64,000 nucleotides of DNA, taken from NCBI RefSeq assembly GCF_020520425.1, contig NC_079490.1:3472001-3536000 (forward strand), read 5' to 3'. Shown here piece after piece: positions 1 through 64,000 of this stretch (position 1 is its first letter; each line of letters starts with the position of its first letter). The position numbers were made by a program, and so were the translations under genes. The notes beneath the pieces are model-generated. The model worked only from the letters and a program-made list of their open reading frames with translations. It was not told the origin of the DNA and did not search any database. The DNA is from Spinacia oleracea (lineage: Eukaryota; Streptophyta; Magnoliopsida; Caryophyllales; Amaranthaceae).

Positions 1-1875
1 AAGAAGCTGACTTGCATTGTATTGGGCAACCACGGCTTTAAGGGTTTCATGGACAATGGATGGCAAGACTCTTTCACTGTAATTTTCACCAAGTGTACGG
101 TAAATTGTTGGCAAGGTTTCTGGTAAAGGGCGAGTAAGAACTCGAAGGCCAATCTTGACCTGAAACACATAATTAAATAGTTCAGGTAACATACTATAAA
201 TGGAACGTTTATCTGTCAACATGAAACAGTTACTGCTAAAACAATCCTAGAAAAAATTATTATCCAACCAAAGAAAAACCATGCAGAACTTGACTCATGA
301 AACTAATGAAATGTCAGACATATATTGACAATGTAAAACATTAGTTGTTTATGACACTTCGGCTTTGTGCATATCATGTGAAAATAATAGGTTGAAAGCA
401 CAAGTCACATGTTCCATCTGCTTATATGTTTCCACCAGAACAGTGAATGAGGTTCAAAAAATGATCACAAGAAAAGAACTTTCGCTGCAGCATTAAAAAT
501 ATTCCTCAAGGCAAAGATTATCTCTTGCATGAATTTTTTCTTCTAATTTCTAGCTCCATCCATGCCCGTGAGTAGAGCTCACTCTGTAACAGATGTAGCT
601 TATTGACAATTTGACATTACTAAACATGGGTGTCGGAAGCAACTTGGCTTACTCTTGGGACACAAGCAACCAAGAAGACCATTACCCTCTACACGTGTCA
701 TCACTGTACCCTACACCCATCCACTTCATATTTTTCAGGGCGGGCCTAGGAGGATAACGGGTCCATTTAGCAAGTACACATTAATAGGGATGACAAAGTG
801 GACATCTATACCCAAAAAATGCATACATACATGCCCCCAATCGCATCGTTAAGAAATTTACAAATGGACTACAAGAATAAGATACTATCACAGATAGTTA
901 CATGCTCATACACAGGAATACTCACTTAAGAAACGACTTACCATTTGAAGATCACGACTTCCAGATGTACTTTCTACTAGATGAGGTCGTGCACGGACAT
1001 CATAAATGATTGGTCTCTCGAGCCATGGAATCATGAGATGTGTTCCTTCAGGGTACACCTAATAAACAAAAAAAAAATCAGAAATCCTAACAGAAGTATA
1101 AACGGCATTTCAAAGCACTTCAATTCGAATTTCTTGGTTTGTAATAAGTCTCATGCTTTGTCTAAAATTAAAGTTAAACTCTGTGATATCTGAACAACAA
1201 ATCTTAATTAGTTATCAAGCATTCAACAAAAAGGCGTCATAACACAAATCTAGACAAAACAACTTTTTCAAGAAAGCTCTTATAGTCTTATTAGACCATG
1301 TACCTAAAATGAAATTGCTTCCCATGTCATTCACAAAGATATTATCATATTCATATGCGTTCACCAAGCGATTTCAATTTGCAAGCTCACAAACACTTTT
1401 CTTTAAGAAGGAAGGATAAAAAATGGTTGAGCAGGCTAACTTTCTCACCACAAATATCATGCAAGACATAAAAGAAGGCAATATTTTTTAATAAGCATCT
1501 CAGCAGCTCAACTAGTTTCACAATTCACATAAATAAGAAACGTGTCATGAATCTCATGAAATATTAAACTGGCTACTCAGTTGCTTTTGTATACAATGGA
1601 AACTATAAATTTGCCAGAAATTGAATCTGAATCTGCAATACAACAACATACAAATGAAGCAATGTTGCTTCCGATAGAACATTTACCTTGTCCTTGATAC
1701 CAGAGATGCGGTTGAAGACGATAGCTCGATGACCACCTTCAACATTGTACATACTATGACTGACTCCATAAGCGCCAAGGCCAAGAGCACCAAGAATTCC
1801 AACCTTAACCAAATTAGCAGCAGCGCCGCCGCCACCACCAGGCATCTTGGGAACCTTAACGTTTTGGAAATTCAT
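1..1875 (-). CDS. PHB: Prohibitin (PHB1/PHB2-type), 5' three coding exons, gene runs off left edge
   Basis: Prohibitins form ring-shaped complexes in the mitochondrial inner membrane and support cristae, respiratory complexes and protease control. Three coding exons are visible: 1687-1875, 942-1058 and 1-159 (continuing outside), all with GT..AG borders and consistent phase. Exon 1 starts [16 protein letters not shown], has a hydrophobic N-terminal segment at about residues 20-38 (the membrane anchor), then [14 protein letters not shown]. Exon 2 carries [22 protein letters not shown], and exon 3 [21 protein letters not shown] up to [11 protein letters not shown]. These are hallmark prohibitin/SPFH blocks. 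The MNFxNVKVPK start is closest to the plant PHB1/2/6 group rather than PHB3/4. The window holds about 155 of a usual 280-290 residues. Nothing suggests a pseudogene in the part seen. Confidence 0.92.
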
Positions 1876-1884
1876 TTTTCAACC

Positions 1885-2859
1885 CTGGAAATATTCACAA
1901 TGCCATTCCCCAAAAATGATTAGAGATAAACACTGATAAAAGGTTTAAAATTACCCCCACAAACAGTTTTTGTTTTACCATATACACATTTTATTTGTTG
2001 CATCGCTAACAATCTATTTAAGCAATTGACCGGGAGGAATTACACAAACGAAGGCCATTTCGCAACTCAATACAAAAGCACAACCCCAACAAAGACTATT
2101 AAATATAACACCAATAGGTTGAAGCTAAAGCTGCAACGAGTAAAAGACCACGCAACTACAGTATATTCGAAAATAAAGAACATCAAACTTCTTAGTTGAA
2201 TCAATAATGATTATTCTAAGCAATTTGTCCATGTAATTGACCCAGAACCACAAAACGCTGGTAGCAAAATACCCATATGAGGGCCATTTTTGCACCTCGA
2301 CAGAAAAACACAAACCCACCAAAAATATACTCGTGTGAATCATATCAATAGACTCAAAATTGCAATCCTCAAGTAAATTCGTAGTTTGAGCTACAAAGAT
2401 CCGCGCAAGCTGAAGTAACCTAAAATGGGGAGGGGCATTTCAACATCAAATTTCTTTATTGCATCAATATCGATTTTTCTAGCAATTCGCCTAAATTGTA
2501 GATCCAGAACACAAAACCCCAATATCAAATCACCCAGATGAGGGTACTTTCAAACCTCAATCGAAAAATAACACCAACCCAGAACAGAAATAGTCAAATG
2601 AGTATTCCATTCTTCAAAAAATTAGCAGTTATTCATACAAAAAGCGTCTATTATTCAAAAAAATTAGCAGCTAAACCCGTAAAACCCCAGGTAAATCAAG
2701 CTATTTCAGACCTTAAATCACAAGCATTCTCCACAGAAAATGATAAATCAAGCATAAATGCAAGCAATATTAGATTATTGACATCTAAATCGATTAATTG
2801 AGAGCATAAATCAGAAGAAATGCTGGAAATTAGAGAGAGAAAGGGATGAGAGAGATTAC
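1885..2859 (-). other. 5' UTR intron of the prohibitin gene
   Basis: On the minus strand a donor (CAG|GTAATC, exon ending at 2860) and an acceptor (TTTCCAG|GG, exon starting at 1884, nine bases before the ATG) define an intron of about 975 bases in the leader. Several short open frames here are chance. Long leader introns are common in constitutively expressed plant genes. Borders are inferred from consensus only. Confidence 0.6.
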
Positions 2860-2860
2860 C

Positions 2861-2960
2861 TGATGGAGCCTGCGATTCAGTGAGAGAAAGAGAAATGAGA
2901 GAGGGATAGAAGTGGGCGAGTTGCCTGTAATCGAGGTTTAGGGTTTTAGAAGGGATAAAA
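2861..2960 (-). promoter_or_regulatory. Prohibitin leader exon with CT-rich tract and telo-box
   Basis: Read on the minus strand, this segment has AAAACCCTAAACC (a telo-box-like AAACCCTA motif at about 2935-2947), then a CT-rich tract (about 2880-2912) and ends at the UTR donor at 2860. Telo-boxes and CT-rich leaders are typical of plant housekeeping genes. The transcription start itself cannot be fixed. Confidence 0.45.
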
Positions 2961-3349
2961 TTGAACTTTTCTTTTGCAACAAGACAACTATCAAGAAGTC
3001 AATAACCATTAGTACAATATTTTCTCAAATTTCATGTTAACCCCAATAATTAAATAAAATAAATAAAATAACTTACACAATAGTTTTTTCGTGTTTTGAG
3101 GTTGTAATTTTGTAGGATATTCAATTTATTGATAACTAGACACTATGTATACCATTCAGTTAAGTAACGACTTATTACAATAAGTAAAATAAAACACCGA
3201 TTTGTATTTGAAGAAGGCTAAATGTAGTATTGGATTATTAAATATAAAAAAAAAATTAAACATAAACGTATGGTTGAATGATACTCCATAGTCCATATTA
3301 TGTGAATATAAACGGAATGGAACTCCGTAATAAATAATAAAGAGTAAAT

Positions 3350-3350
3350 A

Positions 3351-3391
<41 letters not shown>

Positions 3392-3400
3392 GTAATAGAT
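3350..3400. repeat. (AAT)n microsatellite
   Basis: About 15 near-perfect ATA/AAT triplets between 3353 and 3398, continuing as diverged AT-rich sequence to about 3530. A 105-residue minus-strand open frame across it is low-complexity Leu/Ile/Tyr and not a gene. The stretch 2960-3628 otherwise holds only AT-rich DNA. Confidence 0.9.
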
Positions 3401-3628
3401 AATAATAATAATTAGTAAATAATAAATACTACTCCAATAATAAATTATTATAAAGAATGAACAATAAATAATAAATAGTATGCGATAAATGTATTTTAAT
3501 AATAATAAATGATATATTTTTTTTACTTTGAACAAAAAAATATGACAAAGTAGTTATAATTATCATTTGGGAATTTGAAAATAATAAATCTTTGATTGAT
3601 AATTAGAAAAGAGTTCCTATTTTTTGTA

Positions 3629-3919
3629 CTCCCTTCATCTCATATTTGTAGTCATATTTTCTAAATCGGTCGTCTCAAAGTGTTTCTAATTTCTGCCATT
3701 AAGTTTCTCACTTTCCATGTATTATATTAATTAAAATGCATTGAAAACACAACAAAACTCTCTCCGTGTGTTATATGCTCTTTTCCATGTACTTAATTAA
3801 AAAATGCATTCAAAACATAACAAAATCCCCCATGTATTTTTTTCATGTATTTATATGCCACTTGTTCATAAACCCCGTGTTTCTAGTCAAACAGAACTAT
3901 AAAAATGGGACGGAGGGAG
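3629..3919. mobile_element. Stowaway-type MITE (diverged)
   Basis: The left end reads CTCCCTTCATCTCATATTT preceded by TA. The right end is the inverse, GGGACGGAGGGAG. These are Stowaway (Tc1/mariner) terminal repeats. The right-hand TA duplication has decayed. No coding content. Confidence 0.75.
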
Positions 3920-4582
3920 TGCTTGTTAAAATCATAAACCTTTTAGAAGCAAGAGATTCCCCTTTGGAACAGTGTAATGACCGTCATGCCCCTACAACTG
4001 TTCTTCAAAATTCCAGAATTCTCTTAGGTGTATGTTTTGACGGATTTACCCTTATGCATGTTGCAATTACGCCTTTACCCTCACTTTTCCTCTCTTTGCT
4101 CCAAAGTTTCTTTATTATAGCAATTACTTCGTAAAAAATAATAAGTTTTCTAACACATTTTTCTTCTTTACATTGAAACTAGCTTTTGAGCCCGTTCATA
4201 GAACGGGCAGTTGTATAGTGGTTGTTCAGATGCTTTTAAAGTTTTAATTAGCGAGTACTTGTGATTTTTGATAATGTATGAATTAAATAGAGGTGTAATT
4301 TGAAGGTTGGAAAAATATAAAAATTATATGTTGAATAAATATTGGATGTTAGAGGGGTGGAGTGGGAGAGACTAATGAGTATATTAGACTATTAATAACT
4401 TTATGTTAAATACGGAAAATAGAGTGGAAAAAACATTAGAAGTTGTAAATCATAGAAACAATAAAGAAAAAATGAAATAAAACAAAACAAAATGATGGAT
4501 TTTGAAAGGAGAGACGCCACATGGCTTCTAATAATGAGATGTCAAATGGCTTCTAATAATATATGGTGTTCCTTTTTAAATA

Positions 4583-5856
4583 CGGAAATTTCATGAAATA
4601 CCCTCGAGTTTTGTCATAATTCACCAAACGCCCATCAAGTTTCAATAATTCATAAAATACTCCTATTTCAATACTTTATACCCTAACTACCCCTATTTCA
4701 ATACTGAATACACCAAATACTTTAAATGACGTCATCGACCCTATAATAAACCACTTAACATCTAATTAACTCACTAATCCATAATTAACCCCTTAATTAA
4801 CTCCTTAATCAACCCACCCATTAACCCACTAACCCACCCATTTCTTTTTCTCTCTCCCACGTTTCCTCTTCCACTCCCTCGATTCCTCTTCCAGTTTAGG
4901 CTGCCCATTTCTTCTTCCCACCTTCACCGTCCAAAAGGGACTTCCATTTGCACCTGCAATTCTACAAAGCTTTTGGGGCAAATTTTGTATCATCCAGTTC
5001 CTAATCCATGTACCTTGAAACCTGTGATAATACGAGTTGAAGAAAGCTCCATGAAACATGTTGTTGTTGATGCAATTGGATTTAATTAAATATCACACTT
5101 AATTGAATAGCAATCATGTCTCAAAGCCAATTTCTATCAACTCCGAACTCATCAACCAGAACAAAATTGATGAGCATGATTCCATTTGGAACACAAAAAC
5201 TAAGTACGAACATCATCCTTTACCTACCGATCCACGAAATGCAATGTATCCAACAAAGTTCTATAAGCCTTTTCCCCCATCGATACATCCGTCTTCCTAA
5301 ACTCCTCGAGAAGCTCTAATGCATCAACACCCTGTCCATCCCTACACATCTCCTCCAACAAGGTCGTGTATGCTAAAAAATCCGGTTTCAACGCATTCCC
5401 CAACATATCGCGCAAAACCTCAACCCTTAACTTTCGAATTGTGCAATTGATTTGAAGTCGGGAAGTAGGTTTTGATGAACTGAGAAAATAATGAAATGGG
5501 TTGGATTTTGATTCAAAAAAGATTGAGGATTTGGGGTTAATTTGACTGTTGGGCTGTTGAGGAGCAAGCGCCGGAAACATTGGTGGTGGTGGTTAATTGG
5601 GGAACTGGGAAGAGGGTGGAAGGGGCAGCCATGGAGAAAAGGCCAAGGAAGAAGAAAGGGGAAGCGAGAAAGAAAAAGGGAGAAATGGGTTAATGGGTGG
5701 GTTAATTAGGGGTTAATTGGTTAAATTGGGGTTGATAACGTCACTAGGGTAGTTGGGGTATTAAGTATTGAGATAGGGGTATTTTATGAATTATTGAAAC
5801 TTGATGGGCGTTTGGTGAATTATGACAAAACTCGGGGTTATTTCATGAAATATCCG
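4583..5856. mobile_element. Mutator-like non-autonomous element carrying gene fragments (Pack-MULE type)
   Basis: The ends are CGGAAATTTCATGAAAT and its inverse ATTTCATGAAATATCCG, with roughly 180-200 bases of inverted repeat. It is flanked by a perfect 9-base target duplication, TTTTAAATA (4574-4582 and 5857-5865), the Mutator signature. The interior of about 850 bases is less AT-rich and holds coding-like fragments on the minus strand (5224-5580 and 4829-5059). No transposase is present. It sits at the symmetry centre of the surrounding palindrome. Confidence 0.85.
5224..5580 (-). pseudogene. PPR-protein gene fragment captured in a MULE
   Basis: An open frame of 118 residues. Residues about 57-118 read like a degenerate pentatricopeptide repeat segment (KPDFLAYTTLLEEMCRDG..ALELLEEF..TDVSMGEKAYRTLL). 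PPR proteins bind organellar RNA and normally have ten or more repeats. Here there are one to two repeats behind a short Ser-rich N-terminus, all inside a transposon bounded by a 9-base duplication. A captured fragment is the best explanation. Whether it is transcribed cannot be seen. Confidence 0.55.
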
Positions 5857-6279
5857 TTTTAAATACTAATAACCATAAGTTATTAGAAGCCATGTGACAT
5901 CTCATTATTAGAAGCCATGTGACATCTCTCCTTTCATCCATCATTTTGTTTTGTTTTATTTTTCAATTTTTCTTTTTTCTATGTTTTACAACTTCTAATG
6001 TCTCTTCCACTCTATTTTCCTTATTCAACATCAAGTTATTAATAGTCTACTATACTTATTAGTCTCTTCCACTCCACCACTTTAACATCTAATATTTATT
6101 CATCCTAATTTTTATATTTTTCCAACCTTTAAATTACACCTCTATTTAATTCATACGTTACCAAAAATCACAAGTACTCACTAATTAAAACTTCAAAAGA
6201 TATCTGAACAACCAATATACAACCGTCAGTTCTTTGAACGGGCTCAAAAGCTAGTTTTATTTAAATCAGATGGTAAGAA

Positions 6280-6559
6280 CACTACAAGAAATTGTATTAT
6301 TAACGACGGGAAATCCCGTCGCGAAAGGCCAATAATCATTTATTAACGACGGGATTTTCTGTCGCGAACCCGTCATAAAAGGGGGCCGTCGTTAATAGAA
6401 AATCCCGTCGTAAATCCATCGTAAACCCGTCGTAAAAGACATTTGCGACGGTTATTCCCGTCATTGTTTGGTTGTTAGCCCCGTCGCAAAAGCCTTTTGC
6501 GACGGGATTTTTAACCCGTCGTAATTAGGTTGTCGTTAAAGATACAAATTCTTGTAGTG
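6280..6559. mobile_element. CACTA-type MITE, copy 1 (intact)
   Basis: The termini CACTACAAGAAATT and AATTCTTGTAGTG are flanked by a perfect 3-base duplication GAA (6277-6279, 6560-6562), the CACTA (En/Spm) signature. The interior is built of inverted GACGGG/CCCGTC and TTTGCGACGG/CCGTCGCAAA motifs, so the transcript would fold strongly. It has no coding capacity. Relatives occur at 42049 and 52394. Confidence 0.9.
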
Positions 6560-6993
6560 GAATACTCCAACGACTTTAACCAGTTAAGGCGTGGTTCTCT
6601 TCTCTTGTGTTTATTCAGTTGCCATTATTATAATTTTAATAATTAAAAGTTAATTTTTACTAATTGAAATATAGATTATTGATTAGGACGAGAATACATT
6701 TCCCTTCTCGAAAAAAGGCAAAATAAAATTGTCTTTGGTTATTCAATACTAAAAAAACATGAATTTACTACACATTACTCTTTTCGTTTCGGCATAACTA
6801 AAGGGAAATTTGACTCAAGTACAAATATCAATCTTCTTTCCCTCTAAACTTGCATCATTGTTGCATGTATGCTTTCTACCAGGTTGCTGAATTGATCCAT
6901 TTTTGTATCAATTTTTCGTAACTTTTTGTATTAATCCTTGTGTAATAAAACTCCAAAAACATATCAATAAGTAAGCTTGAACCTTTTTATTTT

Positions 6994-8679
6994 CGGTTTT
7001 TTCATGAAATGCCCCTGAGGTTTGCAATAATGCACCAAATACCCCTGCGCGTTTCAAAATTCATAGAATACCCCTATTTTTTCAAACCTGTTCACCAAAT
7101 ACCCCTATTTTGACTTTCCGTTAGTCCTCCGTTAAGTCATGTTTATAATTCACCAAATACACCTATTTATAAACTTTTTGCATAGTATACACCTATTTAT
7201 AAAGTTTTTTGCACCAAATGCCCAAACAACTTATACCATTAATAATTGAATTTAAAGCCCAAAATTGAAGAACAATACATCTGAAAATTGAAGAACAAAA
7301 CCCATAATATTGAAGAAGAGAATATTAATTTTGAGAGTTTAATTCCTAAAATCGAAAATCTAAACTACAAATTCGAATTCTAGTGTCTATAATCTCTCTC
7401 TAATATACCTAAATTCTGCTGTTTTTCGCCCCTTGTTGCTGCCACTGCTATTCTATGCTCACGAAGAACTCAGCTCCAAAATCTAAAATAGGAAAACCAA
7501 CGAAAATACAAAAACAAATGTTGCTCCAAAATCTCCTCTAATTTCATATGCTCCCTCGAACCAAAAAGAAGAACATAAATGCTGAAGAACGAATTCGAGA
7601 ACGAAAATCTGCACACACAAAAAAAAAAAAAAAACGAAAATCTAGTTCTGTATTCTCTCTTAATTGCTGCGCTACCCTATATGCTCTCTACTCTATCTAT
7701 TTTTGTTCTCCGTCCTTCGAATCCAACCCCCAAATTCGCAAAAAAATCAGCCCAGAAAATAGGGGCAACATGAAGTCTGAATTCAGCATCTTCAATTTCA
7801 ACAGAAATATGAATTCATGTCCTGCTGGCTTCAGCATCGGCATCTTCAATTTCATCTTCAATTTATTACTCAGTACCGCCGCCGCAGTATCATCATCACC
7901 ATTCATCATCGTATTAAACCTCCCCTTCTTCATCAAACTTCAATTCACGATTTCAATTCACTCGAAAATTTGGCTTCGATTATTTGGGGATTTGAGTTAG
8001 CAATTGATGTTTGATGAAGATGGTTTGAAGAAGGAAAAATTGTGGTTGGTTCACCATTTAGGAAAAAGAGATGTGAGATTGAGAGGAGAGAGGACGGTGA
8101 GGGGAGAGAAGGGATTTAGAGTTAATTAAGGTTCATTAGGTGTTAATTAGGATTAATTTAGGCATTAATTCACCTCAAATTACCCAGAAATACAAGCTGC
8201 TTCTTCCGGTAATTTGGTGGTGCAGGTGGTGGAAAGTTTGGCGAATCCACCATTTTCGCCGACGAAGGTTGAAGGTTGGCGGCGAGAGGAGATGACGTCC
8301 GGCGAATCCATTTTATCGGAGAAATTCATTGAGAGGAGAGGACTAAGCGCGGTAGCAGCGGAGGAATGAGAAGACGGTGGCGAGAGAAGAGAAACGATGA
8401 AGAAGAAGAAGAGGGGCGAGTATTTAAGAAGGGTCAAAAACAACAGAGGAGATGAAAGGAGAGAGAAGTAATTAGATTTTTTTTTTAAAGTTGAAATGTA
8501 GAATATTGGGTGAATAAGGGCATAAACGTAAATTAACGCTAACGGAGTACTAACGGCCGTTAAATCCAAGGGTATTTGGTGCACTTTAAGTTTAAATAGG
8601 GGTATTCTATGAATTTTGAAACGCGCAGGGGTATTTGGTACATTATTGCAAACCTCAGGGGCATTTCATGAAAAAACCG
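6994..8679. mobile_element. Mutator-like non-autonomous element, copy 2
   Basis: The terminal inverted repeats are near-identical for about 90 bases (start CGGTTTTTTCATGAAATGCC), flanked by a perfect 9-base duplication TTTTATTTT (6985-6993 and 8680-8688). It shares the TTTCATGAAAT terminal block with the element at 4583. The interior has gene-like 5'-end sequence on the minus strand (about 8180-8450: CT-rich leader, then an ATG with MNFSDKMDSPDVISSRRQ). I cannot identify the donor gene. No transposase. Confidence 0.88.
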
Positions 8680-9128
8680 TTTTATTTTATATTTTTTCAA
8701 TTTCCTATACAATATATATATAGTTTCAAAAGAAAATTTACATATTGCAAATGAGGAAATTCAAGTTTTGCTATATAATTTAGTCTAGTAATAGTGTGTT
8801 TATGTTACAAAATCTCTAATTCCCAATTTTAATATGTGACACATCAATATTTACAACACAAATAATTTGTCGCAAGTTATGACATTTATCACTTTGCTAC
8901 ACAAAATGACCAAGAAATTATATCAATCAAACCCCTATACAGTATACACCAATTGAAATCTAGGAAATTACATGATCTAGGGTGCAACTCTGTTACATAA
9001 ACACCATTTACTGAATTACTCCTGTTCGGCAAATGATAAATCCAAGGAAAAAAAAATCACTTTTTCCAAGAAAATTAGTTTTGAAAAATGTGGATTTCCA
9101 TGGAAGACGTAAATTTTCCTTGGATTTA

Positions 9129-10604
9129 TCACCTCCACTCCGGCTCTGATTCATCATATGATACTTGACTATTAGTTGTGCTCCACTCCGGAAGCATATC
9201 GGGTAGACTTTGGCTATCTGTATAAAATGCAGGCTGCAAAGGTGCTTCAAAGGTGACCGAATTCGTACTCAACATAACATGAACCTCAGACATAGTTGGC
9301 CTGTCTGCAGGGCTTTCTTGGACACACAACAAACCGATATGGATGTATCGCAGTATCTCGGTACTAGAGCCGGCTAGTAACACAGGATCTACCAGATTCC
9401 GAGCTGTGCCTTCATTCCAGTTTCTCCAAGCCTATACACAAATGTCATCCAAGAATGAGGTCAAGTTTGTCGATTTAATGCAACGTAAATTTAGAATTAA
9501 CCAATCAGATAATCAAACTTACAAAGGCCGTGAGGTTTTCTTTTTTTCCCCTGTAATAAAATGAAGTAATCCTCTGCCCGCTTACTATCTCTAGGACTAG
9601 TACACCAAAGCTGTATACGTCTAACTTTACTGATACTTGACTTTGCTCAGCGTACTCAGGTGCCATATATCCACTGAATAACAAAAATCATTTCTCAAAA
9701 TAGGAAAACAAAAGCATACAGAGTATTAGACATTATGTAATTAACTAAATATAAAGTTCCGATGCTTACAAGGTTCCAGCGATTGTGCTAGTCTCTGTTT
9801 GAGTTTGATCTATGTTAAATAGCCATGCCATACCAAAATCTGCAATCTTGGGACAAAAATCTTCATCAAGTAGAACACTTCCTGCTTTTAGGTTGCGATG
9901 TATGATCATTAGTCTGGAACCTTCATGGAGGTATAGAATCCCTCTAGCTATGCCATTGATAATCTTATAACGAGTTTCCCATTGCATAGACTGACGACTC
10001 AATGGATCTGCATTTTATTACCAAAATAGTATGATGGACACTGGATACATGTATCATGAAATGAAACTAGTCCCTAGAGTCGTAAACAAATCTAATATAC
10101 ATCACAATCATTTGAAAATCACCCGGATTGGATTGTTATACATCCCGGTAGTATGTGTGAAATCTTAAATTGTAGTAGTAATTTCATACCAAATATAAAG
10201 TTGTCAAGGCTTCTGTTGGCAACAAACTCAAGGATAAGAATCCTTTCTTCTCCATGCAAGCAAAATCCCAGAAGTTTCACCAAATTCTTGTGCCGGACCT
10301 TGGCTAATATCAAAATTTCATTTTTGAACTCTGCATCTCCTTGGCGCGAGTTCCTATAAAGCCTCTTAACTGCTATCTCTTGCCCATCAGGAAGTATACC
10401 CTACAAAGAACAAATAAGCTGGTTAATCATTTGAAGTAATACACTAATACGTAGTACACCAGTACTATATTAACTGAATTAGTACCTTATAAACCGGGCC
10501 GAATCCGCCTTCTCCGATCTTATTATCATCAGAAAAGTTATGTGTTGCAATTTCTATAGTTTCAAGGTCAAATTGCAAGGATTGGAGGGCCTCAACTTCG
10601 TCTT
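9129..10604 (-). other. Pseudokinase-encoding exons of the NLR fusion
   Basis: Five exons encode about 340 residues from the juxtamembrane motif [16 protein letters not shown] through all kinase subdomains. Intron positions ([34 protein letters not shown]) look like those I recall for cysteine-rich RLK genes. The extracellular DUF26 domains and transmembrane segment are absent, and NLR sequence begins 107 bases upstream instead. The catalytic loop is [11 protein letters not shown] where active kinases have HRDLKASNVLL, so both the base and the Mg-coordinating Asn are gone. Activity is unlikely. ATP binding may persist, because the IAVK Lys, the alpha-C Glu and DFG are present. Confidence 0.85.
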
Positions 10605-13571
10605 CTGCACTTATACCATGAACAAAGTTATACTTGTAGATAGTTAGGAGCTACTAGGTATATATAAAAATATGTAACCTTTTACACACACAAAAAAAAA
10701 AAAGATCTTACTGGTAAAAGAATGATTCAGATTTCTGATTTCCTGTAGTTGGGAGTTTGATTCTTCCAGTTTCGGACACAGAGGAAAATTTCTCAAATTA
10801 TCACAAAATGTAATTAACAGATGAGAAAGGTGATGGAACGAATACGAATGTGATTGAAACCCTGCTACTTCTCGTGTCTCACCCATATCTGATTCTGATT
10901 TCCACCATCCTTCCAACTTTGGCATACTCCAAAGCTCAAGCTTTTCAAGGGATGGAAAGAAAACCAAGTCAACATCTGCTCCTCCATGATTTGACCCTCC
11001 TGATGTTGATGCAACCCCTTCTGCGCTGATAGTACTATTCTCCATACACACCACTTCATTCAAATATCGTAATGTAAGGAATTTCAAATGACGCAGTTGA
11101 CTCATCAATGGAAGATGCTCCAACCTTGTACATCCATATAGTGTTATGCTAACAAGATTTGGGAGACAAGTATGGAGATTCATTGATGACCTCCCCCAGC
11201 TTGGGAATCCAATTCCTGGATAATCCCTCAACTCCAGCATTCGGAGATTAGGATGGGGTTGCAGCCCTTGCAGCACTACATCTGCATTTTTTCCTTGCAG
11301 CAATGCATCTGCATCAGTCCCCTCACTCTCATGATTCCAAACATACCGAATTTCCCGCAAATGTTGACTTTTTAATAGAAACCCCCTTTCCCTAGCATCA
11401 ACTGCGTCTTTTTTGACATAAATTACCATATAGTGGCTATGATTGCTGAAATTTTTCAAATCTCCCAGCTCACCAACACCGTTTGACCCCCGATTCCAGC
11501 TATTTCTTGTTCTGCTCACTACAAACCCTGTCAGTTTATGCAGAGATGTCATGCTATTCATCCCCCGAGGCATATGCGACAAACTCTTACAGCCTTGTAT
11601 ATCTAGGTGCCTTAGATTAACTAATTTCCTCAAATCGCTTGGCAAAGTTTTTAGACCACGACACTCACGTAACTTCAATATTTGCAAGTTGTAAAGCTTG
11701 GTAATGGAGGTAGGCAACTTAGAGAGACGGTAATTATCTGATAGGTCAAGATATCTTAGATGCAACAAGTTACCTATCTCACTCGGCAACATTTCCAAAC
11801 CAGAGTTATTCAAGCTTAAGACCCTTAAATATTCCACTTTTGATAACAAATTTGTTGAATTAGAAGAAAGCGCATCTATTCTAAAAATTGAACGCATCCT
11901 TTTCATATTGGTGAAATGACGATAAATATCTTCAACGGCATCTCTATCAATAAATATATGGCGAGTTTTCTCGCTAAACCCCCTTATATTATACTTGGAC
12001 GACACGATTTCTGTTCCTGCTACTTCACTAGCAAGGTCATGAATCAAGTCATGCATCTTGCATGATAGAATTTCATCAGTACCCTCGGCCCGTTCTACAT
12101 CTTGGAAGAAACACCTTTGGAGTAATTGTTTGAAATATTCCTCACCTGCATTTTCGAAACTCTCTTCATTTGATGAGATGATGAAGCCTTGTGCCATCCA
12201 GAGACTGATCAAATCCTCCTTGATAATCTTGTAATCCTTGGGGAATACAGAACAATACTTAAAGCAACTCTTCAAATGGAACGGAAGATAATAATAACTA
12301 ATCTTCAAAACAGGTAAAATACCATTGATCTCATCTTGTGGTATATTTGCCAAGTCAGTGTTTTTCAAATATTGCCACCTACTTTCACCCTGACCTCGAA
12401 GAAGACTTCCAACCACCCTTATAGCAAGTGGAACATTTGCACACTTTCTCACAATATCTTTTCCAATTTTAACCAAGTGCTCTTGCATTTGATGTTGTCC
12501 TGGTTCAAGTGTCATCCTCTCAAACAAATCCCAAGACTCTTTATTAGAGAGTCCTTCCAATTTATGAATATGATAGCTTCCAACAACTTTCGCCACCCCA
12601 CTTGAGCGAGTAGTCACCAGAATTCTGCTACCGTTTCTACCTCCAATCAATAGTTTTCTCAACTCATGCCATTTAATGGGATCTTCAGTCCATACATCAT
12701 CCAAAACAAGGAGGTATATCTTCCCATCCAGTTCGTCCCGAAGTTTCATCTGAAGCTGGTCCATACTCATACTCAGGCCATCGTGCTTTCTTCTAGGGTT
12801 TACGGCTGCAAGGATTTCAGCAACAAGATCTTTGACATTGAAACTATCAGAGACACAAACCCACATTTTCAGAGAGAATTTACTACCTATCTTCTCATCA
12901 TTATAAACAAGTCGGGCTAGAGTTGTTTTTCCCAGCCCCCCAATCCCCACTATGCTGACAACAGAAATATCCTTCTCCTCAGAAGAAGTGTTTAGTACCA
13001 TATCTATCACTTTCCGCTTGTCATTATCCCTCCCAATGATCATATCTTCCTCGCAAACAAAGGAATGAGTTTCCCTTGCTTTGATTCTCAGCTGTTTCGC
13101 AGCCAGACTAATGGGGTGTCTGGAGCCAAAGTCATAGCGATGATCTTTCACAATATCATTCAACATCTCCCTAATGTTCTCCATCTCACGAGACCAAGTG
13201 AAAGCAGAACGAAGCTTATTAGAGGAAGAGAAGAAAAGGCATACCTCATTAAACAGCTTGTTATTAAAGCGCATTATGAGGGTTTTGCGTTGAGCAAGAG
13301 TGGCAATCTTGTCGAACAAGTCATCAGCTATATAAAGAGCTTCCTTAAGCCTCTGAAGCCTATCCAGTTCAACATGGCTACGACGATATTGATGCAACTG
13401 CTCTTGATCTTCAGCATCAAGGAGCACAGCCTCAATAGTGGACATGGTGGCCTTGAGTTTGTCAAGCTGTGAGTACTCCACACCCAACAAAGATTGAATC
13501 TGTGTCCAAATGGGAGAACCCAACAATTCGAGGACAGTTTGTACTAGTGAAAGGCCTGCAGACACATCCAT
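9129..13571 (-). CDS. CC-NBS-LRR resistance protein fused to a CRK-type pseudokinase (predicted NLR-kinase fusion)
   Basis: NLRs are cytosolic immune receptors. Six exons: 10712-13571, 10486-10604, 10190-10400, 9770-10007, 9523-9673, 9129-9431. They total 3,882 bases, 1,293 residues, in phase at every junction. Residues 1-170 are an Rx-type coiled coil. NB-ARC follows: P-loop GIGGLGKTT (209-217), kinase-2 LLVLDDVW (287-294), [14 protein letters not shown], a weak GLPL (NVPLAI), [14 protein letters not shown] and MHD (506-508). LRRs run from about 580 to 940. From residue 954 the protein is a DUF26-RLK-like kinase: [31 protein letters not shown] and MAPEY, ending EPEWR. The HRD Asp and loop Asn are lost. 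There is no signal peptide or membrane segment before the kinase. Alternatives: two adjacent genes, or an NLR plus a kinase relic. Confidence 0.75.
10605..10711 (-). other. Fusion-junction intron between the LRR exon and kinase exon
   Basis: The donor ACCA|GTAAGATC is at 10711 and the acceptor AAGTGCAG is at 10605. The single exon base A plus AA from the kinase exon makes a Lys codon, so the frame is kept. The intron has a long T-tract. If retained, translation adds 22 residues rich in Phe and stops at 10644, giving a 975-residue NLR without the kinase. Splice sites are inferred from consensus. Confidence 0.65.
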
Positions 13572-14018
13572 CTCTCTCTCTTTTGTTATGAATTAGTATT
13601 GCTTATTTTGAGGAATGCAAAGGAAATAATGAGGTGAGTGTTAAAATTCCTTAACTCTGTCATAAATAAAGGCATATACTTGTACTGTGTTTGGGCTGGA
13701 AGAACGTCTTACAATTCGAGGAAAGAGTGAGGAAAGAGTGAGAAAGCAAAGAAATTGTCTTGTCCTATGTATGCACAACAGTACAAGTGATTTTCAAGGT
13801 TAGTTGGTAGACCCACAAGTAAATAACATATGACAAACTTGCTTAAGCCACATTTTTCTTCGTTTACTTGAGTTGACTTGACATATTGCAACTTGTCTAC
13901 TTGCTGCATCAACTTCTCTGCAAGGGCTCATTTTCTTCCACCCATCTCATCTCAGGCCCAACTTGACAGCAACGTTGATTTTCCTCAACTTTTGTGGAGG
14001 ATAATTGATAATTCGATA

Positions 14019-14245
14019 CCCTCTGTCCCTATTTGTTTTCCCCATATTTTATTTTGGTCCATCCTTTAAAAAATGTCCGGTTTCTAATTTCCTTATATAG
14101 TAACATGTCCCCACCATTTATCCCACTTGTATACACTCAAAAAGTCAAAAAGACATAGATACCCCCAAATTCCTTGTAAATTTTCGGTTCAACCCTTAAT
14201 AAAGCACACATTGTCTACGAGCCACGAGGCAAGGGACGGAGGGCG
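14019..14245. mobile_element. Stowaway-type MITE
   Basis: Ends CCTCTGTCCCTATTTG and CAAGGGACGGAGGGCG, flanked by TA on both sides. Non-coding. The 13.6-14.0 kb interval upstream of the NLR holds no gene and is presumably its promoter. Confidence 0.7.
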
Positions 14246-14708
14246 TACGCAACCTTTCAAGTAATACAGAGTTAGGTCCAAGTTTAGGATCAGGTCAAGC
14301 AAAACAACTGTATAACCATACTCAACACAGCCCCACCGGAGTCAAGTCGAAACAACCAAGTCTTTGAAAGAGAAGACATGACCTTATGTTCGGACCCAAC
14401 GCACAAAATCAATAGAGTAGAAATGTACAATTCATTTCCATTGCTATGTATTGGAAAATTTGTCAAGTACGACATAGGTTGTTTAGAACTTTATCAATTA
14501 CTACTAACTACTCCGTACTCTTCACTGATAAGTTGTCAATTACTAACTAATTACTACATAGGTTTTGTTAAAAATTGTCAATTATTAGCTATTTTTCTAA
14601 CAATGGAGGTCAATTACTAATTCGTTGTCAATTAATACGTTTTCCGCCCAATTAGTCGACTAATCACATCATAATCACCCTAATTAAGTAATTATACTTT
14701 AATAAACC

Positions 14709-14782
14709 CAGAATTACAACTATCAAAACCAAAATTACAACTATCAAAACCAAAATTACAACTATCAAAACCAAAATTACAA
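14709..14782. repeat. 21-base tandem repeat, about 3.5 copies
   Basis: The unit CCAAAATTACAACTATCAAA(A) is repeated head to tail with almost no divergence, implying recent expansion. It lies directly behind the broken RDM4/IWR1-like fragment. Confidence 0.9.
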
Positions 14783-14801
14783 TATACCTTGAGTAGAAGA
14801 A

Positions 14802-15087
14802 TCAGATCGAAACGGATAGCTGATCAAAATCTATTAACGGACGCTCAACAGATCTCTCGTTGATTTCAAGCCTTGCATTGCAAAAATCATCAAAAGTGAA
14901 ATTTAATTTTGCAGAAATTTAAAAGAAAATTAAAATAGAAGAGGAACATACAGAAAGCGTCGAGAGGAGATTGGTCAAGCTTGCGCTTAACCCTAACGAC
15001 GATAGACTTGTTATCGCCATTGTTGTCGCTTGATAAGCTTGAAATTGAAGAACTTCTCGCGACTTCACTATTCATATTTCGCTCCAT
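14802..15087 (-). pseudogene. RDM4/IWR1-like gene fragment, broken after exon 1
   Basis: Exon 1 (14952-15087) starts at a good ATG and encodes MERNMNSEVARSS.. ending IVVRVKRKLDQSPLDAF, with donor T|GTATGT. The motif VVRVKRK..SPLDAFWLEINERP is, as I recall, the conserved N-terminus of plant RDM4/IWR1 proteins, which import RNA polymerase II and act in RNA-directed DNA methylation. The next exon is recognisable (GG CTT GAA ATC AAC GAG AGA, LEINER, 14872 down), but the acceptor reads AA instead of AG. The next usable AG shifts frame into an early stop, and even the restored frame stops at 14802. The rest of the gene is missing. Confidence 0.6.
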
Positions 15088-15269
15088 TTTTTGTTTTTTT
15101 GGTTCTCTTCAAGTTTGTGTTCAAAGTGGATTAATGTTGCATGGGTTAAGTAAAAAAAAAGTTGGAAATGGTTCCCGGGTTATTGTCGTGTTACTCCGTA
15201 CTCCGTAATGAGCAATACCCGGGTGACCGGGATAGGCTCATAGGCACGTAAGTGGAGCGGCTTTAATGG

Positions 15270-15840
15270 CAGACCCGACCCGACCCGACCCGCCCCGCAT
15301 CCGCTCCAAGTAGGTGGGGATGGGGGAGGTTTGACGAGTGATGAGTGGGACTGTGGGAATGCATATAAAAATTGTACCCATTATTAGTGATGGGGCGTTG
15401 CGGATTTTGTGTTAGGCCTGCCCACTTTATGTCCGTCAACTCGATCTGAGGATTCTTTTCTACGTGAATTAAAACTTTTAAAGAAAATCTACAATTAAAC
15501 ATTTTTATTAATGTGTTTTTTTCCCATTATACTTCGTATATGTTAGTTTTAGTTATAAGGTATTTTTTAAAAGTTAATTCATTATATATGTTGTCAGGTG
15601 TTTGCTAAATAAGAAAAAAATAGCAGTATTGGCACGGGTATGGGTGGGCTGGGATGAAATCGGGATGGATAACCAAGCGGGTGGTAAGGCGGAGATGGAT
15701 TTTAATTTGTACCCGTTGGGGAAGAGATGGGGATAAATTTTGTATCCGCCATGGAGGATGGGGCTGAGATGGGATGAAAATTTTAGGTGGGATGGTGATG
15801 GAAAGACCTACATCCTGCTCCGCCCCATTGACATCCCTAA
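15270..15840. repeat. GGGTC/GACCC-rich decayed repeat region
   Basis: Two GC-richer patches (CCCGACCCGACCCG at 15270-15300 and a GGGATGG-rich patch at 15636-15840) stand out from the AT-rich surroundings. Open frames inside are repetitive and without homology I recognise. They resemble interiors of decayed hAT-like elements such as those at 21295 and 38485. I see no gene between 15.1 and 17.6 kb. Confidence 0.4.
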
Positions 15841-16165
15841 TATGAACAGACCAGATCAAATATTTACAATAAATAATTAATACATGCAATACTTGTATCA
15901 TTATTATAAGATAATAAACCCATCTTCATTAATCTTTGTATCGGTCAACATGTAATTCTTATAAAAAATGGAGGGATTATATTATTCCTTTTTCTCCCAT
16001 AAAAAATTGTAATCCACTGCTATTTCGTTCATATTTTTGGATAAATGATAGGTCTGGTCGATACTCGAGTAGTAGAAAAATAGATCATTTTTTTATTGGA
16101 GAGATATCAGGTTTTTCATTAAGTTAAGTCAATTTCCGCAAAAATCAAAATGTTTTAAAGGTCTT

Positions 16166-16790
16166 GCGCGCACAAGGTGTACAATAAATTTGTTGTACAC
16201 CAAGATAACTTTTATGCAGTTTTTCATAACTTTAACCTATTTTTCTGTAACTTTTATATTATAAAATAAAAAAGTTGATAGATAAACATTTTAAAGGGTT
16301 AAATGATTAATTTATACATTATTAATGATTTTGAAGAAATAATATTTATTCAAATGAAAAAATTTATCATTAAAAAATAGATAACTTTTACATATATAAA
16401 TGTAACTTTTAAGCATTTTGAGTCAACTTTTACTCCGGTGTACAATATTTATTGTACACCCATTATAAACAAGAATTTGTGCGCACAAGGTGTACAATAA
16501 ATTTATTGTACACCAAGATAACTTTAATCCCTTTTTTTGTAACTTTAACCTAGTTTTGATTAACTTTTATATTAGTAAAAAAATTGATAGATAAATATTT
16601 TAAAGGGTTAAATGATTAATTTTATACATTATTAGTGATTTTGAAAAAATAAGTTTAACTAAAATGAAAAAATTTATCACTAAAAAATAGATAACTTTTA
16701 CATATATAAGCTTCACTTTTAAGCATTTTGAGTTAACTTTTACTCCGGTGTACAATATTTATTGTACACCCATTGTAAATAAGAATTTGT
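16166..16790. repeat. Two tandem copies of an unclassified element with GTGTACAATA palindromes
   Basis: Two direct copies of about 315 bases (16166-16480 and 16481-16790). Each opens with GCGCACAAGGTGTACAATAA..TTGTACACC and closes with GGTGTACAATATTTATTGTACACC. A third copy in inverted orientation is at 18600-18895. There is no clear target duplication and no coding, so the superfamily is undetermined. Confidence 0.75.
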
Positions 16791-16972
16791 GTTTGTTAAA
16801 AGGTGTTATATTATGATTAATTAGGTTATTACTACATATATGAATATAACTTGTTTTGAGTCTCTACTATGTGTCTATGTCTATGTCTATGGGATAGTAT
16901 TTAACGAATTTTATCATGTAAGAATTACGAACTCTTAGAAAATACATCGTATTGTACCGAGTCTAATTACTA

Positions 16973-17325
16973 CTCCCTCCGTCTCTTTTTGTTTTTTACG
17001 TTTTTCTTTTTGGGTATTTCAAAATGTTCTTTACATTTCTTTTTATATTATCACATAAATAACTTAATATTCTATCAAAATTTGTGTCCAATTATTATTT
17101 TAACCAATCAAATTCATTGAGTCATTTAATCTCTCACACTTTTTCATTGGTATATTAAATTTTTTCTCAATTACCAATATCAGAATTTTGATAAAAGTAA
17201 AAACATTATAAATAAACGTAATTTATCTCGTTTAAATAAAAAAATTGAGGGATTTTAATGCAAATGAATTATTCTTTAAAACGCGTGAAAAACAAAACTT
17301 AAAAAACAAAAAGAGACGGAGGGAG
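16973..17325. mobile_element. Stowaway MITE, intact
   Basis: Perfect inverted ends CTCCCTCCGTCTCTTTTTGT and its complement, flanked by TA (16971-16972, 17326-17327). It lies 278 bases upstream of the transporter start codon, so it may form part of that promoter. Confidence 0.9.
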
Positions 17326-17602
17326 TAGCTAAGAATGTGAGACTACCAACTAAAAATTGATTGATATTACTCTTCTAAGTATACTTGACCTTAATATAAT
17401 TTTGAACATATGAAAATAAATAAATTGAATTGGGGTCAATACTTTGTACGATGAACCGAAAAAAACCCGAACTTGTCAATTGTCATCCTCCTCAAAACCA
17501 CAAAACTAAAATGAATCTTATTGCAGATAACGTGGCCCATTCCAGTAACTCATGAATTAACCAACTTAATTTCTTGGAATTTTTTGACTTGATGACAGAA
17601 AA

Positions 17603-20600
17603 ATGGCGTTGATTAACACTGCCCTCTCTAACCCCAAAACCAACCAAATTTTCTGTCACCACCATCATTTTCATCAAATTAAACCCTTAATTTCTGTTCA
17701 ATTTCCCCAATTTCCCAATACCCACTTGTCCAATCACCTCAGAAATTCCAGCTTAAGATGTTTTTCTCAAAAACAAAGCCAACCCACCCAAAATTCACTT
17801 AATCAAGTAGAGAAAGAGGAAGAAGAAGTAGGAAAAGAAGTTCAAAAGTATGAATTTGAGAGGTTGTTTTCAAACATTAATCAAGCCACTTTGAAGCATG
17901 AACCTGGTTTGAATTTTAGCTTAATTTTACCTCTTATTGCTTAATTAAAGATTGGATTTTTAGGTTGACGTTTGATTGTTTTCTTGATTATTTCCTTTTC
18001 GTTTTACCTTGTTGGCAGGTAGTGTTACCAGTTCAATTTTCCTTGTGGCAGGCACTACGGTATGCTATAGTTGCCAATTTTAGCTTATTGAATGAAATTT
18101 GAGCTTTTTTAGTGAAAATTAAGAATGTTGGAGTAATTATAGGTACACATCACTTGGAATGTTAATTGTGGATTCGCGCTGTGGTGTACTATATTGCATT
18201 TACATGTTCAGATTTGGGGGATTAATGGAGCTTTTACAGTTTTTGAAAATGGCATTTTGATCGCGATATACTATATTGCAATTACATGTTCAGATTTGGG
18301 GGATTAATCGAGCTTTTACAGTTTTTGAAAAGGCATTTTGATCGCGATATACTATATTGCTTTTACATGTTCAAGTTTTACCTCCTAGTTATGGGATTAA
18401 TGCAAGTGAAAGTGGCAATGTTAGTACATTCCATGCCTTGGAAAAATGTCCCGTCCTGTAATTTCCTAATGTTCTAATGTTATATGCTTAGAAGAAATAT
18501 CCTGTCTCTAGTTTCCTAATGCTGGGGTGTGTATATGCGTGTGCGTGTGTGTGCGTGTTGGTGATTACACTATGCTCTTTTCAAATTGGGATTGTCTAAT
18601 CACAAATTCTTATTTTCTTGAGTAAACAACTCAAAATGTTTAAAAGTTACCCTTATATAGGTAAAAGTTATCTATTTTTTAGTGATAAATTTTTGTATTT
18701 TAATAAAATTTGTTTTTTCAAAATCACTAATAATGTATAAAATTAATCATTTAACTCTTTAAAAATGTTTATCTATCAACTGTTTTTTATATGATATAAA
18801 AAGTTGATCAAATTATATTATAAGTTACAAAAAACTAGTTAAAAGTTATAAAAAACTGGGTAAAATTTATCTTGGTGTACAATAAACGTGCAATACCTTT
18901 TGTTGTCTAATACTATGGTGATGATTATTTGGAACTTTAACATTTCAATGAAGCATCTGACCGGTGGAAGCATTCTGAAAATGGCATTTTGATCGCGTTA
19001 TACACTTATACTATATTGCTTTTACATGTTCAAGTTTGTTCTTTTTGTATGGTGTATATATTGCTTCCTCTACTACATGTTCCTTGATATGATATTGATT
19101 AGTTTATTATCCATTTTTCACTATGTTTTTCCTTTCTGTTCTTTTATGACTCATTTTCTGTGACAACTTTACAGATAGGTGCAGGGATTTTAGCACTTCC
19201 TGCTGTGACACAAGAATCTGGGTTTCTTGCCTCTGCTGTCGCGTGCATTGGTTGTTGGGTATATATGGTAAGGGCTTGGCAGTTGGCACTAAGGTGTTCT
19301 AATATCTATTCTCCATAGCTATATAGTTTCTTTCTGCCTCTTTTGCAGCGAATTCATGTATTTGATTGTCATGGTTGAATATTGTTCATGTACTGGTGGA
19401 AGAAACTAACAATATTCCTGAACAAATGCAGGTTACAACTGGATTGCTTATCGCTGAAGTCAACGTAAATACAATGTGCGAGTTGGGTTCTGGTGGTGTC
19501 TCTTTGGTAAATTATTCCTTATCATTATCTTCAGATTGTTAATAATTTGAATGGACAAGAAAATACATCTAGTTACAACCAAGTGATTAGCAAGTTTCAC
19601 TTCACTCCCCTTGTGATTCTGCATAACTGTCAAATCATTGTAGTGATCAAATCAAATATCATGCATTATTCTTTTTGGACTTCGAACTTAGTTTTTGTTT
19701 GGAATGTTTGATATTTGTGGTTTATAGGAACTTTCATACGTCAGTCTCATTTGGTTCAAAGAAATGTTCCATTTTTTGTCCATCAGTTCTTAGGGACCGT
19801 TTTCTTTCCATTAGAAGTCAGCAGATCCTTAAACAAGTTAAATGTTTGCTTTTCTGAAACACGTAAGTAAAAAATGCCTGTGAATGAACCATAGGATCTG
19901 GTTTGTCTTTTGCTACGAGTCAAGTCAGTCCTCCCATCATCTATACCTACTCAAGGAGAAATAAGGGCAATTAAGTCTTTTCTTAAGTTTGTTAGAAAAC
20001 TTTTTTGGGTAAGCAGTTGGTTACCGGAATATATAGAAGTTTTGTGACTGTAATTTATAGATGGGGGAAAGCCATTCAGAAGGGGGTATGTTTATTTGTT
20101 GAGTGGAAACTCTTGCTTGGAGGAACTCACCCCTCGAATTGTGATACCCATTGTATTGATTAATTTTCTTGATTAATTAATACAAATATCCTTAGCTTTC
20201 CTCTAAATTTCTGCCAACTCTCTTATTTTCCTGCTAATATGATCACTATAATACATAAACACGATTAAAAACAACTAATCAGACCTGGTATTTAGCAGCC
20301 TTTCTACGACGCTTTTTTTGGCTTTTCTGAATGCTGAATCATGCAATATGAATGGTTGCAGCATAATCATTTGATTAGAGAGGATTGCACATCTATTCTC
20401 CCAATGCAATTATGATCTGTACACAAGTTTGCAGCACAACCCATTGACTGAGGATATTATGCTTCTGTTCTCACTACTTTTTTTTTTTTCTTTTCAAAAA
20501 AAGATACACCAAAAGTTAGGGTAGTCTTCTCTCAAGACTGTTACCTAACTTAACTGTTCTCACTACTTATCATGACCTGGTCTATAAAATCTCCATTTAT

Positions 20601-23600
20601 ACTGTCGGCTTTCAGTAGATTTTTTGAAGAAAGAATGGTTGCAGACAATAGAAGCCTTTCTAATGCAGACATGTGACTGTCTGGATATTGTTTTCAGGTG
20701 TCAATGGCAAAGAGAACCATAGGGTCAGTGGGAGTCCAAGTCGCTTGGTAAGACACTTTTGTTATGTATTATTTATGTGCGTGAGAGGCTTCTATTGTCT
20801 TATATTTCTGAACGTTTTTTAAAAGAGAATAAAACATTCTACTTGTCTTAGACCAGGCTCTAAACTTGCGAGAACTCATTTACCTCAAAGTTAGTCTGGT
20901 TACTGTTGCTTACACATTCAGAATACGCATCCGAATATTCCTGTAAAGTTTGTATAGGTATAATCAGAGCCTTCACCAAGATTGTGGTTCTACCGAGCTC
21001 TGGAATGTCAAGATAGGAGTCTATTTATATTACTCCCTCCGTCCCTAAAAGATTGGCCCAAATGTTTTATTCACTTTATTAAGAATTGGGTATGCTCAAA
21101 AGTAAGTGGGTAGATAAATTTGTCTTTTAGTTAAATTAAATAATAGTGTGCGAGGAGAGACATGTGAGGAGAGACGTGTGAGGACTAGGACCCAAATAAG
21201 GGATAGGTCTAAGTGTCTAACAAATAGGGACATCCATTTATGGTATATTGGGAAATCTTTTAGGGACGGATGGAGACCTTGCTATGCATAGAGTTAGGCC
21301 TGGTTATCGGGCGGGGCGGGTCAGGGTCGGTGCGGGTCAAAAGAGGGTCGGGTATTGAAAGGGTCATTTTTAGAGGGTCGATAATGGGCGGGTCAAAAGC
21401 GGGTCGCGGGTCAATAGCGGTCATTATTGGGCGGGTCAATAAACGAGCAATGAAAAACAAAAGAGCCATGTGCAAGTACAAGTAAATACGAAGCTATGCA
21501 TGTAATTTTTTGTATCATTACTATTTTTATTTTCAAACTAATTGTAGTATAAGTTTGACCCTATAATGACCCTGTCCAATAAAGGCCCTGTCCAATAAGA
21601 GCCCTGCCCAATAAAAGCCCTATTAACTTGACCCTAACCCTATATCCATTGGACTACCCTGTCCAATAACCAGGTCTACATAGAGTTGTAGATTGCTAAG
21701 TTTAGGTGAAAGATTGGGTGTTAAAACAATGAGTAACACTCAAATGATAAGAGCTTGTTTGTTGGTGTGTCTGGTATAAGGAAAAAAAAAATCAGGCTGA
21801 GTGGAGAAGATGTATACGTAGAAAATAAGACATTAGTGTGATATAGATTCGTATCATTTTCCTTCTTCACGCCATTAGTTTTGATGGAATATTCACCACG
21901 GCATTCAAATTGAGTCACTTTAGCTAGTCTTGAAAAATCTAAAATTAATCTAACTCAATTTTGCAACAAAACATTTCCTCTTTTACTTTTTGAGCATTAT
22001 GGAAGCAAGAACGTTTAAGTATCTATTACCTTATCTATGTCTGCTTCATGAATCTATTGAGGATTATTTATATGTTGACTAACGACTGTGTTTTTTTTTG
22101 TACTGCAGCTGGTCATACATTTTTATACATTACGCTCTCCTTGTTGCCTACATAGCACGTTCTTCAGATATTTTGACAAACTACCTTGGTATTCCACAGT
22201 ATGACCTATGCTTCTAGCAATTTTTTTTCCCTTTGAATTTGGTGAAGTATAAGTGCATGTCCTTTGGTACTTTTTATTTCTTGAATAGTCGTAGATAATT
22301 TTATTTTAATAAATAGAGATCTTGTTATCCTTGCGTGTATGAGAATATTACAGCTTCTAGTTCCCCTCGGCTTTACACTCTTACATAAATGATTCCGCCC
22401 ACGTTTCCATGTCCTATACAAAGGTTTGAAATGTTGGTACCTGTTTTCTTAAAGCCTGTTTTGTGCAAAATATTTCAAAAACTTGGGTAGTGTGTTTTAC
22501 GGTTTACCTACACTCTATAGGCAATTCCTGGATAAGAACATTTCCCTTCTTTTAAAAAGAACATTCATGTAGTCATGGGTAGAATAGAGGGATTATTGGC
22601 GTAGAGCCGTAGCACGGATATGCAAGTCTCTCCCCCAGCTCGTCCTCTATTAACTGAAACAAAGAGTTTTTCTTAGCAATTTTGAAGTTACAGCTATGAG
22701 TTTGTACTTTGTAGTTGATGATATATTTGAGCAATTGATCTGTGATTCCTTTTATGACTTTCCCTGGATTTGCATTTTGAATTGAGTTAGCCACTGTGAA
22801 TGCATATCACATGCACTCTTGATAAGAAATTCTCTGGCAAATTGCTAGGGAATGTACACCACTTTCATTATTCTGCTGCTGCTTACATTACAAATTTACA
22901 GCTTTGCAAGTGTCATTTGGGTAAAAATAAGTAAATATCTTTGTCAATGAACAATACAGCGGGTCTTTCTTGAAATGTTGCAAATTGTACCATAATCAGT
23001 AGTTCAGTACTCATATAAGTCTAGTATACAATTTTTGATGGATTTAATCGTTTTTGACAGATGGGAGAGTGCGGCGTTGTTTTCACTAGCTTTTGGAGCA
23101 TTATGTTACTTTGGAAGGTGCGTTTGAGCCTTGTGCTCTATTTCCTGCATCTTGCTCAATGTGAAAATATATATGGGCATGCTCGTTTGTCTACTCCATA
23201 CTTCCATAGCCCTTAACATCTCCTTTTTGCAAATATATTAAAGAGAGTGAAAAAGTAGCGAGAAAAGAGAGTGAGTGGTTGGATATGGGCCCAACTTTAG
23301 AAGCATTTTGGACAAAAGAAACTTTTTTTTGTCATAATCGACCATGCCTTGTTTTTCATCTCCTTTGTGCCTTGTGCCTTGTGCTTTACTTTTCTTGTTC
23401 GTCGATGGTGCTGTTTCATTGTTTAGTAAGATGATTTGAGAATTGAGACCACTGTTACTTTATTCGCTAGTATGTGACTGGGTACGTGTTCGCAATTCGC
23501 TACCTCGTTTGCTAAATTAGACCGAAAATGTACCATTTTCATGTTATAATTCGCTTTTTGGGTTCGCGGTTCGTGGGGGTGATTAGGGAATTAAATCTAT

Positions 23601-26600
23601 ATCTCTGATATTTGATATTTGATAAGCTTAGCAAACTATTGCACGAGTTTGTTCTTTGTAATGCAAGGATTAAATTGGTTTCTACTTTTTATCTTGCAGC
23701 CAACGATTTATAGGTGCCGTTAATGGACTCTTATTATTGGGGATCGTCACTTCGTTTACAGCTCTAGTGGTAAGACTTCCTCTTTATGAGCTGAATATCC
23801 CTTCTCCCATTGCCCCTCTTCTTTCTTTATATATGGATTTTATTCGGGTTTACAGTACGGCCTTTCTCTTGATTCTATGAATAGAAGATGTTTTTGTGAT
23901 CTCCAGGTTATTACTAGCGCGGACCTACATTTTGATGCTCTTTTGAAAGCCAATTTTGAAGCCGTGCCTTCAAGTTTACCTGTCATAGCCCTTGCATATG
24001 TGTACCACGTAAGTGAGATATTACCTTACATCCCTTCAAAGATTGTCGAAATTTATTTGGCTTTCAGGTTGGAAAATCATGCTCAAAACCCAACAAAACG
24101 GGTCGGGTTCGAGTCGGGTTTGTGGGTCGGGTTGATTTTTGACAGGTCTAGTTCTAACAGTATGATTTACCTCTTTAGTTTTGTTAATGACACACATCTA
24201 TTCTTTGGTCTGTTCAGAATGTGGTTCCTGTTCTTTGCACAAACTTGGAGGGTGACCTGTCAAAAGTAAGGTGAAACTTTGATTAGCATTCTTATCACTG
24301 CTGCATATCTATGGACAATTTGTGATGTTTTCTTGACCAATTAGTAGAACCGATATCGACTGATCTGCAAAGAAATACATATACTTTGTAGTATTTCATC
24401 GTTGATCCAACCATTCATAATCCAGGATTTGACATTATTTACAGAAAGACCCTTTGTAATAGTTGGGCAGGTTAGGCCATTTCTACCCTCTTCTCATCAT
24501 TTTTTGTTTTTGTAAGTAAAGAATTGTATTCAATCCAAAAAATCATTATATAACCTAAATTGTCTAAGGGAGGGAAAACCTTCGAGGGTGGACTCCTCTA
24601 AATCCCGAAGAGAGCAGAACTGCCCTAAATCCCGAACAGAACAGAACAAAAATCATCAATGACTCATTAGAAAATATGATCACAAGGCATTGCTATATTA
24701 GGCAACAAACTTTTTTTTGGATATCCTGTAAAATAGTAATATGTTTATGTGATTATTAATTCAGACAAAGGGGGAGTACTTATAAACTACTCCCCCCGTC
24801 CCTAAAAGATCGTCACATAGAGCAAACTTCACTTTAGTAATATTTGGGTGTAAAATGTGCACATAAGTTGGTAAAGTGGGCCGTTGAGGAGAGAGATAGA
24901 GAGAGAAAAGTTACTAAATAAGGTATGGGGCAAACAAATAAGGACACCCATAAAGGAATATGGGGCAATCTTTAAGAGAGGAGGGAGTAGTACACGTCAA
25001 GCTTATTGCACCAATTCTGATATTTTAACGTTTTGTTGATCAAGACAGAAAATGATTATGAATATGATTGCACTTAATCCTCTTGCTTGGTATTGAAATG
25101 AACTTACTTGGTCAAACTTTTCATATAAGAAGCATAATCTGATACTCACATCCTGCCACGCGCTGTTTCGTATTGTACCTTCTGAAGTTCATGTTTCTGG
25201 TATATTCTGGGAATGAATTAACTCTGTTCTTTTGCAGGACTGCAATTGTCATGGGAACCGCAATTCCTCTGGTTCTATTTCTTGTTTGGAACGGGGTAAT
25301 TCTTGGTTCATTCACAAATGTAGATTCAAATGTCGGGAACATTCTTGATCCATTACAACAGCTGAGAGCAAGCAATGGAGTTGTCGGGGTAAGTGTCGTC
25401 TTTTGAGCTCTTTTTATACTCACCTTCACCAATTTCATTTGCTATGAATTAGCATAGATAACAGACCGAAAAAAGCAAGAGACTAATGAAGATTTGATTA
25501 ATAAACTGAAAGTACAAGAGTAACCGATATTCAAGCATTCCAGAGGCTTGATTTCTCTCCCAATGAGCTCAAGTTCAACCAAATTACTCCACAATATTCA
25601 ACATGCCTTTCTCTCTCTAATTATCCCTATATATAGTGTAATTTCCCTAGCACAACTACCTAGCTTATTCCCCAAACTACTAATTAAGATAACTAGCATT
25701 GATCCCGTGCCATGCATGACTTTTGTTATATTTTAAAAGTGAGTTTTAATTTTTCAATTAATCAAAAAAGAGTAAATACATGTATTTCATTTCGTGTTTT
25801 GCTAAGAAAAAAGTGAAGATAGAAATATAAATTGGTACTTGAAATTAATAGAAAAGTTTAAAGATAAAGAGGCGTGAAATTTATTGGAGGTTAAGGGGCA
25901 TGAATTCTTTTTTGTGGTGAACAGACATGAAAATTGAAATTGGAGAAGGAGAAGGAAGGAGCATGAAATTTTTAAAAAATTAAATGAAAAGATGTTTTCA
26001 AGAAGGGTTATGTTGCACTCCGCATTTCTTGCAAATTTTCCTGTTATTAGATATTAGTATAGATATCTAATTACCCTCCCCCATAATATCAGTGATTCAG
26101 TTCATAGCATTTTACACATTGCTTCTCTTTTGGCATTAATGTAATGCAGCCCATTGTTGATACCTTCTCAATTTTTGCTATCGGAACATCATACATCGGG
26201 TTTGTTCTTGGACTTGCTGACTTCTTAGCAGACTGTAAGCATTTCTCCTTTACTTGCTCAGAATCTTTATGAGACCGGCATTGTTCTTATGATTAGCCAC
26301 CTTAACATAATTTTCGAGAAGATTGTAGAAATTTTATTGGTTTTGGCTTCATTTTTAAGTATGTAGATGGTGCTGTATTTGTAATTTCTCTGCCATTTAT
26401 ACAGTCTGAGGTATTGGAATCGAAGACTGATTATTCATCCTAACCCCGTGTTTGCAGTGCTGAATCTCCCAGCAGGACAAAGCAGACCGCTTCCGTATCT
26501 GATTACTTTGTTCCCACCATTGGTACTGGCTTTGTTAGACCCTGAGATTTTTTTCAAGGCTTTGGATTTTGCTGGAACATATGGTGGTAAGCAAATGTTT

Positions 26601-27741
26601 TGCTTCTTTCAGTTGTCCAATTTTGCGAATTTCATTATTGCTACTCCTTCCGTCCCTAGATTATTTTAGAGGGTCGTTTTTTAAGAAATCGAGCGCAAAA
26701 GAGGGGTCGTTCGGTATTATTGTCAATTTTCTGTTTTTGGTTTTGAAATTCATATGATTTAGATTGAATCATGAACAAAAAACTACCTATAACAAAAAAC
26801 TGGAAACTTACTTTTTTTGGTTTTCATATTTGAATTTTTAGTTCTGTAAAAACACAAAAAGTGACCCAGAACAATCATGGTTATCCACCATACATAGTTT
26901 TACATCTCCACCATACCATTGCTGTCTTTGGTATTCTATTTACGGGTATCATTATCGGTATTAGGGGAGAACTTCTAATAGAAGTACTCGAGAATCATTT
27001 TTTGTTTACTATAAACCAAAATATGAAAACCACACAACGTAATTTCCAGTTTTTAGTTGTTAGTTTTCAAAATCAGTATGATTATTTTTAGTTCATGATT
27101 CAATCTAAATCATATGACTTACAAAACCAAAAAATGAAAAATGACGGTGATACCGAACGAGCCCTAAATTTAGAAACTTTTCTATATTGTTAAGCAATCC
27201 GTGGACTATGGACCATGGTGCACATAGAGCATGGTGCACCATGTGTACCAAAAGAACACATGTGCATAAACAAAAGAACATGACACTATGACAAAAGAAC
27301 ATGCAATATAATGTTTTACTTTTTTGTTATAAAAAATCACAATTTATTAAAAATATAAAAAAATATATGTCGATGTTCTTTTAACTTAACCAGATATTCT
27401 TTTAATTATATACTAATGTTCTTAAGGTGCACCATGCTCTATGTGCACCATGGTCCACCTTCTAAATTGCGATTGTCAAGACGGCCTAAAATAAAGACAT
27501 GGCCTAGGGATGGAGGGCGTATATGTCAAGCTGTTTTAACAGCGTCTGAAATCTTGCAGTTTTGGTGCTTTTCGGAGTTCTTCCTGCAGCAATGTCGTGG
27601 TCAGATCGATACATAACTTCACCAGAACTCCCGAAAGTACCCCAGATGGTTCCCGGAGGAAAGCTTACTCTTTCCCTAGTGATGGGTGGCGCTGCATGGA
27701 TCATTTTATCAGAGATACTCAACACCTTCAACCACACATGA
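17603..27741 (+). CDS. Plastid-targeted TyrP-like aromatic amino-acid transporter (HAAAP family)
   Basis: A multi-pass permease of the tryptophan/tyrosine permease family, probably in the plastid envelope. Fourteen exons: 17603-17906, 18019-18059, 19175-19267, 19432-19506, 20698-20747, 22109-22198, 23061-23117, 23700-23769, 23907-24008, 24218-24270, 25238-25388, 26150-26234, 26458-26586, 27560-27741. They sum to 1,482 bases (493 residues) with all phases matching and a TGA stop. The first 60-70 residues are rich in Ser, Asn and His with few acids, like a transit peptide. The membrane core starts at GSVTSSIFLVAGTTIGAGIL, the family's glycine-rich first helix, followed by about ten more hydrophobic segments. 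Conserved blocks include LPAVTQESGF and VPVLCTNLEGDL. Introns carry at least six MITEs or Helitrons without damaging exons. The substrate is inferred from the family. Confidence 0.92.
18189..18375. repeat. Short tandem duplication in transporter intron 2
   Basis: A unit of about 85 bases (containing GATCGCGATATACTATATTG and GGGGGATTAATCGAGC) is repeated twice, with a third partial copy at about 18965-19035. A (GT)n tract lies at 18525-18562. Confidence 0.75.
18600..18895. repeat. Inverted third copy of the GTGTACAATA element
   Basis: Sequence inverse to 16166-16480: CACAAATTCTTATTT at the left and CTTGGTGTACAATAAACGTGC at the right, with the same internal order (AAAAGTTATCTATTTTTTAG, AATCACTAATAATGTATAA). 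It lies inside intron 2 of the transporter. Confidence 0.75.
21033..21275. mobile_element. Stowaway MITE in transporter intron 5
   Basis: Left end CTCCCTCCGTCCCTAAAAGA preceded by TA. Right end TCTTTTAGGGACGGATGGAG. The right-hand TA is decayed. Confidence 0.8.
21295..21678. mobile_element. hAT-type non-autonomous element, copy 1
   Basis: Terminal repeats TAGGCCTGGTTATCGGGC and CCAATAACCAGGTCTA, with a perfect 8-base duplication CATAGAGT (21287-21294, 21679-21686), the hAT signature. The left part is rich in GGGTCGGG and the right part in TGTCCAATAA-type repeats. It is nearly identical to the copy at 38485. Confidence 0.88.
24790..24987. mobile_element. Stowaway MITE in transporter intron 10
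   Basis: Ends CTCCCCCCGTCCCTAAAAGA and TCTTTAAGAGAGGAGGGAG, with TA on both sides. Non-coding, 198 bases. Confidence 0.75.
25693..26063 (-). mobile_element. Small non-autonomous Helitron in transporter intron 11
   Basis: On the minus strand it begins TCTATACTAATATCTAATAA after a flanking A and ends with a hairpin-type stretch (GTCATGCATGGCACGGGAT), then CTAG with a flanking T. This 5' TC / 3' CTAG, A|T insertion pattern defines Helitrons. No coding, 371 bases. Confidence 0.8.
26644..27519. mobile_element. Stowaway element carrying two nested MITEs (transporter intron 13)
   Basis: The outer ends CTCCTTCCGTCCCTAGATTA and ACATGGCCTAGGGATGGAGG are Stowaway-like with TA outside (26642-26643, 27520-27521). 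Inside is a MITE with GTTCGGTAT..GATACCGAACGA ends (26704-27164), then another with inverted ends GGACCATGGTGCACATAGAG / CTCTATGTGCACCATGGTCC (about 27200-27458). Only about 150 bases of the original Stowaway remain. Confidence 0.7.
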
Positions 27742-27984
27742 AAAATTCGTGAAAAGCCGGAAAAAACAGGAAGAAAAGAAGCTGTTTGGAGCAGAGTTCT
27801 TGATAGCAAGCTTTGTCAGTAGAAGAAGTTGCACATATATATTTAACCTTTTTACCATCATAAATTATCATGGTTTACATGTAGTAATTGACATGTTCTA
27901 ATTCGGTATTTCTGCAAACAATCTTTAGCTCTGTGAGCCTGCTATCTGTAAAATGTTTGGTTTCAGAGTCGACAAGGTGGAAAT

Positions 27985-28240
27985 CAAGATGGCCGTGGTC
28001 CGGGTCAGGCCAGGCCCGTTCTCCATTGTGTCGGGGCAGGACGGGCTGAAAAGTTCAAAACATGGCCCAGGTCCTGCCCGTTGGCTGTTGTGTCGGGCTG
28101 GGCGTTGTGCCTAAACCTACTCTTACTAAATTTGGTGTGCTTTGTCGTGCCGTGCCTTGTCGTGCTAATACAATCCACAGCCCACGACTTTGTTCTCGTG
28201 CCGGGCCATGCTTTTTTCGTGCTAGTGTTGGGCCGGCCCC
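27985..28240. repeat. GC-rich GGCCGGGCC/CGTGC repeat, copy 1
   Basis: A patch of about 250 bases far richer in GC than its surroundings, with CGTGCCG, GGGCCGG and CAGGCCC motifs. Similar patches occur at 33394-33720 and 55405-55740. Both strands give spurious open frames. The class is unclear; it may be part of a hAT-like repeat. Confidence 0.55.
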
Positions 28241-28677
28241 ACTACCATCTTTAGGTGTAAATAGCCATTTCAATTGGCGATTTATAAATTATGTGGTGTA
28301 CATTATTCCACTTCACGGGCAAGTAGAAACCAAGGGAAACTGGGAAACCACGGATTAAATTTGGCGATTTTGTCATAGATCGCCAATTTACAATTGGGAA
28401 AAACTTTATTTTGTTAAGACAATCAATGACAAGGACGATAGATTGAGAATCATGTTTAAAAAGGGAAAATGTTGAGAATTTCAACATCTTTAAGCATTTT
28501 CTACCAAAAAAATCGCTCGTTTTCAACAGCTACTGATATTTTACGTTGCGAGAAAATAGGTTAATATCGAAATAAGGTACGTCGAGATCCTCTTGGGTGC
28601 TCATATTACAACAATGTCCCTGTAATGAAAGACACGAATAAAGAAACATAGGACATGTTTAACTCACTAAATGAATA

Positions 28678-28982
28678 CTCCCTCCGTATTTATTTTAAGA
28701 GATACACTTGGTCGGACACGGATATTAAAAAAAAGAATAAATAAAATAATAAAAGCAAGTGGGGTTGGGTAAATATTTTAATAAACAAGTGGGAACCATG
28801 TCATTTTGGTGGAGTGGGTTTATGAAATTATTTGTTTAATAGAATGGTGGGTAATAGGGTAAATTAGATGTATTATTTAATTAGATGGTGGAGTTGATAA
28901 GTTACTAAAAATGACAAGTGTATGTCTTAAATAAATACGGCCGAAAAAGACAAGTGTATCCCTTAAATAAATACGGAGGGAG
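28678..28982. mobile_element. Stowaway MITE (ATTTATTTTAAG subfamily), copy A
   Basis: Ends CTCCCTCCGTATTTATTTTA and TTAAATAAATACGGAGGGAG, with TA on both sides. The same subfamily, inverted, is at 34354. From 28.0 to 29.5 kb I see no gene. Confidence 0.9.
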
Positions 28983-29512
28983 TATGCCAATAGTAGTACA
29001 GGGGTGTTCATATTAAATTAAACGGGACGGGCCGGGACGGGCCGGGCCCAGTACATAGGGGAGCCAAATCCCATACATACAGATCCAATTAGATGTGGCA
29101 ACACCACAACCACCTCAGTAGCAATGTAGCATTGTAGCGAGTTGCAACACTAACAGAAACTAGACACAAATGAATAAAACTCATGAAAAGAGAAAATTGC
29201 AGAAACTATTGACACCAGCAAAAAGAAGCTGAATAATGAAGTACATATCTACATGAGGCAATTAACCCTTAAAATAGAAAATATTTAGAGGGAAAAAAAG
29301 AAAAAAAAAAGGAAAAATAAAGGTAGATAGACCTGTAAAGTTCTTGGAGATCATGAACCAAAAACAAAGTCATTTGTCTAGGACAACTTCTGTTCCAATT
29401 TCAACATATTTACTGAAAATTTCAATTCAGACTTAGAACAGCCAAATTGATCCCAAAAGCATGCAATCAACCAAAAGACAGTAAAGTAATGAACAAACAT
29501 ACATATATTAAC

Positions 29513-29578
29513 CTAGTATTCGAAAGGCCAACCGCTGTAATTCATCTCATGAAACTCGTGATTCTCTCCTCCGTGAGT

Positions 29579-29610
<32 letters not shown>

Positions 29611-30568
29611 GATTGCTCACATTCGGTGGTGAAACATACTCACGGTTGCTGGTACTACTGGTTGTTGTTGTTGAAGACCGAAAGGGCCACAGAAAAGAGA
29701 ACGGGTTTCTCCTGTTTGTGTTCTGATCACTGTTTCCTCTCTCTCTCGAGATGTTGTTAATGCTACTAGAACTTCTTCTGCTACTCCCACTGCTTGAATT
29801 GGAATTCTGTCTGCAACTCGGAGTACTTGACCCTAACTCGTGGCGACAAACGGGGCAGGAGTTATGCTGGACCAACCACGGGACAATGCAATCAGAGTGA
29901 TATAAGTGGTTACAAGGCATTTGCCTTGCTTCTGTACCCAACTCGAACTGATCTTTACAAACCGGGCAATGTGAATCGGTCTGGATATGGGTCCGAGTGA
30001 TCTTGATTACGGGCAATGCATCGATAGCTGATCTAGGGGCTGGTGCCGGGCCTTGCCTATCAACCATTAGCTGCTCAATCAACTCGTGAAGGCCCGGCCC
30101 GACAAACAGATCACCATTGTTTCCCCGGCTTAATCCAATTCCCGGGTTTCCATTAAAAAACATCTCGAACCCACCACTTCTAGGCATTGGCATCCTTCCG
30201 GGGGGAACTTGGCCTTGAAAAATCAACCAAGGGTTACGATCAGCATCAATACCGTATCTCCTTCTCTGCCCCGTGAAAGACTCTAAAGCTTCGATTAACC
30301 CTAATCTTTGCTCGGGATTATTCCGGATCATTAACGAGTCTAAAGCTTCCATAATTCCTTGTATTTGATTAGGGCCGTCTCTAATTCCGTAAGGGGTGGT
30401 TGTATTACTACTATTAACTCCAACCGGACCCGGACCCGGACTGCCCCGTAACTCCTCTAACTCTTGCACAAACCCTCCATCACAAATAGGGCAAACCGTG
30501 CCTCGGTTTCGAGGACGAATTGGCTGCCTACATTGATAACACCAGTGTGTATTTCCACCACTCGACAT
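29513..30568 (-). CDS. RING-H2 E3 ubiquitin ligase, RING1/RHC1A-like (zinc-ribbon plus RING)
   Basis: A predicted E3 ligase of 351 residues, single coding exon. The N-terminus MSSGGNTHWCYQCRQPI..CPICDGGFVQELEEL is the zinc-ribbon typical of RHC1A/RING1-like plant E3s. The C3H2C3 RING is at about residues 200-240 (CPVCKDQFELG..MPCNHLYHSDCIVPWL..SCPVC) with all eight ligands. The C-terminal tail is Ser/Asn-rich and includes a run of twelve Thr, near the end, before HGGENHEFHEMNYSGW. The start is the ATG at 30566-30568. The frame stays open upstream but contains no earlier ATG. E2 binding and ubiquitin transfer are inferred from the family. Confidence 0.92.
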
Positions 30569-30682
30569 CGTTAAACACAATCCCTCTCTCTTTCCCTTCC
30601 TTTTTTCTTAACAATCACAATGTTTCTCACAATAGAAAAACTCCCAAATCCACTTACTTCAACAACCAAACCAAGAATCACT

Positions 30683-31300
30683 CTGCAATTATCAAAAACA
30701 TAAACTCATATAACTGCAATGTTCAATCATAATCTCAAAATAAAACTCATCAAACTAAATTTTACTATTTAGGGATTGAAATTCACAATTATTATACCTA
30801 AATAGTAAATACCCAATTTGAATTTCACAAAATAACTTCATTCTTTGAACAAATTCAAAGATTCAACCGTCCAAACTCATCAAACTAAATTTCATTCTTC
30901 AGGGATTGGAATTCACAATTATACCTAAATACCCAATTTGAATTTCACAGAATAACTTCATTTTTTGAACAAATTCAAAGATTCAATCATCCAACTGTTT
31001 CCCAGATTAACTGTAAGATCTAACAATTTGCAGATTCAAACAAACACAACATCAATCAAATCATGCAAACGACAAAATAAATGATAAAATAAATACAAAA
31101 TCAACATCAAATCAATCCCCAAACATACATCTAGATACTCATTATTGAAACCTAGTTTATATAATTAAAGAACACAACTTTACACAAAACCCATTAAAAT
31201 TAACTGAAATTAAATCACTCCCAGATGAAAATAATAAATGAAAATCAAACCCATCATCAAAGTAAGAAATTAAAATGCAGAGAGAGAAAATGGGATTTAC
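30683..31300 (-). other. 5' UTR intron of the RING1-like gene
   Basis: Donor CTCTG|GTAAATCC (exon end at 31301) and acceptor TAATTGCAG (exon start at 30682) fit consensus. The upstream leader (31301-31390) is a GAGA/CTCT-rich tract, common in plant 5' UTRs. Internally, a segment with GGGATTG(A/G)AATTCACAATT is duplicated at 30770-30870 and 30898-30990. Confidence 0.5.
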
Positions 31301-32109
31301 CAGAGACCAACTGAAGTGATGAGAAGAGAGAGAACGAGGGAGAGAGTATATCTGTAAATTTTTAGAGAGAGAAAGAGAGAGAGAATAAATTAAAAATTTC
31401 TAGAATCTGGAATGATAAGAAGGCATTTGGAAAATTTAATTAAATTGAATGAAATTGAAAGATGATTGATTGATGGGGTTTGTTTCTTTGTTTGGTTGGG
31501 TGTGAATGCTAATATGCTAACGTGCGCTAGGGTGCGCTAGGGTGCGCAATACGCCTACTTGTGGAAAACCTTTGCAATGAGGTTACTGGTTTTTGGAATG
31601 TGGAAGTCGTCGTACCTTGTTGAGTTGTTGCCTCGTGAATTCGTTTTGGGCTTTTCTAAACACTTTCATTTTTCTTTAACCCCCTTTCATAATTAAAGAA
31701 AAAAACAAAACAAATCCACTAGTAACACTTAATTTTACTTTTCGCACATTTACATATTAAATTGATTTTCAAACACAGTGTTAGGGTGCGTTCTACTTAA
31801 TTTACCTGACATTCGACTTATCGAAATGAATGAGAGCTTATTGATTTGGTAAGTAACTAATTATTGGCTAAAATAGCAAATATAACCAAGATTTATTGTT
31901 AATGATTTTGTTTAAACTATCAAGATTCTAATCAAGTTATAATTAGTGACCAAGCGAATATGAAATTATAAACTTTTGTAAAAGGCGATATGAACTAGAT
32001 ATATCCATGGAATTTCTTCCCCAATACATTTGTTTTAAATAGAGCATATTAAGAATTTTCTTACATTTGTCTTAATTTTTTCACATGTCAACCAATTCAG
32101 CTACGCAAG

Positions 32110-32378
32110 TCAGCATTTGAGCCATTCTAAAACATTTGGTTGTTTATGGGGCTCGACCTGTGACATTCGAGATACAAGGTAAGTTGCCCACCAACAATAG
32201 TGACAAAGAAAAAACCTCGTATAATTGGTCATTTTATTAATCAGCGTTTGAGCCACTCTAAAACATTTGGTTGTTTATGGGGCTCGACCTGTGACCTTGG
32301 AGACACAAGGTAAGTTGCCCACCAACAATAGTGACAAAAGAAAAAACCTCGTATAATTGGTAATTTATTTGGTATTAA
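32110..32378. repeat. 134-base direct tandem duplication
   Basis: Two copies (32110-32243 and 32244-32378) sharing TTTGAGCCA.TCTAAAACAT, GGGGCTCGACCTGTGAC and ACCTCGTATAATTGG, about 95 percent alike. Intergenic between the RING1-like and EF-1-beta genes. No coding. Confidence 0.85.
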
Positions 32379-32847
32379 ACAGGAACCTATTGTAACAAGT
32401 TCGGATAAAGGCAACTTGCAAATATTTTTGGGTTGACCATAAGCACACTATAGTCTAAATAATGCCGTAGTCATGTTGCTTTCTTATGCACATTAAACAT
32501 GCATATATAAGATGTGTAGTGTATTCTTCTCTAGGCTTACCAACCCTACCTAACTTCAGAGATAAATAAATTACACCGTCCGTATTTGGCTATTTGCACA
32601 CATAACACAAAGAACAAGCTCACACAACTATGATGATCTGCAGATTAATGTTACCCAGAATGCTAGAAAGAATTCATTCGACAAAAAAACTGTTATCGTT
32701 AAATTAAATCTCGGAGTTTTTACACCCCAACTCATCTCTCAAACCATACACAGTTACACACCACCTATATGAGAAGTAACGAAAACAAAATCTTTTAGAG
32801 ACGAACTAAAGCATCCCAGATTAAGAAAACTACTATAGATAGTCCAC

Positions 32848-35800
32848 TTAAATTTTGTTGAAGGCGACAATATCACAGCTCTGGATGAATTCGTTGGCTG
32901 GCTCGACGGTGAGGTAATCTTCGATGAGGTTGTCGACGGAAACAAGGTCATCGACAATGGTCATCATGATTGTCAACTTCTTGATTCCGTAACCAACTGG
33001 AACCAATTTTGCTGTAGGAAATTCGATCATGTAATAATTATTATTATCTCAATCATATAATGAAATGAAAAGTTGGGAATTTTGGTAAAGAGGGAATAGA
33101 AAGAGAGAGATGAAATCATACATGCTCCCCATGTGAGACCTTCCTTCTGGACACTGCGAACAGCCTCTTCTAGCTTCTTCATGTCGGTTTCATCGTCCCA
33201 TGGCTTCACATCCAGAAGAATGGAAGATTTTCCACCTAAACAGATGAAGGTGGATATTTAAAAAATATTTATTGAGACGAATCTAACAAAACCGCACACT
33301 ACTATATTTTTTCATAAGTATAAATCACAAAAAGAAGTCAAAGGACAATATACACCCCCGTCTTAAGTTAGGACTGCATCTACACTAGTAGAGATGGCCG
33401 TGGGCAGGACTGAGGCCTGACCAGACCCGGCACAGAAAAAGCCCAGCCCAACTCAGGCACGACAAAAGCGCAGCCCAAGGCAAGCAATAAGTCATGGGCT
33501 GTGGGCCGGGCCTGTGTTGCATTTTTTTGGAAAAGGCACAACAAGCACGCTAAATTTTGTAAAATTAGGCTTAGACATGGCGGCCCGACCCGGCATGACA
33601 GATCCCAGACCTGGGCCCTGTTTTGGACTTTTTGGTCCGCCCAACCAAGCACGATGCAGAGTGGGCTTGGCCCATTTAGGCCAATTCTGCTTGTGGGCCC
33701 AACCCAGCCCACGCATATCTTATCTAAGATTAGATTACACCACATGGAGATAACAACAATTGCTTTTAGCAGTAAAAGAAACAATTTCTCCATCTCCAGA
33801 GGGAAAGAGGACAATATAAATCATCCTCTTTACGATAAAATCTCCGGAAAAGGATATTACTTTGGCGTTGGTACATGCATAACACCCATAATACAGGTGT
33901 GACGCTCGAAAATTCAACGCGTTATTTATAGTTCATCTCTTCAGCAAGCAGATTAAATTCACATTAAGATCATAGCGCTTTCAGAATAAAAACATCAACC
34001 CACTCCACCCTCAAAGCATAACACTAGAGACAACTCAAAAATAAGGCCTGAAAAACAAGATTCTTACTTTCTTTCTTCTTTGCAGAAGTCTTCTTGGCTG
34101 CTGCCTCTCTCTCTTCTGCGGCCTTCTTCTCTTCCTCGGTCTCGTCACCGAAGAGATCCATGTCATCATCGTCATCCTCGACAGGTGCATCCTTTAAATA
34201 AAGAAAGAGAAACATTAGAAAATCATAAAACTAGTCAAACACAGTCTGACTAGTAATTCCGAAAGCAATAGCAAAAACAAACAGTGTCAGATAGAGGAAA
34301 AATATTGTATCATCTTTAGGTACTTTTTGCACACACCTTATTTTAGTTTAGTACTCCCTCTGTATTTATTTAAGGGGTACACTTGCCTTTTCCGGCCGTA
34401 TTTATTTAAGAGATACACTTGCCATTTTTAGTAACATATCAACTCCACCATCTAATTAAATAATCTATCTAATATATCCTATGTCCCACCACCCTATTAA
34501 ACAAATAATTTCATAACTACACCACACCCCCCACCCCCTAAAATGACATGGTCCCCACTTGTTTTATTACTTTATTTCATTCAATTCTTCTTTTTAATAC
34601 CCGTGTCCGACTAAGTGTATCTCTTAAATAAATACGGAGGGAGTATGAATGTATGACAATCATAGAAAAAAAATTAAGAAAAAAGCAGTAGAGCATGATA
34701 CATATTGTGAGCCAAGGCATATTTTATGCATTCTTCTAACACAGTAAGACGGATAGTATCATGCGATAACAAAACATCTGTATACTACTAATACATATGT
34801 TCATTCATATTGCTTAATTGTGATATCGTTTCTTAATGATGGAAGCCAATACATTATATTTGCTCATTCAAGTCTTACCCTGTCGCATCACAAGCTACAA
34901 CTATCTCAGAGCCAAATAAAGGATTCTTTAACCTAGCACATCAAAAGAAATGCAAACAAGATCCAGTCATCCAGAACTAACCTTTTTCTCTTCCTCGGCA
35001 GAGGCAGCTGGAGTTGCCTGGGAGGAAAATCTCACTCCGGCAGCTTGGCCAGGGAAACTGTCATATTAATAAAAGGGTCAAATATTAAATCATTATTGTG
35101 ATTATTGAGAACCAAAAAATACAATAACTCTTGGAGAAAACTTTAAAGAAGTAAGGTGCACTGATAAAAAGTTTTCTGTCTACCACTACATGACAGGCAA
35201 CATTTCTAATTTACAGCTCTCTATCCCTATTCATGATGGGCTTAGTTTTAGACTTAGCCGTATTACTGAAGTGATGGAAATGTAAAAACTTGAAATGGAG
35301 AAGGAATTATGGAATCATTACTCAAATCTTTAAATCAGCTTTTAATCAAACCTGTACTATAAATTAAAGACATGGGTAATGTAGATACCATTCCAAAAGT
35401 ATCAAACTCCAATTTTCAAATTCGGGTGAGAGCGGGAAAACAATGAACTAAAGAGGGGAAAATAAAAATAAACAAACACAATTGACCATATTCTTTTACA
35501 TTTGGAACTCCAAGAACCACAATCATACATAAACAACTCAAGAACTTCTGGCAACAACAAAAGGCAGATTTCAAGACAATAATCCACAATCAGAAGTGAT
35601 ATATGTTCTGATTTTTGCCAAGAACTCACGGATTTTGTTCTCTTTTCTTTAACTACTACTTGAATAAGATTTGAAAATGCCAAGTTTCATTTAAAAGCAG
35701 CATCCCTTAGATCTTTAAGACTAAGGTAATGTAGATGATGTTGATGAAATATATTACAGGAACATTAACGTCTTAGGCAAAGGCAAAGGAAAAACCTAAG

Positions 35801-37025
35801 TTGATACTGAGATTCAGCCTCTACAAGTACCTACTTGCAACGAGCTAAGTCATGAACAAATCCAAATTCTAGAAACTAATTGAGAAATTAGGGAGGGTGA
35901 GGAAGTGGCTAAAAACAGTCACAAACCTTGCAGCGAGCTGCTGGGAAACACTCTCGTACCACTTGCATGCATTTGAGAAAGAGTCAGTAGGCTTCTCCAA
36001 TACTGCAGCGTACACCTTGATATCATCCTTGGTCAGCTCATCCCTTTACAAGAGTGAAAAAAGTACAAACATAATTAGAAATAATAAAACAATACGCAAT
36101 TCGCCAATGAAGACATTAACAATGGTTCTCAATCGGATGTTATTCAGTAATCATTTTCACGCATGTTAGGGATTCAATGGAATGTAATTGAAACTCTATA
36201 GTGTTGTGATGGACGCTAAATACTGTATTAAACTTATAAAATCAACAGATATTGTTAAATTGCTTATATAAAATGACGTTGACTGTAGCATATCTCTTGT
36301 TGAACAACTTAAATTCTGGATTCAAAGAAATTACCTACCTCAAGCTAACTAAATCAAAATTACGAGTTCTAAAATTTTGCAACGGGGTTAATCATCAGAA
36401 TATCTTACAAAGTTTCAATTCAATTCAACATTTCACTATATTTTTATCCATATTTGATCTTCAACAGATATTACAGTCAGCGAAAATAAATCAATCGAAA
36501 TCGATTAATATTACAAATCAAAACAATTAAAGCAACAATTCTAAACAACGCCAAAAACTTCAGCTACAGATAAGTTAATATTATTACAAATCGGAAAAAT
36601 CGAAGCAGGCAATCATGAAACTGGATCAAAATTTCATCATAATAAGCAATTAAAACTCAGCAACTCTAAATAACACCAAATTGCAGCTACAAATAAGCTA
36701 ATAATATAACGAATCGGCAAAATCGAAGCAAACAATCACGGAACTGGATCAAAATTTCATCATAATAAGCAATTAGAAGTCAGCAACTCTAAATAACACC
36801 AACATTTCAGCTACAAATAAGCTAACAATATAACGAATCGGCAAAATCGAAGCAGACAATCACGAAATTGGATCAAAATTTCAACATGATAAGCAACTGA
36901 AATCGATATTAAATTAGGCATAAATAATGTGAAGGAAATTACCCAGAAACGTAGGATTTTCCGGAAAGATGATCATCGAGTGATTTGAGACCAGTCTCGG
37001 TGTGCAAATCCTTGAAAACTGCCAT
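32848..37025 (-). CDS. Elongation factor 1-beta (EF1B beta/beta' guanine-nucleotide exchange factor)
   Basis: It recharges eEF1A with GTP during translation elongation in the cytosol. Six exons: 36943-37025, 35927-36043, 34982-35057, 34068-34191, 33122-33235, 32848-33011, totalling 678 bases and 225 residues, all in phase. The N-terminal GST-C-like domain runs [32 protein letters not shown] central acidic linker ([20 protein letters not shown]) is followed by a Lys-rich stretch, then the catalytic exchange domain [31 protein letters not shown] to the invariant C-terminus CDIVAFNKI. The length is usual for plant EF1B-beta. It is expected to be constitutive. Confidence 0.96.
33394..33720. repeat. 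GC-rich GGCCGGGCC repeat, copy 2, in EF-1-beta intron 5
   Basis: Contains GGGCCGGGCC, CCCGACCCGG and CAACCCAGCCCACG in otherwise AT-rich intron sequence. It shares segments such as AAATTTTGTAAAATTAGGCT with the family's other copies only loosely. It generates several spurious open frames. Confidence 0.55.
34354..34643. mobile_element. Stowaway MITE, copy B, in EF-1-beta intron 3
   Basis: Ends CTCCCTCTGTATTTATTTAA and CTTAAATAAATACGGAGGGA(G) with TA on both sides. It is an inverted relative of the element at 28678. Confidence 0.88.
36535..36900. repeat. Triplicated 120-base unit in EF-1-beta intron 1
   Basis: Three head-to-tail copies (about 36535-36655, 36656-36776, 36777-36900) share CAGCAACTCTAAATAACACC, AATCGGCAAAATCGAAGCA and ACTGGATCAAAATTTCATCA. 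The last two copies are most alike. Confidence 0.85.
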
Positions 37026-37165
37026 TGTTGGATTCGAATTTGAAGGATGGAGAGGAGAGAGATGGTGCGACTGGTACGAGAGAGCAGAAGTGGAGAGTGA
37101 GGCGGAGAAGTAAAGGGGAGAAATGATGGGTAGTGATTTTGGTTTTATATATGCCCTAAAACCCT
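37026..37165 (-). promoter_or_regulatory. EF-1-beta core promoter and leader
   Basis: Read on the minus strand: CTAGGGTTTTAGGG (telo-box complement, about 37154-37167), then a TATA box CATATATAAAAC (about 37142-37153), then a purine/CT-rich leader ending GGATTCGAATTTG-like sequence before the ATG at 37025. Telo-box plus TATA is typical of translation-factor genes. Confidence 0.65.
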
Positions 37166-37284
37166 AGCGAAATCCGAATATTCCCCCACCTTCTTCCTTC
37201 ACTTTAAACCTCCTCTTTAAAACGTTTTATTGTCTAATATCATACGACCAATTTGATAAGCGGTAATTTCATTATTATGACTTT

Positions 37285-37800
37285 TATAAATAACCCCTAC
37301 GTTTTATCATTTACGCTACTTTAACTTTGGCCATTAATAACTTATAACTACACCATATAATATTTAGTGTCTTATCATAATTGTCGGACCATTCTCGGCA
37401 TTATGTTAGCTAGATAGGGGATACATGTGCTCTTAACCCCTACGTTTCATCATATACGCCATTTTAACGTTTTTCAATTAAACAACTTTGGCCATTAATA
37501 GTTTATAACTACTCCGTATAACAGTTAGTGTCTTATCATAATTGTTGAACCATTCTTAGCATTATGTTAGCTAGGTATGAGATACGTGAGGTGAGAAGTG
37601 GTCTTACAATTGATTAAAACGTGTTTTTCTTTAAGACATCAGACGACTGTTTGATAAGCGGTAATTTCATTATGAATTTTGTAAATAACTCTTTCGTTCC
37701 ACGCTTCAATTAAATAACTTTGACCATTAATAACCATGACAATCAGTTACTTATCAGAATTGTCAAACCATTCTTATGTTAGCTAAGTAGAAAATACCTG
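37285..37800. repeat. Diverged tandem repeat upstream of EF-1-beta
   Basis: Three degenerate copies of a 140-190-base unit. Shared landmarks are TTTGGCCATTAATA, AGTGTCTTATCATAATTGT and CATTCTTAGCATTATGTTAGCTAG-like blocks (about 37318, 37485 and 37715). Confidence 0.65.
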
Positions 37801-38017
37801 GCATGACATATTGACACGAGTTCTTAGTTTCCAGACGTTCTTTTACAATAATTTGTATAACAATAAGTATATATCAGGAAAATTATATTTTAAAAAAAGT
37901 TGCGAAATTACTTTTTTTTTTTGAAAAGGTTCGTCTTATATGACCGTGATACCACATGTTTTGAGCACTTTCTTCTACCCACGTGACATTCTATCTGACA
38001 TGATTTAGTATTAAGTA

Positions 38018-38345
38018 CTCCCTCCGTCCCGGAATACTTGACCTGTTTTCCTTATCGGGTCGTCCCTTAAAACTTGACATGTTTCTAAAAATGGAAATAT
38101 TCTAACAATATCATATTATTTCTCACTCCACCCCTATTAACCCACCTACCCCCTACTCCATACAAAAAAATAATTAAAAATTCAACCCCTACTCTCCCCC
38201 AACCCACCCCTTTACACATTTCCCACTAACTACATTAAAATAATACCCCACTGTCAATTACTACCTATTAAATTAATTAAGTCAATTCAAGTCCCTTAAA
38301 CTCTGTGCCGGTCAAACCGAGTCGAGTATTCCGGGACGGAGGGAG
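38018..38345. mobile_element. Stowaway MITE (CCCGGAATACTTGACC subfamily), copy A
   Basis: Ends CTCCCTCCGTCCCGGAATAC and GTATTCCGGGACGGAGGGAG, with TA duplications (38016-38017, 38346-38347). An inverted sister is at 42878. Confidence 0.92.
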
Positions 38346-38484
38346 TAAGTATTAGACGATCTTATAAGAGACTAGTTGCGTACAAGCTGAAAATGTACGG
38401 AGTAGACTACATTGGTGATATGATATGGCTAGTTCACTAACCCCTTCATGGCTTCAATATTGAATTCGGACATAAACCTGTTAG

Positions 38485-38876
38485 TAGACCTGGTAATTGG
38501 GCGGGGTGGGTCAGGGTCGGTGCGGGTCAAAAGAGGGTCGGGTATTGCAAGGGTCATTTTTAGCGGGTCGATAATGGGCGGGTCAAAAGCGGGTCGTGGG
38601 TCAATAGCGGGTCATTAGTGGGCGGGTCAATAAACGAGGAATGAAAAATGAAAAACAAAAGAGCCATGTGCAAGTACAAGTAAATACGAAGCTATACACG
38701 TAATTTTTTGTATCATTACTATTTTAATTTTCAAAATAATTGTAGTATTAGTTTGACCCTATAATGACCCTGTCCAATAAAGGCCCTGTCCAATAAGAGC
38801 CCTGCCCAATAAAAGCCCTATTAACTTGACCCTAACCCTATATCCATTGGACTACCCTGTCCAATAACCAGGTCTA
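38485..38876. mobile_element. hAT-type non-autonomous element, copy 2
   Basis: Ends TAGACCTGGTAATTGGGC and CCAATAACCAGGTCTA, with a perfect 8-base duplication CCTGTTAG (38477-38484, 38877-38884). Close in sequence to the copy at 21295. Confidence 0.9.
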
Positions 38877-39341
38877 CCTGTTAGTAATATGAGCTTTTAA
38901 GCTGCTACAGGATTACTTGAGTAAGAGGCCCAAAAACAATTATATAAAAATAGGCCCAAAACTAGTTTTCAATTTATCAAAGAATGAGGCCCATTACGAA
39001 TCATCATAAAAGGCCCAAAATCAAAACAATTGCAAGGAAATACGCGTTGAGAATTTGGTTTAACCGTTTTTTTTTTTTTTTTACAACTCAAATGGACATG
39101 ATAGGGTTAGCTACAAATAAAATGTGTACGGCACAATGTATTCTAGACTTCTAGTCGTTTAGCTACAGACTACTCCATCTATCCCTCATTGTTTATTCCA
39201 TTGGACCTTTCACCAATGGCGGATATTGAACAACTTATAAATAGTCAGGGTCGGACCTGGGGGGTAGGCGAGGAGTGCGTCTGCCCAGGGCCCAAGGTTG
39301 ATAGAGGGCTCAAATTTTGAAATGTCCAAAGTAGTTATGTA

Positions 39342-39679
39342 CTCCTTCCGTCCCGGAATATTCAAAACGGTTTGACCGGCACAAAGTTTAATGCATTGTA
39401 ATTGAATTATTATTTAATTAGATGATAGTTGATAGTGGTGTAGTTATTAATATAGATAGTGGGATGTATGTCAAACTTTTAAAGGGGTAGGAGGTTAAAG
39501 GGTGCATCAGTGCACAAGACCACTTTTAAATGTTTTTATTAGGGAGTAAGGATGTAGGTAGGTTCTTGAGTAAGTGAGAAATTGATAAAATATTATTAAA
39601 GTTTCCATTTGTAGAAACGTTGCAAGTAATCTGGACGGTCTTATAAGAAAAGCGTGTCGAGAATTCCGGGACGGAGGAA
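39342..39679. mobile_element. Stowaway MITE, diverged
   Basis: Ends CTCCTTCCGTCCCGGAATAT and GAATTCCGGGACGGAGGAA, with TA flanks. Related to the 38018 subfamily (TTTGACCGGCACA near the end). Confidence 0.75.
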
Positions 39680-39846
39680 TATTTTATTAGCAACAAAACT
39701 TACATGTATTATATTGTGCCCTAGCTAGTGGTGTCTAACGGTCTATTTAATTATTTATCCTTGGTTCGATGCTTGTTGTTGATTATTTTAGTAGTTTGCC
39801 ATATTTTTGTGAACAACTTTTGTGTAAGACCGCCTTACCGGAAAAA

Positions 39847-39985
39847 CCACTTTGATTGCTTAACACCGCTTTGATTGCTTAACACCGCTTTGATTGCTTA
39901 ACTAATTGGTTTTATTGCTTAACTAATTGTTTCTATTGCTTAACTAATTAATTAGTTTCATTGTTTAACTAATTGTTTTCAGTGC
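39847..39985. repeat. Minisatellite with unit TTTGATTGCTTAACACCGC and variants
   Basis: Six to seven degraded units built on ATTGCTTAACTAATTG, flanked by inverted GTGTAAGACCGCCTTA / GTGTAAGACCGCTTTA sequences. A 60-base direct duplication (GTGAGTAAGTAAA.CAAAGCG) follows at 40200-40320. Non-coding. Confidence 0.75.
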
Positions 39986-40374
39986 TTAACTAATTGATTC
40001 TAATTATATGACATCAAGGTGGTCTTTTGTGTAAGACCGCTTTATATAAAAGTTTGTATATTTTTGTACTTCGTAAAAATTATTATATCCTTTCTTTTAG
40101 TTTACGCAATATTTTTGACTGAAAATAAAATAATTTCTTATTTATATAATGGGCCCTAGATTTTGGTAAAATTGTGATAAAAAAGTATGTACAAGTATAT
40201 AAAATTAAGGTTATGAGATCCGTGAGTAAGTAAAGCAAAGCGTAGTCGAATTAGGAATTATATAAAATTAAGGGTTATGAGGTCCGTGAGTAAGTAAACC
40301 AAAGCGTAGTCGACTTAGGAAATAGGTAACTCCTATAATAATAGAAGGTGATCGATCAACAATATAATATAATT

Positions 40375-40530
40375 TATTTTTTTGGCGTACCACACAGTTC
40401 ATCTTTGGGGACGAGTTTTGAGTGGATAGATTCCAGTCCCCTCTCAATTATCGTTGCGGGAAATCGAACACATGATCTTCCCTGCCACCAAGTTCAGCCT
40501 TAATCACCAGTGAACCAACAGATAAATGGC
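40375..40530 (-). mobile_element. tRNA-derived SINE, reverse orientation, 5' of the ATL gene
   Basis: Minus strand: head with CTGTTGGTTCACTGGTGATT (A-box-like), GTGTTCGATTTCC (B-box-like), body ending in an A-rich tail (40375-40383 as T on the plus strand). Similar to copies at 40987 and 62829. Its 5' head runs up to the ATL start codon. Confidence 0.65.
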
Positions 40531-40978
40531 GCTTACAGAACTAGAACGCGCTGGATACGCTTTCATCTCCTTTCCTGCAATCGTACTCATTCTCATAACC
40601 ATCAAACATCTATATTCCTTCTTCCTACGTCTAAAACACGACAACACCGATCATCAAAATCGTCGTCCGAACCTCGATACGGCCGCCTCGGATCCCGTGC
40701 CGATCGTCACTATTAATCAACCTCGAGGTCGTCTAGAACTAGATGATTTGGAGAGAATAGTTGTTATAGATATAGAGAAAATTCAAGAAATTACTCGAAA
40801 TTGCGATGATTGTGTTATATGTTTGGATAATTTTGATCATATCGAAGATGATAACAACAAATGTGTTGTTCAAGTTAAAGTATTGGAGCAATGTGGGCAT
40901 AGGTTTCATACCATTTGTATACAAGAATGGCTAACCAAGCACCAAACTTGCCCTCTTTGTCGCACCACAACACGATAA
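40526..40978 (+). CDS. ATL-type RING-H2 finger protein
   Basis: A membrane-anchored E3 ubiquitin ligase candidate, intronless, 150 residues. It has a hydrophobic segment at about residues 10-35 (YAFISFPAIVLILITIKHLY), a basic/polar linker, and a C-terminal RING-H2 with all ligands: C96, C99, C123, H125, H128, C131, C142, C145, including CPLC. The spacing between C99 and C123 is longer than usual because of the insertion HIEDDNNKCV. ATL proteins are typically intronless and stress-induced. This one is short but complete. SINEs abut it on both sides. Confidence 0.88.
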   Translation: MALTELERAGYAFISFPAIVLILITIKHLYSFFLRLKHDNTDHQNRRPNLDTAASDPVPIVTINQPRGRLELDDLERIVVIDIEKIQEITRNCDDCVICLDNFDHIEDDNNKCVVQVKVLEQCGHRFHTICIQEWLTKHQTCPLCRTTTR

Positions 40979-40986
40979 ACCTTAAC

Positions 40987-41155
40987 TTTTTTTTATTTTT
41001 TGTTAGCACCCGATTCACCTTTATGGCTAATCCGAATTTGGGGCGAGTTCTGGCCTTCTGGGTGGATAGGTTCAATTCTCTTCCTAATTGTTGTTATGGG
41101 GGATTGAACACGGGCCTTCTCTACCATGTTCAGCCTCAATCACCACTAAACCCTA
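40987..41155 (-). mobile_element. tRNA-derived SINE, reverse orientation, 3' of the ATL gene
   Basis: T-rich tail on the plus strand at 40987-41005, then TAGCACCCGATTC.. to GGGGATTGAACACGGGCC (B-box complement) and CAATCACCACTAAACCC (A-box complement). It starts nine bases after the ATL stop codon, so it likely supplies the 3' UTR. Confidence 0.7.
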
Positions 41156-41160
41156 ATTTT

Positions 41161-42050
41161 TATTGTGCATTATGTATTTATCTTATCTTATTCCACGTCA
41201 TATATACGAAATATTAGATACTTTGTTTACAATTATTAATTTGTAGTACGATTTGATTTTAATTCTGTAATGTGCGGAGTATTATTTTCACTTTAGTTTT
41301 TTGAGATCAGATTTCACATTATTGTTTTATTTGATTTGAATTTGTACTTCCATATCTATTTATATATGTTAATTTAACCCCTTAATTGGTAGTTACGTCC
41401 CGTTCGGTATCGTTTTTTGTTTACAGTTTTCTGTTTTTTACAAAACTAAAAACCTAAAAATGAAAAACACAAAGTATTTTCCAATTTTTTGTTGTCAGTT
41501 TTCAAAATCAACATAACTACTATTATGACTATTTTTTTATTGTATGATTCAATCTAGATCATATGCCTTTAAAACAAAAAAATGAAAAACTGGAAACATG
41601 TCTGTTTTTTATGCTCGTCTTCCCCGCTTGGCTAATTGTACCATACATCACACTGATACACATAATACGATATAACTGGTTGTACATGAAAAGTTGTTCT
41701 TGGTGGATCATGGTCCGACTTAATTATTATTTTTATTTATAAAACCCTAATTTCCTTATGCATTATGTATTTATCTTATCTTATTCCACGTCATACATAC
41801 GAAATATTAGATACTTTGTTTACAATTGTTAATTTGGTGTACGATTTGATTGAATTATGCAACGTGCGGAGTATTATTTTCACTCTACTCTGTAATTTGA
41901 GATAAGATTTCTTCGGTTGTTTTACATTATTGTTTTATTTGATTTTGTACTTCTATTTATTTATATTAATTTAACCCCTTAAATGGTGCCTTAGCTATTT
42001 TTTATGGTCATCTTCCCCGCTTGGCTAATTGTATTTGTACCATACATACA
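41161..42050. repeat. Direct segmental duplication with MITE remnant
   Basis: 41161-41395 and 41757-41985 are direct copies (GCATTATGTATTTATCTTAT, ACGAAATATTAGATACTTTG). Between them is a decayed GTTCGGTATCG-type MITE (about 41399-41612). A segment at 41655-41745 (ACTGGTTGTACATGAAAA) recurs at 42605-42690. No gene seen from 41.2 to 46.8 kb. Confidence 0.7.
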
Positions 42051-42313
42051 CTACAAGAAATTATACCATTAACGACGGGAAATCTGTCGCTAAAGGTCAA
42101 TAATCGTTGATTAATAACGAGATTTTCTGTCGCGAACCCGTCATAAAAAGGGCCGTCAATAATTAAAAATTTTGTCGTTAACCCGACGTAAAAAACATTT
42201 GCGACGGTTGTTTTCGTATTTGTTTGGTTGTTAGCCCGTAGCAAAAGACTTTTGCGACGAAATTTTTAACCCGACGTTATTAGGTTGTCATTACAGATCG
42301 ATATAAATTGTTA
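42049..42313. mobile_element. CACTA-type MITE, copy 2 (3' end decayed)
   Basis: Left end CACTACAAGAAATTATACC. Internal GACGGGAAATC and TTTGCGACGG motifs are shared with 6280. The right terminal repeat is decayed, and a Stowaway-like MITE begins there. Confidence 0.8.
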
Positions 42314-42568
42314 CTACCTCCATTTCAAAAAGATCTTTACAGTTACTATTTGCACAGACTCCAATGCAATATTTAACTACTAATATATCCAATTTCGTAT
42401 GTGAAAAAATTATAAAAATTTGATATTCTGAAAATACATCCCGAGACCAATCTAACAAGATCTTACATGTAACGTTTTGATGTATATAATGGTGAGAATT
42501 TACGGTCAAAGTTTTTATACTTCGAACACGTTTTCCAATGCGTAAAGAACTTTCTAAAACGGAGGTAG
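42314..42568. mobile_element. Stowaway-like MITE
   Basis: Ends CTACCTCCATTTCAAAAAGA and CTTTCTAAAACGGAGGTAG, with TA duplications (42312-42313, 42569-42570). 255 bases, non-coding. Confidence 0.8.
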
Positions 42569-42877
42569 TATAATGATACACTGATACACATAATACGATA
42601 CAATACAACTGGTTGTACATGAAAAATTATTCTTTGGTCGATCAGGGATTCAGGGCCCGACCTAATTATTATTTTTATTTATAAAACCCTAGATACACAC
42701 ATAAAATTTACTATGTACGGAGTATTGTGTAATTTAATTTGGTTTAGTACACTTGTACAAGTATATTCAATGCCATGTGTCTATTTGGATCGTCTCGAAA
42801 GGCCAAACTAATAGTAATCCACTTTCTTAATTTGATTTGTTAAACTTACGGAGTATAATAAATTGCCCACTTTCATA

Positions 42878-43205
42878 CTCCCTCCGTCCCGGAATACTCA
42901 ATCCGGTTTGACCGGCACAGAGTTTAAGGGACTTGAATTGACTTATTTAATTTAATAGGTAGTAGTTGATAGTGGGGTATTATTTTAATGTAGTTAGTGG
43001 GAAATGGGTAAAGGGGTGGGGTTGGGGGAGAGTAGGGGTTGAATTTTTAATTATTTTTTGTATGGAGTAGGGGGTAGGTGGGTTAATATGGGTGGAGTGA
43101 GAAATAATATAATATTGTTAGAATGTTTCCATTTTTAGAAACAGGTCAAGTATTAAGGGACGGCCCGATAAGGAAAACAGGTCAAGTATTCCGGGACAGA
43201 GGGAG
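42878..43205. mobile_element. Stowaway MITE (CCCGGAATAC subfamily), copy B
   Basis: Ends CTCCCTCCGTCCCGGAATAC and GTATTCCGGGACAGAGGGAG, TA on both sides. An inverted near-copy of 38018-38345 of the same length. Confidence 0.92.
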
Positions 43206-43733
43206 TATTTGACATTATAAAAAAAAAATACGAAATACCTAGCTAGTACATTTATATGGATAAAAAAACACGTGTTTGTTTTGATGGATATCCATGTAAG
43301 ATCATACACCTCATGTGTAACCTACTTGTATAATTGTATTGCCTCTGTAGCAATTTGCACCAAATAAATAATATATATAGATTATAGATTATTATATACT
43401 CTGTATTTTACAATTTTAAACCTTTATGATCCTCAAATCTTAGAAAATATATACGACATAATCTTTTAAATATTCTAATTGCAAATTTAGAATCCGAAAA
43501 TTGTTTCAAGTATATGTGATTAATTATCTTTCTGTTATATTTTCTTTAATCTCCAAGATAATAAAGATATGCTTTTTTAGTTACGTTGCATTAAGCTAGC
43601 TAATACTAAAAGCTCATAAATCAAATCATATCACTCTAAGAAGGTGATTTACGACAAAAATAACATTAACCACACTCGTAATTTCCATAATTTGTTTTGA
43701 TTCGAATGAGGAATAATTCCAAAGACAAAAAGT

Positions 43734-43734
<1 letters not shown>

Positions 43735-43770
<36 letters not shown>

Positions 43771-43795
43771 AAAAAGAAAAAGAAAAGAACAATAC
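43735..43795. repeat. A-rich low-complexity tract
   Basis: About 60 bases of A with scattered G. No surrounding SINE or LINE body could be recognised. Confidence 0.7.
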
Positions 43796-43808
43796 AACCT
43801 TGCCCACA

Positions 43809-44145
43809 CCCCTAGTATATTAAGCAGTAGTGGTTTTTAGTTATGACCTAGGTGGGTCCACCCCGGTTGAAAAATTTCGTATTGTATTTTTAATTCCAAC
43901 TAGCTCCCTAAAATTTGAATATAATATTCTAAATCTTATACTGTTCTGCTTAATTCTTCTACGGACCCCTAGTTTATATCCTCCTCTAAGCAGTGGTGGT
44001 TCTTAGTGATGACCTAGGTGGGTACACCCCCGGTCGAAAAAATACGTATTGTATTTTTAGTTCCAACTAGCTCCCTAAAATTTGAATATAATAAATATTC
44101 TAAATCCTATAGTGTACTGCTTAATTCTTCTACGGACCCCTCTCA
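43809..44145. repeat. 160-170-base tandem duplication
   Basis: Two copies (about 43809-43975 and 43976-44145) share AGTGATGACCTAGGTGGGT, TTCCAACTAGCTCCCTAAAA and TAATTCTTCTACGGACCCCT. Confidence 0.85.
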
Positions 44146-44490
44146 TAAAATTGTTCAAGATCCACTATTATCTCTAAGATTTTAGCTAAGTCTAGTTGAG
44201 GAAAGTCTAAAATTTCAAGATGTTTGACTTGAACGACGCCTTTATAATTTCCATATAAGTTGCAAAAAATAATCATTCCCAATTTATAACGTAAGAGTGG
44301 ACTTTAGATATTGTAACAAAGTTTTCACACTCACATAAAACTGAAAATAAAAATAAAAAATAAAAAATTTAGTGCAAAAGCCTTTAATTTAGTCATAGTT
44401 ATCTTAACCCAATACAATTCAACTATTCAAGTTGATAGTCAATCAATTAGTCTCACTCTAATTTCATCTCTTTAGAAGTTAACGAGTTCA

Positions 44491-46770
44491 TACATTATAT
44501 TCTACGGAGTAAATCTTATCACTTAATTGGAAGTTATCTACGTATCTCACTTTTTTATCCTTTAACTCACTTTTTTATCCTTTAAAATTAAAAATAAGAA
44601 ATTCATTTAAATTTTAATCAATTTATTCCTTGGACAGCTTACCCCGTAATTTTTTAATTTTTTTTTCCCATTCTCGAAATTCGAATTTTTATAGATTCTT
44701 AAAAAAACAAAAACTTTCGTCAATCAATATGCCGTACATGTATAGTTATAACACTATTTCCAATAGTGTCTAACGAATAACGGCCAAACAGACTTTTCCG
44801 TGTTATTTATAAATTTATTTTCCCACCCCCCGAGCCCGGATCATCTATATAGTTTGTACGGTTAGTACTCCACAACATGGCCAAAATAGGTTACAACTTA
44901 ATTATAAGTTACAAGTCACCAAACGCAAAAGAAACTATAAAGATTAAAGTAAATACGGAGTAATAATTAATCGATTCTGGATTATTTTGCCAGTATATAT
45001 GACTTACAATATATTATTGTGGTAAAAATTCAAGTAAGATTTTTAAAAATTACTTCATATACATTATATTCTACGGAGTAAATCTTATCACCTAATTGGA
45101 AGTTATCTATCTCACTTTTTTTATCCTTTAAAATTAAAAATAAGATTTTCATTTAAATTTAAACCAATTTGTTCCTTGGACCGCTTACCCCGTAATTTTT
45201 TTAAAATATTTTTTCCATTCTCAAAATTCGAATTTTTAAAGATTCTTAAAAAATAAAAAACTTTCGTCAATCAATATTGTCGTACATACATAGTTATAAC
45301 ACTAATTCCAATTGTGTCTAACGAATAACGGCCAAACAGACTTTTCCGTGTTATTTATAAATTTATTTTCCCACCCCCCGAGGCCGGATCATCTATATGG
45401 TTTGTACCGTTAGTACTCCACAACACAGCCAAAATAGGTTACAACTTAATTATAAGTTACAAGTCACCAAACGCAAAAGAAACTATAAAGATTAAAGTAA
45501 GTAATAATTAATCCATTCTGGATTATTTTGCCAGTATATATGACTTACAATATATTATTGTGGTAAAAATTCAAGTAAGATTTTTAAAAATTACTTCAAT
45601 CTTTTTACAATAAAAAAGGGTTTCCGAGTGATTAAAACCATACTTTAATTTCCCCGTTTCCAAATAAAAATACAAGCTCACGCCGGATCAAATAGCAATA
45701 TTTTTATTTTTATTTTTAGGGAAAGCTTGCACGAACATTTTATTAAACGAGACCGAAACGACTAAATTGTATTATCACTTATCAGTATTTAACCAATTTT
45801 TAGAAGACAAGCATAATTAATTAAGATTAACTAGAACTACAACTGAAAATACAAAGGGCTTTTTATATAAAATATAAAAAATAAAAAAAAATAAAAAACA
45901 TTTACAACTTCGTCTTCTACTACTTTAATTCACATTGTTGTAAAACAAAAACAAAAAAAAATTATTGTTTTAAAAATTAATTACTTCAATCTTTTTACAA
46001 TAAAAAAAAAGGTTTCCGAGTGATTAAAACCATACTTTAATTTTCCGGTTTCCAAATAAAAATACAAGCTCACGCCGGATCGAAGAGCAATATTTTTATT
46101 TTTATTTTTAGGGAAAGCTTGCACGAACGTTTTATTAAATGAGATCGGAAAGACTAATTTGTATTATCACTTATCAGTATTTAACCAAATTTTGATATCA
46201 AAGTAGAAGACAAGCATAATTAATTAAGATTAACTAGAACTACAACTGAAAATACAAAGGGCTTTTTATATATATAAAAAAGAAAAAACATTTACAACTT
46301 CGTCTTCTACTACTTAAATTCACATTGTTGTAAAACAAAAACAAAAAAAAAATTATTGTGGTAAAAATTCAAGTAAGACTTTTAAAAATTACTTCACTCT
46401 TTTTACAATAAAGAAAAGGTTTCCGAGTGATTAAAACCATACTTTAATTTTCCGATTTCCAAATAAAAATACAAGCTCACGTCGGATCGAATAGACATAT
46501 TTTTATTTTTAATTTTACGAAAAGCTTGCCCAAACATTTTATTAAATGAGATCGGAACGACTAATTTGTATTATCACTTATCAGAAATTAACCAAATTTT
46601 GAGATCAAAGTAGAAGACAAGCATAATTAATTAAGATTAACTAGAACTACAACTGAAAATATACAAAGGGCTTTTTATATTTATATATAAAAAAAAAAAA
46701 ACATTTACAACTTCGTCTTCTACTACTTTAATTCACATTGTTGTAAAACAAAAACAAAAAACAAAACAAA
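44491..46770. repeat. Large tandem-duplication array 3' of the C2H2 gene
   Basis: Two nested series. A unit of about 560 bases occurs at 44491-45058 and 45059-45600 (TTATATTCTACGGAGTAAAT..CACCAAACGCAAAAGAAACT). A unit of about 390 bases follows at 45591-45979, 45980-46387 and 46388-46770 (GGTTTCCGAGTGATTAAAAC..ACATTTACAACTTCGTCTTC). Copies are about 90 percent alike. No coding; it ends just before the stop codon of the zinc-finger gene, so the last copy probably forms its 3' UTR. Confidence 0.85.
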
Positions 46771-46867
46771 AAAAAAGATAGAAATTGTAACTGAAACTAA
46801 AATTACAAACTACTTACTAATCACGAAAAAAAGCCCTAAAATTATCGATTAATTAAATTAAATCGAT

Positions 46868-48706
46868 TTAATTGGACTCCACAACACCATCAACATCTTC
46901 CTCCACATCAGGTTCTTCATTAAGGTCAATGATAGGACGTGATTTTGAGGTGGTCTGAACCGGCGGCGAAGATGACACTGGCGGCGGCGACAACGGCGGC
47001 GAAGATGACAACGGCGGCGACGACGACTGCACATAATGACACCTCATATGCCCTCCTAAAGCTTGCCCTGACTGAAAACTCTCGTTACAAATGTTGCACT
47101 TGTGAACTGAGTATGCCACGTCACCTCTGATCTCACCCGGACCCACTTGGGTTAACCCGGATCCATGCTCAAGTACTTGACTTCTTGGTACTTGAGTTAA
47201 GGTTAGGGTTGGGGTTGGGGTTGGGGTTAGGGTTAGGGCATGGTTAAGTGTAGTTGAGCTTGAGCTAGGGTTAAAGTTAACATGAGTTGACTTAGGTTGA
47301 CTTTTTTTTAGGTTAGCTTTTTCTTTGTTGTGGCTAGACCTATGACCACCTAAAGCTTGATGAGTTGAGAAACCTTTACCACAAGTGATACAAATCCACT
47401 TCAAAACCTCCCCGTCCGGCCCCACCACCACTTCCCGCACCACCGTCTCCGCTTCCTCATCTTGATTATTATTCTCACCACCACCACCACTGCCGCCACT
47501 ACCACCAGCTTCTTCTTTCTCTTTCTTGTGATGTTTAGCTTGGTTCGGTTGTTCATGACATTTAACCGCCTTCCTCTTCTTCTTATTCGTCGAACACGAA
47601 GCTACATTCTCCTTTCGAGGCGAACAATGAAAGGTTGTTGGATGATTGAACTTCATAGGAGGGTAATCAGGGACTGTAATGTTCAACTCGTACTGTAAAA
47701 AGTACAACTCATCTTCGTCGTATTCCCCTTTCTTCTTCTCTACTCTTGCCCTTATAACCGCCCGAATTCCGTCTCCGTCTTCGGGTTCGGGTTCGGGTTG
47801 GGGTTGATCGGGTTCGATAGACGGACCATTCGATAAATACATCAGATTATCAGTAGCAGCAACTTCATCGTCGTTGTGACTGGAATTATCCGAAGACGAC
47901 GATGACCCGGTACCCGTACCCGTATCCGTTGATGAAGGATCCTTAACCATTCCTCGCTTCCCGAATCCCTTCCATCTCAAAAGCTGAATCCGATTCACCT
48001 CCTCCTCACCCGACCCATCATCACCACCCGACCCGCTTCCATTGTCGATCTCACAATCGTTGTTGCTGGGCGGGATCGGGCTGACCCGAACCCGATTAGA
48101 AGGCGGTTCCATCCCCCGATAATCGCGGTCAGGGTGGGACCTCATATGACCAAAGAGGGCTTTTTGTGATTTCAAACCCTTGTTACAACCCGGATAATTA
48201 CACTGGAAAATCCCATCTTGATCTTGATCCCGGGCCCCCGAACTTGACCCGAATCCACCAGCGGCAGCCTTCTTAGCGGCGGCGGAATAACCACCACCAC
48301 CCGCCGCCTTCAACGGCCTGTCGTCCCTCTCGGCAGCGTGAATCCTCAAGTGACCTCCTAGGGCTTTTCCGTTCTGAAACTTTTTATTGCAGTATTTACA
48401 ATCGTACTTCTTCGCGTTAACAACAACAACTTCTTCAGCTTCGGGCTTAGCTTCGGGCTCAGCTTCGGGTTTAGCTTCGGGTGGTTCGAGCTGAGTCGGA
48501 ACTCGGAACTCCCCTTCTTCCAAATCATCATCATCATCATCATCTTCAACCACATAATTAACAAGTTGCGGTTGTTTCTGCGGTGGTTGTTGCGGTGGTG
48601 GTGGTGGAGTAATAGTAGTAGTAACAGCTGATGATGATGAAGACGGTGATCTTAATTTCACTATCAATTTTTTTACAGACTTCTGATTTTGATCTTTATC
48701 CGCCAT
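46868..48706 (-). CDS. C2H2 zinc-finger protein with four fingers and a DLN EAR motif
   Basis: A predicted nuclear transcriptional repressor, intronless, 612 residues. The fingers are at about 101-123 (CKYC..KALGGHLRIH), 168-191 (C-x4-C, KALFGHMRSH), 438-459 (CITC..QALGGHRSSH) and 536-557 (CNIC..QALGGHMRCH). Three carry plant-specific ALGGH motifs. The C-terminus has PIIDLNEEPDVEED, an EAR-type repression motif (594-599). Long acidic, Pro, Ser and Gly tracts separate the fingers, including an Asp run at 55-61 and a Leu-Thr/Pro-Thr dipeptide run at 491-504. The ATG is the first in frame. Four dispersed fingers in one exon fit the large plant multi-C2H2 (ZAT-like) group. DNA targets are unknown. 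Confidence 0.92.
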   Translation of the reverse strand: MADKDQNQKSVKKLIVKLRSPSSSSSAVTTTITPPPPPQQPPQKQPQLVNYVVEDDDDDDDLEEGEFRVPTQLEPPEAKPEAEPEAKPEAEEVVVVNAKKYDCKYCNKKFQNGKALGGHLRIHAAERDDRPLKAAGGGGYSAAAKKAAAGGFGSSSGARDQDQDGIFQCNYPGCNKGLKSQKALFGHMRSHPDRDYRGMEPPSNRVRVSPIPPSNNDCEIDNGSGSGGDDGSGEEEVNRIQLLRWKGFGKRGMVKDPSSTDTGTGTGSSSSSDNSSHNDDEVAATDNLMYLSNGPSIEPDQPQPEPEPEDGDGIRAVIRARVEKKKGEYDEDELYFLQYELNITVPDYPPMKFNHPTTFHCSPRKENVASCSTNKKKRKAVKCHEQPNQAKHHKKEKEEAGGSGGSGGGGENNNQDEEAETVVREVVVGPDGEVLKWICITCGKGFSTHQALGGHRSSHNKEKANLKKSQPKSTHVNFNPSSSSTTLNHALTLTPTPTPTLTLTQVPRSQVLEHGSGLTQVGPGEIRGDVAYSVHKCNICNESFQSGQALGGHMRCHYVQSSSPPLSSSPPLSPPPVSSSPPVQTTSKSRPIIDLNEEPDVEEDVDGVVESN

Positions 48707-48965
48707 TAAAGAAGGATTAAGATGAATCGAGTTGAATTCGAAACAATTAAACTATTCAATTAAATTTGGGATTTGAGATTTGGAATTTGAGAGTGAGCTT
48801 AAGTTGAGCTAGGGCTTTTTAACACGAGAGAAAGCAAAGAGAGGGGGAGAGAGGCAGGTTAGAATATAAAGCTAGGGAAAGAGAAAAGATAATTAAAGAC
48901 TTTTCGGATTTTTCTACTTTTTATTTATTTATATTTGAAGATGCAAACAAATTTGAAATGGTTTA

Positions 48966-49430
48966 GGAGTGAGAAAGAATAAGAAAAAGAGTGGGAGTAG
49001 GATTTGAGAGTTTTCACTAGAAATAAAATATTTATTTATAATTTTGAAATAAATAATTTAAGTAAATATTTTTTTGTGAGAGGAATTTAAATAATTTAAT
49101 ATTAAAATAATAAGGTTTTTTTTAGGGGTGAGAAAGAATAAGAAAAAGAGTGGGAGTAGGATTTGAGAGTTTTCACTAGAGATAAAATATTTATTGTATT
49201 TTGAATAATAATTTAAGTAAATAATTTTTTGTGAGAGGAATTTAAATAATTTAATATTAAAATATTAAGGTTTTTTAGGGGTGAGAAAGAATAAGAAAAC
49301 GAAAAAGAGTAGGAGTAGGACTTCGGAGTTTGCACTAGAATAAAATAATATTATAATTTGAATAATTATTTAAATAAGTTTTTTTTTGGAGGGGATTTAA
49401 TAATTTAAGAAAAATAATAATAAGGAAAAA
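48966..49430. repeat. Three tandem 150-160-base units upstream of the C2H2 gene
   Basis: Units at about 48966-49127, 49128-49281 and 49282-49430 share GTGAGAAAGAATAAGAAAA, AGTAGGATTTGAGAGTTTTC and GTGAGAGGAATTTAAATAAT. The third is more diverged. They begin about 260 bases upstream of the start codon, so they lie in or next to the promoter. Confidence 0.85.
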
Positions 49431-49433
49431 TTG

Positions 49434-49785
49434 ATATTATCGGTCCCAACTATGGCCGATTTACTTTAAAAGGTCCCAACTTTTGATTATGTCAGGGTGG
49501 TCCCAACTATAGAGAGTGTTTTCCAAAAATGGTCCCTTAGTTAAAATTAAGTGCTAAATAACTTAATTAACACTCATATCTCTCGTGCAATAATCATATT
49601 TTTTAATTAAATGAAGTAAATGGAACAGTATCATATGCTTAAATCAACTTAATTAATAGTTTAATAAACCAAAGGACCATTCTTGGAAAACACACCTTAA
49701 AGTTGAGACCACTCTAGAATAATCAAAAGTTGGGACCTTTAAAAGTTAAACGGCCATAGTTGGAACTGTCAATATCAATTTTTCC
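49434..49785. mobile_element. Mutator-type MITE, copy 1
   Basis: Inverted ends GGAAAAATTGATATTATCGG and CAATATCAATTTTTCC, with a 9-base duplication TAATAATAA on each side (in a triplet-repeat context, so slightly ambiguous). Internal inverted blocks CCCAACTATGGCCG / CGGCCATAGTTGG. Confidence 0.75.
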
Positions 49786-49809
49786 TAATAATAATAAGGG
49801 TCAAACTAA

Positions 49810-51990
49810 TTAAGGTTTATGATTGGGTAATCGGATATGGAAGTTAGGAAGTACCTTAAAATTTTCCTTTTTTGTCCTTATCAATTTATTTGAATTTTTA
49901 TTTTTCTTTAAATTTTCATTTTATTGTTGACTCATGACGTCTATATTACCAAATTGTAATTTGTAAAGAAGATATCTTTCTTTTAGGGATTGATTCATTA
50001 CTTATGAATAAAGGGTTCGATTAGATTTGGTGAAGTTTTCTTTCATTTAATTTCTTGAATGCGATAACTATATATAAAGCGTTTATAAATTTGAAATTTT
50101 GATTAACTAGCTAGATACTTCTTTTGATAAGCAAACTGTTGAGATCTGGACGACAATTTAAAAATCGTGGTATGTCTTTGTAAAATTTTTATACGAAGTG
50201 TGTATATATGGTTGCGTGGAAGTTTATTCATTACGAATAGATTTGATGGAGTGGGATATTATTATAAGTTACTATCCGAAGTAAGTAATGTCACTTAATT
50301 ACTTAATTATGTATCAATTAAGTGTTTTAATACGGTAATTGAATTGAAGATGCCAAAATTTATTTTTTTATTTTTTTATTTTTTTATCTCAAGCTTTACT
50401 CGATTTCTCCTTATCAACAATGGTAAAAAGAATATGTCAAAAAGAATAACAATGGTAAAAAGTTAGGAAGAGGGATTTACAATGAAGTTAATTATATTGC
50501 CACATTTGCTATCTTTAATTATTAGTAGCATTGTTGTTAGCATGAACCTTGTCTTGAGGAATTCGAACCATCGAAAAATATCTTTAATAAGTGTAACATC
50601 GATCAATTGTATACGTATCATACACATTTAATTTCTTTTTTTATAAAAAGATGAAGACAATATCACTAGTTATTTTCTAGCTAGTTAATATTAAATTTTA
50701 ACCATTAAATCCTCTTAAATTATATATTTATTGTCAAATTAAAAGCCAAAACAAATAAGTCATAAGATGATGAAGGTACGTGTTTCTTATTCTTATGATT
50801 TTCAGTTGTCTGTAATTCACGTACTCCCTCTGTTCTTAAATATTAGTTCTGTTTTGATTTTTCAACTCGTTTGAACTTAATATTTAATTGTAAATATTTT
50901 CAAATACGTATGTTAGAAAAATATAAAAATTTAATATTGTTAAACTACACATTAAGACGAACAAAATAAGATCTCACATGAATATGTTTTGAAATACGTA
51001 TTGGAAAGAAATTAGAAGATTCTCTTCAATTGTGAATAGTGTCAACATTCCAAAAAGGACTAATATTCGAGAACAGGGGGAGTAATGAATTTATGGACTT
51101 ATTTTAATTAGTTCTAAATTACTTCGTTAGCTCTTTAATATTTTCCTTATTTAAAATTTTATATTATTCAAGCACTTTCTTTTAACCTAAATTTCATCAA
51201 CTTGAGATGTTGTTAGATTTATCTTAATATATTGTATAATAAATGTCAACCTTTTATAATATTTTACTGCAGAATAAAATTAAAGATACTTCAATGTGTG
51301 ATTGCATATTTGCATGGAACTCTAAGTAGCTAGTGAATTAAAAGAGAACGGAGTAAGTATTATTACGTTATGCGATGTTTTATTTCACCAATTTCGTTAT
51401 GAAATAATAAGTTTAGATAAGCTGGTTGATAAAAGTGATCACACAAAAAAGTACTATGGGATGTGTTTTTTTTTTTTGGTTAGAAATGAGTACCTAGCAT
51501 TAATTTAAGAAGTTACAGAAGGTTCCATGGTTACCTACAATATGGGATATGTTTTATTCATCTGATTTTCAGATATCTTATTTAAACTTAGCTAAACTAA
51601 TTTGAACTTATCAAAACTTATTGTAGTTAAATTGTAAGGAGTACTTGGTAACCCTTACTTTCCACGATCTTACATAAGTAATACCAAGGTGAATAGGATA
51701 CACCATTAATGTGATTAGGATACATATAATTAAACTAGGAATTGAAATCGTTGCACACTTAACTTGTTAGAAGATTGTGATAATAAGATTTATTTCCTAA
51801 CAAAGATAGACTGTGATTGATTTATTTCCTATCAAAGATATTGTGATTGCGATTTGTTTCCTACCAAAAGACATGAGATAAGAGATTGTGATTTTCATTC
51901 CCAAATTCTAGATATATTAGACTTAAGATCATATTTTCACTTAATATAGGGCTAGTAAGTTTAAATGATTTTTGTTAAATCATATAAGGA
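49810..51990. other. Gene-free AT-rich interval
   Basis: Apart from the Stowaway MITE at 50824-51082, I see only AT-rich DNA with no credible open frame, RNA gene or repeat structure. Confidence 0.5.
50824..51082. mobile_element. Stowaway MITE
   Basis: Ends CTCCCTCTGTTCTTAAATAT and ATATTCGAGAACAGGGGGAG with TA on both sides. 259 bases. Confidence 0.82.
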
Positions 51991-51999
51991 TTATATAAG

Positions 52000-52360
52000 G
52001 GGAAAATTGAAATTATCAGTTCCAACGATGACCGATTTACTTTGAAAGGTCACAACTTTTTATTATCTCAGAGTGGACTCAACTATAGAGAGTCTTTTCC
52101 AAAAATGGCCATTTAGTTAAAGTTAAGTGCTATATATAACTTAATTAATTAAGAATCATATCTCTAATGCAATAATCATATATTTTTTAATTAAATAAAG
52201 TTAATGGAATAGTCTGATAAGCGTAAATTAACTTAATTAACAATTTAATTAAGTTAATTGACCATTTTGGGAAAACACACCTCAAAGTTGAGACCACTCT
52301 AGAATAATAAAAAGTTGTGAGCTTTTAAAGTGAAATGACCATAGTTGTATCAATTTTTCC
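52000..52360. mobile_element. Mutator-type MITE, copy 2
   Basis: Ends GGGAAAATTGAAATTATC and GTATCAATTTTTCC, flanked by 9-base duplications TTATATAAG / TTGTATAAG (one mismatch). Internal sequence matches 49434-49785. Confidence 0.75.
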
Positions 52361-52393
52361 TTGTATAAGTACAATTTATAATTAAGGTTGAAG

Positions 52394-52662
52394 CACTACA
52401 AGAATTTGTATCTTTTATGACAACCTAATAATGACGGGTCGAAAATTCCGTCGCAAAAGTCTTTTGCGACTGGGCTAACAACCCAACAAAGACGGGAACA
52501 ACCGTCGCAAATGTCTTTTATGACGAGTTAACGACGGGATTTTCCATTATTGACGACCCCCTTTTATGATGGGTTCGCGACAGGAAATTCCGTCGTTAAT
52601 TAACGATTATAGACCTTTAGCGACGGGATTTCCCGTCGTTAATGATACAATTTCTTGTAGTG
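52394..52662. mobile_element. CACTA-type MITE, copy 3
   Basis: Ends CACTACAAGAATTTGTATC and GATACAATTTCTTGTAGTG. An inverted relative of the element at 6280, with the same GACGGG/GTCGCAAA palindromic interior. Flanking triplets AAG/TAG match imperfectly. Confidence 0.88.
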
Positions 52663-52672
52663 TAGTATATTA

Positions 52673-52954
52673 TGTTGAAATATTAATCTAGAAAAATCTA
52701 GATAATATGTTTGTAAAAATCTAGTAGGGAAATTTCTAGAATTATCCTAAAAAAAATCTAGTAAGAAAAATCTAGAAACTAGGATACAACCACTATAAAT
52801 ATGTTGTATGTGCATGAGTTGAGAGGTGAGCTAATCAAGAAAGCTCCCACAAAAATATGATGGGTAGAAACAAGTGTTCTACAAAAGAAAATATTGTTGT
52901 ACAATTTTTACTAATGTAATCAATGATAAATATTCAATTTTGTTATATTATTCA
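52673..52954 (+). mobile_element. Possible Copia-type solo LTR or LTR fragment
   Basis: Begins TGTTGAAATATTAATCTAG, contains a TATA-like CTATAAATATG at about 52793 and ends near TTATTCA. Start, length and internal promoter resemble Copia LTRs, but no matching 5-base duplication is visible and no internal retrotransposon domain follows. It may be a fragment. Confidence 0.35.
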
Positions 52955-53980
52955 GGTTAATCAAAACTTTCGCGTGCGTCCTCAAATATCTATCATATTA
53001 CTCTTATTCTATTTATTTTGAAAAAAAAAACAAATTTAGATAACATATATGATAAAAATTTAAAACATCCAAATAAATTCTAAAAAGTTTAGTTACGTGA
53101 AATTCATATGAATAAACACACTTATTTAATTATACAATTTATAATAGATGGGTGAAAATCGGGGGAAAGTAACAACCTTTAGCATACTAAGTCATACATT
53201 CCATTCACTTAACTAAGCTTAACTAAAATATCTTTTGTAGATGTCGTATGATTTTTGTTTTATTAATTTTTCATATAAAAGAAACTAAGTTTAACAAGAT
53301 TCGATCACGTGATCAATATTTTTAGCGGAAATTTTTTATATCAGTAAGTGACACGTGTTGTAATTCGTGGCTTTTGTTTTAGTATAGAGAGCTATAGACT
53401 TATAGACGTATAGATAAAAAGATAGATTATATGAACCTTGTATAACTTACCTATTTCCTAAGTTCTTTATTACACACGGAGTAGATGACACTTTTTTTTT
53501 TAACGTTTGCCAATGGAATGTTTCAAATACCACAATATCTTTAATTATCAATGCGTAAAAGTTATAAAATTTTGATATTATAAAACTATACGACGAGACG
53601 ATTAAACGAGACTCACATGACTATTTTTTCTTAAATATAAATCACAATTGCTAGTTAAAGTATATGCCCCTTGCAGTATTGAATGGGGGGCAAGGCTACA
53701 AATAGTGTCAAAAGTACAATTTTGTCATCTAAAAAATAATGGAGAAAGTATAAGTTGCCCTAAAGTACATAAAATTCAGTTTGAATTAGTAAAAGTAGTA
53801 CTTCATACAAACTTATTTGTGTTCAGTAAAAATTAGATACAGAAAAATTGTCTAGATTGATCTTGAGTACTATCTTTCTTTTTGCCTAAAACTAACCTTA
53901 TACGATAAGTTAGAAATTCACAGGTTTGAATCCCTCTCTCCACTTGTAAATTGTAATGCCTTTATGACACATTTGAACTA

Positions 53981-54305
53981 CTCCCTCCGTCCTATAATAT
54001 AGTGCCCGTTTGACCAAAATCACGGTTATTAAGGTAAAGTATAACATTGATAATAAAAACAATAATTATTTGTTCTTTCAAGATAAAGTACATGTTAGTT
54101 GGCTTTTATGGAGAGAGAAATTAGAGATTAAAGGTGTGTACATAATAAATAGACCTAAAAAAGACAAAAATCAAGCACATGGGTTGAATAAAAGTCAAAA
54201 AATACAATTTTTAAAGTAAAAATTAATGGTTTAAAATAGAAATAGGCACATCATTTAGGGACACCATTTTAGAAAAACAGGCACTATATTATGGGACGGA
54301 GGGAG
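53981..54305. mobile_element. Stowaway MITE, tandem copy 1
   Basis: Ends CTCCCTCCGTCCTATAATAT and ATATTATGGGACGGAGGGAG with TA on both sides. A 69-residue open frame inside also occurs in copy 2, but is simply MITE sequence. Confidence 0.92.
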
Positions 54306-54319
54306 TATAAAAAATAATA

Positions 54320-54638
54320 CTCCCTCCGTCCCATAATATAGTGCCCGTTTGACCAAAATCACGGTTATTAAGGTAAAGGATAACATTGATAATAAAAACA
54401 ATAATTATTTGCACTTTCAAGATAAAGTACATGTTAGTTGGCTTTTATGGAGAGAGAAATTAAAGATTAAAGGTGTGTACATAATAAATAGGTCAAAAAA
54501 AGACAAAAATCAAACACATGGGTTGAATAAAAAGTCAAAAAATACAATTTTTAAAGTAAAAATTAATGGTTTAAAATAGAAATATGCACATCATTTAGGG
54601 ACACCATTTTAGGGAAACAGGCACTATATCATGGGACA
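54320..54638. mobile_element. Stowaway MITE, tandem copy 2 (right end truncated)
   Basis: Starts CTCCCTCCGTCCCATAATAT 14 bases after copy 1 in the same orientation and is about 95 percent identical to it. The right end stops at ATCATGGGAC, lacking the GGAGGGAG tip and the TA. Confidence 0.88.
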
Positions 54639-54865
54639 CTTATTTGTACTTGTTTCTCTCGGGCTTATCATATCTACAAATCTAAGCTTATTAAAACGTA
54701 TTCTCTCGAACTACTTTGACCGCTAAAGGTTATGAGGTTATCTCCTACGTAGTTCACCCCTACCCGCTACTTCGAGTAGTGAGCTCAACCGATGAAAGCT
54801 ATCGTTAGTTTTGCCGAACTTGCCCAAGTCCAACGTAATAACAGAGGCCAAATTGTGCAAATACT

Positions 54866-55160
54866 CCCGTTCGGTATCACTTGTCAGTTTTCATTTTTTG
54901 GTTCTTTTGTTTTAAATTTTTTTTGGCGGGGATGAGAATCGATCCAAGGATCACCTGGAACCGGGATGGAAGCTCTAACCAACTGAGCTATCCATCACTC
55001 TCGAATTATTAACTAAAAGTAGTCTTGCCTATTGTAATCATGTTAATTTTGAAAACTGACAACAAAAAACTGGAAACTACTTTTTATGGTTTTCATATTT
55101 TGGTTTGTAGTTTTGTAAAAAACAGAAAACTGGAATAAAAAAACGATACCAAACAAGCCC
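54866..55160. mobile_element. GTTCGGTATC-type MITE with nested tRNA-derived SINE
   Basis: Outer ends CCCGTTCGGTATC and GATACCAAACAAGCCC match the family at 26704 and 41399. Inside, on the minus strand (about 55000 to 54917), is a tRNA-like head GGATAGCTCAGTTGGTTAGA with B-box-like GGATCGATTCTC and an A-rich tail. That is a SINE rather than a functional tRNA, since no acceptor stem pairs. Confidence 0.65.
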
Positions 55161-55404
55161 TTAGTTTTGAGTACCAACTCTTAACAACAAAAATGGTAAT
55201 TTTATACAATAAAGAAAATCTTGTTCTCTTTTTGTTAATAGTGGAAGTAACTTCTTTTGAACCAAATGCCTGATTGCTAAATTCACCATAATTAGTTCAA
55301 AGAAAGGAAGATCATACATACAGTTATAGACTTCTAGGAAAGGAAGATCAAGGCCGATAGCGGCAGACCAATCGTTAAAACCCTAAACACAGATGTTACT
55401 AAAG

Positions 55405-55740
55405 ATGGCATTGGGCCGGGCCTAACATGAATGAAAAAACACGGTCAGACATAGCCCACAGCATGGACAACACATCACGGCACGATATGAGAGGTTGGGT
55501 CGTGCTTGGGCCGCCTTTTGAAATTTACAACTCAATTCCAACCTGGCCGAGCCCAAATTGAGAAAAAATACGACCAGACATAGCCCACGGGAATGGAAAG
55601 CACATCCCGGCACGACATGAGGAGTTGGGTCGTGTCTGGGCCACCTTTTGAAATTTACAACTCAATACCAACCTAGTACAAAACGAGTAGGCTTGGCATG
55701 GGCCGGGCCTATTCAGACCCAAGGCACACGGGCTCAATGC
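55405..55740. repeat. GC-rich GGCCGGGCC repeat, copy 3, internally duplicated
   Basis: Two direct sub-copies (about 55430-55545 and 55550-55680) share GCCCACAG/GG..GGAAAGCACATC.CGGCACGA and CACCTTTTGAAATTTACAAC. The ends are GC-rich (GGGCCGGGCC). The interval 53.0-56.0 kb contains no gene that I can support. Confidence 0.55.
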
Positions 55741-56073
55741 AGAGATGATGGAAAGGAAGATCACACATATAGTTAGAGACAACCAGAAACACAGATGTTA
55801 TTCATCATAAGAATGGTTTCCTCCAAAAACAAAAACAAAAAAAATTCAGTAGAATGGTACCTTAATGTTCTCTTTTTTTCAATTTTTCAACAAAAAACTG
55901 GTCTTCAAAAAAAAAAACCAAGATTCTTACAAGAACATACAACTCAAAAGCATGAGTCAAAATATCATCACACTGAGCTTTTTGTTCAATACAGTCGATC
56001 AAATTCAAATATTAACACAGTCAATCAAATTCAAGGTCTTAAAAATGAATGCATCGATCAAGGCACGAAATGA

Positions 56074-59000
56074 TCAATCGTTCTTCGAAAATGGGTAAAA
56101 AGCACAGATACTATCCCATGTAGAAAAACCCAGCCCGAAACTTTGATTTGAATCATCAATAGGTAGCGCACCACCTTGCTTGTGTTCGTAGCTGAGATCA
56201 TCACCCAGAAGTGCCCCGAAATCTCCTGTGATTGATTCATCCTTGCTGCGCCCAATGCGTTGGCGAAACCAGTATAATGAGTCCAGTAAAGCATCAGGCC
56301 TTAAATTCTCAAATGAAACATCTTTCTTTTCATCTGATTCAGCTGAAACCCAGTCGAATTTACCTGCATCAATGGTAAGAATTAGATTCGTTTCATTAGA
56401 AAGCAAGGAAATGAATACATAGGCCTAGGTATCTTAGATTCTTAAGCATGACAAGAACAATTAGGATCAAATTGGTTTTTCTTAAGCGCTTATTTGATCG
56501 GAGACACTCCCTCCGTTCCTAAAAAAGTGTCCATATTGAAGGATTTCACGGTAATTGAGGAAAATGAAAAGTGGGTAAGAAAAAACAATGATTGGGAGTG
56601 TATGTGGAAAGGATATAGTAGATAATTGTTTATTAAATACAAATAAAAGTGGATTTGGGGATGTAAAAGTGGGAAAAGTGTTGAATGTGTAAGAAAAAAC
56701 AATCATGATTTATGGAAATGTAGGAAAAGTATAGGTCCAAAAATAGAAAGTGGACACTTATTAGGAAAAGTGGACACTAATTAGGAAATGCCCGATTTAG
56801 AATTATGAACACCTATTTAGGAACGGAGGGAGTAAGAAATAAGGAAACATGAGAGTTGATATTTAAAAAGTAAGGAGTGGGATTTATGGTTAGGGGAAAA
56901 AATGGAATAAGTAGCTTTCCTACAACCCTCTTCCAAAAGAAGAAAACAACCCAACTTTTTAACAGTTTCCCTCTAACTTTCACATCAAGCTCTGTCATGT
57001 TAAGGCAACAAAGACAATTTCACTCAAAAGTCTCGAATGCATGAAACATGTGTTTAAGGAGATTTATGACTATTGATATATTGTACATAAACTAGTTTTA
57101 ACCCGTGCTATGCACGATTATATATTTTAATCAAATTTATATAATATAGTTTGATCTAGGAATTGAGACAATCAACTAATCAATTTATTCCTACCAATGA
57201 TGAAATAGGATCAGGATGTTATGAATATATACAACATTAATGCAAAAAAATATGGAGTCATGCATTTTTTTTATTTTTGTTTTCAAAGTAAAAATAGGAT
57301 TTCAAAGGTAAATCAATTAAAGGAATAAAAATAGAAATCCAAAAGGTGGACACGTGGCAAGTAAAACATCGTGTTTTAAAATATTAGTATAGATAAAAGT
57401 TTTATGACTAAGATTAATAGAGGAAACAAAATACTAACCTGGTATGGTCTCAGCTGACTGGGGTTCATCTGATGAGCTTCCACCACTAGCAGGAGTGAAC
57501 TCGACAAAAACAGAAGCAGCAGAGTTGCTAAGTGGTGATATTGGTTCGCCACAACAAGCATCCCGAATTGTTTCACGTACTACATTATGTGACGAAGATT
57601 CGAAACCATCCATCATCATCTGCTGGTGTGAAGTATTATATTTCGAGCACTTTTTAGATTTTGATTCATATACAACTTCCTCCAACGTGCCACTGTTGCG
57701 TGGCGAAGGGCAATTTGATTGAGTGTGCTCACTCAAAGGGGATTGGATTAAAGTATCAACAGACTCAAGGGAAGGCAACGGGGAAGATGGTGTAGCCCAA
57801 CTGCCTACTTGAGATGCTGAGTATTGGAGTGAAGGGAGCTCCAGCTTCATAGCCTCGGAAACGGGCTCAGAAGAAGAAGAATTATTATTGCCATTTATAA
57901 TAATAGGGGCATGGCTACCAAGAACATCAATTGAAGAGGTTTGGTTATTGACATTCAAATCAGGATCATATGACCAAAGAGGCCGCACAAACGGATCATC
58001 TTCATGTTGTTCAAATGTAGGAAAAGCATTGTTGCTTGTACTTGCAACAGAAACATGGAACTGGTTTTCCACCTCTCGAAGGCGTTTGTGAGGGTTCAAA
58101 GCTGAGAACATGTAATTATTATTATTATTATTATTGTAACAATTAGATGAGCTCAAACCTTTATGGTGGAGGAGGCTTGAAGGAGGGATATCAAGTAGAT
58201 GAGATGGGGAACAGTTTAGATATCCCTGATTTATCCCTAAATTTTTGAACTCAACATCGGGAATTTCAAAACCATTCGTCTCTGAGGCCTCGGAATGGTG
58301 TATATTATCTCCATTCTGACATGACATCATGTCATCACTTTGTTGGCTATCATTCATTGCTTGCATACGGACACTAGCGGGATAAATGGGTAAACCAGCA
58401 CGTTGTAGCCTCTTAATTCTTGTATTCCAGTAGTTCTTTATCTCGTTATCCGTACGTCCAGGCAGCTGGAAAGAATGCAAATGAGATAAACATCCACAGA
58501 TTAGCCAACTTAGACATGGTTTAGGGCAATTAGAATATGATTAAAGGGGGTAAAACAAAGAATAAGTTTAAAAGAAAATAATATTGTTCGCAACATGAAA
58601 CATGCGGAATATATGTGATAAAAAGTCTAGCAGAAGAAATCACATGGTACGCGTGAACTTCTAGAAAGGAGCCACAGGACAGAGCGCAATTAGAGTACTA
58701 CTCAAAATAAGGATTCGGTAACCAAGTCAATTAAGCAGTTGAAAGAGAACATAAATAAAAACTCAGCTTATGCTTTATTCTGTGAAGAGCGAGGTAGGTA
58801 CTATCATCTCGAGAATTAAATTTTAATAAGCCAGAATTAAATTCTACTAATAGTACATCAAAGACCTATCAAGTAACAAGCATATCATACTTTAGTGCAT
58901 TTAGCTGCATACATTCTAGGCTAACAATAAACAAGTGAAAGGTAACGGCGTAATGCAACACAAATAGTTAATCAATAGCTTCTCCCGAAAGAAGCTATGC

Positions 59001-59783
59001 AATGGGCATACAGATCGTTTAACAAGTGTCTAAAAAACCGGTCATAGACTTATAGCCTACATCAAACCAATTATATACTTGTCCAAAAGGGAGCTCAAAT
59101 ATACATTGAATTTTGGCTAAATAATGAGAATAAAGTCAGTATTACATATTCGAATGATTTTCAGCACAAAATGCTTCAGATGCAGGAAAGTAAGTAATCA
59201 GCTAGATGTGATAAGGGAATCAACATTTTGCTTACAAAAAAAGAAAAAAGAAACCTGAAGTTTTCTGCAAAAATACTGTTGAAATTAGGACACAATTTTA
59301 ATGTTTTAGATATGGTAGATTGACATTTAGCCAAGAAAACAACCTTAAGAACAGCTATCGAATCTTCCAAGCAACAACCATGAAAAACTCAAAAAGGCTG
59401 ATACTAAAAAAAAGTACCTCTGCAGCCATTCGAGCCCACTTGTTACCCATCTTAGCATGGAGTTCTATGATACGATTTTCTTCTTCGGGGGTAAATGATC
59501 CTTTTTTCAAATCCGGTCTCAAGTGATTTGCCCATCGCAAACGACAGCTTTTTCCACAGCGTGAAAGTCCGGAATGTTTTTGGACTGCATTCCAATTTCC
59601 CTCTCCGTGCTTTGTGACATATTCCATCAATATTGTGTCCTCAGCTGATGTCCATGGACCTTTCTTCAGGGAACTTCCACCACCAGAAGAGTTTCCACCA
59701 CTAGAAACCTCTTCCGCACCAGGGGAATTTTTACGACATCTTGCAGCCTTCCTTTTATCACTGTCGCTCGTCATTTCAATCAT
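56074..59783 (-). CDS. GAMYB: GAMYB-type R2R3-MYB transcription factor
   Basis: A nuclear activator of gibberellin-responsive and anther/seed programmes. Three coding exons: 59418-59783, 57439-58465, 56074-56363, totalling 1,683 bases and 560 residues, in phase. R2 runs from about residue 40 (LKKGPWTSAEDTILMEYV..GNWNAVQKHSGL) and R3 from about 92 (LKKGSFTPEEENRIIELHAK), split by an intron before LPGRTDNEIKNYWNTRIKR. The GAMYB signature RAGLPIYP follows. Later come the acidic C-terminal part, MKLELPSLQYS, and the conserved end block RPDALLDSLYW..GALLGDD. The frame is open upstream, but the first ATG is at 59783 (another at 59774). Intron 2 contains a Stowaway and a Helitron. Confidence 0.95.
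56518..56832. mobile_element. Stowaway MITE in GAMYB intron 2
   Basis: Ends CTCCCTCCGTTCCTAAAAAA and TTTAGGAACGGAGGGAG. TA on the right, decayed to CA on the left. 315 bases. Confidence 0.85.
57092..57393 (-). mobile_element. Small non-autonomous Helitron in GAMYB intron 2
   Basis: Minus strand: flanking A, then TCTATACTAATATTTTAAAA.. and at the end CGTGCATAGCACGGGTT, AAAA, CTAG with flanking T. It has the same termini as the element at 25693. No coding, 302 bases. Confidence 0.85.
57823..57843 (-). promoter_or_regulatory. miR159 target site in GAMYB
   Basis: Minus-strand core GGAGCTCCCTTCACTCCAAT within codons for LELPSLQY. The position and sequence match the conserved miR159 site of GAMYB genes, so the transcript should be cleaved by miR159 outside tissues where it is needed. 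Complementarity is judged from memory of the miR159 sequence. Confidence 0.9.
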
Positions 59784-59823
59784 CTCAATAGAGTTCTTAA
59801 AGTTGGTCAATAACCTTTTGTTC

Positions 59824-61044
59824 CTGTTGAATCAATGTTGAAGCAATAATGTTGTTAAGAACTTCATCAACTAGATCATCCAAAAGACAACACCAGGAAA
59901 ACTATTCAAATAAATTTAGCACCCTTTCAATTGTATCCAACAATAAGCTACATTTGCATTTTGCAAGCAAGAAAAAATGAGTGAATGCAAAAGAAATCAC
60001 AAGGTGCAAACAGGTTGCACAAAAAGAGCCAAAACATAACTAAATCCAGTTGACAAATGCTGAATGAAGCTCAATTCATTTCAATTGACTATACACTCAA
60101 GCAAACTAGACTATCCAAAAGTCAACAGGAAGACTATTCAAACAAAGCTAGCAACCTTTCAATTGTAAACCAACAATAAGCTACATTTGCATTTTGCAAG
60201 CAACAAAAAAATGAGTGCAAATGCCAAAGAAATCACAAGGTGCAAACAGGTTGCACGAAACGAGCCAAAACAGAACGAAATCCAGTTGACAAATGCTTAA
60301 TGAAGCTTGATTCACTTCAATTACTATACACCCAAGCATTCGTTCTAAGAAACGCACCTGGTCGTAAACAAGGGACAACAATTAGATAATCACATATGTC
60401 ATCTCTATAGCTTAACTAAGGAAACTGGTTTTGGCACACCCCTTTGTTGATTTTGGCACACCTCTATGTGCGTTGTTTACAGTGTGCTTTCACAGAGGGT
60501 GTGCCAAAATCACTTTTTTGGTGTGCCAAAATCACTTACCTTTAACTAAGTGTCATTCAACGATACAAACAACACAACCAAAGCAGCAAAACGCACAGGT
60601 AAGAGCCATCGTAACTCACACTAGCGCGCTTCTACAGTAGCATACATTTCTAGCAGCTCGAAAGGTCGATTGGAAACTAAATAAGCAATGACAGAGCCAA
60701 TTTAACAATGAAAAACAGATGATGAGATACTCTTTGAAGCTGTACATTAGGGGTAATACCTCATCATACCATTGTCATGAAACAGATTGATTTTCATCCT
60801 GCTAAATTTCATAGATCACACTAATGTCCACACATGAATAATGATATATACTGCTCAAGATCACCAAATCTTCGGAAAAATCAATAGCAGCGCGTATTAA
60901 ACTAGGTAATTCAGTCATAACTAAGAGCAATTCAATCAAATCATAGGAAAATCAGAAACATTTCTGCATTTCTAAGGATGAACTAGTTCTCAACAACAAA
61001 ACAATTGAACTAATTAAATAAACAGGGGTTGAATTAAAATTAAC
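59824..61044 (-). other. 5' UTR intron of GAMYB
   Basis: Donor CTCAG|GTTAAT (exon end 61045) and acceptor GATTCAACAG (exon start 59823) fit consensus, leaving a 40-base leader piece before the ATG. The intron contains a direct duplication (about 59876-60116 and 60117-60340, with TAAGCTACATTTGCATTTTG in each) and a small GGCACACC/GGTGTGCC inverted-repeat element (about 60433-60540). More leader lies at 61045-61700, with a GA-rich region and possibly another intron. Confidence 0.55.
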
Positions 61045-62515
61045 CTGAGACAGTTGAACTGCAATGGTGATCAATCTCCAACAACTTCCCTGGTATTTCC
61101 AGAATCTGATGCTCAAATTCAGACCAATTGGAGCTAATTCAGCTAAAACCTACTGGATTTTTTTAATCTACCGAAAAAGTTGGTAAAATAAATTGGAAAT
61201 GCAATGCTTTGATCTGTGTAGGATAGAAGAAAAAAATCAACCTTGAGTGAAACTCAATTCACAGAACTCAGATTCAAAAACACAACCCAATTTCCCCAAA
61301 AAGAAGGAAAATTACACTAAAAAATACACTAATTTTCAGATCAAATTCCAGAAAAAATCTAAAAATTTGAAGAAGAAAAAAACCAAACGCAAAAATTAAA
61401 CTCGAAAGTCTAAAAGTTAGCGAAAACTCATCTCGTCACTCATCAATTGGAGGAAAACCCAGAACTCCAGAAACCCAATCAGATCCAGAAAAAATTCAAA
61501 AAATTAACGAAAATTCAAATAAAATCTAAGCAATGGGGATGAAAATAGAACCAAAATCTGGAATTATGACTACCCGTAATCAAAGGAAAAGGAAGGCATA
61601 AAGGAAAAAAGAAGAAGAAATGGGGGTTGAGTATTGAAGAGGAGAAAGTGTAGAGAGAGAAACTAGAGTGACACGAAAAACGCTAAGAGTTTCTAGAGAG
61701 ATAAAACTGTGATTTATTTTTGATAAAATTGAAGAGAGAGAAAGTGTAAAAATGGCGTTTTGGAGTGAAAGAAGGGCTACTTCTCCAAACTCTTGTTGCT
61801 TTTCTTCTTCTTCTTCATTCCCCTTCCTCTCACTTTCTCTCTCTAAAAATTTTATTTTTCTGGATTTTAATTTTGAGCTTTTTTTAAGATCTGTATTTCT
61901 AGAAGATTATATTTTATTAATTTTTATTTTGGTCAAATAATTAAAAACTTTGGGTTTGACTCTCCTTTGGGCCCACTTTTTGTACTCTTAATTATGTAAT
62001 TAACTGATTAATTAATTGAGTGATGATCACATTAGTATTACTTAATTACTCATTAATTAATTAATTAGTTTAATAAAGTTTATAAAATCTAATGTTTTGA
62101 CTTAATAATTTGACACAATAGGTTTCCCGAAATAGTAAGGGTCTTTTTTCTATTTTTGTAAAGGGATCTTTTTTATTTTTTATTTTGATAGTTTTAATTA
62201 AATTGTTTTGTGGTTAATTGTAGCAAGTACCCTCAAATGTCTGATTGAGTTTGTGTACTTTCTTGGACCTCGTGTGCCCTTTTTATATTTATTAACACCA
62301 AGAATTAAAAATGAAAAATGAAACATATAGATATTTTAGGATCAGATTGAGAATGAGTCAAAGAGATTAAGTAGATCTCGAATTTGAATTTTTGAAAATA
62401 ATAATAATCCTTTATAATTATTTCTTAGAGTTTTCCTATTACATAAATTAATTTATACTTCTTCTTTGGTACAAAATGATTACTCATTTGATAAATTTGG
62501 TACAGTATTATTGAA

Positions 62516-62698
62516 CTAGTTTGGAACTCGTGTCATGCACTTATAAATGTCTATTTATTTTTATTTAATTATTTTTATACGATCATGTATCATATAGGAA
62601 TTTGTATTAACCTATGTCATGATTCAAAGAGATAATAAATTAAAGAGATAATGTATAGCCAATAAAAGTAACAAATTCAATAAAAATAATATTATAGA
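62516..62698 (-). mobile_element. Possible short Helitron remnant
   Basis: Minus strand begins TCTATAATATTATTTTTATT and ends AAGTGCATGACACGAGTTCC..CTAG with flanking T. The 5' flanking base is G rather than A. It resembles the elements at 25693 and 57092 but is weaker. Confidence 0.4.
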
Positions 62699-62828
62699 CT
62701 TTGTGATTTGTACCTCGGTGCAAAAAAAAAAAGATAAGTTCCTAACAATGTTATTAAAATTAAAACCATAAATTTTTCAAATACTTCTGATTAATCACAA
62801 AAAATAATCCATTATAAAGTCTTAAGTA

Positions 62829-62996
62829 CAACCAATTGTCTGTTGGTTTAGTGGTGATTGGGGCTGAACTTGGTAGGGAGGGCCCGTGTTCAATCCCCCG
62901 CAATAACAATTGGGAGGGGAATGGAACCTATCAACCCATAACTCGCCCCGAATCCGAATTAGTGCTAACACCAAAAAAAAAAAAAAAAAAAAAAAA
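62829..62996 (+). mobile_element. tRNA-derived SINE with poly(A) tail
   Basis: Head TGGTTTAGTGGTGATTGGGG (A box), GTGTTCAATCCCC (B box), body, and an A tail at 62971-62996. It is flanked by TCTTAAGT direct repeats (about 62820-62827 and 62998-63005). Same family as 40375 and 40987. Confidence 0.85.
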
Positions 62997-63380
62997 CTCT
63001 TAAGTTCACAATCCTAGCCCATGCCCATTTGAAAGTTGTGATGTAGCTTGCCCACGTGCACTTCAGTCTTCGGATAACCCTAATAAATGATCATATTTGA
63101 TTAGGACCTGTTAGTTGTTAGCTGATAGTTGGCTTGACTAGCGGTTAGCGATTAGCTGTTTGCATTAGTTGATTTGACTAGCTGGTTGCATTAGTTGTTT
63201 GTGTTAGAGTGTTTGGTAAATTAGATGATAGTTGTTAGTTGTTTAGTATGTAAAATGACCATTGCGGACATTGACATACTTTGTTTCTTATTAATATTAG
63301 ACAAATATTACATCGTGTTAATTTTTTTTCTCTATATTTTTCTAATAAACATTGACTAAATAAAATAAATTTAATTTTAA

Positions 63381-63390
<10 letters not shown>

Positions 63391-63423
<33 letters not shown>
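63391..63423. repeat. (AT)n microsatellite
   Basis: About 16 perfect AT dinucleotides. The flanks 63.0-64.0 kb are AT-rich, with minisatellite-like TTAGTTGTTAGCTGATAG sequence at 63115-63245 and no gene. Confidence 0.9.
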
Positions 63424-63426
<3 letters not shown>

Positions 63427-64000
63427 TTAATTTTATTTTTTTAATAATATATATTTTTCAAAGACAAATATTACTTATGAAATTTTAAGCATGATTGCAA
63501 TATACTTCAATTGCTTCAAAGTACTAATATAAAATTTATTACAACAAAAAACGAATCTAGTAAATAGGGTGAAATGAAAAAAGAAAGTGTGAGTAATGTT
63601 TTTAGGAGAAAAATATGTATGGTACCAAGGTTGATAGTGGTTGTAATTATAGGCAATAGTAGGACAAAATAATCATTTTCATCCACTTTCTCAAACCTCT
63701 AATTGCAAAAAGATCAGGGTTGTATTTGGTTGTTAGAGGATTTGGCCAATTTAGAGGTTGACCAATTCAATCATCTAATATAGGTGTTTGGAAGTTAGAG
63801 GATTGAGATGAATCCTCTAATTCCAAAAAGTTTCCCCATGTAGCTTTTTCAATTAGAGGATTGTGTTGGGTAAGTTGAAAATATAATTGATATACTTTTT
63901 TCTTTTCTTACTTCATTACTTAACTTTACTACTCCTACTTTGCTTACCTTTTTATTTTGAATTTTATTTAACTAGACATTTTTTCTTAAAAAGATGATGT

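Follow-up and report, generated by a model that had tools for sequence, protein, structure and literature searches.

A gene on the minus strand of spinach C4 (13571 to 9129 in the 64,000-nt stretch that we analysed, hereafter the window) joins, as read from its DNA, a CNL-type NLR to the intracellular kinase portion of a CRK (DUF26 receptor kinase), which forms its C-terminus. The two halves very probably lie in a single gene, and the fusion protein is probably made and cytoplasmic. The kinase lacks two of its catalytic residues, and we read it best as a predicted pseudokinase. We consider it moderately probable that the gene encodes an NLR in which this CRK pseudokinase serves as an integrated sensor.

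Rebuilding the gene model, we obtained six exons with GT-AG introns and matching phases, which sum to 3,882 nt or 1,294 codons including the stop, as a preliminary description of this DNA had claimed. Its donor at 10711 (phase 1), followed by a 107-bp first intron, was also recovered as stated. Exon 1 (13571-10712; 953 codons and 1 nt) codes for the CC-NB-ARC-LRR part, marked by its open frame, conserved start and Pfam domains, and its final 7 bases are CRK-derived. The five kinase exons rest on the gene model and on their match to a CRK gene on C6. They carry the juxtamembrane motif and glycine-rich loop (exon 2, 10604-10486), the ATP-binding lysine and helix C (exon 3, 10400-10190), the catalytic loop and DFG (exon 4, 10007-9770), the end of the activation segment with APE (exon 5, 9673-9523), and the end of the C-lobe with the TGA stop at 9131-9129 (exon 6, 9431-9129). 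The NCBI model (P0001; 1,251 aa) starts at Met43 of the present model and is identical in sequence across the junction. Its label 'isoform X2' is at most a hint of transcript support. The domain search that the preliminary description had proposed, performed with Pfam on P0001, returned NB-ARC, winged helix, LRR and protein kinase; the kinase is thus an extra domain that shares one open gene model with the NLR.

In the full first exon, Rx_N, NB-ARC, WH_DRP and LRR (PF18052, PF00931, PF23559 and PF23598) all scored above the cut-off. The NB-ARC domain covers residues 187-426 (13013-12294; PF00931, 164.2 bits), and all five of the motifs searched in it (P-loop, kinase-2, TTR, NVPLA and MHDL) are present. 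The chain therefore has the Rx-type CC, NB-ARC, winged helix and LRR of a CNL-type NLR together with its P-loop, kinase-2, GLPL-like and MHD motifs. The start is conserved, as the quinoa protein P0003 opens with MDVSGALSLV in alignment with the fusion N-terminus. We found no adjacent partner NLR; on C4, the nearest NB-ARC matches apart from the fusion itself sit at 2.24 and 4.98 Mb (121 of 179 candidates scored; 124 matches listed), the closer about 1.2 Mb away among the matches listed. For four of the six paralogous NLR places (L056-L059), tblastn with the kinase queries gave no match in the surrounding stretches, and the other two (L041 and L044) were viewed with short flanks only.

Searching with DNA, we found the closest relative of the kinase in this genome at C6:13.94 Mb (L065), a CRK gene that is 81-89% identical over the exons and parts of the introns. 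A protein search, in which 119 of 1,619 candidates were scored, had missed this gene, and the conclusion drawn from a first tree, that the kinase has no spinach sibling, was dropped. The fusion kinase groups with the C6 CRK as its sister (support 99/99), and the clade around them holds quinoa and amaranth CRKs, which places the kinase among the CRKs. The two DUF26 domains and the membrane span of a CRK are absent from the fusion, and CRK DNA begins at 10718. With four CRK queries, no ectodomain match appeared in the window outside the kinase exons. The C6 relative, the lack of an ectodomain match and the same join in the NCBI model bear out the earlier claim that, in a DUF26-RLK, a CNL has taken the place of both ectodomain and membrane span. 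Looking for a second NLR-CRK fusion with the kinase as the query and candidates of fusion length, we found P0001 to be the sole carrier of an NB-ARC domain among the 120 listed of 7,953 matches, a weak negative because long multi-kinase proteins crowd this list. A search for the whole fusion, using words from the first 500 residues, gave a kinase Pfam domain in P0001 only, among the 120 listed of 2,881 matches.

The C6 CRK comparison also revealed the loss of catalytic residues, which the preliminary description had missed. The catalytic Asp codon (9894-9892, aligned with the HRD of BRI1) is GAC in the C6 CRK and AAC (Asn) in the fusion, and the Mg-binding Asn codon at HRD +5 (9879-9877) has changed from AAT to AGT (Ser). 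Hence HRD became HRN and the +5 Asn became Ser on the fusion side, while both residues are intact in the C6 CRK; none of 406 comparison motifs lacks both. The ATP-binding lysine, the helix-C glutamate and DFG are retained. Of the catalytic residues by which pseudokinases are recognised (lysine, HRD and DFG), the fusion has thus lost that of HRD. With amino acids needed for catalysis gone, the kinase may act as a built-in bait for pathogen proteins.

The tail of the kinase is altered as well. One missing base shifts the frame of the last 13 codons of exon 6 relative to the C6 CRK, and the stop falls at the edge of a MITE-like insertion (9136-9027) whose 17-bp terminal inverted repeats occupy 9035-9051 and 9114-9130. 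This stretch occurs in 27 other places of the genome, among the matches listed. The CRK tail is missing from the fusion kinase; its relict C-terminal codons (..NGVYVTELHPR) stand behind the insertion at 9010-8975, in a 36-bp match of 92% to the C6 CRK.

These losses raise the question of whether the kinase is a passenger, a decaying pseudokinase without a function of its own on a real fusion transcript whose NLR does the work. Besides the two catalytic residues and the tail with its frameshift and insertion, the rate of amino-acid change fits such decay: at sites where three outgroups agree, 22 of the 26 polarised changes fall on the fusion side and 4 on the C6 CRK side (p = 0.0005), some of the former in the catalytic loop and activation segment. 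On the other hand, the 326 compared codons contain no stop and no frameshift, the one-base frameshift sitting just behind them, and all kinase splice sites are retained. The dN/dS against the C6 CRK is 0.285 (bootstrap 0.19-0.44), and three-point estimation gave 0.32 and 0.25 on the fusion branch, similar to the 0.23 and 0.34 of the sibling branch. The dS between the two kinases is 0.32, and neutral simulation over half of it left 0.6% of runs without a stop. The join could be late, as 23% of the runs were stop-free when a quarter of the fusion branch was neutral. The join may fall anywhere within this divergence, and therefore the purifying signal could date, partly or wholly, from the time as an ordinary CRK. 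Weighing both sides, we regard a passenger kinase as unlikely, though the most probable of the alternatives.

The NLR and a truncated kinase could instead be two neighbouring genes, misjoined by exon chaining, and an intron-retaining transcript would indeed end at 10644. The breakpoint argues against this. NLR homology runs up to 10725 and CRK homology starts from 10718, leaving six bases (CATTCT, 10724-10719) that we attributed to neither parent. By BLASTN, 10718-10662 matches the C6 CRK and includes the final 7 coding bases of its membrane/juxtamembrane exon (TTTACCA, 10718-10712), which stand in frame behind the NLR codons; the sequence around the donor at 10711, TTTACCA followed by GTAAGATC, matches the end of that exon. 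CRK homology thus begins inside the membrane exon, which makes the donor and the acceptor of the joining intron (10711-10605, phase 1), each matching the C6 CRK, native to the CRK. No new splice pair was needed at the junction, and the birth of a new donor within the NLR, which we had entertained, was dropped, the site being CRK DNA. With the join placed within coding sequence, the next intron of the CRK adds the kinase in frame. The 'NLR stop' that the preliminary description had placed at 10644 is a stop within CRK-derived intron sequence. In two of the six paralogous NLR places (L043 and L045, both damaged copies), the sequence reads ..GAATTAG where the fusion has ..GAATCATTCT, and their TAG aligns with 10724-10722, suggesting that the join displaced the NLR's own stop codon. 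Further, 107 bp leaves little space for a promoter and a start, and the NCBI model also joins the NLR and the kinase. Upstream of the kinase motif, the frame of the kinase holds no ATG, there is no ectodomain match in the window and the nearest DUF26 match on C4, among the matches listed, is about 168.6 Mb off, so a standalone kinase is hardly possible. Two separate genes are therefore very unlikely. The joining intron is 107 bp in the fusion vs 1,029 bp in the C6 CRK. A deletion of about 0.9 kb by the fusion was considered, and it is weakened by another spinach CRK (L055) with a short intron in the same place, as read by eye; the C6 gene may just as well have gained an insertion.

Even less probable is an output module, in which the kinase would phosphorylate a substrate once the NLR is activated. 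The retained lysine, glutamate and DFG would suit such a role, but by established kinase chemistry the losses of the HRD Asp and the +5 Asn should abolish phosphotransfer. An assembly error fusing two unrelated loci is scarcely credible: one assembly was searched and the source contig of P0001 is equally long, but neither half is near-identical to another locus (78% for the NLR and 81-89% for the kinase in the best matches listed) and the window contains no N.

We return to the integrated pseudokinase sensor. On C4, a short CNL has CRK DNA, introns included, attached at its end. A pathogen effector that targets CRK-type kinases, by binding or by modification, would then act on the tethered pseudokinase copy; from there the change would reach the NB-ARC switch, and defence would be set off through the CC domain. 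ZAR1 senses through the RLCK-XII pseudokinases ZED1/RKS1. The spinach protein would work alike, with an RLK/Pelle-superfamily pseudokinase as the sensor of an NLR; unlike the separate RLCK protein of ZAR1, its bait is CRK-derived and would share one chain with the receptor. The fuller proposal, that the kinase was captured from a cell-surface receptor family, disarmed and its fold kept under selection, equipping the NLR in cis with a CRK pseudokinase bait of its own, is more tentative and falls somewhat short of an even chance. In favour of the sensor reading we counted the low dN/dS, the loss of both catalytic residues with lysine and DFG retained, and the faster change on the fusion side. 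Against it stand the compatibility of that faster change, the 13-codon frameshift and the stop-edge insertion with slow decay, the conserved catalytic pair of published NLR-kinases, the distance to the nearest other listed NB-ARC match on C4, and the same chromosome length in the assembly behind the NCBI model.

The preliminary description had called NLR-kinase fusions rare, a view that does not hold: in the available text of Sarris et al. 2016 they number 161 NLR proteins from 19 species and are called the most abundant class. According to the same text, every NLR-kinase conserves the catalytic Asp and Lys, which makes a dead kinase atypical; of this pair, a trait of that sample and no definition, the spinach kinase has the Lys, and its Asp is Asn. 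Like the NLR-ID kinases of Sarris 2016 and Kroj 2016, the fusion adds one full-length kinase domain to an NLR, and its captured part retains introns, as Bailey 2018 gives for most grass integrated domains. It differs from those kinases, as far as the available texts describe them, in lacking both the catalytic Asp and Asn and in that its source is traceable to a CRK. Barley Rpg5, a member of the grass clade MIC1, is likewise a CNL with a C-terminal Ser/Thr kinase domain; it has a head-to-head partner NLR in the available part of PMC6570958, whereas the nearest other listed NB-ARC match on C4 is about 1.2 Mb from the spinach fusion. The paired type represented by RGA5 also differs, the spinach fusion being without an adjacent partner NLR among the matches listed. 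Barley Rpg1 is similar in that it confers resistance and includes a pseudokinase. A table in the available part of the review PMC9528084 puts it among CNLs with integrated domains, whereas the available part of PMC6570958 describes a cytoplasmic two-kinase protein and mentions no NLR part.

Arabidopsis CRK43, CRK44 and CRK45 are cytosolic and, like the spinach kinase, are without the ectodomain and membrane span, but these cytoplasmic-domain-only CRKs stand outside any NLR in the available text of PMC4511522. The same text reports that CRK45 interacts with effectors. In the accessible part of PMC4759884, a table places AT4G11890 beside the AvrPto group, which we counted toward the integrated-sensor reading. 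The downy-mildew loci RPF1-RPF3 are on chromosome 3 in the available text of PMC9737595. Among the titles and abstract openings listed from the open-licence literature, we found nothing on this spinach gene or on a CRK-type integrated kinase.

In summary, an NLR with an integrated domain can here be reconstructed almost to the base, with its closest unfused relative, its join site, the reused CRK intron and a fusion-side loss of catalysis. The lost catalytic residues depart from the published NLR-kinase pattern, and the decoy reading is therefore testable. If true, the gene would be a fused counterpart of ZAR1-pseudokinase sensing, and CRK cytoplasmic domains would be effector targets in the spinach lineage. 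CRK kinases thereby emerge as candidate targets of effectors, and a specific spinach gene is available for tests.

The gene lies in C4:3,472,001-3,536,000 of the 894-Mb spinach genome. We rebuilt it on the minus strand as six exons (13571-10712, 10604-10486, 10400-10190, 10007-9770, 9673-9523 and 9431-9129). All introns are GT-AG, the phases agree, and the exons total 1,294 codons including the stop, bearing out the in-frame structure proposed in the preliminary description. Rx_N, NB-ARC, winged helix and LRR all fall in exon 1, and the five NB-ARC motifs searched for were all present. The NCBI model of 1,251 aa, P0001 ('putative disease resistance protein RGA1 isoform X2 [Spinacia oleracea]'), has its start at Met43 of our model and is 100% identical from there across the join and the kinase. 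As a prediction from the genome assembly, P0001 is not independent of the window DNA; NCBI numbered isoforms are usually based on transcript alignments. Judged from sequence, the proposed structure and its core interpretation hold.

Searching the genome by DNA (40 of 473 candidates scored), we found one close match to the kinase part, at C6:13.940-13.942 Mb, with 81-89% identity across the main pieces and the kinase exons and intron parts in the same order. Since the introns were carried along, the kinase was copied as DNA and is no retrocopy; Bailey et al. 2018 likewise infer DNA-level copying for grass NLR-IDs (PMC5819176). The 4.5 kb fetched at this place (L065) encodes a CRK with ectodomain, membrane exon (reading ..IGTIIGAISMAIGVLTVLVIGVVCKRILSRRRRLRKSWMGKFT) and kinase, its first ectodomain codons lying outside the piece. 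In the tree, the fusion kinase groups with the C6 CRK (support 99/99), nested in a clade with CRKs from quinoa and amaranth. About 100 of the 150 DUF26 matches listed (150 of 254 candidates scored) fall on C6 at 9.6-16.1 Mb; on C4 the listed matches are at 172.08, 172.09 and 186.3 Mb, so that even the closest of them is ~168.6 Mb away from the fusion. Four full CRKs compared with the window matched in the kinase exons only. Together with the C6 relative, this upholds the proposal that a CNL stands in place of the CRK ectodomain and membrane span.

The join itself can be placed within exon 1. Running BLASTN of the window against L065, we obtained a separate match at 10718-10662, in which TTTACCA closes the CRK membrane exon and GTAAGATC.. 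opens the intron that follows. CRK DNA thus supplies the donor and the acceptor as well as the final 7 coding bases of exon 1, and the stop at 10644, earlier taken for that of the NLR, is actually inside the CRK intron. NLR homology stops at 10725 and CRK homology runs from 10718, with six bases between assigned to neither. Through the join the NLR frame continues into that of the CRK juxtamembrane region, and a new splice site was unnecessary. The intron here is 107 bp in the fusion vs 1,029 bp in the C6 CRK; another spinach CRK (L055), read by eye, has a short intron at the same place and phase, so the long C6 form may be derived.

We compared the NLR end with spinach paralogs. Two on C2, L043 (14.03 Mb) and L045 (19.56 Mb), read ..CGG AAT TAG (stop), whereas the fusion reads ..CTG AAT CAT TCT and then CRK bases. 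Both copies are damaged (L043 matches in shifted, interrupted pieces; L045 is a fragment), and being only 74% alike there, they represent two separate lineages sharing the stop. The join therefore likely displaced an NLR stop, on this codon comparison. A third paralog (L042, C3:6.76 Mb, encoding P0002) has AAT CAG at the stop position and then a few more codons, and the end residues of NCBI isoform X2 of P0002 are absent from its open frame; stop loss at this position may thus be older than the fusion. L040, L041 and L044 have diverged past the CPKL motif and are uninformative on the stop; the LRR of P0010, which was read from L044, is longer.

The nearest relatives in the NLR tree are spinach P0004 on C4 (93/91) and P0002 on C3, followed by quinoa genes. 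Among 120 matches listed of 2,881 in a fusion-wide protein search, P0001 alone carried a kinase domain, and the kinase queries found nothing in the stretches fetched for four of the six paralogous places (L056-L059). Within these places and proteins, only this gene has the fusion. Unlike Rpg5, which has a head-to-head partner NLR, the fusion has no such partner in the list of 124 NB-ARC matches, where its closest neighbours on C4 are at 2.24 and 4.98 Mb. At 6982-7857 and 1995-3521 of L060 (C3:18,001,000-18,010,900), NLR matches are preceded on their strand by a kinase match ~3.5 kb upstream, and a TAA lies within the NB-ARC frame.

The kinase end has been altered. Just past the 326 codons compared with the C6 CRK, the fusion has one base fewer, which puts its last 13 codons in another frame. 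Its stop sits at the edge of a MITE-like insertion at 9027-9136 (terminal inverted repeats of 17 bp, 9035-9051 and 9114-9130; 27 other matching genome places), and the former CRK end (NGVYVTELHPR) is stranded beyond it at 9010-8975. P0001 ends identically to our model.

Elsewhere in the window, 6280-6559 has terminal inverted repeats CACTACAAGAA / TTCTTGTAGTG and an inner palindromic AACGACGGG repeat, presumably a CACTA-like non-autonomous element. A short minus-strand open frame with a PPR_2 repeat (5224-5592, Pfam) is a possible PPR gene fragment. The minus-strand R2R3-MYB gene at 57434-59831 (Pfam Myb_DNA-binding in 59831-59355), which we take to be of GAMYB type, carries at 57843-57823 (TGGAGCTCCCTTCACTCCAAT) a near-perfect target site of the miR159 type, with 1 mismatch to the miR159 pattern used and a chance expectation of none. 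Two RING-finger proteins and one C2H2 zinc-finger protein (Pfam; 29513-30607 minus, 40526-40978 plus, 46868-48751 minus) come from ordinary genes.

Aligned with BRI1, the fusion kinase has Asn at the HRD aspartate position. The codons for the catalytic Asp and the +5 Asn are GAC and AAT in the C6 CRK vs AAC and AGT in the fusion; the related CRKs also keep Asp and Asn, which places both changes on the fusion's side. We collected 406 catalytic-loop motifs with one pattern from 233 proteins of two kinase searches: Asp was present in 402, the +5 Asn in 402, and both were missing in none; HCN occurred in four, all in Ipomoea proteins. Of 88 columns in which 28 CRKs do not vary, the fusion alters 7, the highest of 29 rows; it retains the ATP lysine and DFG. 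With these residues, it should not transfer phosphate. It thereby departs from the NLR-integrated kinases in the account of Sarris et al. 2016 (PMC4759884), all of which conserve the catalytic Lys and Asp. Barley RPG1, which has a pseudokinase, is entered in a review table of CNLs with integrated domains (PMC9528084), though it is described elsewhere as a two-kinase protein (PMC6570958).

The main rival explanation is that the kinase is a passenger domain in decay. Over 326 codons against the C6 CRK, dN was 0.0915 and dS 0.321 (ratio 0.285, bootstrap 0.19-0.44); at an assumed rate of 7e-9 per site and year, dS 0.32 dates the CRK duplication to roughly 23 million years. Three-point estimates, made with a pair of distant spinach CRKs and rough because outgroup dS is ~1.3, put the fusion branch at 0.32 and 0.25 and its sibling at 0.23 and 0.34. 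Simulating neutral substitutions only, over half of dS, we obtained stop-free frames in 0.6% of runs (6.5% with half of the branch neutral, 23% with a quarter). Private changes where three closer outgroups agree numbered 22 in the fusion and 4 in the sibling (p=0.0005), or 28:13, 34:9 and 32:11 with single outgroups, and the branch lengths were 0.24 and 0.067. Among the fusion-side changes are both catalytic residues as well as several positions of the activation segment. Constraint on the fusion kinase looks lowered, not gone, and some or all of it may predate the join, whose date could fall anywhere within the divergence.

NLR-kinase fusions had been called rare in the preliminary description, but NLR-integrated kinases are the most abundant class in the survey by Sarris et al. 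2016 (161 proteins, 19 species; PMC4759884). The class is thus already known; what is new here is the traced CRK relative, the exon-internal join and the loss of catalysis. ZAR1 and its pseudokinases offer a functional parallel. The simplest use of the kinase domain, we infer, would be as an integrated sensor on the NLR, non-phosphorylating yet largely conserved: an effector aimed at the cytoplasmic kinases of CRKs would meet the fusion's copy, and this contact would switch the NLR on.
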